Part shown: positions 1 to 39,564 of the stretch, piece after piece
Layout: each line of letters starts with the position of its first letter
Numbering within the stretch: the stretch's first letter is position 1
Source: a virus
Strand: one strand, 5' to 3'
Length of the DNA: 39,564 nucleotides
IMG/VR virus record: IMGVR_UViG_3300022918_000022
Coordinates: 1 to 39,564 of that record
The notes under the pieces: model-generated
What the model saw: only the letters and a program-made list of their open reading frames with translations
What the model was told of the DNA's origin: nothing
The model's database searches: none
Program-made: the position numbers and the translations under genes

Positions 1-405
1 TATATTTAATACTGGTTTAAGTTGATTAATATGAGATAAAATAAAGGCTTTATTTGCATCCAAATTACTCTCGCTGTATGCAAACCTAATTATTAATTTA
101 ACACCGCTTAAACGGGCTGTATTTAAGTCTGAGAGTATATTATTAAGATAACTCTGAGATATATTTGAATTAGTGAAATTCATCATATAATAAGTACGCC
201 AAATTAACGTTACTTTTTGATTGACTCTTAAATTTGTTAATTCAGTTTGATTAAGTGTAGTAAAACTATCACTATCTCCAGTTGTATAATAATATAAGCC
301 TCTTTCTTGATTAGCTATATTGCTAAAATCTTCAGTATAAAAAACTTGTTGTGAATATATATTTATACTGAACAATATAAAACACATTAATAATAATTTC
401 TTCAA
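1..405 (-). CDS. Secreted DUF4874-like protein, C-terminus cut off by window edge
   Basis: The first 135 residues are present and the frame is open to the left edge. I place the start at the TTG at 405-403: the frame has a stop five codons upstream, and the TTG is followed by KKLLLMCFILFSINIYSQQ, a classic Sec signal peptide of Bacteroidota. An ATG at codon 7 is the alternative. The mature part carries QERGLYYY (residues 33-40), LIWRTYY (67-73), ISQSYLNNIL (82-91) and ARLSGVKLIIRFAY (97-110), then HINQLKPVL. This series matches what I know of DUF4874, a TIM-barrel-like domain usually followed by DUF4832 in secreted, probably carbohydrate-active proteins. The catalytic region is outside the window. 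A secreted host-type enzyme is odd in a phage; it may be cargo acting on the host surface or polysaccharide. Confidence 0.75.
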   Translation of the reverse strand, partial: MKKLLLMCFILFSINIYSQQVFYTEDFSNIANQERGLYYYTTGDSDSFTTLNQTELTNLRVNQKVTLIWRTYYMMNFTNSNISQSYLNNILSDLNTARLSGVKLIIRFAYSESNLDANKAFILSHINQLKPVLNI

Positions 406-430
406 TCTATTTATTGGTTATTTAATTTAA

Positions 431-503
431 AAATACTGATAGCTCGGTTGCTTAAACCACTTTTTTCTCCCCGATTACTTTTTAAGTGACACTATCAGTA
501 TTT
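431..503 (-). ncRNA. Hairpin-bounded RNA-like element 1
   Basis: A perfect 12 bp inverted repeat (AAATACTGATAG at 431-442, CTATCAGTATTT at 492-503) encloses 49 bases that contain a second hairpin, GGTT/AACC on the minus strand. It fills the gap between the ATPase gene and the DUF4874-like gene. The loop is too long and there is no clean U-run, so it is not a simple terminator. The same design recurs throughout the left arm. Confidence 0.4.
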
Positions 504-512
504 AATTATTGT

Positions 513-1571
513 TTAGAATACAAAACTATATTCTTTTCTAGGAGTAGCTGTGATTAAATAATCTTTATGTTTAATTACAACTTGTCTTCCTTCTTTTCTT
601 TCAACATTATTTTTATTAGTAGTAACCCTAATACCTACAGAATAAGGAAATTTAACACGATCATCTTGTTGTTTATCTGTTAACTTTTCCCAAACTTCAT
701 CTTTCATATCAAGCTGAAGACCATATACAGGTAATAATGGAGATCCATTCATAGAACCTTCATACTCACATCCTGTTTTATTATGAACTGCTGTAATGGA
801 ATAATTAGAGTCATTTGTAACTCTGATATTTAAATACTTAACAGCTGATCTAGGAGATTCTTTATACATATTACATTCAGAAATAAGAGCAAAAACCATA
901 TCAACATTCGCTTCTTCAATTAGTTCAATAATTTCTTTAAACTCTTGAATGTGTTTTTTGTTCTGTAAATTTTCATTTAATATATCATCAAGCATATCAT
1001 CAGATATTCTATCAAATGTTTTCATATAATGAATACGACCTGGACGATTTATTAGATAATTACTGTATTTACTTGTTTCATTTGACGTAAACAAGAATAA
1101 TTTTTTACCCATAAACACACCGTCAAGTATACTTAAAAAGCTTTCTTGGGCATCTCTATTCTCATAAACTTTCTCAAATTCATCAATAAAAACAACTGAT
1201 TCTTGCTTAATATTAGACAAAAATGATGAGAAATCAGACCCTGAAAACTCTTCTGTAATAATAATTACAGGTAATTCAGCAAATATACAAACTTGCTTAG
1301 CTAATAAACTTTTACCAGTTCCTTTAAGACCAGTTAATCCAATTCCTAAATTCTTTTTAGAATCTTCAAATGTGTTTAAATATCTTTTAGCCAATGATTC
1401 TGTATCACCATATATTTTACTTGGCAGTGTAAAATCATCTGTTTTTTCTAAAAAATACTCTCGATTGAATTCATCGTATCTTACCAACCAGTTTCCGGCA
1501 GGTATAATTCCTTTCAAATCTTCAACATTACTCATTGAAAACTTAATAATTTTCTCTCCTATTAATACCAT
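513..1571 (-). CDS. AAA+ ATPase
   Basis: 352 residues. The Walker A motif GLKGTGKS is at 81-88, Walker B VVFIDEFEK at 126-134, a sensor-1 like FTSN at 161-164 and RPGR at 176-179, in the order and spacing of an AAA+ module. AAA+ proteins use ATP hydrolysis to remodel proteins or DNA complexes. The N-terminal 75 residues and the C-terminal 120 residues (beta-rich, ending TATPRKEYSFVF) are not recognised and probably hold the partner-binding parts. An internal ATG at codon 13 (MSNVEDLKG) could be the true start. It lies 14 bases after a 53-aa basic protein gene, so the two are likely cotranscribed. Other crAss-like phages carry AAA+ ATPases among replication genes; the exact role here cannot be read from sequence. 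Confidence 0.85.
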   Translation of the reverse strand: MVLIGEKIIKFSMSNVEDLKGIIPAGNWLVRYDEFNREYFLEKTDDFTLPSKIYGDTESLAKRYLNTFEDSKKNLGIGLTGLKGTGKSLLAKQVCIFAELPVIIITEEFSGSDFSSFLSNIKQESVVFIDEFEKVYENRDAQESFLSILDGVFMGKKLFLFTSNETSKYSNYLINRPGRIHYMKTFDRISDDMLDDILNENLQNKKHIQEFKEIIELIEEANVDMVFALISECNMYKESPRSAVKYLNIRVTNDSNYSITAVHNKTGCEYEGSMNGSPLLPVYGLQLDMKDEVWEKLTDKQQDDRVKFPYSVGIRVTTNKNNVERKEGRQVVIKHKDYLITATPRKEYSFVF

Positions 1572-1585
1572 GTTTATTAATTTGT

Positions 1586-1747
1586 TTACGCTACTAGTTT
1601 CAATGCTTTTTGAGCATCTGAATCATTTGCATTGTTTTTTAAATGTTTTAATAATCTTCTCTTTTTATTCTTTTCACGAATTCTACGAGTCAAATACATT
1701 TGACAATCTGCCTTATGTTTAGCTCTGGCTGACGCTGATTTTGCCAT
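1586..1747 (-). CDS. Small basic protein, 53 aa
   Basis: An open frame from ATG at 1747 to TAA at 1586 encodes a lysine- and arginine-rich protein beginning MAKSASARAKHKADCQ, with a dense basic stretch (RRIREKNKKRRLLKHLKNN) at residues 21-39 that would form an amphipathic helix. No fold is recognised. Such a charge pattern suits nucleic-acid binding, or binding to RNA polymerase or the ribosome, but that is inference. It sits directly upstream of the AAA+ ATPase gene on the same strand, separated by 14 bases. Confidence 0.65.
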   Translation of the reverse strand: MAKSASARAKHKADCQMYLTRRIREKNKKRRLLKHLKNNANDSDAQKALKLVA

Positions 1748-1778
1748 AATAATTGTTATTTAATTTGTTATTTATTTA

Positions 1779-1869
1779 AATACTGGTAATAACATTAGTG
1801 TTCCTACATACCAAGTTATCTTGTTTATAATTATTTTAAAATTAAATTTAGATTTGTATTACCAGTATT
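1779..1869 (-). ncRNA. Hairpin-bounded RNA-like element 2
   Basis: A perfect 13 bp inverted repeat (AATACTGGTAATA at 1779-1791, TATTACCAGTATT at 1857-1869) closes a 91-base domain between two small minus-strand genes. The left arm resembles that of element 1 (AATACTG at the start of both). The interior is AT-rich with no convincing second stem. Too long a loop for a terminator. Confidence 0.4.
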
Positions 1870-1876
1870 ATTTTAT

Positions 1877-2137
1877 CTATCTTAACTCTACTAATTCTTT
1901 TACCAAATTAATAGAGTCATTGTTGTTGTAAGTACAATACACATGTTTTAAAGAACCTAATGAGTCAATTATATAAAATTTATATCTATTATTAGGATCT
2001 TCAAATATTTTACAATTATGATATTGATTCTTAATAATTTTAATAGAATTGCTTCTTGATGGTTCATAATTGTTATTGCAACAAAAAAAACAAAAAAGCA
2101 AAAATGAACCCATTAATGCATATAGTAATTTTCTCAT
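1877..2137 (-). CDS. Small putative lipoprotein, 86 aa
   Basis: The protein starts MRKLLYALMGSFLLFCFFCC, a short positive N-terminus and a hydrophobic core ending in cysteines, as in a lipoprotein signal peptide; the mature part would begin at the cysteine near residue 20. The remainder is polar (NNNYEPSRSNS, then ILKNQYHN-like and VKELVELR) and has no recognised domain. It is downstream of a second lipoprotein-like gene (2151-2375) on the same strand. Phage lipoproteins often alter the host envelope, for example to block superinfection; that role is only a suggestion here. Confidence 0.65.
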   Translation of the reverse strand: MRKLLYALMGSFLLFCFFCCNNNYEPSRSNSIKIIKNQYHNCKIFEDPNNRYKFYIIDSLGSLKHVYCTYNNNDSINLVKELVELR

Positions 2138-2150
2138 ATTTAAATTTTAT

Positions 2151-2375
2151 TTATTTTAAAGTATCACCTATTTTATAAAGATTATTAGTGTATAAATAAG
2201 CTTCATTATTTATTTCCGCTACATATGAATACTCATCTTGAGAATAAAAATTCGTATCATTAACTCTAATACTAGTTATAATTAAAAAATCTGATATTCT
2301 ACATTTACAACTACAACAAAATATTAACAAAAGAATTGCTAATGCTAAATATATTAAACAGTTTCTATTTTTCAT
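2151..2375 (-). CDS. Small putative lipoprotein or membrane protein, 74 aa
   Basis: The N-terminus has KNR followed by a long hydrophobic run (LIYLALAILLLIFCCSCKC, about residues 8-26) ending in several cysteines, which suits a lipobox or a membrane anchor. The mature portion (IITSIRVNDTNFYSQDEYSYVAEINNEAYLYT) looks like a small beta domain. It ends DTLK, and a related ending, GDTIQ, appears in the lipoprotein at 8008-8277, whose mature part also has LYKKGDT; this gene has LYKIGDT. The two may be distant paralogues. Its start overlaps the end of the upstream gene by 11 bases. Confidence 0.65.
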   Translation of the reverse strand: MKNRNCLIYLALAILLLIFCCSCKCRISDFLIITSIRVNDTNFYSQDEYSYVAEINNEAYLYTNNLYKIGDTLK

Positions 2376-2634
2376 TTATCGGTATTTTTCTTAATTCTTT
2401 TAATTTTTCTCTAGATTTTTGCCTTACGCAGTATTCTAACCAATATTGTTTATTAGTTGGTTTAAATTTCAATATTAATAGTAATATTTCTTTAAATTCA
2501 CTTGGTAAGTAATAAGCTAGTTTTGGTTGTTCATGCAATATATCCATCCATGAATCTAATGTTTTATTAACTCTTTGCAATAAATACATTAACACAATAA
2601 TAGATATTAGCGATATTGAAAATATTGTTACCAT
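2365..2634 (-). CDS. Small single-pass membrane protein, 89 aa
   Basis: A hydrophobic segment at the very N-terminus (TIFSISLISIIVLMYLLQ, residues 3-20) is followed by a polar, charged tail of about 65 residues rich in lysine and leucine (KFKPTNKQYWLEYCVRQKSR). The topology would be N-terminal anchor with a cytoplasmic or periplasmic tail. No family recognised. It is the first gene after the RNA/tRNA block at 2666-3206, with a 31-base AT-rich leader, and its end overlaps the next gene. Confidence 0.6.
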   Translation of the reverse strand: MVTIFSISLISIIVLMYLLQRVNKTLDSWMDILHEQPKLAYYLPSEFKEILLLILKFKPTNKQYWLEYCVRQKSREKLKELRKIPINEK

Positions 2635-2665
2635 ATTATATTTTTTATTTTTTATTTTAAAATTA

Positions 2666-2808
2666 AACTCTCTAATTCTGCCACCTTAACTAAATTTTAA
2701 ATATTATTTAGTCGCGTATATTGGACTCGAACCAATGACCATCCCGGTATCAGCGGGATACTCTACCACCTGAGCTAATACGCTAATAGTTTGCAATTTA
2801 AGAGAGTT
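2666..2808 (-). ncRNA. Tandem RNA element A, enclosing the tRNA
   Basis: The closing stem is AACTCTCT (2666-2673) with AGAGAGTT (2801-2808). Read on the minus strand, the 5' arm is followed by TAAATTGCAAAC and the 3' arm is preceded by TTAAGGTGGCAGAATT. Equivalent motifs stand in the same places in elements B, C and D. The interior is the complete tRNA-Ile gene plus about 35 AT-rich bases. So the tRNA occupies the place of the variable central part of the other elements. Confidence 0.55.
2712..2784 (-). tRNA. tRNA-Ile (anticodon GAT)
   Basis: On the minus strand from 2784 to 2712 (73 nt, no encoded CCA): acceptor AGCGTAT/ATACGCG, D-stem GCTC/GAGT with AGGTGGTA loop, anticodon stem TCCCG/CGGGA with loop CTGATAC (anticodon GAT), variable loop TGGTC, T-stem ATTGG/CCAAT with TTCGAGT loop, discriminator A. 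All invariant positions are present. One oddity: position 1 is A and position 72 is G, so the terminal acceptor pair is a mismatch. It would decode ATC and ATT. It is the only clear tRNA in the window. Confidence 0.9.
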
Positions 2809-2814
2809 ATGAGT

Positions 2815-2921
2815 TTGCCTAATAGTCTGTTACTTTATAATTATTTAAATCTACTCCATACACTTAGTGGTTATGGGTATTTCTATCATTTATAAATAGA
2901 TCATTACAATTCATTAGGCAA
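2815..2921 (-). ncRNA. Tandem RNA element B
   Basis: Closed by a perfect 9 bp repeat, TTGCCTAAT (2815-2823) and ATTAGGCAA (2913-2921). On the minus strand the 5' arm is followed by GAATTGTAATG and the 3' arm is preceded by TAAAGTAACAGACT, the same two-sided motif as in A, C and D. The interior forms ATCTA/TAGAT and, inside it, CCATA/TATGG around ACCACTAAGTG. No open frame of note. Confidence 0.55.
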
Positions 2922-2928
2922 TATAAAT

Positions 2929-3046
2929 TATTGCTTAGAATTCTGTTACTTTATTTAATACTTGTTAAGCTAACTGAATTCAACTATACAACAAGACCGT
3001 TACTAATTCAAATCAATGCTATTAAATCACAATTTACTAAGCAATA
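2929..3046 (-). ncRNA. Tandem RNA element C
   Basis: Closed by a perfect 10 bp repeat, TATTGCTTAG (2929-2938) and CTAAGCAATA (3037-3046). Minus strand: the 5' arm is followed by TAAATTGTGATT, the 3' arm is preceded by TAAAGTAACAGAATT. The 3' motif TAAAGTAACAGA is identical to that of element B, while the arms and interior differ, as expected if the motif and not the stem sequence is under selection. Confidence 0.55.
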
Positions 3047-3053
3047 TATTTTA

Positions 3054-3206
3054 AACCTTTAAATTTCTGCAACCTTTTGTTATTGTATTATTTCGTCCTG
3101 CACACTGAGGATGTATTGAAATATAATCTCGCTAGCAAATTGTATTTACTCAAACCTTCTTAGGCGGGCTAGATAACTAATAACAATCGCAACTGATTTA
3201 AAGGTT
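3054..3206 (-). ncRNA. Tandem RNA element D
   Basis: Closed by a perfect 11 bp repeat, AACCTTTAAAT (3054-3064) and ATTTAAAGGTT (3196-3206). Minus strand: 5' arm followed by CAGTTGCGATTG, 3' arm preceded by AAAAGGTTGCAGAA. Inside, TTGTTATT pairs with AATAACAA directly next to the motif, and further stems CTAGC/GCTAG and TCCT/AGGA follow, giving a multi-branched fold. It begins five bases after the stop codon of the gene at 3212-3373. Confidence 0.55.
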
Positions 3207-3211
3207 GTGTT

Positions 3212-3373
3212 TTAATAATTTTCCATTATATAATCTATCAATGAAAAAGAAATATATAATACACTGAATCCAAATATTAAGTATAATAATGGAGATAAGA
3301 TTAATTCAATCATAGCCAATGGAAGCCAAATTAAACATAATAATATTATCCGTAATCTGTATAATATGTTCAT
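3212..3373 (-). CDS. Small hydrophobic membrane protein, 53 aa
   Basis: ATG at 3373 to TAA at 3212. Almost the whole protein is hydrophobic: MNILYRLRIILLCLIWLPLA, then MIELILSPLLYLIFGFSVLY and ISFSLIDYIMENY, enough for two membrane segments with a positively charged N-terminus (YRLR). No family recognised. It lies two bases after the upstream lipoprotein gene (3376-3648) and directly before RNA element D, so it is the last protein gene before the RNA block. Confidence 0.6.
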   Translation of the reverse strand: MNILYRLRIILLCLIWLPLAMIELILSPLLYLIFGFSVLYISFSLIDYIMENY

Positions 3374-3375
3374 AA

Positions 3376-3648
3376 TTATTTAGGTTTTATATATTCTTTT
3401 TTAGATACTGGTTCATATAATTGATCACCAGTAATAACTATTGGAACTATTATTGTTTCAATTAATAATGCACTCCAAATAACATTTATAGTACTAACCT
3501 TATAGTTAATACTGTCGTGTTTCATTTCAGGATTAAACCAACCATATGGTTCAACCCTAACTTCTTTTCCATCAATATTAAATTTCTTACTATCTGCACA
3601 TGATATAAATAATAAACTTAATAGCAATATAAATAGTATTTTTTTCAT
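3376..3648 (-). CDS. Small putative lipoprotein, 90 aa
   Basis: The N-terminus MKKILFILLLSLLFISCADSK has a textbook lipobox (LFISC, cysteine at about residue 17), followed by a serine-aspartate start of the mature protein that suits Bacteroidota surface lipoproteins poorly or well depending on sorting rules I cannot test. A second hydrophobic stretch (WSALLIETIIVPIVITG, about residues 58-74) could cross the membrane. No domain recognised. Part of a run of small envelope proteins (3651-3866, 3376-3648, 3212-3373). Confidence 0.65.
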   Translation of the reverse strand: MKKILFILLLSLLFISCADSKKFNIDGKEVRVEPYGWFNPEMKHDSINYKVSTINVIWSALLIETIIVPIVITGDQLYEPVSKKEYIKPK

Positions 3649-3650
3649 AA

Positions 3651-3866
3651 TTATTTATTTCTTTGGTTGTTAAATTCAATGTGTAAAACTCTACTACTAT
3701 CAAAATAACCTTTTAAAGTATCATTTGGAGTAATTAGTTTATACTCTTCTGGTAAATCTATTTTACAAGATTCTTTTTTATTTTTTTCTTCAATACTTGT
3801 AGCTCCTAATATGTAGAATATTAAAGCTATCATTATATTTAAAAATACATGTGTAAATGGATTCAT
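3651..3866 (-). CDS. Small membrane-anchored protein, 71 aa
   Basis: A hydrophobic N-terminal segment (VFLNIMIALIFYILGAT, residues 7-23) is followed by a charged linker (EEKNKKESCK) and a short C-terminal part (LPEEYKLITPNDTLKGYFDSS) that reads like a small beta domain. No family recognised. Its start codon is preceded on the minus strand by TAACTAACTAAC 15 bases upstream, the leader motif found before several genes of this arm. Two bases separate it from the next lipoprotein gene. Confidence 0.6.
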   Translation of the reverse strand: MNPFTHVFLNIMIALIFYILGATSIEEKNKKESCKIDLPEEYKLITPNDTLKGYFDSSRVLHIEFNNQRNK

Positions 3867-3881
3867 AATATTTTATAATTA

Positions 3882-3893
3882 AGTTAGTTAGTT
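3882..3893 (-). promoter_or_regulatory. ACTAACTAA leader motif before 3651-3866
   Basis: Minus-strand TAACTAACTAAC, ending 15 bases before the ATG. This copy also places a TAA in all three frames. One of a series of near-identical leader motifs (see 6438, 6555, 7992, 8288, 8962 and, on the plus strand, 32048). Confidence 0.4.
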
Positions 3894-3984
3894 AATAAAA
3901 ACTCCCGATATATTTCAACCGGGAGTTAATCTTTATCAATAATTTAATTCACTAAATTTACTGATTTAAAATAAGAACTATTTC

Positions 3985-4689
3985 TTATTCTTCATTCAAT
4001 GCTCCAGCTAACATGTTGTTCGCACTAGCTTTTGCACCTGTTTTTGTTCTTTCTGATTCCAATACTTTATCAGCAACCAATACATCAGTTGCATCACCGT
4101 ATTGCAAATCAAACACGCGGTAAACAGTGTTACCTAATTGATCTGTGATTCTCTCAGAATCTTCACCACCTGTTTGCAAGATGTAACGTTCTTTGATTGA
4201 ATCGTCAACGTCAGGGTCTTGTAATTGTGTACGTACTGATTTTGGAAGTTGTTCCACATCAACAGTTTCACGACATACAATTTTAACCGGTTGAAGAATA
4301 CCATTTACTGATACTTCAGTAACAGCAGAGAACAATGCTACACGCTCATCATCAGCCAATGTTTTACACATTTCAGCGATTTTACCAAAGTTCAATGCAT
4401 TACCTTCGTTATCTTTCGCATTTGGAAATAGCTCAGTAAAACCTTCTTCGTTTGCAATGAACCATACACGCATTGTTGTACGTCCTGAATTGAAACGTGC
4501 ATCACCTTTATTAGCCAAAGCCAATAAACTTGCTTTACGTCCAGCCAATCCTCTTGATTGACAGAATTCAAATTCAATTTGTCCACCTTTAACCGCTCTT
4601 GCAGCTACGATGAAAACTGTAGTTTCTGGTAGTTGACCTACCAATTTCATGACACTTTTTTTAATAGTGTCCATTTTCAACTTTTTCAT
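3985..4689 (-). CDS. Highly expressed-looking 234-aa protein with acidic tail
   Basis: Not recognised with confidence. Its codons use C and G at third positions far more than the neighbouring small genes (CGC, GTA, CGT, GGT, GAA), which suggests selection for strong expression. It has a lysine-rich start (MKKLKMDTIKKS), a central mixed alpha/beta region (FEFCQSRGLAGRKASLLAL at about 37-55; TTMRVWFIANEEGF at about 70-83) and a short acidic C-terminus (NNMLAGALNEE). An abundant protein with an acidic tail in a replication arm could be a single-stranded-DNA-binding protein, but I see no clear OB-fold signature; treat that as a guess. A second, shorter reading frame inside it (4392-4586) is a shadow. 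Confidence 0.8.
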   Translation of the reverse strand: MKKLKMDTIKKSVMKLVGQLPETTVFIVAARAVKGGQIEFEFCQSRGLAGRKASLLALANKGDARFNSGRTTMRVWFIANEEGFTELFPNAKDNEGNALNFGKIAEMCKTLADDERVALFSAVTEVSVNGILQPVKIVCRETVDVEQLPKSVRTQLQDPDVDDSIKERYILQTGGEDSERITDQLGNTVYRVFDLQYGDATDVLVADKVLESERTKTGAKASANNMLAGALNEE

Positions 4690-4773
4690 AATATTGATAT
4701 TTAATTTATTGCTTTACCCTGACAGCAATTAGATTAAACGATTAAAATACTCAAGGGATATTATAATTTTATT

Positions 4774-4920
4774 TTACTTAACTTCTTCAGTTGATTGTAA
4801 TTTACAATCCGGATATAATGTTTCGAATTTACCAATTGCTTGATCTTCATCTTTACCAGATGATTGAGCTGAATTTTTTCTTCCTAAATGGTCTTTGTAA
4901 TTGATTTTAAAGTTTTTCAT
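4774..4920 (-). CDS. Small hydrophilic protein, 48 aa
   Basis: ATG at 4920 to TAA at 4774; MKNFKINYKDHLGRKNSAQS, then SGKDEDQAIGKFETLYPDCK and a short acidic end (TEEVK). It contains no membrane segment. No family recognised. The leader on the minus strand has TTAAACTAAAACTAATTAAA, a looser version of the ACTAACTAAA leader. It precedes the 234-aa gene by 84 bases and probably shares its transcript; a possible promoter for both lies at 5032-5061. Confidence 0.6.
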   Translation of the reverse strand: MKNFKINYKDHLGRKNSAQSSGKDEDQAIGKFETLYPDCKLQSTEEVK

Positions 4921-4955
4921 AATATTTAATTTTAATTAGTTTTAGTTTAATAATA

Positions 4956-5156
4956 AATAAACTATATTATAAGATTTACTTCTATTTAAATAATAATATA
5001 GACATTGATATAATAATTATATCTTTGACCACAAAATTATTTATTAGTGTATAGTTTCAAAGGTTTAGAAAATTAAGATGGCTGGACTGTCATATGAACC
5101 AGCAAAACGTTTTGTATTTATTAACATCTTAATTATCACTCATAATATAGTTTATT
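4956..5156 (-). ncRNA. Hairpin-bounded RNA-like element E (cloverleaf-like)
   Basis: A perfect 15 bp repeat, AATAAACTATATTAT (4956-4970) and ATAATATAGTTTATT (5142-5156), closes 201 bases. Inside, on the minus strand, stand three hairpins in a row: AATTAAGATG/CATCTTAATT (with an inner GCTGG/CCAGC), CTTTGA/TCAAAG, and the palindrome GATATAATTATTATATC. The 3' side has AGAAGTAAATC before the closing arm, a weak match to the AAGTAACAGA motif of elements A-D. No coding potential. Confidence 0.45.
5032..5061 (-). promoter_or_regulatory. Possible Bacteroidota-type promoter, leftward
   Basis: On the minus strand TTTG is followed after 18 bases by TAATTTTG, fitting TTTG-N19-TAnnTTTG except for one base of spacing. 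It lies inside element E and would drive the genes at 4774-4920 and 3985-4689. It overlaps the CTTTGA/TCAAAG hairpin, so one of the two readings may be chance. Confidence 0.3.
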
Positions 5157-5226
5157 ATATTTAATCTCTCATTGGGACTTTGTTTAATAACTCTCAAGGT
5201 TTATCATAACATTTCCAGATACAAGA

Positions 5227-5343
5227 TTAAGAGTTAATAGCCTCACTTGCAGCTCTAGCTAATTTGGTTAATTTAAATTCTTTTCTTACTAGTCTTTTAA
5301 TTGCTTTTGATTTGTTTTTAATCTTCTTTAGTTTTAGTTTCAT
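5227..5343 (-). CDS. Small basic protein, 38 aa
   Basis: ATG at 5343 to TAA at 5227. The product (MKLKLKKIKNKSKAIKRLVR, then KEFKLTKLARAASEAINS) is strongly basic and helical, with a 26-base overlap into the end of the upstream gene, typical of translationally coupled phage genes. No family recognised. It resembles in charge, not sequence, the 53-aa basic protein at 1586-1747. Being short and lysine-rich in AT-rich DNA, it could be a chance frame, though the length of the open frame and the good start favour a gene. Confidence 0.45.
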   Translation of the reverse strand: MKLKLKKIKNKSKAIKRLVRKEFKLTKLARAASEAINS

Positions 5344-5518
5344 TCTGTTTTTCTTCGATAAATTTCTTTAATGTAATAATTCCTTTTGATTCTTCTTGTT
5401 TGTAACAATTTACTTCTTCTTGTTCCTCGTAATCATCTTTAAATATAAAATAGAATAAAGCAATTATTAATACTATTTCAATAATAAAAATTAAATTGAT
5501 AATTTCATCTATTTTCAT
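5318..5518 (-). CDS. Small single-pass membrane protein with acidic tail, 66 aa
   Basis: A hydrophobic segment (IINLIFIIEIVLIIALFYFIF, about residues 6-26, written here as a single helix) is followed by an acidic tail (KDDYEEQEEVNCYKQEE) and a lysine/glutamate-rich end (EEKQNETKTKED). An N-terminal anchor with a soluble tail is the predicted topology. No family recognised. The next gene (5227-5343) starts within its last nine codons. Confidence 0.6.
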   Translation of the reverse strand: MKIDEIINLIFIIEIVLIIALFYFIFKDDYEEQEEVNCYKQEESKGIITLKKFIEEKQNETKTKED

Positions 5519-5548
5519 GTTTGTTTGTTTTAGTTTAATTGTTAAAAA

Positions 5549-5614
5549 TAACTATTGTAATAGTTGCTGATGCTACCTTATTCATTTCTGAAATATCTTC
5601 TATTACAATAGTTA
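5549..5614 (-). ncRNA. Hairpin-bounded RNA-like element F
   Basis: A perfect 15 bp stem, TAACTATTGTAATAG (5549-5563) and CTATTACAATAGTTA (5600-5614), closes a 36-base interior. On the minus strand the 3' arm is preceded by AATAAGGTAGCATCAGCAA, which contains the TAAGGT part of the A-D motif. Its arms share 12 bases with those of element K, 1 kb away. Confidence 0.5.
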
Positions 5615-5618
5615 AAAT

Positions 5619-5747
5619 AAAACTCTTATAAGGTTGAGCCTTAAGGTATTCTGATGAATTAATACATTTTATTTCTATTAACTAATTGAGTTATCATCTC
5701 AAAAACTGGATAATAGATAATAATACCTCCTATTGGATAAGAGTTTT
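5619..5747 (-). ncRNA. Hairpin-bounded RNA-like element G
   Basis: Perfect 11 bp closing stem, AAAACTCTTAT (5619-5629) and ATAAGAGTTTT (5737-5747). Minus-strand interior: TTGAG/CTCAA hairpin, the palindrome CCTTAAGG next to the 3' arm, and AGGAGG near the 5' arm, which looks like a Shine-Dalgarno sequence but has no ATG and open frame behind it. Four bases separate it from F and one from H. Confidence 0.45.
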
Positions 5748-5748
5748 A

Positions 5749-5884
5749 AAAACTTCTAATAGCTCTACACCGTTAGTCTTATATGTGTACAGTTCCTGTC
5801 TATAAGGCTCTTAGACCCATGTGTAGAAATAACATAGTTTTAACATATTCAGGGCTGGAATGTGACACCTGTATTAGAAGTTTT
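5749..5884 (-). ncRNA. Hairpin-bounded RNA-like element H
   Basis: Perfect 13 bp closing stem, AAAACTTCTAATA (5749-5761) and TATTAGAAGTTTT (5872-5884). On the minus strand the interior holds CAGG/CCTG, then CTACAC/GTGTAG enclosing CTTATA/TATAAG, itself enclosing ACAG-GAA-CTGT. At least five nested or adjacent helices in 136 bases is hard to explain by base composition alone. No open frame. Confidence 0.5.
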
Positions 5885-5951
5885 CTATATATTCAATTAC
5901 TAATCATCTAAGATGGTGTTACGAATTGATAAGCTCACACATATTTAATAA

Positions 5952-5998
5952 AAATCAGCTTATTCTATAACTGCGGGATTACGACACTTATCTGATTT
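5952..5998 (-). ncRNA. Short stem-loop I1
   Basis: AAATCAG (5952-5958) pairs with CTGATTT (5992-5998). An alternative pairing uses ATAAGCT (5929-5935) with AGCTTAT (5957-5963), so the region 5900-6000 may switch between two folds. A CATCT/AGATG hairpin lies just to the left (about 5904-5914). Weaker than its neighbours. Confidence 0.25.
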
Positions 5999-6052
5999 CA
6001 TTCATTTAGGCTTTCGGCTTAATTTGAACTCAAGTTTTTATCCATAGATTTT

Positions 6053-6140
6053 AAATATACCACATATAATCTATTTCAGGATATAATTGTACTTCTTACA
6101 TAGCCCAAGTTTCTTAAACTCTGATCAATGTAGTATATTT
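6053..6140 (-). ncRNA. Hairpin-bounded RNA-like element I2
   Basis: AAATATACCACAT (6053-6065) faces ATGTAGTATATTT (6128-6140). Twelve of 13 positions are Watson-Crick; the odd pair is C with A on the plus strand but G with U on the minus strand, so only a minus-strand transcript forms a continuous stem. Interior: AGTTT/AAACT hairpin on the minus strand. This gives direction to the whole series. Confidence 0.45.
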
Positions 6141-6148
6141 ATATTTTA

Positions 6149-6290
6149 AAAACATCACGTAGTTTAGTCTACTTTAGGAATATGTTAACTCACCCAATGT
6201 AACTGATTTGAGTTAATATCCACAGTCTCATTTTATATATATTACAACCAATATCAAACTGAGTAAGTTGGAAGCTTTATGTGATGTTTT
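6149..6290 (-). ncRNA. Hairpin-bounded RNA-like element J
   Basis: Perfect 10 bp stem, AAAACATCAC (6149-6158) and GTGATGTTTT (6281-6290); the second arm reaches into the stop codon of the upstream gene (6289-6426). Minus-strand interior: an 8 bp hairpin TTAACTCA/TGAGTTAA, and CCTAAAGTAGACTAAACTAC before the 3' arm, again with an AAAGTA core as in B and C. Confidence 0.45.
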
Positions 6291-6426
6291 ATTTACATTT
6301 TGATTCATCCTTACCACATCTTTTACATCTATACCTATCAGGTTTTCCATTTTGATGATATTCTGATGGTTCAAATTCTGTGTGTGGACAAATAAATATA
6401 TTTTTAATTAATTTAAATATATTCAT
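6289..6426 (-). CDS. Small zinc-ribbon-like protein, 45 aa
   Basis: ATG at 6426 to TAA at 6289. A short hydrophobic start (MNIFKLIKNIFI) leads into CPH at residues 13-15, and near the end YRCKRCGKDESKC provides a CxxC pair plus a further cysteine. With the early Cys and His this makes a plausible four-ligand zinc site. Hosts and phages of the Bacteroidota often have such 'MxxxF..F..CxH.....YRCKxCGK' mini-proteins; the function is unknown. The ACTAACTAAA leader motif stands 11 bases before the start. Its stop codon overlaps the closing arm of RNA element J. Confidence 0.65.
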   Translation of the reverse strand: MNIFKLIKNIFICPHTEFEPSEYHQNGKPDRYRCKRCGKDESKCK

Positions 6427-6437
6427 AATTTATTTAG

Positions 6438-6448
6438 TTTAGTTAGTT
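6438..6448 (-). promoter_or_regulatory. ACTAACTAAA leader motif before 6289-6426
   Basis: Minus-strand AACTAACTAAA, 11 bases before the ATG. Same sequence and nearly the same spacing as at 6555, 7992, 8288 and 8962. Confidence 0.45.
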
Positions 6449-6543
6449 TAATCTTCAAATACATCTATTCCCATAAAAGCTAAAGGAATACATATAATTA
6501 TAAATCCTATATATAATAGAATTATTTCTAATTTATCTTTCAT
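6448..6543 (-). CDS. Tiny membrane protein, 31 aa
   Basis: ATG at 6543 to TAA at 6448. MKDKLEIILLYIGFIIICIP then LAFMGIDVFED: one predicted membrane helix with a charged N-terminus and an acidic C-terminus. Too short for family assignment. The case for a real gene rests on the ACTAACTAAA leader 11 bases upstream and on its neat fit between the zinc-ribbon-like gene and RNA element K. Confidence 0.5.
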   Translation of the reverse strand: MKDKLEIILLYIGFIIICIPLAFMGIDVFED

Positions 6544-6554
6544 AATGTTGATTA

Positions 6555-6565
6555 TTTAGTTAGTT
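6555..6565 (-). promoter_or_regulatory. ACTAACTAAA leader motif before 6448-6543
   Basis: Minus-strand AACTAACTAAA, 11 bases before the ATG of the 31-aa gene. Confidence 0.45.
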
Positions 6566-6573
6566 TAAAAATA

Positions 6574-6651
6574 AAACTATTGTAATCTCACCTTAGCTGA
6601 GTTAATGTAAATACACGTCTAGGAGAACATTACATATTATTACAATAGTTT
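6574..6651 (-). ncRNA. Hairpin-bounded RNA-like element K
   Basis: Perfect 13 bp stem, AAACTATTGTAAT (6574-6586) and ATTACAATAGTTT (6639-6651), around a second stem TAATGT/ACATTA (6603-6608, 6627-6632). Minus strand: GCTAAGGTGAG before the 3' arm. The arms match those of element F over 12 bases. Confidence 0.5.
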
Positions 6652-6659
6652 ATAAAATA

Positions 6660-6746
6660 AAATCATTACCTTAAATACCGTGTTTATACCTGCCGGTGCT
6701 ATATTAAATATAGTAGTATAATTCTTTATATTGTTTGCAATGATTT
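6660..6746 (-). ncRNA. Hairpin-bounded RNA-like element L
   Basis: 8 bp stem, AAATCATT (6660-6667) and AATGATTT (6739-6746). Minus strand: the 5' arm runs into TTGCAAACAATAT, matching the TTGCAAAC of element A, and the 3' arm is preceded by TTTAAGGT, matching TTAAGGT of A. Inside is a CTATAT/ATATAG hairpin. Confidence 0.4.
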
Positions 6747-6754
6747 ATAAGAAT

Positions 6755-6844
6755 AAAACACATTAGTTTTGAACGTGATTAAATATATTCGTCTCAGACC
6801 CTATGTTGTTGCCTCAAAATATATTTAATCTGCTAATGTGTTTT
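6755..6844 (-). ncRNA. Hairpin-bounded RNA-like element M
   Basis: Two perfect stacked stems: AAAACACATTAG/CTAATGTGTTTT (6755-6766, 6833-6844; 12 bp) and inside it GATTAAATATATT/AATATATTTAATC (6777-6789, 6818-6830; 13 bp), with an asymmetric internal loop (2 bases against 10) and a 28-base apical loop. The most stable single domain of the series. It lies just downstream of the methyltransferase gene on the same strand. Confidence 0.5.
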
Positions 6845-6881
6845 AACTGGATAGTTCTTTGAAATACCAAACCAGTGTTAA

Positions 6882-7427
6882 TTATACTTTAAAACAAAGA
6901 TCGTAATCATCATTAAATGTGAAATAATCTCTTGGCTCAATTAAATCAAGCCAATGATTTAATGGTAATAATCTTTCATCTCCAAAGCTTGGAACTAAGT
7001 ATTTATCTAAAGGAACATAATGAATAGATCCTCTAAATTTACTCGTAATTAATTTAATTTGTTTATCACTAAAGTGTTCTAATACACCATGACTTACACC
7101 TGTTACGTCACATGGATAATTTGTGTTAAATATGTCGCCTTGAATAAATAATTCAGCATTAACATTTCTATTTGCTAAATCAACCATATTTTGTGATAAA
7201 TCAATACCGTAACAGTTAAAATTGTGTTTAAGTAAATATTTACTTACTGAACCAATTCCACATCCCAATTCAAATAAAGTCTTTTCGGACATAAATGGAT
7301 TAGATTGGTGTTTTATAATATATTCTAAGAAGAGTTGATATCTCTTTTCAAAATAATCTTGATAAGAAGAGTTGATACGTTTTTCATAAAAACTCTTCCA
7401 ATCATTAGTTTGTTCAATTGCGATCAC
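6882..7427 (-). CDS. Class I SAM-dependent methyltransferase
   Basis: 181 residues. Motif I ELGCGIG (53-59) binds S-adenosylmethionine, the acidic residue after strand 2 is D76 in YGIDLSQ, GDIF (97-100) is the motif II region, and GVSHGVLEHFSD (110-121) resembles motif IV of small-molecule or protein methyltransferases (methyltransf_25/11 types). It lacks the NPPY/DPPY signatures of adenine-N6 or the PC motif of cytosine-C5 DNA methylases. The C-terminal third (HYVPLDKYLVPSFGDERLL) would form the substrate lid. The frame starts with GTG at 7427; no nearby ATG gives a complete N-terminal helix. Substrate unknown. It stands alone among tiny genes. Confidence 0.85.
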   Translation of the reverse strand: MIAIEQTNDWKSFYEKRINSSYQDYFEKRYQLFLEYIIKHQSNPFMSEKTLFELGCGIGSVSKYLLKHNFNCYGIDLSQNMVDLANRNVNAELFIQGDIFNTNYPCDVTGVSHGVLEHFSDKQIKLITSKFRGSIHYVPLDKYLVPSFGDERLLPLNHWLDLIEPRDYFTFNDDYDLCFKV

Positions 7428-7442
7428 TTATTAATTAATTTA

Positions 7443-7628
7443 TTAGTTAGGTGAAATAGCAAATATTAATGCTATTGATGAGTTCTCACAATCTATACAA
7501 AATAAATCATCCGATAGATAATTTAATTCTTTTATTAGATTGAATTTTACTTCTTTTTTTCGATCTTTATCAAGATAAACAGTGTCTATTTTGATAACTT
7601 TTGTTTTAATTTGTATTAAATCAGGCAT
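7443..7628 (-). CDS. Hypothetical protein, 61 aa
   Basis: A hydrophilic N-terminal half (PDLIQIKTKVIKIDTVYLDKD, about residues 2-20 in a beta-like pattern, then RKKEVKFNLIKELNYL) and a more hydrophobic end (CIDCENSSIALIFAISPN) with a CxxC pair. No family recognised. Start ATG at 7628, eight bases after the upstream gene; it ends 15 bases before the methyltransferase start, so these genes are probably cotranscribed. Confidence 0.55.
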   Translation of the reverse strand: MPDLIQIKTKVIKIDTVYLDKDRKKEVKFNLIKELNYLSDDLFCIDCENSSIALIFAISPN

Positions 7629-7636
7629 AATATTAA

Positions 7637-7981
7637 TTATTCAAATGAAAATTCAGGTGGATTTGTTGATCCCTTATGTCCTGATTTAAATTTAATTGAT
7701 ATTCTTGGTCTTTTATCTTTTCTATAAGATTCAAATTCAGTTCTTAATTTAACATAATCCTCTACTTTGCAGTATTCAGGATTTAATTTAAATAAAGATT
7801 TTATTTCCTCAAATACTTCATTTGTTTTAGAAATATCTGATAATGTGAATCCAACTGAGTTAAATGATTGTTCGTCATCGTAATTATAATCTTCAGTTGA
7901 ACCGTAAAAATTAAATGTTGTAACATCAATGTCTACTTTAATTGTATTAAATGAGTTGCAAAATAGTTTTAGAATTGGCAT
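7637..7981 (-). CDS. Hypothetical protein, 114 aa
   Basis: A soluble protein without signal or membrane segments. The first half alternates hydrophobic and polar residues (ILKLFCNSFNTIKVDIDVTT) as in beta strands; the middle has FEEIKSLFKLNPEYCKVEDY in helical pattern; the end is basic (RKDKRPRISIKFKSGHKG). No family recognised. The ACTAACTAAA leader lies 10 bases before the start. Confidence 0.65.
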   Translation of the reverse strand: MPILKLFCNSFNTIKVDIDVTTFNFYGSTEDYNYDDEQSFNSVGFTLSDISKTNEVFEEIKSLFKLNPEYCKVEDYVKLRTEFESYRKDKRPRISIKFKSGHKGSTNPPEFSFE

Positions 7982-7991
7982 GATATTTAAG

Positions 7992-8002
7992 TTTAGTTAG
8001 TT
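7992..8002 (-). promoter_or_regulatory. ACTAACTAAA leader motif before 7637-7981
   Basis: Minus-strand AACTAACTAAA, 10 bases before the ATG; flanked by CTTAAATATC exactly as CTTAAAAAAA flanks the copy at 8288. Confidence 0.5.
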
Positions 8003-8007
8003 GTTAT

Positions 8008-8277
8008 TTATTTAATATCTTCTACAATAGCTGATCTATATGTTAAATATTCAGTAACTGTATCTAATTTAGTTTCAGACCAGTTATTGTCTATTTCCCA
8101 TAATCCAGATAGTTTTCTAAATACTATTTGAATAGTATCGCCCTTTTTGTAAAGATCGTTGTGGTTAAAAACTGATATTTTTTCATTAGTTTTAATTGAT
8201 TTGACAGATAATGTGTTGTTACACGATGTTAATAATATTAATGATAATACTATTAATAGTGATTTAATTGTTTTCAT
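8008..8277 (-). CDS. Small putative lipoprotein, 89 aa
   Basis: MKTIKSLLIVLSLILLTSCN is a clear lipoprotein signal (lipobox LLTSC, cysteine 19), followed by a 70-residue mature domain with HNDLYKKGDTIQIVFRKLSG, a beta-barrel-like pattern. LYKKGDT resembles LYKIGDT in the protein at 2151-2375. No named family. Such a protein would sit on the inner or outer membrane of the infected cell; surface exclusion of other phages is one possible role. Confidence 0.7.
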   Translation of the reverse strand: MKTIKSLLIVLSLILLTSCNNTLSVKSIKTNEKISVFNHNDLYKKGDTIQIVFRKLSGLWEIDNNWSETKLDTVTEYLTYRSAIVEDIK

Positions 8278-8287
8278 TTTTTTTAAG

Positions 8288-8298
8288 TTTAGTTAGTT
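8288..8298 (-). promoter_or_regulatory. ACTAACTAAA leader motif before 8008-8277
   Basis: Minus-strand AACTAACTAAA, 10 bases before the ATG, in a 27-base gap between two genes. Confidence 0.5.
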
Positions 8299-8304
8299 GT
8301 CAAA

Positions 8305-8520
8305 TTAATCTGATGAACATCCTGCAATACAATGCCAAGAATCTGGATCTTTCATTGGTAATACTCCAACAAAATTACCATTCATTGCATCAGCATCTTG
8401 TTTGTTTTGTGTTGAAGATATTGATTTTATTTTTAGTATTTCAATATTTATTAGATTTCCAATTGAATTTTGTACTTCATTTGGATTATTTGTTTCTATT
8501 TTTATGTAAACTGTTTCCAT
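8305..8520 (-). CDS. Hypothetical protein, 71 aa
   Basis: Begins METVYIKIETNNPNEVQNSI, continues NLINIEILKIKSISS, and ends with a cysteine-containing segment (SWHCIAGCSSD). The beta-alpha-beta pattern at the N-terminus resembles a small ferredoxin-like fold, but that is only a pattern. No family recognised. The leader contains TCTAACTAAA directly before ATG, a shifted version of the leader motif. A plus-strand frame across it (8268-8525) is a shadow. Confidence 0.6.
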   Translation of the reverse strand: METVYIKIETNNPNEVQNSIGNLINIEILKIKSISSTQNKQDADAMNGNFVGVLPMKDPDSWHCIAGCSSD

Positions 8521-8645
8521 TTTAGTTAGAATTAAGTTGTTAAATTAGATATGCAATTGTAGATTTTATTGCTTTTTTGTTCAAAGTACTTTGTGTTTCA
8601 AAGTGTAATTGTTGTTTAACCCTTATAAACACTGACTTTTTTCAA

Positions 8646-8840
8646 TTATTTTTCATCAAATTCAAAGAAAAACTCATCAATTGTAATAAACTTATCACCA
8701 CTACACATTAGATTTAAACAACCCAATGTAAATACTAGTAATAACTTACTAAACCAGTTAAATAATGCCTTAGAAACGCTGTAAACAGCTAATAATAATA
8801 CTACAAGCACCATTATTAAGTTAATCTTAATCATTTTCAT
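8646..8840 (-). CDS. Small membrane protein, 64 aa
   Basis: Two hydrophobic segments (INLIMVLVVLLLAVYSV at about 6-22; LLLVFTLGCLNLMCSG at about 34-49) and a polar acidic end (FITIDEFFFEFDEK). The segments could form a hairpin through the membrane. No family recognised. Its ATG overlaps the stop of the upstream 37-aa gene as ATGA, a sign of translational coupling. Confidence 0.55.
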   Translation of the reverse strand: MKMIKINLIMVLVVLLLAVYSVSKALFNWFSKLLLVFTLGCLNLMCSGDKFITIDEFFFEFDEK

Positions 8841-8950
8841 TTGTCTAAGTTTTTAATCATTAAATAAAATACATAAAGCAAAAAAGCTAGAAGTATAACA
8901 ACTGTTGTCACACAAGCTCCAAGTAATATTTCAATAAATAATTCTTTCAT
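8837..8950 (-). CDS. Tiny membrane protein, 37 aa
   Basis: ATG at 8950 to TGA at 8837. MKELFIEILLGACVTTVVIL and LAFLLYVFYLMIKNLDK form a single long hydrophobic helix with charged ends. It overlaps the next gene by four bases (ATGA) and has the ACTAACTAAA leader 11 bases upstream, which together make a real gene likely despite the size. Confidence 0.55.
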   Translation of the reverse strand: MKELFIEILLGACVTTVVILLAFLLYVFYLMIKNLDK

Positions 8951-8961
8951 TTTAATTATGT

Positions 8962-8972
8962 TTTAGTTAGTT
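8962..8972 (-). promoter_or_regulatory. ACTAACTAAA leader motif before 8837-8950
   Basis: Minus-strand AACTAACTAAA, 11 bases before the ATG. Confidence 0.45.
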
Positions 8973-9000
8973 GAATAATCTCTATTATAGAGAGTAATAA

Positions 9001-9072
9001 TTATGCGAGCTAATAAGCCAGTTATCTCTGGAACGCAATGTTGAGGTATTATTTCTAATTAAACTCGCATAA
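9001..9072 (-). ncRNA. Hairpin-bounded RNA-like element N1
   Basis: Perfect 9 bp stem, TTATGCGAG (9001-9009) and CTCGCATAA (9064-9072), with a CCAG-AGATAA-CTGG hairpin inside on the minus strand. The stem is more GC-rich than its surroundings. Confidence 0.4.
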
Positions 9073-9215
9073 CATTACCATTGCCAATATCTCCCGATAT
9101 AGTTAATTAAAACCAAGGCATTTGTATTTTATCTGAGTAATCTAGTATAAGAGCCATTGACAGGATTATACCAGACTAGCATCAGAAGATTTTATAATTA
9201 AATAGTAATCATTAA

Positions 9216-9279
9216 GTTAAGCAAAGAGTGTTGATCAGACCAGGAACTAATCCTTATGTCACAACACTCAATACTTAAC
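9216..9279 (-). ncRNA. Two-step stem-loop N3
   Basis: Outer stem GTTAAG/CTTAAC (9216-9221, 9274-9279) and inner stem GAGTGTTG/CAACACTC (9226-9233, 9262-9269) with a 28-base loop. An alternative outer pairing uses ATTAAGTT (9211-9218) with AACTTAAT (9293-9300). Confidence 0.4.
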
Positions 9280-9343
9280 AAAGTCTAACTAAAACTTAAT
9301 TATCATGTTTGCAAGGCAATGCACAATACAAACAAAATAGTAA

Positions 9344-9373
9344 CCTGATGTAATATTCACTACGTACATCAGG
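9344..9373 (-). ncRNA. Stem-loop N5
   Basis: CCTGATGTA (9344-9352) pairs with TACATCAGG (9365-9373) around a 12-base loop. No U-run follows on either strand, so it is not a standard terminator. Confidence 0.35.
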
Positions 9374-9436
9374 CTCGATCAGAGTATTAATACTCAAAGA
9401 AATATAAATAAATAAAGAAAGATCTAAGTAAAAAGT

Positions 9437-9516
9437 AATAATCATCTAATTACGAAGTGACCGAATTTTCCCTAGTAAACTAGATTTACGGATTGAACGC
9501 TTATTATATGATTATT
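9437..9516 (-). ncRNA. Hairpin-bounded RNA-like element N7
   Basis: Perfect 9 bp stem, AATAATCAT (9437-9445) and ATGATTATT (9508-9516), enclosing CTAG-TAAA-CTAG (about 9472-9483) flanked by CCG/CGG. Same architecture as elements A to M. Confidence 0.4.
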
Positions 9517-9544
9517 TCTCTAACAGTGTAACCTGTAATTAACC

Positions 9545-9568
9545 GAATAGGAGCTATAAGCTCCATTC
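9545..9568 (-). terminator. Hairpin over the 3' end of the 59-aa gene
   Basis: GAAT-GGAGCT pairs with AGCTCC-ATTC (9545-9555 with 9559-9568, one bulged base), and the stop codon TAG lies in and beside the loop. No run of T follows on the minus strand, so it may act as an RNA 3'-end stabiliser or pause site more than as an intrinsic terminator. Confidence 0.35.
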
Positions 9569-9733
9569 GATACTATCAACAAGTTCATCATCGACTTCGA
9601 TGGTGTCATCTTGTTTTTTCAATTTGACTGTCGACAAGAAGGCTTTCTTGTTCGTTTCACCGTGAGGTGTTACAATCATTGCCCAGAAGCCGGCTTTGCC
9701 GTCTCCTGCTGCTTTTACTTTAAACTTTGCCAT
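9554..9733 (-). CDS. Small protein with high-expression codon use, 59 aa
   Basis: ATG at 9733 to TAG at 9554. The product starts MAKFKVKAAGDGKAGFWAMI and reads like a compact beta protein (VTPHGETNKKAFLSTVKL, then acidic VDDELVDSIEWS). GC content is clearly above that of all neighbours, with codons such as CTG-like TTG, GTC, GGC, GCC, which together with the first position in the leftward arm suggests very strong, early expression. No family recognised. A plausible role is a host-takeover or DNA/RNA-binding protein, by position only. Confidence 0.75.
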   Translation of the reverse strand: MAKFKVKAAGDGKAGFWAMIVTPHGETNKKAFLSTVKLKKQDDTIEVDDELVDSIEWSL

Positions 9734-9932
9734 GATAATGGGATTTTTTAGTTAAACATAAGCGGGGTATATCCCCAATTTTTTACGGCAGGGTGGATGA
9801 TTGGTGGATTATAACGCATATATACTTAAAAACAAAAAATTAAAAAAAAATTAAAAATAAAAAATTTTGTTAAAACATTTGCAAGTAAATTTTATTTATA
9901 TAACTTTGTGAAAATCAATTAAAATAAATAAT
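9734..9932. promoter_or_regulatory. Divergent intergenic control region
   Basis: The only place where the leftward and rightward arms face away from each other. It contains a long A-rich tract (about 9829-9870) ahead of the rightward promoter at 9878-9908. No clear leftward TTTG/TAnnTTTG pair was found for the 59-aa gene, so its promoter may be of another type. Confidence 0.5.
9878..9908 (+). promoter_or_regulatory. Bacteroidota-type promoter, rightward
   Basis: TTTG at 9878-9881 and TAACTTTG at 9901-9908, separated by 19 bases: an exact fit to the -33/-7 consensus of the Bacteroides primary sigma factor (TTTG-N19-TAnnTTTG). It stands 24 bases before the ATG at 9933. Confidence 0.75.
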
Positions 9933-10301
9933 ATGAACGATAAAGATTTTGAAAATAAAGGTTTAAGCTTAATGGATAGAATGAAAAAGTATCAAGAGTA
10001 TCAAGAATTATATAACAATACTTACATAGAATTAAAAAACGTATTATCACATCCAATGGCTCTGCAAAATTCATATACAGTTAAAATAGCTAGTCCTTAC
10101 TTAAATAGAAGTATAGAACATTTAAATGATCCATTATGTTTAAATTATAATCCAGACTTATATAATCAACTGACATTCGAATGGAAAACTAAAAAGTCTA
10201 TTGGAATATGGGATCAAATGGAAGATAGTAATATTATTAATTATACAGGATTAGGTGTAATGATTAAAGATTCAACAAGAACATTTACAACAAAATTGTA
10301 A
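9933..10301 (+). CDS. Hypothetical protein, 122 aa
   Basis: First gene of the rightward arm, directly behind a strong promoter. The N-terminal half is helical and charged (LMDRMKKYQEYQELYNNTYIEL, about residues 13-33 as a coiled-coil-like helix when read in two parts); the C-terminal half is mixed, with WDQMEDSNIINYTGLG and a basic end. No membrane segment and no recognised domain. Being the sole gene between this promoter and the next one (10320-10351), it is probably expressed early and separately. Confidence 0.65.
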   Translation: MNDKDFENKGLSLMDRMKKYQEYQELYNNTYIELKNVLSHPMALQNSYTVKIASPYLNRSIEHLNDPLCLNYNPDLYNQLTFEWKTKKSIGIWDQMEDSNIINYTGLGVMIKDSTRTFTTKL

Positions 10302-10319
10302 ACATAGTAATAAAACAAT

Positions 10320-10351
10320 TTTGCATATTAAATATATAGTATTTATATTTG
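10320..10351 (+). promoter_or_regulatory. Bacteroidota-type promoter before the non-coding leader
   Basis: TTTG at 10320-10323 and TATATTTG at 10344-10351, spacing 20 bases. It fits the TTTG/TAnnTTTG pattern well and would start a transcript near 10358, about 350 bases upstream of the next gene. Confidence 0.6.
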
Positions 10352-10356
10352 CAAAT

Positions 10357-10620
10357 TAAATATCTATTTTGAAAGAAGACTCGTCTGTTAGCCACGTAAG
10401 AACCGGATTCAGACTCTCCAGGGTAAAATAGAGCGTGAGATTACAACTCTTCCCGATATTACAAATTTATAAGTTGTTTAAAACAAAAATCTATGACAAG
10501 GCATAGGTAAAAACTAGAAATAGAGTTTTAAACTGGGCAGTAAGAAATTACAACACTGCTTATAAATAAGGAAATATCAAAAATAAGGGTATAACCAAGG
10601 GTTAGTTATATATTTAAAAC
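10357..10620 (+). ncRNA. Candidate structured RNA or long 5' leader
   Basis: The 405 bases between 10302 and 10707 have no open frame. After the promoter come several stems: CACG/CGTG enclosing CTCT/AGAG, ACAACT/AGTTGT, CTATG/CATAG, AACT/AGTT, GTAA-GAAA-TTAC inside GCA/TGC, and TATAAC/GTTATA. The local GC content is higher than in the surrounding DNA. It could be a free RNA or a regulatory leader for the operon that starts at 10708. Shortly before that operon is TACCTTTA (10670-10677), a weak -7 match, and two AAACGTTAA repeats. Confidence 0.5.
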
Positions 10621-10707
10621 AAACGTTAACAAAACGTTAAACAATTAGGATTTATAAAACTTAATATATTACCTTTACAAAATAATATTAAGAACTATAT
10701 ATAAAAT

Positions 10708-10923
10708 ATGCAAATAAATAATAAATTCAACATAGGAGATAAAGTATATCTTAAAAGCGATATAGAACAATTACCTCATATAGTAACTGAAATAATTATT
10801 CAACCCGGTAATATGCTATGTTATCAAATATCACAAGGTCATAATGCTTGTGTGCACTACGAAATGGAAATATCTTCAACAGAGAGTTATGAAATTAAAG
10901 TAAAATATAATGGCGGAATTTAA
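10708..10923 (+). CDS. Small SH3/KOW-like beta protein, 71 aa
   Basis: The sequence FNIGDKVYLKSDIEQLPHIV (residues 6-25), then EIIIQPGNMLCYQISQG and YEMEISS, follows the pattern of small phage SH3-like barrels ('GDxVyl..D..q...iV.....g...Y.v....e....E'). These are common in Bacteroidota phages and have no known function. First gene of the overlapping cluster 10708-14680; the next gene begins inside its last five codons. Confidence 0.6.
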   Translation: MQINNKFNIGDKVYLKSDIEQLPHIVTEIIIQPGNMLCYQISQGHNACVHYEMEISSTESYEIKVKYNGGI

Positions 10924-11140
10924 ACAAATAAATTTAAAAGAACTTAACAAATCTCAACAATCTATAATTCGTCATATTAATCAGCAAATACTGGAACACC
11001 AACAAATGTTTGCACTACAACCAGATGAACTTGTAATTAATAAGAAAGATTATCTTCTTCTTTCAGAAGATCCAGATAATTTAAACGATTATAAATATTT
11101 AACACTAGGTAATAAAAATATTAAAATATATTCAATATGA
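10910..11140 (+). CDS. Hypothetical protein, 76 aa
   Basis: A helical N-terminal half (LKELNKSQQSIIRHINQQIL, about 9-28) followed by LQPDELVINKKDYLLLSEDP and a short beta-like end (YKYLTLGNKNIKIYSI). Overlaps both neighbours (14 bases before, four after), so translation is coupled. No family recognised. Confidence 0.55.
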   Translation: MAEFKQINLKELNKSQQSIIRHINQQILEHQQMFALQPDELVINKKDYLLLSEDPDNLNDYKYLTLGNKNIKIYSI

Positions 11141-11301
11141 ATGAAATAGAAGTTTGGGATGAATTAGCACAAGAATTTAGATATTGGAATTCTGATTGGG
11201 ATGAATTTGATAGAAATAAAGATTCCAATAAACAAAAACCGATAGATATAGAGTCTTTTATAGAAACATTAAGATCTAAATACAAATTAGAAAAGAAATA
11301 A
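11137..11301 (+). CDS. Small acidic protein, 54 aa
   Basis: ATG at 11137 overlaps the previous stop (ATGA); TAA at 11299-11301 overlaps the next ATG (TAATG). The product MNEIEVWDELAQEFRYWNSD, WDEFDRNKD, then basic ESFIETLRSKYKLEKK is aromatic- and acid-rich in its first half. The tight overlaps on both sides argue that it is real although no family is recognised. Confidence 0.6.
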   Translation: MNEIEVWDELAQEFRYWNSDWDEFDRNKDSNKQKPIDIESFIETLRSKYKLEKK

Positions 11302-11474
11302 TGAGAGGAACAACAACACATGTACCAATGACTGTAAATGATCTTCTTAATAAATTAAAATTATTACCTGGAGAGATGAAAATACAAATAAATAACAATA
11401 CAGGTGAGTTTTATATAGAAGATGTTATCATAGACGACAATTGCAACATCTTCTTACAAATAATACCAGAATAA
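11301..11474 (+). CDS. Small hypothetical protein, 57 aa
   Basis: ATG at 11301 shares a base with the upstream stop; TAA at 11472-11474, one base before the next ATG. MRGTTTHVPMTVNDLLNKLK then LLPGEMKIQINNNTGEFYIE and DVIIDDNCNIFLQII: a helix followed by a beta hairpin. 'LLNKLKLLPGEMKI.....(E/D)F' is a pattern found in many short phage proteins with unknown role. Confidence 0.55.
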   Translation: MRGTTTHVPMTVNDLLNKLKLLPGEMKIQINNNTGEFYIEDVIIDDNCNIFLQIIPE

Positions 11475-11475
11475 G

Positions 11476-11682
11476 ATGAAATATATAATTCAAGTATACA
11501 AAACAAAAATATTTAGACAATGGCGTTGGAGAATTAAATCTAAAGGAAATAATAAAATTATTGCATCAAGTTCAGAGTCATTTAATTCTAGAGAAAATTG
11601 CATAAACAATTTAAATCATACATATAAAGCTTTAGAAGAATGGCAACTTTTACAAAAAACGGTTCAAGAAAATTCAAATTAG
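11476..11682 (+). CDS. DUF1508-like small protein, 68 aa
   Basis: The segment RQWRWRIKSKGNNKIIASSS (residues 14-33) followed by ESFNSRENCINNLN (34-47) matches the single repeat of DUF1508/YegP proteins ('W.WRl...NGkiIa.S.e.y.sk..c...i'). YegP-type proteins are small and of unclear function; here one repeat is followed by a short helix (KALEEWQLLQ). The end overlaps the next gene by 43 bases. Confidence 0.55.
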   Translation: MKYIIQVYKTKIFRQWRWRIKSKGNNKIIASSSESFNSRENCINNLNHTYKALEEWQLLQKTVQENSN

Positions 11683-11885
11683 ATAATCAAAAAAACGCAT
11701 TAAAACAAATAAATAATTTTGGCTCTATATTAGCAAATATGAATATTCTCAACCAGGAAATAGATAATTATCAAGGAATAATCACTCCAGAAAAACTAGA
11801 AGAAATAATTACTTTAATTAATCTAGAAAAGAAATTAAATTTAACTGAAGAACAATTACAAATAGTTAAAAAATCATATGAATAA
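11640..11885 (+). CDS. Hypothetical helical protein, 81 aa
   Basis: Begins inside the DUF1508-like gene (ATG at 11640). NGSRKFKLDNQKNALKQINN, then FGSILANMNILNQEIDNYQG and LEEIITLINLEKKLNLTEEQLQ form three probable helices with heptad-like leucines. No family recognised. Overlaps the following gene by eight bases. Confidence 0.5.
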   Translation: MATFTKNGSRKFKLDNQKNALKQINNFGSILANMNILNQEIDNYQGIITPEKLEEIITLINLEKKLNLTEEQLQIVKKSYE

Positions 11886-12096
11886 ATTAACTGAATTCAA
11901 ACCAACAGAAGATCAAATAGAAAATCTCAAAATTCACTTTGAAGAAGTTCTGGAAACATTTAAAAATCACACATATGATTCTTTTTGTGAAAATGAAGAT
12001 TTTGGAGAATATCAAATTAAATGGGATTTCTTGGCAAGTGGATTAAAAGTTAAATTACATATGAGAGGTTATGGAGAAAGAACAAATAACGTTTAA
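11878..12096 (+). CDS. Hypothetical protein, 72 aa
   Basis: Two parts: a helical N-terminus (TEDQIENLKIHFEEVLETFK, about 10-29) and a shorter beta-like C-terminus (EYQIKWDFLASGLKVKLHMR). No family recognised. Overlaps both neighbours (8 and 26 bases). Confidence 0.5.
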   Translation: MNKLTEFKPTEDQIENLKIHFEEVLETFKNHTYDSFCENEDFGEYQIKWDFLASGLKVKLHMRGYGERTNNV

Positions 12097-12400
12097 AAAT
12101 ATTAAATCTTTCTTACTAGGAAACTATCAATATTATTTAAGCAAAGTTAAAGAACGTCCTAGGCATCTATTAGAGCAAACTTACTGGCGTCTATATACTT
12201 GTCGTAATACTTGTTTAACAACTCAAAGATGTATGATTTGCTCATGTCCAACGGTTAAGAAAGCATTTGCACCAGATAGCTGTAATCCAAGTCTATTTCC
12301 AAATCTAATGTCTGGTCAAGAATGGGAACAATACAAAATAAAAAACAATATTAATAATATAGAAGAAATTATTAATTATATAAAAGAACAAATTAAATGA
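12071..12400 (+). CDS. Cysteine-rich, probable zinc-binding protein, 109 aa
   Basis: After a basic helical start (QITFKNIKSFLLGNYQYYLS), the middle carries CRNTCLTTQRCMICSCP (about 44-60) and a further cysteine in PDSCNPS (about 72-78): C-x3-C, C-x2-C-x-C and C, enough ligands for one or two metal sites. The end is helical (WEQYKIKNNINNIEEIINYI). The pattern differs from classical ribbons; it may be a small treble-clef. The product overlaps a zinc-ribbon gene by four bases. Confidence 0.6.
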   Translation: MEKEQITFKNIKSFLLGNYQYYLSKVKERPRHLLEQTYWRLYTCRNTCLTTQRCMICSCPTVKKAFAPDSCNPSLFPNLMSGQEWEQYKIKNNINNIEEIINYIKEQIK

Positions 12401-12621
12401 GCCTTTATTCACAAGAAGAATATAACAATGAACCAGTACACTATTGCGTTAATTGCTTATCATTAAATATAAAAGAAATTAATAAATCAACCTTACATGC
12501 TTGTTTGGAATGTGGTAATATCAAAATAGAAGAAACAAGTATTGACAATTGGAATGAATTATATAATAAACAATATGGAAGATATTTCTTATCTGAAGAG
12601 CGTAAGATATTAGAAGAATAA
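12397..12621 (+). CDS. Zinc-ribbon protein, 74 aa
   Basis: CVNC (17-20) and CLEC (36-39) are the two knuckles of a zinc ribbon, separated by 15 residues that form the usual beta hairpin (LSLNIKEINKSTLHA). After the second knuckle comes GNIKIEETSIDNWNELYNKQ and a short helix. This 'CxxC...CxxCGN....t.i..W' form is common in small phage proteins. Function unknown; nucleic-acid or protein binding is likely by fold. Confidence 0.7.
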   Translation: MSLYSQEEYNNEPVHYCVNCLSLNIKEINKSTLHACLECGNIKIEETSIDNWNELYNKQYGRYFLSEERKILEE

Positions 12622-12624
12622 ATA

Positions 12625-13002
12625 ATGTCGCAAAATATAAATGTACAAAGTTTTGATGTTAACAAAGAAAAATTCTTTAAAATGTGGTTGATGATACTTC
12701 AACCTTTCTTAAAACTAAGAAATAAAGAAATTGAAATACTTAGTAAAATATTATATCACAGATATTTAATATCGCTTGAAGTAAAAAATAAAGAAATGCT
12801 TGATGAATTATTATTTTCAAGTAAAATTAAGAAACAAATCTGTACTGAATTATCAATGAAAGATGAAGATTATAACAACTTGCTTTCATGCTTAAGAAAA
12901 AAGAAAATAATTATAGAAAGATCAGTTAACAAACAAATTATACCAATAATATCTGAGCCATTCGACAACTTTAAATTAGTATATAATATAAATATTAAAT
13001 AA
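12625..13002 (+). CDS. Possible winged-helix protein, 125 aa
   Basis: The order of elements reads helix (FFKMWLMILQPFLKLRNKEI), helix (ILSKILYHRYLIS), helix (KKQICTELSMKDEDYNNLLS), then helix plus wing (CLRKKKIIIERSVNKQIIPI). Residues about 70-110 thus fit helix-turn-helix plus hairpin, as in winged-helix DNA-binding domains. I recall similar proteins in other crAss-like phages near the terminase side, of unproven function. It could regulate the late genes that follow. Confidence 0.45.
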   Translation: MSQNINVQSFDVNKEKFFKMWLMILQPFLKLRNKEIEILSKILYHRYLISLEVKNKEMLDELLFSSKIKKQICTELSMKDEDYNNLLSCLRKKKIIIERSVNKQIIPIISEPFDNFKLVYNINIK

Positions 13003-13310
13003 TGTTAAACATAAAATATATAGAAAGTTTAGGATTTAAAAAAAGACCAAAAGATCAATGGATTGGCTGGAAAGATTTTATAAAAGAAATAGATAATCCA
13101 GAATATGAATATTTTCATAGATATACTGTTCATATTCCAAGAATGGGTAATCAATGGAAAATTATAGTTCATAGACATTTAAATTCGAAAGAAGATAATA
13201 TAGAGGGACAAATAAATTATGGTGAATCTGAAATAGTTTATAAAGGATTAATTGAAAACGAAGAACAATTAAAAACAATTATAAAGTATCTAGGACTAGA
13301 TGTACAGTAA
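13002..13310 (+). CDS. Hypothetical protein, 102 aa
   Basis: Starts on the A of the preceding stop. The sequence is rich in tryptophan and tyrosine (FKKRPKDQWIGWKDFIKEID; YEYFHRYTVHIPRMGNQWKI) and continues with VHRHLNSKEDNIEGQINYGE and a helical end (EEQLKTIIKYLGLDV). This beta-sheet-then-helix arrangement is typical of many small phage proteins of unknown function. Overlaps the next gene by 11 bases. Confidence 0.6.
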   Translation: MLNIKYIESLGFKKRPKDQWIGWKDFIKEIDNPEYEYFHRYTVHIPRMGNQWKIIVHRHLNSKEDNIEGQINYGESEIVYKGLIENEEQLKTIIKYLGLDVQ

Positions 13311-13584
13311 TCAAGATCCGGCTCACATAAAACGAGTAAAGAAAACAGCATATAAATTAAATCTACCTGAAGAAGTAATTGAATTAACTCTATTTTATAC
13401 TTCAGAATATATTAAAAAGAAAATATCAAGTATAGAACACGACTATGATAATATGCTAACAGAAGAAGAGTTTAATAAACTATTTCCGATAATAAAAATA
13501 CCATATTTAGGTTATCTAAGACCTCACTATTGGAAATATAGGGCTATTAACAGTAAAAGAAAATTATTAAAAGAAAAAAAATAA
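13300..13584 (+). CDS. Small basic protein, 94 aa
   Basis: Helical and basic: HIKRVKKTAYKLNLPEEVIE, LTLFYTSEYIKKKISSIEHD, then YWKYRAINSKRKLLKEKK. The ending with seven lysines and arginines in 15 residues suggests nucleic-acid contact. The first part resembles short proteins of T4-like phages that begin 'dpehIkrvkkvAykLnlpeevVe', a match I recall loosely. It lies directly before the co-chaperonin-like gene and shares the A of its start with the previous stop. Confidence 0.6.
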   Translation: MYSNQDPAHIKRVKKTAYKLNLPEEVIELTLFYTSEYIKKKISSIEHDYDNMLTEEEFNKLFPIIKIPYLGYLRPHYWKYRAINSKRKLLKEKK

Positions 13585-14138
13585 TGGAGATTAAGAATAA
13601 AGATATATTAAAAACAAATCAAACAGTAGTAAGATCAGAAAAAGGTCTATATGTAGATCCAGATATTATAAAACTATCAGAAACAAAAAAAGCAGAGTCA
13701 GCAGTAGAATTGGCAATTGAAAAATACAATGAAAGATATGTAAAAAATATTAACGCTCCAATTCCAAACATTAAAATATCTTATAGTTATATTCTCACTA
13801 AAGCAGCTCCTCCAAAAATGAAGGGAGTTACTAAGTCCGGATTGATTCTAAATGAACTGGAAGTGGATGTTAGAATGGCTAAGAAACTATCTATAATGAG
13901 TGAAAATGTAGATGACCTACAAGAAGTGCTTTTATGTGGAGAACATGTCTTAGAAAGCGTCTGTGTGCCTGGAGACGTAGTAAGAATTAACTATAATAAA
14001 TATCTACAACTTTCAGATGACCACCAAGCAGGAGTGATTGAAAAAACATACGATATTCCTCTTTATGAAATTGATGGAAATGAATATTTACTATTAGACG
14101 CAAGAGATATAATTTATTCTATTCCTAAAGAAGTATAA
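13584..14138 (+). CDS. GroES-like co-chaperonin
   Basis: 184 residues. KMKGVTKSGLIL (78-89) matches the GroES mobile loop (K-T-x-G-G-I-V-L type), and the C-terminal part LLCGEHVLESVCVPGDVVRI (116-135), then YEIDGNEYLLLDARDIIYSI (161-180), follows the GroES barrel pattern 'G..V.......GD.V.......v.idg.eYlll...dIl.i'. Compared with the 95-residue GroES it has a 60-residue N-terminal extension and an insert. By analogy with T4 gp31 it would cap the host GroEL to fold the capsid protein. It stands shortly upstream of the virion genes, which fits. Confidence 0.65.
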   Translation: MEIKNKDILKTNQTVVRSEKGLYVDPDIIKLSETKKAESAVELAIEKYNERYVKNINAPIPNIKISYSYILTKAAPPKMKGVTKSGLILNELEVDVRMAKKLSIMSENVDDLQEVLLCGEHVLESVCVPGDVVRINYNKYLQLSDDHQAGVIEKTYDIPLYEIDGNEYLLLDARDIIYSIPKEV

Positions 14139-14419
14139 TGAATTTAGATATAGATACAATAACTAAAACAGTATGGATGCTAGACTTTGAACTATCTTCA
14201 GAAGAACTCAAGAATCTAGCAAAACGATTTAAAGATTACACGTTCAAATACAAAGAACAGGAATATCAATTTCATCATGAAAATTATGAAGATGATGAAA
14301 CAACAATAGTTTTCGCTGAAAACACTTTACTTGACTATAATAATAATATATCATGTGCTTGTGAAGATAAAAGTAATTGCGAAAAATTAATAAAATGTAA
14401 TAATAAATATTTAAATTAA
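14138..14419 (+). CDS. Hypothetical protein, 93 aa
   Basis: Acidic protein with aromatic patches (LDFELSSEELKNLAKRFKDY; TFKYKEQEYQFHHENYEDDE) and cysteines near the end (CACEDKSNCEKLIKC). The four clustered cysteines might bind a metal. No family recognised. Starts on the last base of the previous stop and is followed without gap by the next gene. Confidence 0.55.
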   Translation: MNLDIDTITKTVWMLDFELSSEELKNLAKRFKDYTFKYKEQEYQFHHENYEDDETTIVFAENTLLDYNNNISCACEDKSNCEKLIKCNNKYLN

Positions 14420-14680
14420 ATGAATGTAGAACAAGCAATTCAAATTTTAACTCAAGCATTAAATGGCGCTAACCTAAAAGGGGTATACGACCTATCAGCT
14501 TCAACAAGTATTGTAAATGCACTTAACGTAATTAATAAGGATTCTAAAAAATTAGAAGGATTATATCAAATTGGAGAATCATATTTAACAAAAGATATGT
14601 ATGAATTTTTTCAAAACATGAATTCAAAAACAGAAAAAGAAACATTAGGTTCAGTAAACAAAAACGATACAGATAAATAA
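14420..14680 (+). CDS. Hypothetical helical protein, 86 aa
   Basis: MNVEQAIQILTQALNGANLK and VYDLSASTSIVNALNVINKD are two amphipathic helices, followed by a helical, charged end (FFQNMNSKTEKETLG). The spacing of alanine, leucine and isoleucine suggests an all-helical bundle. 'NVEQAIQIL.QAL..A...G.y.L..s..I..Al' also occurs in other phage proteins whose role is unknown to me. Confidence 0.55.
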   Translation: MNVEQAIQILTQALNGANLKGVYDLSASTSIVNALNVINKDSKKLEGLYQIGESYLTKDMYEFFQNMNSKTEKETLGSVNKNDTDK

Positions 14681-15150
14681 TGAATACAAAAAATATAATT
14701 TTAATCGCAAGCATTCTTGCAGTACTAGGTTTATTAACCGCAACTATTTTTAACCTACTAACTATTCCTGTATTTGGAAGTCTAGTAACAACTGTATTGG
14801 GTATTTTGTATGGATTACTCAAGAAATTTGAAAATAAAGAACTTACAGAAAGAGTTAAAAGTCTAGATTTACAATTAACATATAAACATGCTGAAACATT
14901 AAATTTAGAAGCTAATGCTCAAAAATTTCAAAAAGCATATTTGGAAATTGAAAAAGACAATATGATTATTTTAAATAAAAATAAAGAACTCGTTGATAGA
15001 TTAAGTATAGTTGAACCCATAAATAAACAATTAAATAAAAAAATAGAAGAATTGCAAATTGAAAAAATGCAAGTAAAAGAAGCTATTGTTATTAACCCAG
15101 TAATTACCGAACCAAAATCAAAAAGAGCAAGACGCTCAGATAATAAATAA
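14680..15150 (+). CDS. Membrane protein with long coiled coil, 156 aa
   Basis: Residues about 5-48 contain a hydrophobic pair (IILIASILAVLGLLTATIF; VFGSLVTTVLGILYGLL) that should form a membrane hairpin. The rest is a continuous helix with heptads (RVKSLDLQLTYKHAETLNLE; LSIVEPINKQLNKKIEELQI) and a basic tail (KSKRARRSDN). It could tether an assembly or packaging factor to the membrane or be a holin-like protein, but nothing in the sequence decides. Two bases separate it from the next gene. Confidence 0.6.
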   Translation: MNTKNIILIASILAVLGLLTATIFNLLTIPVFGSLVTTVLGILYGLLKKFENKELTERVKSLDLQLTYKHAETLNLEANAQKFQKAYLEIEKDNMIILNKNKELVDRLSIVEPINKQLNKKIEELQIEKMQVKEAIVINPVITEPKSKRARRSDNK

Positions 15151-15151
15151 T

Positions 15152-15718
15152 ATGAAACTTTTAACAGTAGATACGGACGGTTATTCATTAAAAATTGAAC
15201 CAGAGATTTATACTATTGGAGAGTTTGCAAATTTAGTTGAAAGTAGAAAGAAAAATCCCAGCTTGTTATTTAAAGAGCTGGGATATATTTATTTTTATGC
15301 TGACATGGCTTCTGATTTTCAATTTCAAACAAACGAACAGGACCGTCATAAAGAACTAATTAAGTATTTAGACCTACCAAGTGGCTGGAAAAAAGATCGT
15401 GTCTTAGAATCAGCTCTAGACGCTTATAAGTACTTATCGCAAACGCCAAGCTCAAGATTACTTGAATCAGCTTATATCTCAACAGATAAAATCAAGAAGC
15501 AATTAGAAAGTATTAATCTTGATGAAAGAGATAAAAATGGAAAACCAATTTGGAATGTAAAACAAATTCTTGATACAGTAAAGGCTATGCCCGACTTAAT
15601 GGATGCTATTCAAAAAGCAGAAAAAACTTATATAAGAAATCAAGAAGAAAATTCTAAGCTTAGAGGGAATAAGCAAAAAAGTGTTTATGACGACATAGAC
15701 TTTAAATCTCAAATATAA
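15152..15718 (+). CDS. Terminase-adjacent protein, possible small terminase
   Basis: 188 residues, mostly helical, ending one base before TerL. It begins with a short beta part (MKLLTVDTDGYSLKIEPEIY) and continues with LESRKKNPSLLFKELGYIYF-like helices, SGWKKDRVLESALDAYKYLS and a charged end. Small terminases sit directly upstream of TerL in many phages and are helical oligomers, so position and fold fit, yet I see no explicit helix-turn-helix. In crAss-like phages this gene is conserved next to TerL as far as I recall. The small-terminase call is inference. Confidence 0.5.
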   Translation: MKLLTVDTDGYSLKIEPEIYTIGEFANLVESRKKNPSLLFKELGYIYFYADMASDFQFQTNEQDRHKELIKYLDLPSGWKKDRVLESALDAYKYLSQTPSSRLLESAYISTDKIKKQLESINLDERDKNGKPIWNVKQILDTVKAMPDLMDAIQKAEKTYIRNQEENSKLRGNKQKSVYDDIDFKSQI

Positions 15719-18085
15719 ATGCAATATAAAACAAATGCAGTAAACACTGAATTAACAGAGGATTTACTAAAATCATTATCAAAAGAAGAAAGAGAAACTA
15801 TACTTGATTATATATCGAGTATAGTTTTTTTGCAGAATTTAACTAACCCAAATAGATTATACGCTAAAGATCTTCAGAGATGGGATTATCCAAATCTAGA
15901 TGAAGTAGATGTAACAAAACCAATTCATAGAAAATTAGATCCTAACGGTAGAGTAAGAGTAGATATAACTAATCCACATATATTAGAAAATATAGATTTC
16001 TTTAGGGAAGCTGCTCTACACTTTGAACAACACGGAGTATACACGTTTATAAAACCAGATAGAAATCCATATGGTGCTTATCGTAAATTTTGGGACGAAC
16101 AAATAGAACGTTGCTGGAATGGAATGATGCGTCCAAGCGACGGTGAATGGATTACTGGTTATCATTATTTTTATCTTAACTTTTCTCCAGTATTAAAAAC
16201 AGTAACAAGAGCTGATGGTACAGATGAGCGCATCACAGGTCTTCCTGATTTTTATGATGGAGATTATTGGTTTTTTCATTATATAGATAGATCTAGACGT
16301 AATAAGAAACATTCAGGAGGATTAAAGAAACGTGGGGCAGGTTACTCTCTAAAGGGAGCTAGTATGCTAGGACGTAATTTTATAGTAGGTGAATCTAAAA
16401 TGGTTAACAAGGAAGTAAATAGTATAGCTATTGCTAATGAAAAAGAATATCTAACTAAAGATGGTATATTAAATAAATTTGTAAACGTAATCGACTTTAA
16501 TGCTAATCACACACCGTTTCCAAACAGAAGAGAATTGAAAGATTCTTGGCAAAGTATGCACTGGCAAATGGGATGGAAAGATAATGACACTGGATTAATC
16601 AAAGGAACTCAAAATCAAGTAATGGGTGTAACACTTAAAAATGATCCAGAAAAAGCTCGTGGTAAACGTGCTATATTTATTCTTTGGGAAGAATTTGGTA
16701 AATTCGATCAATCAATTAAAGCCTGGAATATTGGAAGACCTTCAACAGAGGATGGTAAAAAGGTATTTGGTCAAATGGTGTTTTGGGGAACGGGCGGTAC
16801 AGCAAGTGAAGCATTTAAAGGTCTTAGAGAGATTTTTTATTCTCCAGGAGGTTATAACGTATATGAATTACCAAATGTATGGGATAAAAATACTAAGGTT
16901 GGAAATACTTGCGCATTCTTTCATTCAGGTTATTTAAATCAAGTAGGATTTATGGATAAGGATGGAAACAGTGATGTAGTTGCTAGTTTACTTTCTGTAA
17001 TTAAAGATCGTATACAAATTAAATATCATTCAAATGATTCAAGTACTTTGCCTCAAATGATTGCAGAGATGGCTCTAACGCCTCAAGAAGCAATAATGAA
17101 AGTAAGTGGTACTTTATTCCCTACTGTAGATATTCAGGATTACTTGGAAGAATGTAGAATAAATTTTAATAAATTTACAGAAGCTCATTTAATAGGTGAT
17201 TTGATTGTTAAAGCTGATGGCACAATTGATTTTAAAGAAAATTATAATAAAAGAGCAATTACAACTTATAATAAAGATAAGACTAACACAGAAGGAGCCG
17301 TATCTATTTATTCTTTACCACAGATAGATAATTTTACAAAACTACCATATCAACATAGGTATATAATAGGAATTGACCCTATCGATAATGACTACACAGA
17401 AACAGGATCATTAGGTTGTGCTGTAGTATACGATTTATGGAATGAAGAAATTGTTGCAGATTATATAGGAAGACCTCAATTAGCAGATGATTTTTATGAA
17501 ATATGCAGAAGAATGATTGTGTTTTATAATGGAGTAGCTAACTATGAAAACAATATTAAAGGTCTTTTTGGATATTTCAATAATAAAACATGTTTACATT
17601 TACTATGTGATACACCAGCTTATCTTAGAGATGTAGAAGAACAAAAACAAAATTTATTTGGGAATAGGGCAAAAGGAACAAGAGCATCGCAAGGGGTTAT
17701 TGCTGATGGATTACGATTACAAAAAACTTCAATGTTGTCACCAGCAGAAAGCTATAATCCACAAGATCCTGAAAATCCAATACAAACAATTAGATTAAGA
17801 AAAATACCAAGTTTAAGATATCTTGAGGAATTATATGAATTTAATACAGATGGGAATTTTGATTATATCTCAGCAATGAATATGGTAATGATATTAAGAC
17901 AAGACAAATTAAAACTAACTGAATCTTTATCTACAGAGGGTAATCTGCAATATATAGAAGAAGATAAATTTATACGAGATAACTATGATCTAATATACGA
18001 CAATAAAAAATATCTTGAATTATTAGAAGACGAAACAAAAATACTTAAACAAAATAATAAACAAATAACACAATATGAAATATAA
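15719..18085 (+). CDS. terL: Large terminase subunit (TerL)
   Basis: 788 residues, the long form seen in crAss-like phages. The ATPase part has a P-loop-like stretch KKRGAGYSLKGAS at about 201-213 and Walker B AIFILWEEFG at about 317-326 (hydrophobic strand ending in paired acids). The RNase H-like nuclease starts at YIIGIDPIDND (about 547-557, metal-binding aspartates), with LLCDTPAY (about 630) and FDYISAMNMVMIL (about 715-727) as later acidic sites. It drives ATP-dependent packaging of DNA into proheads and cuts it. The P-loop is deviant, as usual for terminases. Its last 11 bases overlap the portal gene. Confidence 0.9.
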   Translation: MQYKTNAVNTELTEDLLKSLSKEERETILDYISSIVFLQNLTNPNRLYAKDLQRWDYPNLDEVDVTKPIHRKLDPNGRVRVDITNPHILENIDFFREAALHFEQHGVYTFIKPDRNPYGAYRKFWDEQIERCWNGMMRPSDGEWITGYHYFYLNFSPVLKTVTRADGTDERITGLPDFYDGDYWFFHYIDRSRRNKKHSGGLKKRGAGYSLKGASMLGRNFIVGESKMVNKEVNSIAIANEKEYLTKDGILNKFVNVIDFNANHTPFPNRRELKDSWQSMHWQMGWKDNDTGLIKGTQNQVMGVTLKNDPEKARGKRAIFILWEEFGKFDQSIKAWNIGRPSTEDGKKVFGQMVFWGTGGTASEAFKGLREIFYSPGGYNVYELPNVWDKNTKVGNTCAFFHSGYLNQVGFMDKDGNSDVVASLLSVIKDRIQIKYHSNDSSTLPQMIAEMALTPQEAIMKVSGTLFPTVDIQDYLEECRINFNKFTEAHLIGDLIVKADGTIDFKENYNKRAITTYNKDKTNTEGAVSIYSLPQIDNFTKLPYQHRYIIGIDPIDNDYTETGSLGCAVVYDLWNEEIVADYIGRPQLADDFYEICRRMIVFYNGVANYENNIKGLFGYFNNKTCLHLLCDTPAYLRDVEEQKQNLFGNRAKGTRASQGVIADGLRLQKTSMLSPAESYNPQDPENPIQTIRLRKIPSLRYLEELYEFNTDGNFDYISAMNMVMILRQDKLKLTESLSTEGNLQYIEEDKFIRDNYDLIYDNKKYLELLEDETKILKQNNKQITQYEI

Positions 18086-20474
18086 TTTTCCTAGCCAAAA
18101 AAAACCATTTGCACAAAAAAATGAAAAATGGCGTAGAGAACATCTTGACTGGGTAGAAGAAATTATCTTAATGAAAGATAGTAGTATAAGAACTAATCTA
18201 CAACAAAAATTAAGAAACTTTAGAAGCTATTTAGGTAAAATCTCTATAAAAGAATATTCTACTATTTTAAATCCAAATAATCTAAAATCATTATGGCTTC
18301 CAGATGAAATACAACACTATCCAATTGCAGTGCCTTATCTAAACGTTCTCATAGGAGAAGAATTTGATAGAAGATTTGAATGGCAAGCTATTGTTACTAA
18401 TCCTAATTCTATATCTAAAATAGAAGAGAGTAAACGTGATATGTTAAGACAAAAAATATCGGAACTATTAACTAATCCAGATCTAGATGAAGAAGAAGCA
18501 GAAGAACAGTTGAAAAACTTTACTTATTACTTGAAATTTGAATATCAAGATGTTAGAGAGAAAAGAGCAAATCTATTGTTAAAACACTTCATTAAAGAGT
18601 TAGATTTAAAACTTAAATTTAACGTAGGATTTAAAAATGTATGTTTAGTTGCTGAAGAGGCATACATAGCTGAAGTAGTAAATGGAAATCCTGTTATAGA
18701 GGTGTTGGATCCAAAGAAAACATTTGTTCTTAAATCTGGATCTAGTAATAAATATGAAGATGCAGATATTATAGTAATTTATGATCATTGGTCGCCGGGT
18801 CAGGTGCAAGATAGATATTATAAATATCTTAAACCAAAAGAAACAGAATGGTTAGATTCAGGAACTAATGATACTTTTGCTGGAGTTAACGGATCTGATT
18901 TAGAAAGAGACGAAATAGGAATAAACATATTAAGAAACCAAATGGTTGATGATATTCTAAACGTAAGTGATTTAGGTATATCAACTTATTCTGACGTTAA
19001 AACATCTGAGGTAGTAGATGAATTTGGAAACGTTAGAGTTATTAGATTATTCTGGAGATCTAAAAAAATGATTAAAAGAGTTAAGTTTTACGATGAAAAC
19101 GGAGAGCCTCAATATGATTATTTTTCAGAAAATTATATTCCCAACAAAGAAAGAGGAGAAGAAGTAGAAGAATATTGGGTTAGCCAATGGTGGGAAGGGG
19201 TTAAAGTAGGAAAAGATATATATCCATATATTAGACCTAGAGAAATACAATATAATAAATTTAGCGATCCAGGATATAATCATCCAGGAATAGTAGGTCA
19301 AATATATAATACAGGTGATTTAAAAGCAACAAGTATGATGGATAGGGCTATGCCTTATCAATTATTATACGATGCAACCATGACTAGATTAAATGATGCG
19401 TTATCTAAATTCTTTGGTAGTTTACCTGTTGTAGATATGGCTGAAATACCAGAAGGATGGGATATTACTAAATGGTTATACTTTGCAAGAAAAGCAGGTA
19501 TAGCTGTTAAAAATAGTTTTAAAGAAGGAAACAAAGGAGCTTCTTTGGGAAGAATGGCAGGTGGGTTATCTGGATCTCAGAATATAATTAATCAATCTGG
19601 ATTAGGAGATTTCATTCAACAACAAATAAATATCTTAACATTCGTTGAAGGTCAAATGGGAAGAATCATTGGAGTTCCACCACAAAGACTTGGTGATATT
19701 CAAAATAGAGAAACAGTAGGAGGAGTAGAGAGAGCCGTTACTCAATCATCTTTTATAACTAATGAGTTATTTAAAATTCACGATAACGTTAAAAAGAGAG
19801 TGCTTACATTGCTTATAGAGACTTGTAAAGTAGCATTTAAAGATAACCCAGTTAAGTTTCAATATATAGGGGATGATTATACAAGTCAAATATTTGAAGT
19901 AGATGATGAATTCATGGAAGAAGAATATGGAATTCTTGTTGACAATGATAATGACTTAACTAAATTAGAACAACAACTTGAAACACTAGTTCAGGCTGCT
20001 TTGCAGAATCAAATGCTTAAATTTAGTGATGTAATGAAAATTTACACAAGCTCAAGTATGGGAGAAAAACAACGTTTAATTGAAAAATCTGAAGAAGACA
20101 TAATGAAACGTCAAGAAGCTCAAGCTCAGAGAGAAAATGAAATGGCTCAAGCTCAATTAGAACAACAAGCTAAGATTCAAGCAGAAACATTTGCAAGAGA
20201 AGATAAACGCGAACAAGATAAATTATCTCTTGATAAATATAAAACAGATCAGGATAATGCGACTAAATTAGCAGTAGCAGGAATGGGTCAAGGAGGAGAA
20301 ACTGGAAACCCAGAAGAAGAAGCAATAAAGCTTGAACTTGAATATAAAAAACATGAAGATGAGATGTTATTGAAAATGAAAGATCTTCAAGAAAAAATAA
20401 GAAACAATAAAGAAAAAGAAAAACTTGAAGGACGTAAAATAACAAAAATGGGATCAAAACCAGCCAGCAAATAA
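18075..20474 (+). CDS. Portal protein
   Basis: 799 residues, the size and position (behind TerL) of the crAss-like portal, which forms the 12-mer ring at the packaging vertex. Recognisable stretches include AVPYLNVLIGEEFDRRFEWQ near the start, RIIGVPPQRLGDIQNRETVG in the middle (the 'E.a.GV..a' region common to portals), and a long helical C-terminus. That C-terminus, from about residue 670, is extremely rich in Glu, Gln, Ala and Lys and should form the barrel or a coiled coil inside the head. Starts inside the end of TerL. The call rests on similarity as I recall it and on order. Confidence 0.85.
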   Translation: MKYNFPSQKKPFAQKNEKWRREHLDWVEEIILMKDSSIRTNLQQKLRNFRSYLGKISIKEYSTILNPNNLKSLWLPDEIQHYPIAVPYLNVLIGEEFDRRFEWQAIVTNPNSISKIEESKRDMLRQKISELLTNPDLDEEEAEEQLKNFTYYLKFEYQDVREKRANLLLKHFIKELDLKLKFNVGFKNVCLVAEEAYIAEVVNGNPVIEVLDPKKTFVLKSGSSNKYEDADIIVIYDHWSPGQVQDRYYKYLKPKETEWLDSGTNDTFAGVNGSDLERDEIGINILRNQMVDDILNVSDLGISTYSDVKTSEVVDEFGNVRVIRLFWRSKKMIKRVKFYDENGEPQYDYFSENYIPNKERGEEVEEYWVSQWWEGVKVGKDIYPYIRPREIQYNKFSDPGYNHPGIVGQIYNTGDLKATSMMDRAMPYQLLYDATMTRLNDALSKFFGSLPVVDMAEIPEGWDITKWLYFARKAGIAVKNSFKEGNKGASLGRMAGGLSGSQNIINQSGLGDFIQQQINILTFVEGQMGRIIGVPPQRLGDIQNRETVGGVERAVTQSSFITNELFKIHDNVKKRVLTLLIETCKVAFKDNPVKFQYIGDDYTSQIFEVDDEFMEEEYGILVDNDNDLTKLEQQLETLVQAALQNQMLKFSDVMKIYTSSSMGEKQRLIEKSEEDIMKRQEAQAQRENEMAQAQLEQQAKIQAETFAREDKREQDKLSLDKYKTDQDNATKLAVAGMGQGGETGNPEEEAIKLELEYKKHEDEMLLKMKDLQEKIRNNKEKEKLEGRKITKMGSKPASK

Positions 20475-20505
20475 TAACAAATTGTAGATTTAGGAATATA
20501 CCAAA

Positions 20506-20538
20506 TTTGGATAATTATACTAATAAATCATATATTTG
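20506..20538 (+). promoter_or_regulatory. Bacteroidota-type promoter before scaffold and capsid genes
   Basis: TTTG at 20506-20509 and TATATTTG at 20531-20538, spacing 21 bases, in the 93-base gap behind the portal gene. It would give the capsid genes extra expression independent of the packaging genes. Confidence 0.6.
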
Positions 20539-20567
20539 TAGAGCAAAAATTATAGAAAAATAAACTT

Positions 20568-21620
20568 ATGAATGAAGAATTTTTTAATTTAGAAGAACTA
20601 AAACTTGAAGAAAGTACTTTAGATCAAATAATGAATAAACACATTCCTACAGAAGAAGCTAAAATTGAAACTGTAGAGGATGATAAACCTGAAGGTGACG
20701 AACCTAAAGAAGAAGATAATAAAGAAAAAACTGAAAACAAAGAAAAGGTAATAGATAAAACTCCTTCTTCGACAAAAAAAGAAGATTCTTCTACTTTCTC
20801 AGTTTTTGCAAAATCATTAAAAGAAGAAGGAGTAATATCATTAGAAGACGAAGATGTTGAAGATGTTAGTAGCTATGAAGATTTAAAAAATCTAATAGTA
20901 AAACAAATTGAATCATCAAAATTTGAGAATCTAAGTGAATCTCAAAAAAGATATTTAGAAGCTGTAGAAGCGGGTATTCCACAAAAAGATTTTGAAGCAA
21001 TTGAAAAACAATTAAATCAATTAGAATCAATTGACGAAGATATCTTAAAAGAAAATACACAAGCTAGATTTGATTTAATTGCTTATGATTACATTGAAAA
21101 AGGTATTCCAAAAGAAAAAGCAGTTGAATTAGCAAATAGAAGTATTAAACTAGGAACTGATCTTGAAGATGCTAAAGAAGCATTAGAATCATTGATTAAA
21201 ATTAAATCAGAAGAATATAAAACTACTATTTTAAAAACAAAAGAATCAAATGAAGTTTCTCTAACTAAATTAAAAGAAGCAATTGATTCAAAAGATTTTA
21301 TTTTAAAAGACGTTAAGCAAACTCCTAAGCAAAAAGAAAATCTTTACAACATGTTGTCAACTAAAGTAGATACAGATGATTTAGGTCAACCTTTAAATGA
21401 ATTAAACAAATGGAGAAAAGATAATAAACTAGAAGCAGAAATAATTTTAGGAGCACTTTATCTTCATACTAATAAATTTAAAGATCTAGGAAAAATATTA
21501 GATACAGCTAAATCTAAGTCAGCTCAAGAACTGGAAAGAAAATTAAAACAAACTGAAATGACCAACGTACAAAACGATGTTACATTTCAATCTGGAGAAA
21601 AATTCACAATAAATATATAA
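20568..21620 (+). CDS. Probable capsid scaffold protein
   Basis: 350 residues, placed between portal and major capsid protein as scaffolds usually are. The first 90 residues are highly acidic and low-complexity (EAKIETVEDDKPEGDEPKEE; then DNKEKTENKEK), the middle and end are almost wholly helical (ESQKRYLEAVEAGIPQKDFE; RFDLIAYDYIEKGIPKEKAV), and the C-terminus ends in a short beta-like FQSGEKFTINI. Acidic, helical and soluble fits a scaffold that is lost or cut during maturation. No protease motif was seen in it. The repeated 'GIPxxxAxxx' turns suggest a helical repeat. Confidence 0.6.
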   Translation: MNEEFFNLEELKLEESTLDQIMNKHIPTEEAKIETVEDDKPEGDEPKEEDNKEKTENKEKVIDKTPSSTKKEDSSTFSVFAKSLKEEGVISLEDEDVEDVSSYEDLKNLIVKQIESSKFENLSESQKRYLEAVEAGIPQKDFEAIEKQLNQLESIDEDILKENTQARFDLIAYDYIEKGIPKEKAVELANRSIKLGTDLEDAKEALESLIKIKSEEYKTTILKTKESNEVSLTKLKEAIDSKDFILKDVKQTPKQKENLYNMLSTKVDTDDLGQPLNELNKWRKDNKLEAEIILGALYLHTNKFKDLGKILDTAKSKSAQELERKLKQTEMTNVQNDVTFQSGEKFTINI

Positions 21621-21635
21621 ACACTTAATTAAAAT

Positions 21636-23138
21636 ATGAAATTAAACAGATGGCAGGTATCAGAGATTAAACAATGGAATGGTCCATTGTTCGATCCACA
21701 GGCTACACTTAAAGCATTATGGCGTCAATCACCTGAGAAAATCAGGAAATCAATGGTTAAACTTAATGCTATTTACGCAGGTAGAGGTTTAGAAGATCAA
21801 TTAGAATCTCTTGGAGTAAAATATGTAGATAGCCTTAATGATTTTTATTATGAAATCATTGCAAGTTCAAGACGTAATGTTCAACTAATTGAAGCTAGGT
21901 ATGCTGGCGCTGTAGTTACAGCTGCTACCAACAATGTTGGTACCGGTGGTTCAGTTATTGAATTGGTCTTTGGAGAAAATTATTTCTTTGATAAAGAAGT
22001 AATTGTAGGTGAGAAAAACGAACGTTATCCACTACGTATTATTAAAGAACCAGTTCCGGAAGGTGATATGGTAGTTTATACCGTAGAAACTTGGGGTCTA
22101 CCTAATGGTATGCCAGGAGCTGAACTTATTGCAGGTAAAAAATTCTCTGTAGAATATGCTCCTGCCGAAAGAGGTTTATCAAGAAGTCAGGGTGGTGTTA
22201 GACGTCCAGGTACTGCGAGAGTACGTGGTATGTTGTCTACAATCCGTATTGACCACAAAGTTGCTGGTGATATTGATGATTACGCAGTATTAATGGGATT
22301 CCCAATTCTTGATAAGAATGGTAATGAAATGGTAATGAATGTACTTTCTTCTTATGAAGATTGGTTGGTAGAACAAGAGTTTTCTGAATACAAAAACAAA
22401 GCTATTGCTTTTGGTACAACTAATGTTGATGAAAATGGAGAAACAACTAATTATGGTATTTCGGGACGTATGTTACAATTTGGTCAAGGTTTGCGTCAAC
22501 AAATGGATCAGACAAATGTAATTTACTTTAATACATTTAGTCTTGATTTACTTGAAAGCATTTTGACTCAATTGTCTTATAATAAACTTGGAATCAATGA
22601 TAGAGAGTTTGTTATCAATACAGGTCAAGGTGGTGCTAGTTTATTCCATAAAGCTGTATTAGATGTAGTTTCTGGATGGATGGTTATTTCTCAAAATAAT
22701 CCAGCGGTTATTCAAAAAGTACAATCTGAATTACACTCTAATTCATTCTCAGCAGGTTTCCAATTTACTCAATTTTTAGCACCTAATGGAATTAAAGTAA
22801 GAGTTAACGTATTAGATATGTATGATGACCCAGTTAGGAATAAAATTTTGATGCCAGGTACTCAACAACCAGCAGAATCATTTAGAATGGATATTATGTA
22901 CATGGGTACTTCACAAGATCCTAACGTTCAAAAATTGATGTATTCTAAATTCCAAAAGTATGGTGGTGAATTAAAAGGTTATTCAGCAGGTTTCCGTAAT
23001 CCATTTACAGGAGAAATGAATAACGCTCACATGTCAACCGACGAAGATGCTGCAACAATTACTAAGTTTACACACTTGGGAGTTGTAATGTATGACACAG
23101 AACGTTCTGCAACATTGATTCCTTCAGTATTGCAATAA
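21636..23138 (+). CDS. Major capsid protein (HK97 fold)
   Basis: 500 residues, recognised as the crAss-like major capsid protein by length, place and sequence (VSEIKQWNGPLFDPQATLKA at the start; RMLQFGQGLRQQMDQTNVIY in the middle; GVVMYDTERSATLIPSVLQ at the end). It builds the icosahedral shell. Codon use is more balanced than in neighbours (more GGT, GTT, CGT), as expected for the most abundant virion protein. The gene is preceded by its own promoter region with the scaffold and followed by strong hairpins, so its message may be stabilised and separated from downstream genes. Confidence 0.9.
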   Translation: MKLNRWQVSEIKQWNGPLFDPQATLKALWRQSPEKIRKSMVKLNAIYAGRGLEDQLESLGVKYVDSLNDFYYEIIASSRRNVQLIEARYAGAVVTAATNNVGTGGSVIELVFGENYFFDKEVIVGEKNERYPLRIIKEPVPEGDMVVYTVETWGLPNGMPGAELIAGKKFSVEYAPAERGLSRSQGGVRRPGTARVRGMLSTIRIDHKVAGDIDDYAVLMGFPILDKNGNEMVMNVLSSYEDWLVEQEFSEYKNKAIAFGTTNVDENGETTNYGISGRMLQFGQGLRQQMDQTNVIYFNTFSLDLLESILTQLSYNKLGINDREFVINTGQGGASLFHKAVLDVVSGWMVISQNNPAVIQKVQSELHSNSFSAGFQFTQFLAPNGIKVRVNVLDMYDDPVRNKILMPGTQQPAESFRMDIMYMGTSQDPNVQKLMYSKFQKYGGELKGYSAGFRNPFTGEMNNAHMSTDEDAATITKFTHLGVVMYDTERSATLIPSVLQ

Positions 23139-23147
23139 ATAGAATTT

Positions 23148-23182
23148 GGATTTTAACTAGTAGTCCTCTAAAATCCACTAGT
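23148..23182 (+). promoter_or_regulatory. Hairpin with two alternative pairings after the capsid gene
   Basis: GGATTTTA (23148-23155) pairs with TAAAATCC (23169-23176); in competition or as a pseudoknot, ACTAGT (23156-23161) pairs with ACTAGT (23177-23182). It lies 10 bases behind the capsid stop codon. Confidence 0.45.
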
Positions 23183-23184
23183 TA

Positions 23185-23206
23185 GGGAGAGTGAAACATC
23201 TCTCCC
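23185..23206 (+). promoter_or_regulatory. Strong GC-rich hairpin after the capsid gene
   Basis: GGGAGAG (23185-23191) pairs with CTCTCCC (23200-23206), an 8-base loop. No T-run follows, so it is better seen as an RNA-processing or 3'-protecting hairpin than as a rho-independent terminator. Confidence 0.55.
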
Positions 23207-23242
23207 AGATCGAGAAAGTAATATTAATTAAAAGAATTTAAA

Positions 23243-24118
23243 ATGGCAGAAACTAAAGAATTAGTAAATTGTTTAACAGAGGAAAAAATATTTGTAAAAT
23301 ATATTCCTGATTATAAAAATGGAATTGAAGATAAAAAACATCCTCTTTATGGTGGACTCTCGACAAATGCGAGTATCGGTATACCTGCTCCCTTATTAAC
23401 AAAGCGTATTGGCGTAATATTCACTAAAGAAGAATTAGAATTTCTTGGTGAAGAATTAAATGAAGATTTGAAGCCTAACAGTAAGTTCTGGAAGGAGTTC
23501 AGACGTGATGAAGGCGGAATGCTAGTAGATGGTTTTCCTATTTACTTAAAAAAAGAAGGAGCTATCTTAAATAAAAATAATGCAATGGATTTCATTAAAA
23601 TTAGAATTTTACAAGATTCTGATATTATTGCAAATGATGTTGATGAAATTAAGCAAAAAGAGGGATGTAGATTTGTTTTAATTTCAGAAAAGAATATGTA
23701 CAAAAAAGAGATTATGAATATCTCTACACGTCAAAAAGCTGTTAAACTTTTTGGTAAATATGAAGATGATGAAGAAGTCCTTAAGTACGTGCTTAGAACA
23801 TTCAATAAATCTGTTGATACAAAAGCTAAAATTGATTTCTTACAAAAAGAAGTTTGGAAATTATCAGACGATAATCCGCAAGCATTCATTGTTACAGTAG
23901 AAGATGAACATATTAAAACTAAAATCAAAATTAATGACTTCCTTAATTTCAAACTAATTACAAAATCAAATAGTTTGTTTTATGATATGGAAGGAAAGAA
24001 ATTAGCACTTGATGGAGAAACAAACGATCTTTTAGGATGTGCTAGATATCTTGATTCAGGAGTAGGTTCTGAATTTAGATTAGGACTTGAGGCTAAAGTA
24101 AATGCATTAAAAAAATAA
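23243..24118 (+). CDS. Virion-module protein after the capsid gene, 291 aa
   Basis: Function not recognised. The protein starts MAETKELVNCLTEEKIFVKY, has FTKEELEFLGEELNEDLKPN near residue 65 and an extended helical and charged middle (DEEVLKYVLRTFNKSVDTKA). No membrane segment. A gene of this size follows the capsid gene in crAss-like genomes as far as I recall, where it is taken as virion-associated. Eight bases separate it from the next gene, which suggests joint expression with the connector. Confidence 0.6.
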   Translation: MAETKELVNCLTEEKIFVKYIPDYKNGIEDKKHPLYGGLSTNASIGIPAPLLTKRIGVIFTKEELEFLGEELNEDLKPNSKFWKEFRRDEGGMLVDGFPIYLKKEGAILNKNNAMDFIKIRILQDSDIIANDVDEIKQKEGCRFVLISEKNMYKKEIMNISTRQKAVKLFGKYEDDEEVLKYVLRTFNKSVDTKAKIDFLQKEVWKLSDDNPQAFIVTVEDEHIKTKIKINDFLNFKLITKSNSLFYDMEGKKLALDGETNDLLGCARYLDSGVGSEFRLGLEAKVNALKK

Positions 24119-24126
24119 TAAACTAA

Positions 24127-24804
24127 ATGACATTATCAGAATTTAAGAGTGAGTTTCGTTATAAATATGATGCTGCAAGTTCGGGAGGACCAGATTTAAA
24201 TTCTTATGAAATTAGTTTATGCTTAACACAGGCAGTTAGAGATATTATTGAAGATGCTTATTCAAGTTATGAAACTAATGAAAAAAGCAAAAGAATATTA
24301 GCTCCTTTACTTAAGACTCATGATAGCTCAATAGAGCCATTTACAGACGATCTAACGGACTATAAATGTTTTTTAATATCTTTACCTACTGACCTCAATT
24401 ATGTTCTATTAGAAGAAGCTAAATTAGACAGTTGTAATTACCATATTGAAATAGTAAATACAGATTTGGATTATTTAAGAACATTCTTAAGGAATCCATT
24501 TAAAAAGCCTAACGACAGAAAAATAATTAAAATAGAATACAATAAAGAGAAATTCAAAATCTATACAATAAAAGATTTAAATAAATACAGAATAACTTAT
24601 TTAAAAAAATATAGTCCAATTATTGTAGATAATTTTATAAACGATCCAGAACTAATAGGAAATGAATCAATAGAAGGATTTAACGTTCAAAAAACAACTG
24701 AACTACCTTATTTCATACACGACGAAATTGTAGATAAAGCAGTTATTATAGCAATTAAAACTTCAAGAGAAAACAACTTACAAACACAAACACAATTACC
24801 ATAA
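24127..24804 (+). CDS. Probable head-tail connector (ring/adaptor) protein
   Basis: 225 residues. The start MTLSEFKSEFRYKYDAASSG, then YEISLCLTQAVRDIIEDAYS, is the form of helical adaptor proteins that attach below the portal in podoviruses, and resembles the start of the protein at 34809-35522 (MTLNEIIYDTKEMF). The middle is beta-rich (DYKCFLISLPTDLNYVLLEE) and the end helical. In crAss-like phages several such ring proteins stack between portal and tail. Precise position in the tail cannot be told. Confidence 0.6.
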   Translation: MTLSEFKSEFRYKYDAASSGGPDLNSYEISLCLTQAVRDIIEDAYSSYETNEKSKRILAPLLKTHDSSIEPFTDDLTDYKCFLISLPTDLNYVLLEEAKLDSCNYHIEIVNTDLDYLRTFLRNPFKKPNDRKIIKIEYNKEKFKIYTIKDLNKYRITYLKKYSPIIVDNFINDPELIGNESIEGFNVQKTTELPYFIHDEIVDKAVIIAIKTSRENNLQTQTQLP

Positions 24805-24842
24805 AAATAAATTAAATTATTAATTAAAAAAGAAACACAATT

Positions 24843-25871
24843 ATGAGTTCAATTTCATTACCATATGAAAAACAAATCAGACATTTCTTTCCATTCACTG
24901 CTGTAGCAACTGAAACAACTGCTGCTACATTTATTACTGGAGCCTCTCCCGGAGAAATCCAATTGTTTAGAGAATCAGGTACTACTACAGGAAAAGGAGA
25001 TTTTTACATTCTGAAAAAAGATTTGACTGGAAAAGTAGTTAAATCAGATTTGATTACACCAAAAGATATTACATATCTTAGAGGTTCTGCACCGGTTGCT
25101 AAAGTAGGAAAAACAAACGTTTTAACTATTACGACTGTTGTAGTAGGAGCAGTATATAATATTACATTGAAAATTCATTATGCAAATTCTGAACAAAACT
25201 TTGAAACTATTTTTGCTTCAACAAAAGCCGTAACAGGTGATACCTCTACAACTGTAATGACAAGATTATCTAAGCAATTAGGTGATAACTTGGCGGTGTC
25301 AATGTATACCACTACAAATATATCAGGTACTGATACGATTATAGGTGGCACTACAGTAAATAAAAATAAATACTTCACTCTAACTCAGGTAGCTGGAGCA
25401 TTAACAATTTCAGAGAAAAACTGGATTCTTGATGGATACTACCCAGGTTTGAAAACATTTGATCAATTGATGTGGAATGCAGAAATTAATAGCTCTAATG
25501 AAGCAGCTATGGCTGGTACAACTAAAACCGCTACCACTCCTGTATACGCTGCACGTCAAGGATATCAAATGCTTGAACTTGAAAGATATTTTGTAGGTCA
25601 TAGAGCAGAATTTGATGGTCCAGATATTACACTTGGATTTCATAGAGCTTATGAAGTAAATCCAGCTTCTGCTTACTTCTGTTTAGATATGAAGTATTTT
25701 GATGTATCAAGAAACGATTCTTATCAATCTGATAAAATGTTAACTCTGGTATCAACAGATGCTGAAGCAGTAGATAATATTGGGTACAGAATTGAAGCAT
25801 TGATGGGTGGTGCAGAAGGAACTATTTGGAACGAACTAGATCCGGCACAAGATGGAAGCGATAATGCGTAA
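24843..25871 (+). CDS. Abundant virion protein, 342 aa
   Basis: A beta-rich, threonine- and glycine-rich protein (TTVVVGAVYNITLKIHYANS; TDTIIGGTTVNKNKYFTLTQ) with balanced codon use like the capsid protein, suggesting high copy number. The C-terminal half (RQGYQMLELERYFVGHRAEF; DITLGFHRAYEVNPASAYFC) is more compact. It could be an auxiliary capsid or major tail protein; sequence alone does not decide. Its ATG is preceded by a 38-base AT-rich gap with no Shine-Dalgarno sequence. Confidence 0.55.
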   Translation: MSSISLPYEKQIRHFFPFTAVATETTAATFITGASPGEIQLFRESGTTTGKGDFYILKKDLTGKVVKSDLITPKDITYLRGSAPVAKVGKTNVLTITTVVVGAVYNITLKIHYANSEQNFETIFASTKAVTGDTSTTVMTRLSKQLGDNLAVSMYTTTNISGTDTIIGGTTVNKNKYFTLTQVAGALTISEKNWILDGYYPGLKTFDQLMWNAEINSSNEAAMAGTTKTATTPVYAARQGYQMLELERYFVGHRAEFDGPDITLGFHRAYEVNPASAYFCLDMKYFDVSRNDSYQSDKMLTLVSTDAEAVDNIGYRIEALMGGAEGTIWNELDPAQDGSDNA

Positions 25872-25894
25872 TTAATTTTAAATCAACACTCTGA

Positions 25895-26062
25895 ATGATA
25901 GAGATAATCAATAAATATAGTGAAGACTTGGGAAGTAAAATTCCTGAGTCTTTGTTATTAATAGATAAATATGAAGATTTATTTAAAAAAGTAAATCAAT
26001 TAACTCAATTAAATAAACTAAAAAAATTAAATGATAACTATAAATACAGCAAGTATAAGTAA
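25895..26062 (+). CDS. Small helical protein, 55 aa
   Basis: ATG at 25895 to TAA at 26060-26062. MIEIINKYSEDLGSKIPESL, LLIDKYEDLFKKVNQLTQLN and KLKKLNDNYKYSKYK: helical and basic toward the end. It overlaps the next gene by 32 bases. The fill of an otherwise empty gap, a good start and coupling make it a likely gene; no family recognised. Confidence 0.5.
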   Translation: MIEIINKYSEDLGSKIPESLLLIDKYEDLFKKVNQLTQLNKLKKLNDNYKYSKYK

Positions 26063-26621
26063 TAATGGTTTAAATTTAAATATTAACATATCTACGGGTA
26101 ATAGTTTTATTATTAGTTCAGCTAAATTATGGACTGAAAATACATTTAAAGACTATTCTAAGGCTGTTAATATTAATTTTAAATTATCTCAAACAAGCAA
26201 CAATGAAGTATTTATACTATCTGCAAGCGAAGTTAATCTAGATAATTTTAATGGAATATATTTTCTTGAGTTTGAGACAAATGAACCTAATAATGATGAA
26301 TGCACAACTTGTCAAAATCCAGTTCTAGTCGTAGTTACTAATTTAAATCAGTATTACAGATGTATGACTGAATTAATATTAAAGGCGAATATTTGTGATA
26401 ACAATTTATTTTCAAAAGAAGTATGTGACGATAGTTACGTAAACAAAGCCTTAACTATAAATCTATTATTAGAAACTATTACTCAATGCTTGGAACTTGG
26501 ACAATTTATTGAAGCAATTGACACTATTAAAAACATAAAAAAATTATGTGATAATTGTACTAATTGCAAAACTATAGTTAAATCAACGTCTTGTAATTCA
26601 TGTAACAGCTATACATACTAA
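26031..26621 (+). CDS. Cysteine-rich virion-module protein, 196 aa
   Basis: The N-terminal 95 residues are a beta domain (MITINTASISNNGLNLNINI; SSAKLWTENTFKDYSKAVNI) that looks like an Ig-like or fibre-attachment fold. From about residue 85 come CTTC, then a helical part, and a cysteine-rich tail with LCDNCTNCKT and SCNSCNS. Three CxxC-type pairs could bind zinc or iron or form disulphides in the mature particle. No family recognised, though short Ig-like plus helix proteins of this kind are common in Bacteroidota phage fibre clusters. Confidence 0.55.
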   Translation: MITINTASISNNGLNLNINISTGNSFIISSAKLWTENTFKDYSKAVNINFKLSQTSNNEVFILSASEVNLDNFNGIYFLEFETNEPNNDECTTCQNPVLVVVTNLNQYYRCMTELILKANICDNNLFSKEVCDDSYVNKALTINLLLETITQCLELGQFIEAIDTIKNIKKLCDNCTNCKTIVKSTSCNSCNSYTY

Positions 26622-27268
26622 TGAAAATAAAACCATATGATCATTTAGAAACACTTATTGGATCTATTCATAAGTTGTTTTTAAACGCCAGAAACAAAGG
26701 AATTGTAAAAAACAAGGAGTTAAGTCTTTTAAATCTAATATATAAATTAGTAGATACTAATTGCTATGAAAACAATTCAACTACAAATCAAGAACAAAAA
26801 CTACTTTCATTATATTATAAAATATTAAATAAATATAGTTTCTTATGTAAAGCCAATTTAACCAGAAATTATTATTTTGAAAACAATACAAATAATACTT
26901 TTATTCCTGAATGTGAATATATAGCCCCAATAATCAATGAAATATTCTATTGGCAAGAAGGGGATTTTAATAGCTCTAATCCATTTATTATAGATGCTGT
27001 TTCCGGAACTGGATATTTAAATGATAAGCAATCTGATACTTACGAGAATTTTAGTATTGGTAAAAATATAAATTATAATAAAATTGGAAGAATTTGTTTT
27101 TTATTAACAGAAGCAGAAACTAATAATATTGAAATAAGAGATGTTTTAGATAATGTAATTAATACAGCATTTGATATTACAAACATTACAGATATGAATA
27201 GTAAACTATTAGTATCTAAAAATGTAATGAGTATGGGTGAAATTAACTTTAAAATAAAAAAACTATAA
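26621..27268 (+). CDS. Appendage-module protein, 215 aa
   Basis: The N-terminal 85 residues are helical (LETLIGSIHKLFLNARNKGI; LSLLNLIYKLVDTNCYENNS). The rest is beta-rich (IINEIFYWQEGDFNSSNPFI; IGKNINYNKIGRICFLLTEA). Shares its first base with the previous stop, and its last with the next start, as do the neighbours. No family recognised; the helix-then-beta arrangement suits an adaptor that holds a fibre. Confidence 0.5.
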   Translation: MKIKPYDHLETLIGSIHKLFLNARNKGIVKNKELSLLNLIYKLVDTNCYENNSTTNQEQKLLSLYYKILNKYSFLCKANLTRNYYFENNTNNTFIPECEYIAPIINEIFYWQEGDFNSSNPFIIDAVSGTGYLNDKQSDTYENFSIGKNINYNKIGRICFLLTEAETNNIEIRDVLDNVINTAFDITNITDMNSKLLVSKNVMSMGEINFKIKKL

Positions 27269-28077
27269 TGCCAACTGATTATAATAATCTACCTTCGGGA
27301 CTTAGAGTTCAGACTCAAATACCGTTAGACATAAAAGAATACGTACAAAGTAATGCTATATTAGCTAACTTAGGAACTTTAGATAACTTAGCTTATACTT
27401 ATATTGAAGGTCTTGTGATATATTCAATAGAAGACCAACAAAGATGGGAATGGAGAGAAGTAGCTGATGGAGAAGAAAACACAGGATTGCTAACTGTAGA
27501 TTTTGTTTATCCAACAGGTTTGCCGGCTGTGTTTGGAATTAATTACTCAAATAGAGTATTTAATTTCTTTCCAGCAGATTTAAACAGTCCTGGACCTCAA
27601 GGACCAGCTGCTACAATCAATTTAGGAACCGTTACGACAGGAACTGCTGGAAGTAGTGTCATTATAACAAATTCAGGAAATAGTTCAGCAGCGGTCTTTA
27701 ATTTCACTATACCGAAAGGGGATAAAGGAGATAAAGGAGACAAGGGTGATGATGGAGCAGATGGAATAGATGCTAGCAATAACTTGCAAAAAGCAATAAC
27801 TGGGAACTATGTATTATCTGACAGTGATAACAATTATACGATTTTAATAAACAACTCAGGAACTTCAATTAATATCACAGTCCCAACAGGATTAATGAGT
27901 AAAATTAACGTTGGATTTATTCAACAAGGAACTGGAGATGTAACATTTGTTCAATCAGGTACTATTATAAATAGTCCTACTGCAATGAAAAAAATAAAGG
28001 GTCAGAATTATAATGCATATATAGAGCAAGTTCTAGCAACGAATACATACCAACTCATAGGAAATTTAAAAACATAA
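27268..28077 (+). CDS. Fibre protein with collagen-like shaft, 269 aa
   Basis: Three parts are visible: an N-terminal attachment region (about 1-105); a triple-helix-type stretch with GPQGPAA (about 110-116) and, after a beta spacer, PKGDKGDKGDKGDDGADGID (about 149-168); and a C-terminal beta domain of about 100 residues (SINITVPTGLMSKINVGFIQ; KIKGQNYNAYIEQVLATNTY) that should form a trimeric knob. Such Gly-x-y repeats force a trimer. It is probably a head or tail fibre. The Gly-Asp-Lys repeat is short and could vary in number between relatives. Confidence 0.7.
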   Translation: MPTDYNNLPSGLRVQTQIPLDIKEYVQSNAILANLGTLDNLAYTYIEGLVIYSIEDQQRWEWREVADGEENTGLLTVDFVYPTGLPAVFGINYSNRVFNFFPADLNSPGPQGPAATINLGTVTTGTAGSSVIITNSGNSSAAVFNFTIPKGDKGDKGDKGDDGADGIDASNNLQKAITGNYVLSDSDNNYTILINNSGTSINITVPTGLMSKINVGFIQQGTGDVTFVQSGTIINSPTAMKKIKGQNYNAYIEQVLATNTYQLIGNLKT

Positions 28078-28490
28078 TGTGGAAATTTAAAAAACAACTA
28101 TTAATGACAGAGCAATCTACAGATCAATTTGATTATTGCGTAGAATTTACAGCTGAAAATAATAGTAATATTAAAATGGAAATGCAAGGAGTATTTGATT
28201 TTACTGCGGGACTTGCTGGCAGGACAATTGCTTTTGTAGATGGAGCTATTGTTTCATATAGAATCAACGGAGTAGATACACCTTGTTTTATTCCATTAAC
28301 ACATAATACAACTAAAGTATTTTTTGAAGAAGATAGCTTACCTGCGGTTACAAATAGAGTAGCAACAAGTATTACTTTTACAATTGACATGTCACTAAAT
28401 ACATCTGAAGTATATTATATAAACGGAAGTAGGTTTGCTATAGTAACACCAGGAACACAAATGTCTTCATTTTACACTAGTTGTGATTAA
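28077..28490 (+). CDS. Hypothetical beta protein in the fibre cluster, 137 aa
   Basis: A small beta-rich protein (DYCVEFTAENNSNIKMEMQG; VVSYRINGVDTP-like turn; TSITFTIDMSLNTSEVYYIN) with one cysteine near each end. No family recognised. Its ATG overlaps the stop of the collagen-like fibre gene (ATG sharing A with TAA), suggesting that the two proteins are made in similar amounts and may act together, for example as a fibre tip or cap. Confidence 0.55.
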   Translation: MWKFKKQLLMTEQSTDQFDYCVEFTAENNSNIKMEMQGVFDFTAGLAGRTIAFVDGAIVSYRINGVDTPCFIPLTHNTTKVFFEEDSLPAVTNRVATSITFTIDMSLNTSEVYYINGSRFAIVTPGTQMSSFYTSCD

Positions 28491-28507
28491 TAAAAAAAAT
28501 AAAAATA

Positions 28508-28897
28508 ATGGCAATACAATGCAACGAAATACAAACTATAGGAAACCAATTGTTGATTGCTTTTCAGGATTGTAAAAAAATAAAAAATGAAGACTTAGTA
28601 ACTCTTGTAGAATTAGTGTTAGCTGTAAATGAATGCACAAACGGTGGTCCTGCATATAATACTCTGGTAGAAGAAGTTTATGAGCCTTTAGTTGATGAAA
28701 TAGTAACTTATCCAATCGACACTTACCATTCAATATCAGTAATGATCATACAGGGAAATATAACAAGAAATGGAGTAACATATCCTACAGGTTCTGTACT
28801 TGATCATGAAGTAACTAATCTAAATCAAACAGAGTTTGAATTCACGGTCAAATCAGGGGCGCAAGTAGTAGTACAATATCTAACAATAACAATATAA
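28508..28897 (+). CDS. Hypothetical protein in the fibre cluster, 129 aa
   Basis: Helical N-terminal 45 residues (CNEIQTIGNQLLIAFQDCKK; EDLVTLVELVLAVNECTNGG) and a C-terminal beta domain (HSISVMIIQGNITRNGVTYP; EFEFTVKSGAQVVVQYLTIT). The same helix-plus-beta design as 26031-26621 and 26621-27268. No family recognised; an accessory fibre or attachment protein is a reasonable guess from position. Confidence 0.5.
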   Translation: MAIQCNEIQTIGNQLLIAFQDCKKIKNEDLVTLVELVLAVNECTNGGPAYNTLVEEVYEPLVDEIVTYPIDTYHSISVMIIQGNITRNGVTYPTGSVLDHEVTNLNQTEFEFTVKSGAQVVVQYLTITI

Positions 28898-28898
28898 T

Positions 28899-31307
28899 AT
28901 GGCAGATTTAAATAATTCACTAGGTCAAGTAGGAAGTGGTGGTATTGCTATAAATCAAAACAATGTTGATATTGTTAAATATATCTATACTAATGATGTA
29001 TTTAATTTACAGGGTAGAGATTTTATTATTAATTTAGTAAACTCATTACCACAATATACTATTTCAGAAATACAAAGTTGGTGGATAAATATAATAACAG
29101 GAATTGATGCAGAAAATCCCATACCTACACTTTTAAAATATAAAGTAATTAATAAAGGTAAAGGAACATACGGTATTGGAGGAATACAATTAACTTTTAA
29201 TGACTTACATTTAATAACTATTGAAAAAGCATCGGCAGAAGATATTGTTAATTTAGTATCTACTGTTAAAATTGAATTTGGTGATATAGGTAGTTCAACT
29301 ATTGAAGATTATTTAAATAGTCAAATACCTTCAATTACTATTCAAGATCAAATAGATGGTTATACTATTTTATATGCAACTATTGATGGTGTTGATTATG
29401 CGTATTTATTTATAGGATCAGGTGGAACATATGGATTAAGTGACGAACAAAGTAATGATAATGATTTTCAGGTATTAACTAATATTGGTGGAACGCAAAA
29501 CTTAGATCAAACATTAACGAATGGAAATACAAGTTCTATTCCAATTAAAATACAAGATAGCGAAACGGGCGACAGAACAACGATTGCACATAATTATGTT
29601 GAAGTAATTGAATTCGACGCAGGCAAAGGTGCATTTTTGACACCCAATCTATTGTCATTTAAAAGGGATTTTTCAAACTATTATAATTTAATCTTTCCAT
29701 CCACATTAACAACAACAAAAAATGTAACATTTCCAAACAAGACGGGAACGGTTGCGTTTTTGGATGATATACCAGGTGACGCCGGAGGCTTCACTTCATT
29801 ACAACAGATGTGGGATGATAATCCAAATAATTTAAGTTATATTGATTTAAGTGGAAAGAGACAAACATTTGATCCGTTTAATAGTTTACAATTTACTTCT
29901 GAATTAGTTCCTTCAGACGGACTTTATTATACTCTATTGTATGAAGCGATTGATTTTTCAGAACAAGCTCTTTTAAATATAGCAATATCAAGAACTGCTG
30001 ATGGATCTACGGTAGAGGCATCAGTATCTGGACAATCTACGAACGGTTCTGGTTTCGCTTTAAAAAATAGTTTACTTTCATTAGGAAATGAAATTGGAGG
30101 ATTAATAAATTTAAAGACTGAAAATGTAACTGCTGAACAAGATATTCAAGCACCAAACGCAGAAGGCACTTTAACGATATCAGCAACAGTAAATGGTGGA
30201 GCAAAAATACTCGCAGACGATGAAGGTAATATTGACTTAGGAACTATTAGTGGAAACGGAATTACTGGATTAACAGATTCAGGTATTGCTGTAGTTTCAG
30301 ATAATGGTGATGGTACTTGGAACGTAAATGTTCCAGCTACAGATTTATCAGGGTATCAACCATTAGATGGTGATTTAACTGCTATTGCTGGATTAACCAC
30401 TAATTCATATGGTAGAGATTTCTTAACATTAACAACAGCGTCTAATGCAAGAACTTACATAGGTGCAGGAACGGGTAACGGAACTGTAACTTCAGTATCT
30501 GGAACAAATAATAGAATTAGTATAACAAATGGAAGTACAACTCCAATTATTGATATTGCTTCTGCATATATTGGACAATCTTCTATAAATACTTTAGGTA
30601 CTATTACTACTGGTGTATGGCAAGGAACAGCTGTTGCAGATACATATATATCTTCTGCTACTACTTGGAATGCAAAAGTTGCTTCTACAAGAACAATAAA
30701 TATTAATGGTACAACTCAAGATTTATCTGCTAATAGAACATGGAATGTTGGAGATGCTTTAGTATCTAATTCACTATCACAATTTGCATCAACTACATCT
30801 GCTCAATTAGCTACTGTAATATCTGATGAAACAGGTACTGGATCATTAGTATTTCATAACTCTCCCACTTTTGCTGGAATTGTTACATTTCCTACAGGAT
30901 TCGTAATATCGGGCGGTTTAAATTCTAGTTTAGTTAGAGGGGATGGTTCTGTAGTAAATGTTAATACTTTTATTAGTAGTACTCCAACAAATGTTATTAC
31001 TAATAATAATGCTAGCATTGCAACGGGCGATACTGTTGTACAAATTGCTGGTAAAGCACAAGGTCAAATTAATGCAATTAAAGGGACTGTAGGTTCTAGT
31101 ACGCAATCAGGTACAGGTGCGGCTACATCGTTTAATATTGCTCATGGATTAGGTGCAATACCTACTTATTTTAGTGCTGTAGCAAATAATGCTGCAACAT
31201 CTAATATTCAATATATAACAGCAGATGCAACCAATATTACAGTATTTTATTCTGTAGCACCTGCAAATGGAACTAATAATTTAACATGGAAATGGTTTGC
31301 TAGATAA
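28899..31307 (+). CDS. Large tail fibre / receptor-binding protein, 802 aa
   Basis: Typical phage fibre sequence: an N-terminal attachment region, then low-complexity beta stretches with motifs common to Bacteroidota phage fibres (GTVTSVSGTNNRISITNGST; YQPLDGDLTAIAGLTTNSYG; RTININGTTQDLSANRTWNV), many Ser, Thr, Gly and Asn, and very few Cys. The last 70 residues (SFNIAHGLGAIPTYFSAVAN... TWKWFAR) form a separate tip domain that is repeated in the next gene. Trimeric fibres of this kind bind the host capsule or surface. It shares its last base with the start of the next gene. Confidence 0.75.
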   Translation: MADLNNSLGQVGSGGIAINQNNVDIVKYIYTNDVFNLQGRDFIINLVNSLPQYTISEIQSWWINIITGIDAENPIPTLLKYKVINKGKGTYGIGGIQLTFNDLHLITIEKASAEDIVNLVSTVKIEFGDIGSSTIEDYLNSQIPSITIQDQIDGYTILYATIDGVDYAYLFIGSGGTYGLSDEQSNDNDFQVLTNIGGTQNLDQTLTNGNTSSIPIKIQDSETGDRTTIAHNYVEVIEFDAGKGAFLTPNLLSFKRDFSNYYNLIFPSTLTTTKNVTFPNKTGTVAFLDDIPGDAGGFTSLQQMWDDNPNNLSYIDLSGKRQTFDPFNSLQFTSELVPSDGLYYTLLYEAIDFSEQALLNIAISRTADGSTVEASVSGQSTNGSGFALKNSLLSLGNEIGGLINLKTENVTAEQDIQAPNAEGTLTISATVNGGAKILADDEGNIDLGTISGNGITGLTDSGIAVVSDNGDGTWNVNVPATDLSGYQPLDGDLTAIAGLTTNSYGRDFLTLTTASNARTYIGAGTGNGTVTSVSGTNNRISITNGSTTPIIDIASAYIGQSSINTLGTITTGVWQGTAVADTYISSATTWNAKVASTRTININGTTQDLSANRTWNVGDALVSNSLSQFASTTSAQLATVISDETGTGSLVFHNSPTFAGIVTFPTGFVISGGLNSSLVRGDGSVVNVNTFISSTPTNVITNNNASIATGDTVVQIAGKAQGQINAIKGTVGSSTQSGTGAATSFNIAHGLGAIPTYFSAVANNAATSNIQYITADATNITVFYSVAPANGTNNLTWKWFAR

Positions 31308-31768
31308 TGGGATATAATGCAATAAATTCAGTTTTTGATACATTAGCTGACTTGTCTTCACAGGCAGGTTCAGCTAATATTATAGCATATGTACGAGGAG
31401 GTACAACAATGAATGATGGTAATGGTGGTAATTACCTATGGGATGAAAACAGTACTGCTACACATGACGGGATTAAAATAATCAAAGTAACAGATGTAAC
31501 AACTGGTAGATGGATGAGAGCAACTAGTAATGTTTATAAAACAGGTCAAGTTACATTTAGCGGAATAACACTTCAAACAACTTATACTGTTGCACATGGA
31601 TTGGCTTTTACACCTTCTTCAATACATATTCAAGCAAGAAGTGCAGGAGCTGCTTCAACTTTTAGTCATGTAGGAGTTATAACTGGTACAAATTTTCAGA
31701 TTATATTTACAGGAATTCCAGCACTAGGAGTAAATAACATAACATACGATTTTTTCGCAATACGATGA
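31307..31768 (+). CDS. Short fibre protein with duplicated tip domain, 153 aa
   Basis: The N-terminal 75 residues contain GGTTMNDGNGGNYLWDENST and GIKIIKVTDVTTGRWMR, a common phage-fibre head ('GG..Y.wd..st..ddg..vi......GrW.R'). The C-terminal 70 residues (TYTVAHGLAFTPSSIHIQAR ... YDFFAIR) align with the end of the upstream 802-aa fibre: both have AHGL, then P, a beta sheet, and an aromatic ending. So the two genes share a tip domain on different shafts. It probably provides an alternative or auxiliary binding tip. Confidence 0.65.
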   Translation: MGYNAINSVFDTLADLSSQAGSANIIAYVRGGTTMNDGNGGNYLWDENSTATHDGIKIIKVTDVTTGRWMRATSNVYKTGQVTFSGITLQTTYTVAHGLAFTPSSIHIQARSAGAASTFSHVGVITGTNFQIIFTGIPALGVNNITYDFFAIR

Positions 31769-32046
31769 ATAAAATAAAAGAATGGTTTAAAGAAAGAAAT
31801 AATTGGCACTATCTAGTTGGAGCTTTATTAGCTTTTGTATTTTATATGATAAGTTTTGAAGCTGTACAAATTATTGGTAGGATTTTAATATCGGGAATAT
31901 TTACATTTATATCAGCTTACATTTGGGAGATGGTAAGAGAAGATATAAAAAAATATAAATTTGATAAACAAGATGTAATAAGATCAATGATAGGATGGCT
32001 AATAGGGATTATTATTACAGTAATAATTCATTTGATAATAAAATAA
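31765..32046 (+). CDS. Three-helix membrane protein, holin candidate
   Basis: 93 residues with three hydrophobic segments (YLVGALLAFVFYMISFEAVQ; IIGRILISGIFTFISAYIWE; SMIGWLIGIIITVIIHLIIK) joined by charged loops, and a basic N-terminus. Size and topology match holins, which form the membrane lesions that release lysozyme. The lysozyme gene lies 0.65 kb downstream. Overlaps the fibre gene by four bases (ATGA). Holins are too diverse to name the family from sequence. Confidence 0.55.
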   Translation: MNKIKEWFKERNNWHYLVGALLAFVFYMISFEAVQIIGRILISGIFTFISAYIWEMVREDIKKYKFDKQDVIRSMIGWLIGIIITVIIHLIIK

Positions 32047-32047
32047 T

Positions 32048-32057
32048 ACTAACTAAA
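32048..32057 (+). promoter_or_regulatory. ACTAACTAAA leader motif on the plus strand
   Basis: ACTAACTAAA, 14 bases before the ATG at 32072: the same motif as in the leftward arm, here ahead of a late gene that is not coupled to its neighbour. Confidence 0.4.
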
Positions 32058-32071
32058 ATAAAAAGATAAGA

Positions 32072-32464
32072 ATGATAGTAGATCAAGATCCAAAACAATA
32101 TTTTGATAAGATCGTTGATGCGGAGCCTGGAAATAGAACATGGGTTCTATCTGTAGTAATAAACTTTATATTAGGAATAGCTTGTATAGTTATATTCTTT
32201 GTAATGGATGGTGCTAAGTCTAGAGCAGAAAAATTAGAAACGTCAGCAAGAAGAGAATTAGCTATTGAAAGAGCTACTTCCTTGCAAGACGGAAAAGATT
32301 GTAATGAAGCAATTAAAGATGCTGTAGAAAAAAGAGATCTATACTGGCAGTCTAAAGTAGATGGTCAAAGAGATAACTTCGATACTAAATTACATGACTT
32401 AGAATTAAGAATGCTTAGATTATCAAAAGAAGCAAAAACAATTAAAACAAGAGTTGGAATATGA
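32072..32464 (+). CDS. Membrane-anchored coiled-coil protein, spanin-like
   Basis: 130 residues: a polar start (about 1-24), one membrane segment (VLSVVINFILGIACIVIFFV, about 25-44) and a long charged helix to the end (SRAEKLETSARRELAIERAT; NFDTKLHDLELRMLRLSKEA). One N-terminal anchor and a periplasmic coiled coil is the design of inner-membrane spanins (Rz type), although no cysteine pair or Rz family similarity is evident. It overlaps the next gene by four bases. Confidence 0.5.
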   Translation: MIVDQDPKQYFDKIVDAEPGNRTWVLSVVINFILGIACIVIFFVMDGAKSRAEKLETSARRELAIERATSLQDGKDCNEAIKDAVEKRDLYWQSKVDGQRDNFDTKLHDLELRMLRLSKEAKTIKTRVGI

Positions 32465-32682
32465 AAATTAATACAAAACGATTTAAGAATTTAAAAACAA
32501 TTATATCGTTAGTTATAATGTTTGTAATCTGTACAAGTTATAATACAATAAAACAATCAAGAGAAGAAAGATTAATAAATATTGAAACTAATTTAGATAT
32601 AATTGAACGAGAACTTAATAGCGCAAAAGTTATGATAAGCGATCCTAAGAGATTAAAACAAATTAGAAATAATAATAAATAA
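32461..32682 (+). CDS. Small membrane-anchored helical protein, 73 aa
   Basis: Basic N-terminus, membrane segment (TIISLVIMFVICTSYNTI, about 13-30) and a charged helix (EERLINIETNLDIIERELNS). Similar in build to its upstream neighbour but shorter, with a cysteine at the end of the segment (VICTS) that may serve as a lipid attachment site. A possible partner of the neighbour in envelope disruption. ATGA overlap with the upstream gene; six bases to the lysozyme gene. Confidence 0.5.
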   Translation: MKINTKRFKNLKTIISLVIMFVICTSYNTIKQSREERLINIETNLDIIERELNSAKVMISDPKRLKQIRNNNK

Positions 32683-32688
32683 TAAATT

Positions 32689-33141
32689 ATGAGAAAATTA
32701 GATAAAGCAGGTTATGATTTAATAACTGAATTTGAAGGAATAAGATTAAAACCATATCAAGACAGCATAGGTGTTTGGACTATAGGTATAGGTTCTACCT
32801 TTTATCCTGATGGCACTAGAGTAACTAAGTATGACCCACCTATTACAGAAAATTATGCTAAATTAATGTTTAAAACAGTTGCAGATAGATTTGCAAAAGA
32901 AGTAGACAAACTAGTTAAGAGCAAAATAAATCAAAATCAATTCAACTCATTATCTTCAATTGCCTACAATATAGGAATCGGTAATTTTAAATCAAGTGGA
33001 TTACTTAAAAAAGTAAATGACAATCCAGATGATAAAACGATAGCAACAAGTTTCTCTGGATGGAATAAAGCTGGCGGAAAAGTAGTATCTGGATTAACAA
33101 CAAGACGTAAAAAAGAATCAGATTTATATTTTAAGAAATAA
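32689..33141 (+). CDS. T4-type lysozyme (GH24 endolysin)
   Basis: 150 residues. The catalytic triad is intact: E16, D25 and T31 in EFEGIRLKPYQDSIGVWTIG, with the same spacing as E11-D20-T26 of T4 lysozyme. Further family marks are QFNSLSSIAYNIGIGNF (about 86-102), and GLTTRRKKESDLY near the end. It hydrolyses the glycan strands of peptidoglycan at the end of infection. No signal peptide, so a holin is needed for access. The gene lies in a cassette of small membrane proteins. Confidence 0.92.
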   Translation: MRKLDKAGYDLITEFEGIRLKPYQDSIGVWTIGIGSTFYPDGTRVTKYDPPITENYAKLMFKTVADRFAKEVDKLVKSKINQNQFNSLSSIAYNIGIGNFKSSGLLKKVNDNPDDKTIATSFSGWNKAGGKVVSGLTTRRKKESDLYFKK

Positions 33142-33749
33142 TGAATACAACTTGGAAAATTATATTAGGATTAGCTATATTAGTAGCAATATTCTTTTTA
33201 GGAAGATGTTCTAAGATAGAACAAGACCCTAAAACAATAACTATTGAAATACCTGGAAAATCAGGATCATCAGATACAATTTATAAACCCAAACCTATTT
33301 TTGTTCATCATGATAGTCTGATATATAAAGATAGCATTATAAAAACTGAGAATCCTTTTAATAAAGAACTTGCAGATAGATATACTAAGCTTGAAAACGA
33401 TTATCAAAAAGCAGAAGCTTATTTAAAAGCAATTCAAATAAGAAAGTATAATATTCCATTTGAAGATAACTTAGTTAAGATAGATAATCACATAGAAGCC
33501 CAGGGAGAGGTTGTTTTGTTTAAACAGGATTACTTTATTAAACCACAAACAATAACAGCTGAGATACCTTCTAAAGAACTTAAAAGAGATAATTTTGGAG
33601 TATTATTAGGAGCTAGATATTTACAAAACTTAGATACTGAAAAAGGAACTATTGGAATTGATGGAGGAATAAGAATATTAAAAGTAAATATATTAGGAAC
33701 AGTAACAACAAATAAAGACGTAGGAATTGGTTTGATAGTTGAATTTTAA
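33141..33749 (+). CDS. Membrane-anchored protein with coiled coil and beta end, 202 aa
   Basis: One N-terminal membrane segment (IILGLAILVAIFFLGRCS, about 7-24), a proline- and lysine-rich linker, a coiled coil (LADRYTKLENDYQKAEAYLK, about 76-95) and a C-terminal domain of about 50 residues with glycine-spaced strands (FGVLLGARYLQNLDTEKGTI; GTVTTNKDVGIGLIVEF). The beta end resembles a small outer-membrane-type hairpin. This build, a rod from the inner membrane with a sticky end, is what a unimolecular spanin needs. The family is not certain. It shares a base with the lysozyme stop and ends the lysis cassette. Confidence 0.55.
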   Translation: MNTTWKIILGLAILVAIFFLGRCSKIEQDPKTITIEIPGKSGSSDTIYKPKPIFVHHDSLIYKDSIIKTENPFNKELADRYTKLENDYQKAEAYLKAIQIRKYNIPFEDNLVKIDNHIEAQGEVVLFKQDYFIKPQTITAEIPSKELKRDNFGVLLGARYLQNLDTEKGTIGIDGGIRILKVNILGTVTTNKDVGIGLIVEF

Positions 33750-33774
33750 CAATGTTAAATCGTAGTTAAATATT

Positions 33775-33818
33775 AAAAAATAGTAGAGCAAAATTTGTTT
33801 TCTACTATTTTTATTTTA
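33775..33818 (+). terminator. Rho-independent terminator after the lysis cassette
   Basis: AAAAATAGTAGA (33776-33787) pairs with TCTACTATTTTT (33801-33812), followed by TTATTTTA. The A-run on the left makes it work on the other strand as well. It ends the late operon that started at 20568 or earlier. Confidence 0.7.
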
Positions 33819-33826
33819 TACCTTTA
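33794..33826 (+). promoter_or_regulatory. Promoter-like sequence before the phosphoesterase gene
   Basis: TTTG at 33794-33797 and TACCTTTA at 33819-33826, spacing 21 bases; the -7 box has A for the final G. TACCTTTA also occurs before the operon at 10708, so it could be a phage-modified -7 element. It overlaps the terminator stem. Confidence 0.4.
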
Positions 33827-33855
33827 CCAGATTATTAATAAATTAAAAAAAATTT

Positions 33856-34809
33856 ATGCAAAAATTAGTAGAAGAATTTTACATATCGCATCCGGGTTAT
33901 TTAAAGAAATCACCTTTCAAAACAGCAGATAGATTAAAACTAAATTATATAAATGAACCTGATTTAATTAAGGAAATTATCCAAGTTCAGAAATTAATAA
34001 AAAATAAATTAAAAGCAGAAAAAACAGTAAGAGATAGATTAATAAACAATGGAATAAAAACTCCATTTATAGATTTATCAGCATTCCCGGGAAGAACAAT
34101 TGAAGAAATATTAGAATTTGCAAAAGGAACAGTTTCTGGAACTGAAGCTATATTAAATGAAGAAGATTTAAAATCAAGAGTATTAGTAATTGGAGACATA
34201 CACGAACCTTTTACAATAGAAGGTTATTTAGAATTCTGCAAAGAACAATATAGAAAATTTAATTGTAACAAAGTAATATTTATCGGAGATGTAATTGATA
34301 ATGCTTTTAGTTCGTTTCATCCAACTAATCCTGATGGATACGGTGCTGGAGATGAATTAGATAGAGCTATTGATAAAATAGCATTATGGTATAAAGCTTT
34401 TCCAGAAGCAATAGTTATTATAGGAAATCACGACAGATTAGCTTATCGTAAAGCATTTACTGGAGGAATATCAGCAAGATGGTTGAGAACATATAATGAT
34501 GTTTTAAACACGCCTAATTGGAAATTTGAAGAATCAATTGAAATAGATGACGTTCTTTACATACATGGCGAGGCTGGAACAGCAAGAATGAAAGCAAAGG
34601 ATATTAGTCAAAGTGTAGTACAAGGTCATTTACACTCTCAAGCTTATTGTGAATGGATTAATAATAGAATCTTTGCAGTACAAGTAGGAGCAGGAATAAA
34701 TGATAAAGAATACGCTTTTAATTATAATAAAGCAGGAAAAGAAAGTATTTTATCTTGCTCTGTAATAGAAAATGGTAATCAACCGTATTTAATAAAATTT
34801 AATAAATAA
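33856..34809 (+). CDS. Calcineurin-like metallophosphoesterase
   Basis: 317 residues. All metal-binding motifs are present in order: GDIHE (113-117), GDVID (144-148), GNHD (190-193), HGE (237-239) and GHLH (257-260), so the enzyme should be active on a phosphomono- or diester. The N-terminal 105 residues are separate and helical (DRLKLNYINEPDLIKEIIQV; KLKAEKTVRDRLINNGIKTP), possibly a nucleic-acid-binding part. The gene starts a new transcription unit and overlaps a tail gene by one base. Crass-like and other gut phages carry similar genes between virion genes; whether it is packaged in the particle is unknown. Confidence 0.88.
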   Translation: MQKLVEEFYISHPGYLKKSPFKTADRLKLNYINEPDLIKEIIQVQKLIKNKLKAEKTVRDRLINNGIKTPFIDLSAFPGRTIEEILEFAKGTVSGTEAILNEEDLKSRVLVIGDIHEPFTIEGYLEFCKEQYRKFNCNKVIFIGDVIDNAFSSFHPTNPDGYGAGDELDRAIDKIALWYKAFPEAIVIIGNHDRLAYRKAFTGGISARWLRTYNDVLNTPNWKFEESIEIDDVLYIHGEAGTARMKAKDISQSVVQGHLHSQAYCEWINNRIFAVQVGAGINDKEYAFNYNKAGKESILSCSVIENGNQPYLIKFNK

Positions 34810-35522
34810 TGACATTAAACGAAATAATTTATGATACTAAAGAGATGTTCTCAGTATATTCAGATGATATTCAAGTATCAGATGAATGGATAGCTTTTAA
34901 GTTTCAAAACAAAAGAAATACATATTTAAAAAATTATTTAAGTAACTTACAAAAATCAATTCCTCTTCAAGCTAAGATGCAAATATGCCTTAGTTTACAA
35001 GAGGATGATTTGTGTGAAGACGATTTTAAATTACTAAAATCTACTCAGAAATTACCAGCTACATTAGAAGCTTCAGGAAGAACTAATATAAGTGAAGTTT
35101 ATTTAAATTCAAGAGTTGCTAAGTGGTTAAATATAGTTGACTATCAGAGATTGCCTTATTTAAAATCTGGAAGATATAATAGTAAACAAATATATATTAC
35201 TATAGACCCAGAAGATTATATTATAGTTTATTCGCCATCAGGTAATCATGAATTACTAGAAGAAATTAAACTGAATATAGTTCCGGAGAATCCAGAAGAA
35301 GCATTTAAAATGATGTGTAGTATTGATAGTGAATGTGATTTTTATGATTATAAAAATTATCCAATTCCAGCAGAACTAGTTGATCCAATACAGAGAGAGA
35401 TAATTAATGAATTATTAGTCAAATATAGAATACCAATAGATGTAGTCAATAATGCAGAAGATGATACAACTAACAAAAATAAATTAGATGGCAGGAATGC
35501 CCGTAGAACTAAAATAGAATAA
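34809..35522 (+). CDS. Tail ring / tail tube-type protein, 237 aa
   Basis: MTLNEIIYDTKEMFSVYSDD, followed by AFKFQNKRNTYLKNYLSNLQ, is a start I recognise from crAss-like tail ring proteins. The middle is beta-rich (ISEVYLNSRVAKWLNIVDYQ; KQIYITIDPEDYIIVYSPSG) and the end helical and acidic. It has the general build of the connector at 24127-24804 and probably stacks with it in the tail. Exact ring not assigned. Confidence 0.6.
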   Translation: MTLNEIIYDTKEMFSVYSDDIQVSDEWIAFKFQNKRNTYLKNYLSNLQKSIPLQAKMQICLSLQEDDLCEDDFKLLKSTQKLPATLEASGRTNISEVYLNSRVAKWLNIVDYQRLPYLKSGRYNSKQIYITIDPEDYIIVYSPSGNHELLEEIKLNIVPENPEEAFKMMCSIDSECDFYDYKNYPIPAELVDPIQREIINELLVKYRIPIDVVNNAEDDTTNKNKLDGRNARRTKIE

Positions 35523-35523
35523 T

Positions 35524-36072
35524 ATGTTAGATGATCAGGAAGAAATTAAACCAAAAAGAAAAAGAGTAAAATATACTCATAATATAAGACATTTTAGTGC
35601 ATATGCTCATTATAGAATAAGAAGAAAGTATAAAGAAATATTAAGAAATGATTGTGCTAAAATAATAAATACTTACTTTCAATTAGCACAAGAAGATTTA
35701 TCATTAGGAAACAAAGTTAATTTTTTAAATAAATTAGGAAACTTATATCTAACTAAAGAGAAAAGAGAAGTAGTATACAATAAAGAAACTGGTCAATTAT
35801 ATAATATGCTTCCAGTCAATATTTACGATAGTTTAAAGCTATGGCGTCAAAAACCAGAATTAAGAGGTAAAACTTTCGTAAGATATACTAATGAACATTC
35901 AAACGGCTATGTGTATAATCTAACCTATGAGTTATCAAAAGCTAAATATAAAAACAAAAACATATATAGATTTCAGTTTCATAGAAAACTAAAAGAAAAA
36001 CTAAGAGATAATATATTCGATAAAAAAGTAGATGCATTCTTATTAGTAAAATACAATAACAAAACAGAATAA
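35524..36072 (+). CDS. Basic tail-module protein, 182 aa
   Basis: Strongly basic: KPKRKRVKYTHNIRHFSAYA at the start, then YRIRRKYKEILRNDCAKIIN, and LREKLRDNIFDKK-like ending. The centre holds LGNKVNFLNKLGNLYLTKEK and a beta stretch (TGQLYNMLPVNIYDSLKLWR). It sits between two recognised tail genes in the same order as in other crAss-like genomes to my recollection. Basic charge may reflect contact with DNA in the tail or with acidic neighbours. Function unknown. Confidence 0.55.
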   Translation: MLDDQEEIKPKRKRVKYTHNIRHFSAYAHYRIRRKYKEILRNDCAKIINTYFQLAQEDLSLGNKVNFLNKLGNLYLTKEKREVVYNKETGQLYNMLPVNIYDSLKLWRQKPELRGKTFVRYTNEHSNGYVYNLTYELSKAKYKNKNIYRFQFHRKLKEKLRDNIFDKKVDAFLLVKYNNKTE

Positions 36073-36084
36073 TAAAAATAACAA

Positions 36085-36798
36085 ATGAATACTCAAAATC
36101 ATAATTACATATCACTAGATGTGATAGCTAATAAAATTTATAAAAATCCATTACTTAAAGATATGAATTATGAAGATATCATAGACTTTTCTTTAAGCGT
36201 TATTAAAATAGCAAAAGTGCCAGGAGTATATCATGAAGAAAGTTGTTATAAAGATATAACAGATTTTAAAGCAGGAATACCTAAGTCAGCTCTGAATATT
36301 AAATCAGTTAATTTTGTTCAAGGGAATAGATTAATTCCTATGTTAGAATCAACAAACTCACTTAATAACCAAATAGATAAAATAGATCATCTACATACTC
36401 ACACAAATTTTGCTTATTCAATAAATAATCAAATCATAAAAACATCTTGCAAATCCGGTAAGATTTTTATTGTTTTTGATACAATCAAAATAGATGAAGA
36501 TGACATACCAATGATACCAGACTCAGAAGCATTAATAAGAGCCATAGAAGCGTATATTAAAGTTCAGGTATATTCAGTATTGGTTGACCTACAGAAAGTG
36601 TCTGATAGAGCCTTAAATAGAGCCGAACAAGATTATATGTGGTATATAGGAAAAGCCCAGACAGAATTTCAAGAATTTACAAATGAAGATGGAGCAGAAA
36701 GCTTTGTTAACTCAAATGTAAGAATGTTTAAAACACCAAGTTCACACAGAAATAGATTTGACTCAGAATCTCAAAGAGAAAATTTAAATAGACTATAA
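36085..36798 (+). CDS. Tail hub / ring-type structural protein, 237 aa
   Basis: Begins NHNYISLDVIANKIYKNPLL and NYEDIIDFSLSVIKIAKVPG, continues with DFKAGIPKSALNIKSVNFVQ (a motif I associate with crAss-like tail proteins), a beta domain (YSINNQIIKTSCKSGKIFIV), and a helical part with DSEALIRAIEAYIKVQVYSV and AEQDYMWYIGKAQTEF. The order of parts resembles tail-tube hub proteins of podoviruses. It precedes the very large tail protein by four bases. Confidence 0.6.
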   Translation: MNTQNHNYISLDVIANKIYKNPLLKDMNYEDIIDFSLSVIKIAKVPGVYHEESCYKDITDFKAGIPKSALNIKSVNFVQGNRLIPMLESTNSLNNQIDKIDHLHTHTNFAYSINNQIIKTSCKSGKIFIVFDTIKIDEDDIPMIPDSEALIRAIEAYIKVQVYSVLVDLQKVSDRALNRAEQDYMWYIGKAQTEFQEFTNEDGAESFVNSNVRMFKTPSSHRNRFDSESQRENLNRL

Positions 36799-36802
36799 TT
36801 AA

Positions 36803-39564
36803 ATGGCAGTAAAAAATACAGTTCATACATTTCAAAAAATGAATAAGGATATTACAGAGAGTAAAAACCCTATTCAATTTTATTATGATGCACATAACAT
36901 AAGATTCATAACTAATAAAGAAGTAACATCTGGAGGATTTTCATTTGAAAAAGGGAATGATTTAAAGGTAACTATTCCTGAACCAAAAATTAATGCTAGC
37001 CTAAATAGAATAGAATATATTGTAAATGGAAATATTGAAAGTATTGAATACAGTTTAAACAATAATGTAACGCAGCCAAGAAATGAAATAGAAGAAGCTT
37101 ATTTTATATCCAACAACAACTATAGATCGTCAAGCACTCAAACAATACTAGGTCATAGTGTATTAAGAGATAAAATAATTATATTTTCAACTGACAACAA
37201 TGGTTTTGATTGCATTTGGAAAATAGATGATGATTACAATATAAGTTTGTTATATTTAAGAAACTTACAATTTTCTACAAATAATCCTATTTGGGTTGTA
37301 AATAACTTTGAAAATAGTAATATAGATAAAATATATTGGATTGATGAAAAATCTCAAATGAGATTCATAAACACAAACCATAGTATTGAAAATGAAGATC
37401 TCGAAGAATTAATAGATTTACCAAGCAATGCTATTGAAATGGTTGGAACATTTTCATTGTCACAACCTATTGTAAAAGAAATATTAACAGGTGGTATTCA
37501 TACAGCAGGTATGATTCAATACGCTTATAATTTATACAGAATTAATTCATCTCAAACTAAATTAAGTCCATTTAGCGAACTAGTTGCATTAGATAAAGGT
37601 ATATTGGGTGGTGGAGAACTAAATGAAATAGTAGCGCAAACTCCTTTAGTGAATATAACTAATATAGATGAAAATTTCACTCATATTAAAGTATATGCTA
37701 TAAAATATACAAGTTATAATCAATTGCCAAGCATATCTTTAATAGACGAAAGAGAAATACCTACATCTAGAAATATAGAAATATTTGATGATGGAAACAT
37801 AATAGAATCTGTTTCACTTGAAGAATTCTTATTTACTGGAAGCGAAGTAATAATTCCAAAGAATATTAATTCAAAAGACGGAAGAATGTTTTTTGCATCT
37901 TATAAAGAAATTAATTTCGATGTTGATTTAGATATGAGAGCTTATAGTTTTAATAATTCAAATAAAGCTACTGTATACGATAATTTATTTTTTGATGGAA
38001 CTAACGTAAATGGTGTTGCATTTGACGTTGACGGAACTAATTATGATGATCCATTATTAACTAAATTTGATTCTGTAAACCTGGATTATGATAATTTTAA
38101 ATATCAGTTTAATACTAACATTATAGGAGGAGAAGGTAAGCATCTAAAATACGAACTAACTCAAGATATAACTAAAACTCCTGATAGTAAATTTTTTAAA
38201 GACGATGAGATATACAGAATAGGAATTCAATTCTATAATAGATATGGTCAATTATCTCTTCCAAAGTGGATAGCTGATTTTAGATCAAGAGAAGGAAACT
38301 TAAGAGGATTATACAATACTTTAAAAATAACATTAAAACCAGAGTTTTATATTTGGCTAAATAATCCGTCTAATTTTCCAACAGAATTTGATATTCCAAT
38401 TGGATATAAAATATTAGTTGCAGAAAGAAACTTTAATGATAAAACAATTGTTGCAAACGGTTTGGTTTCGACAATGATGGTTAACAATAAAATACCAAAC
38501 CGATCAGATAATTTACAATATAAAAGAGATATAAGTGAAACTCTTCCGAAAACACCAACTTTCTTTATTAGGAACTTGGCGAGTAATGCTAATTCTAGTG
38601 ATGCTGTATTACAAAATACTAATGTTCCTCCAGTACGTAACGCCTGGCATATGCACAGACTTGATATTGCTGATAGTCCTGCTAGTGAAGTAGTAGTTGA
38701 CAAACATACAGCTCAATTCTATCAGTTTAATTCTATGTTGCAATTGTATTCACCAGAAACTGTATTTAACCAACAGTTTTCATTAACAGCAGGATTAAGT
38801 TTAAAGGTAAAGGGAGCATTTAAAAACACATATAATGCTGGATGGGGAACTGAGTATCAACTAGATTTATTAACAAATGTTACAGAAGCAAAAACAATTG
38901 GTGGTATATCTCCACATTTTACTACTGGATATGTAATACCAATAATAGGCAATGCTTATGCTTTATATGATTCGGGACAAATATCGCATCCAGGAGGAGA
39001 TAATGCTAATATTATGGCTAGAGATCAATACTATAGAGTATTTGGATCTACTGACCTGTCAAGCGTATCTAGTGGATATATAACTACATTTACAAACAAT
39101 TTAACTCCAGTAACAACATCTTCTGGAAATGTTAGTTTAATATCTTTAAAAAAGGGAGTACAAATAATATTAAACGAAAATAATAATCCGGCATCAAGTA
39201 ACTTAACTTATAAAGGAAAAATAAGATTTACAATCACACCTAATGGTGGATTCATGGGTGTAAATTATAATGCAAGCATAATTAGCGATCCCTTAGGTTC
39301 AGAATATGTTTCAGTATCAAATGTATCTGGAATTCAAGTATTAGATTTTGAACAAGAATACGAAGTTATTATAGACTCAGATGATAATACATTTGATTTT
39401 ATAAGTTATTTAAATATTAATCCAGATGCTAATTTTCAAGCAACTGTAAATATATATGTATACTACGAAGAGGTAGACAACTCAACAAGTACTCAAACTA
39501 AATTTGAAGAGTACAATAGCAATATAAATCCAGTTGATATACAAATAAATAACACAATAATTAC
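36803..39564 (+). CDS. Very large tail protein (muzzle/stabilisation type), cut by window edge
   Basis: 920 codons without a stop, running off the right edge; the true protein is probably well over 1000 residues. It starts MAVKNTVHTFQKMNKDITES, followed by NPIQFYYDAHNIRFITNKEV, the conserved beginning of the crAss-like tail protein that is annotated as stabilisation protein and corresponds to the tail muzzle of phage crAss001 as I recall. The sequence then shows beta-propeller-like runs (GHSVLRDKIIIFSTDNNGFD; DKIYWIDEKSQMRFINTNHS) and later DDEIYRIGIQFYNRYGQLSL, another family mark. It closes the tail end and anchors fibres. Confidence 0.75.
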   Translation, partial: MAVKNTVHTFQKMNKDITESKNPIQFYYDAHNIRFITNKEVTSGGFSFEKGNDLKVTIPEPKINASLNRIEYIVNGNIESIEYSLNNNVTQPRNEIEEAYFISNNNYRSSSTQTILGHSVLRDKIIIFSTDNNGFDCIWKIDDDYNISLLYLRNLQFSTNNPIWVVNNFENSNIDKIYWIDEKSQMRFINTNHSIENEDLEELIDLPSNAIEMVGTFSLSQPIVKEILTGGIHTAGMIQYAYNLYRINSSQTKLSPFSELVALDKGILGGGELNEIVAQTPLVNITNIDENFTHIKVYAIKYTSYNQLPSISLIDEREIPTSRNIEIFDDGNIIESVSLEEFLFTGSEVIIPKNINSKDGRMFFASYKEINFDVDLDMRAYSFNNSNKATVYDNLFFDGTNVNGVAFDVDGTNYDDPLLTKFDSVNLDYDNFKYQFNTNIIGGEGKHLKYELTQDITKTPDSKFFKDDEIYRIGIQFYNRYGQLSLPKWIADFRSREGNLRGLYNTLKITLKPEFYIWLNNPSNFPTEFDIPIGYKILVAERNFNDKTIVANGLVSTMMVNNKIPNRSDNLQYKRDISETLPKTPTFFIRNLASNANSSDAVLQNTNVPPVRNAWHMHRLDIADSPASEVVVDKHTAQFYQFNSMLQLYSPETVFNQQFSLTAGLSLKVKGAFKNTYNAGWGTEYQLDLLTNVTEAKTIGGISPHFTTGYVIPIIGNAYALYDSGQISHPGGDNANIMARDQYYRVFGSTDLSSVSSGYITTFTNNLTPVTTSSGNVSLISLKKGVQIILNENNNPASSNLTYKGKIRFTITPNGGFMGVNYNASIISDPLGSEYVSVSNVSGIQVLDFEQEYEVIIDSDDNTFDFISYLNINPDANFQATVNIYVYYEEVDNSTSTQTKFEEYNSNINPVDIQINNTII

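Follow-up and report, generated by a model that had tools for sequence, protein, structure and literature searches.

What occupies the 541 nt between two small genes on the minus strand of this phage (3206-2666), and does it work as RNA? The window, by which we mean the whole stretch of DNA analysed, is the entire virus record (39.6 kb). Homology identifies it as a crAss-like phage, its MCP (45%), portal (about 42%) and TerL (38-39%) matching those of Steigviridae or crAss001-type phages; judged by these proteins, with portal, terminase and capsid closest to Steigviridae such as crAss001, the phage is placed in the Crassvirales, near the Steigviridae. Up to about 9 kb most genes are on the minus strand, and beyond that point most are on the plus strand. 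The array is co-directional with its flanking genes and with the tRNA it contains, and lies in a run of small ORFs, mostly membrane- or lipoprotein-like, between a 53-aa ORF (stop at 3212) and an 89-aa ORF (start at 2634). At the end of this gene run an ATPase (phrog_2376) is encoded on the minus strand (1571-513), with its best INPHARED homologues (about 28-40%) found in many non-crAss-like phages.

A preliminary description of this DNA had claimed four tandem RNA domains with a shared two-sided internal loop, one of them enclosing a tRNA. We found all four stem-closed domains, with arms and motifs at the positions claimed (Table 1). They stand back-to-back in the transcript order D, C, B, A, measure 105-153 nt and are joined by linkers of 7-8 nt. 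The two facing motifs of the proposed loop are indeed kept, but they do not bound one open loop: they form a covarying UUGY:RCAG helix followed by a 1x6 joint. As an observation, the description is thereby confirmed and sharpened; its reading as RNA is well supported, and the interpretation built on it is partly supported.

Table 1. Coordinates of the array, its cargo and neighbouring features. Positions are those of the window unless a locus of a relative (L068, L052) is named; the two arms of a stem are separated by a slash.
Feature	Position	Strand	Details
Module D, first in the transcript	3206-3054	-	P1 of 11 bp, AACCTTTAAAT/ATTTAAAGGTT, 3206-3196/3064-3054
Module D motifs	3194-3187 (5'); 3076-3066 (3')	-	5' AGTTGCGA; 3' AAGGTTGCAGA
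Module D P3		-	TTGTTATT/AATAACAA (RNA letters UUGUUAUU/AAUAACAA, register shifted by one); interior 110 nt, hairpin-rich
Module C	3046-2929	-	P1 of 10 bp, TATTGCTTAG/CTAAGCAATA, 3046-3037/2938-2929
Module C motifs	3034-3027 (5'); 2952-2942 (3')	-	5' AATTGTGA; 3' AAAGTAACAGA
Module C P3		-	ATTTAATA/TATTAAAT (RNA letters AUUUAAUA/UAUUAAAU)
Module B	2920-2816 (2921..2815 with outside base)	-	P1 TTGCCTAAT/ATTAGGCAA, 9 bp counting the base outside
Module B motifs	2911-2904 (5'); 2836-2826 (3')	-	5' AATTGTAA; 3' AAAGTAACAGA
Module B P3		-	ATGAT/ATTAT (AUGAU/AUUAU)
Module A, last in the transcript	2808-2666	-	P1 of 8 bp, AACTCTCT/AGAGAGTT, 2808-2801/2673-2666
Module A motifs	2798-2791 (5'); 2687-2677 (3')	-	5' AATTGCAA; 3' AAGGTGGCAGA
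Module A P3		-	AACTA/TAGTT (AACUA/UAGUU); tRNA inside, then a hairpin competing with P3
tRNA-Ile, anticodon GAT (GAU)	2784-2711	-	inside module A; no encoded CCA; ARAGORN
53-aa membrane-type ORF	3212..3373	-	stop 5 nt before module D
89-aa ORF	2365..2634	-	ATG 31 nt after module A; distant G001 homologue (32%)
Further stem-closed domains	6845-6754, 6651-6574, 6290-6149, 6141-6052, 5884-5749, 5748-5618, 5614-5549	-	
X1	L068:9769-9863 with L052:2634-2541		
X2	L068:10813-11012 with L052:189-1		

Read from the outside inwards, the core consists of the closing stem P1 (8-11 bp), a loop of about 4x4, the helix P2 (UUGY:RCAG) flanked by purine mismatches, a 1x6 joint in which R faces AARGUD, and an inner stem P3; inside P1 the strands run xxAR-UUGY-R-... 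and ...-AARGUD-RCAG-A. Every module, including a fifth, E, from a related phage, pairs UUGY with RCAG; at the last pair, A, D and E have C-G and B and C have U-A. A complementary P3 abuts the core in five of five, and one family descriptor (P1 of at least 7 bp, ARUUGYRA facing AARGUDRCAGA, UUGY:RCAG paired, P3 abutting the joint) fits A, B, C, D and E alike. The interiors of A-D, 67-110 nt long, are different in each module and mutually unrelated while the core is kept, so that 19 motif positions persist around unrelated stems and interiors. In an alignment of A-E with hand-trimmed rows, N replacing the interiors and module D padded with N, every one of the 84 pair cells scored holds a standard pair and 13 of the 17 pairs show changes on both sides, a figure to be read with the P1 arms in mind, which are mostly unrelated between modules and whose covariation just reflects the perfect inverted repeat in each. 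When the partners are shifted by 1-3 columns, pairing falls to about 51% or less. The arms of B and C are homologous (83% over 24 nt), with compensatory differences. Predicted ensembles form P1 and P2 in every one of the five modules and P3 in C and D only; in A, B and E, P3 faces competing pairings.

Could such an array arise by chance, as weak AT-rich inverted repeats embellished with motifs picked by eye? The region has a GC content of 24%, and chance alone readily produces inverted repeats of 8-10 bp. We therefore scanned 20 Mb of Markov-1 sequence of matched composition for a P1 of at least 7 bp with both motifs, and obtained 0 matches at one motif mismatch or fewer and 2 at two or fewer, against 4 at 0 mismatches within 541 nt of the window, a count that is post hoc in that the motifs were derived from A-D. 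Because the motifs were read off A-D themselves, the test that counts is the independent case offered by a related phage, G001 (contig IMGVR_UViG_3300020045_007739).

G001 is the closest relative covering the region (TerL 76% identity) and is collinear with the window. It holds exactly one module, E (core L068:12551-12664), and the consensus had been derived without it. Module E is closed by an 11-bp P1 (AAAGCTCTTGA/TCAAGAGCTTT), carries the motifs AGUUGCAA and AAAGUAGCAGA with zero mismatches, has a joint in which R is A and faces the 6-nt AAAGUA, as predicted, and has a 6-bp P3 (AUUAUA/UAUAAU) whose register is the one that A-D predict. The search of related phages thus yielded a match with both motifs exact, and the A-E pairs covary, as the proposal of a structured RNA had anticipated. 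With the consensus recurring exactly in G001, and none found in the matched random sequence at one mismatch or fewer, we find the chance explanation scarcely credible. In G001 the homologue of ORF 4689-3985 stands just upstream of module E; the window array lies several ORFs further on in the same operon. Directly upstream of E stands a short hairpin, AATAACCTC-TTGTAATTATATGA-GAGGTTATT, with a loop that resembles the E 5' motif TTGCAATTATA; it is possibly a collapsed module.

How widely is the family spread? Descriptor scans found no further core in 12 complete or near-complete crAss-like genomes (crAss001, phi14:2, cr106, cr108, DAC15, G003, G007, G009, G010, G013, G014 and G016). About 80 loci from other relatives (TerL 38-61%) likewise yielded none; absence there is only partly tested, since many of the loci miss the syntenic stretch. 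A second contig with 76% TerL identity, L052, stops short of the array region. When the ATPase, a 234-aa protein, the MCP and TerL were used to look for close relatives, G001 was the one informative contig obtained; a scan of genome contigs gave one remote TerL. Scanning IMG/VR for both facing motifs returned matches that a script check assigned to coding sequence, chance or the 5' ends of downstream tRNAs; a pattern with a tandem junction gave no further copy, the matches again being coding, chance or tRNA 5' ends, and the combination of T-arm and 3' motif recovered G001 only. By blastn against INPHARED we obtained tRNA matches only. An A-like blast match in L265 was rejected as a module, being a tRNA on the other strand. 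A covariance model of A-D with interiors removed missed even its own members, their long insert, a variable interior of 67-110 nt, being unbridgeable by the model. On present data, the family appears restricted to the window's own lineage, with two phages so far. Of the proposal of an undescribed, repeat-built RNA of Bacteroidota phages, what stands is that the RNA is structured, modular, absent from Rfam and carried by a crAss-like phage; its breadth appears to shrink to two phages of one lineage so far, and the tandem array is seen in the window only, G001 having a single copy.

The cargo of module A is a complete tRNA-Ile, as had been claimed: ARAGORN calls it, and the interior fits the tRNA model RF00005 at 60.7 bits (gathering score 29). 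The interior of module E fits the same model at 37.0 bits, with ARAGORN calling a 6-nt anticodon loop. Since this core encloses a tRNA in a second phage as well, the association is not a one-off, and the notion of an RNA carrying a tRNA holds for module A and for G001. The cargo of B, C and D consists of hairpins other than tRNA, with no tRNA or tRNA remnant detected by ARAGORN or by cmscan at E<=5. Neither is a clamp around tRNAs a general habit of these phages, because the repeats flanking 359 tRNAs in the loci of relatives come close to shuffled pairing. A Hammerhead_1 match of 15 bits, below its gathering score of 34, falls inside the module A tRNA.

On which nucleic acid, then, would the array act? 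P2 contains an invariant U.G pair, which on the other strand would read A.C and which points to the minus strand as that of the RNA. The same pair weighs on a DNA-level explanation, according to which folded strands or protein sites would serve replication, recombination or packaging and the tRNA would be incidental. Integron attC sites are tandem imperfect inverted repeats of variable length with conserved unpaired positions, and the array resembles them in all these respects; its perfect inverted repeats, its tandem arrangement and the different position of the module in G001 would suit a DNA element. However, the A-E core lies inside a stem and not at attC-type R/L boxes, the U.G fits RNA of one strand only, and tRNA cargo occurs on that strand twice, co-directional with the genes. 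The evidence favours RNA, and we regard a DNA element as quite improbable.

The operon of the array is also rich in stem-closed noncoding domains without the A-E core, at least seven of them between 6845 and 5549 on the minus strand, with arms of 10-15 bp. Perfect inverted repeats of at least 12 bp number 8 in positions 1-9930 against 0.6 expected, and 1 against 1.5 in the rest of the window. One of the domains, e6 (5884-5749), has a homologue at L052:364-204 (TerL 76%): the closing stems are perfect but different, and the interior words ACAGGTG, CAGCCCTGAATA and TATAAGACTAA are conserved. Judged by this conservation, e6 is a probable second RNA family shared by the window and L052. Two intercistronic structured elements, X1 (88% identical) and X2, are common to G001 and L052. 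Rfam returned nothing for the window stretch of extra domains and tRNAs only for the G001 stretch. These comparisons show A-D to belong to a lineage with many predicted structured intercistronic RNAs.

Several further observations concern these stretches. Domains 6651-6574 and 5614-5549 have a common arm, ACTATTGTAAT; in the list of seven (6845-6754 to 5614-5549), the first and second last-named are unlike in sequence. G001 encodes another tRNA, missed by ARAGORN, at L068:9247-9314 (48.8 bits), and its X3 stretch of structure ends in a tRNA-like T arm, AGAGTTCGAATCTCT. In G003, a tRNA-Asn at L084:14078-14189 has its acceptor stem prolonged into a perfect 22-bp helix, and perfect inverted repeats of at least 12 bp number 13 against 0.8 expected. 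A 28-nt word from the 6790-6750 region of the window (TATATTTAATCAYGTTCAAAACTAATGT) recurs at 96% in a distant relative (TerL 39%) at L272:305-278, directly before a tRNA-Glu.

The main rival to a separate RNA function is a pure processing signal: cis-acting sites of RNase III type that would cut or protect the mRNA, the tRNA being merely co-processed. In the early mRNA of phage T7, RNase III processing signals are intercistronic irregular hairpins with asymmetric internal loops. A-D resemble them in being intercistronic irregular hairpins, with long stems and an asymmetric joint; a stop codon immediately precedes the array and a start codon follows it, and other gaps of the same operon also hold stem-closed domains. 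Yet RNase III sites require no common sequence, whereas here the 19 positions are kept and the motif is preserved on both strands of the joint; A-D also differ from the T7 signals in their tRNA cargo and their long interiors, which at 67-110 nt far exceed the needs of a processing hairpin. We consider such processing sites a real but rather doubtful alternative.

Our best reading of the sequences is instead that A-E constitute a family of RNA modules specific to one lineage, which would be transcribed together and would clamp a cargo, sometimes a tRNA. It is directly supported by the pairing and covariation, the core kept around unrelated cargos, the second tRNA and the intercistronic, co-directional position. 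The modules would be transcribed as part of a minus-strand polycistronic mRNA, and the core (P1 clamp, UUGY:RCAG helix and 1x6 joint) would hold the ends of a variable cargo together. One protein or nuclease might read the common core, or the core might fold by itself; each module would be present as a discrete stable RNA or be cut out to become one, after which RNase P and a 3' nuclease would trim a tRNA cargo. That the array comprises four homologous structured-RNA modules between two small ORFs, whose core is a recognition or stability element allowing discrete stable RNAs, strikes us as about an even call. The 3' strand of P3 in module A can pair with its 5' strand or with the base of the hairpin directly after the tRNA, and we speculate that this alternative could couple module opening to tRNA release.

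The core also bears a likeness to the D arm of tRNA, the spacing of U-N-RCAG-A and R-UUGY-R corresponding to tRNA positions 8, 10-14 and 21-26; the 5' ends of several downstream tRNAs are exact matches to the 3' motif AARGTDRCAGA. The halves stand in permuted order, however, and the resemblance is structural and was noticed post hoc; a permuted-tRNA reading of the modules was rejected, as the core has neither acceptor nor T arm. A bolder idea is that about a dozen stem-closed RNA modules, belonging to several families, occupy the gaps of one operon in this lineage, and that A-E are a cargo clamp imitating the D arm, so that a tRNA-binding factor would recognise, and mature or protect, any cargo; we think this a long shot.

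Are the modules part of a known RNA? With the 4227 models of Rfam, the whole window gave only tRNA above threshold and no ribozyme, riboswitch or intron match; over 2600-3300 at E<=5, we obtained tRNA and a weak snoRNA-type match only, and no GOLLD or ROOL. The array matching tRNA alone, its RNA is undescribed in Rfam, as had been suspected, and we found no published account of the A-E family in the literature searched. A-E look like a real, undescribed RNA family, new to both.

The array could alternatively be one ornate RNA of ~540 nt, with A-D assembling together in the manner of GOLLD or ROOL and the tRNA attached. Back-to-back domains on 7-8-nt linkers would suit such an RNA, and some GOLLD RNAs carry tRNAs covalently in a linker (PMC12286853). 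We saw no conserved inter-module contacts, there is no GOLLD or ROOL match even at permissive E-values, and G001 has a single module. Given that lone module and the lack of an Rfam match, a single GOLLD-like particle is the less likely form, and we judge it unlikely.

A lineage-specific family of cargo-clamping modules would nevertheless stand close to these RNAs. Like GOLLD, the modules are phage-encoded, noncoding, structured and near tRNAs, and module A has a covalent tRNA in common with some GOLLD RNAs; unlike GOLLD, which is one RNA, often >800 nt, whose 3' region is universally conserved, they are units of 105-153 nt with a small common core. ROOL, a structured RNA of phages and prophages whose function is unknown, often lies near tRNA islands (PMC12286853). 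The modules share with ROOL the phage or prophage origin, the structure and the nearness to tRNAs, and differ from it in size, in their modular architecture and in A-E having no Rfam match. The finding flags a crAss-like lineage with a minus-strand operon unusually rich in predicted structured noncoding RNA absent from libraries. To our knowledge, the jobs of GOLLD and ROOL are still unknown. At ~105-153 nt, and occurring singly or in tandem, with or without a tRNA, such a module lends itself far better than an RNA of 800 nt to probing, mutation and structure determination, and would allow a direct test of whether tRNAs are carried or matured by phage RNA scaffolds.
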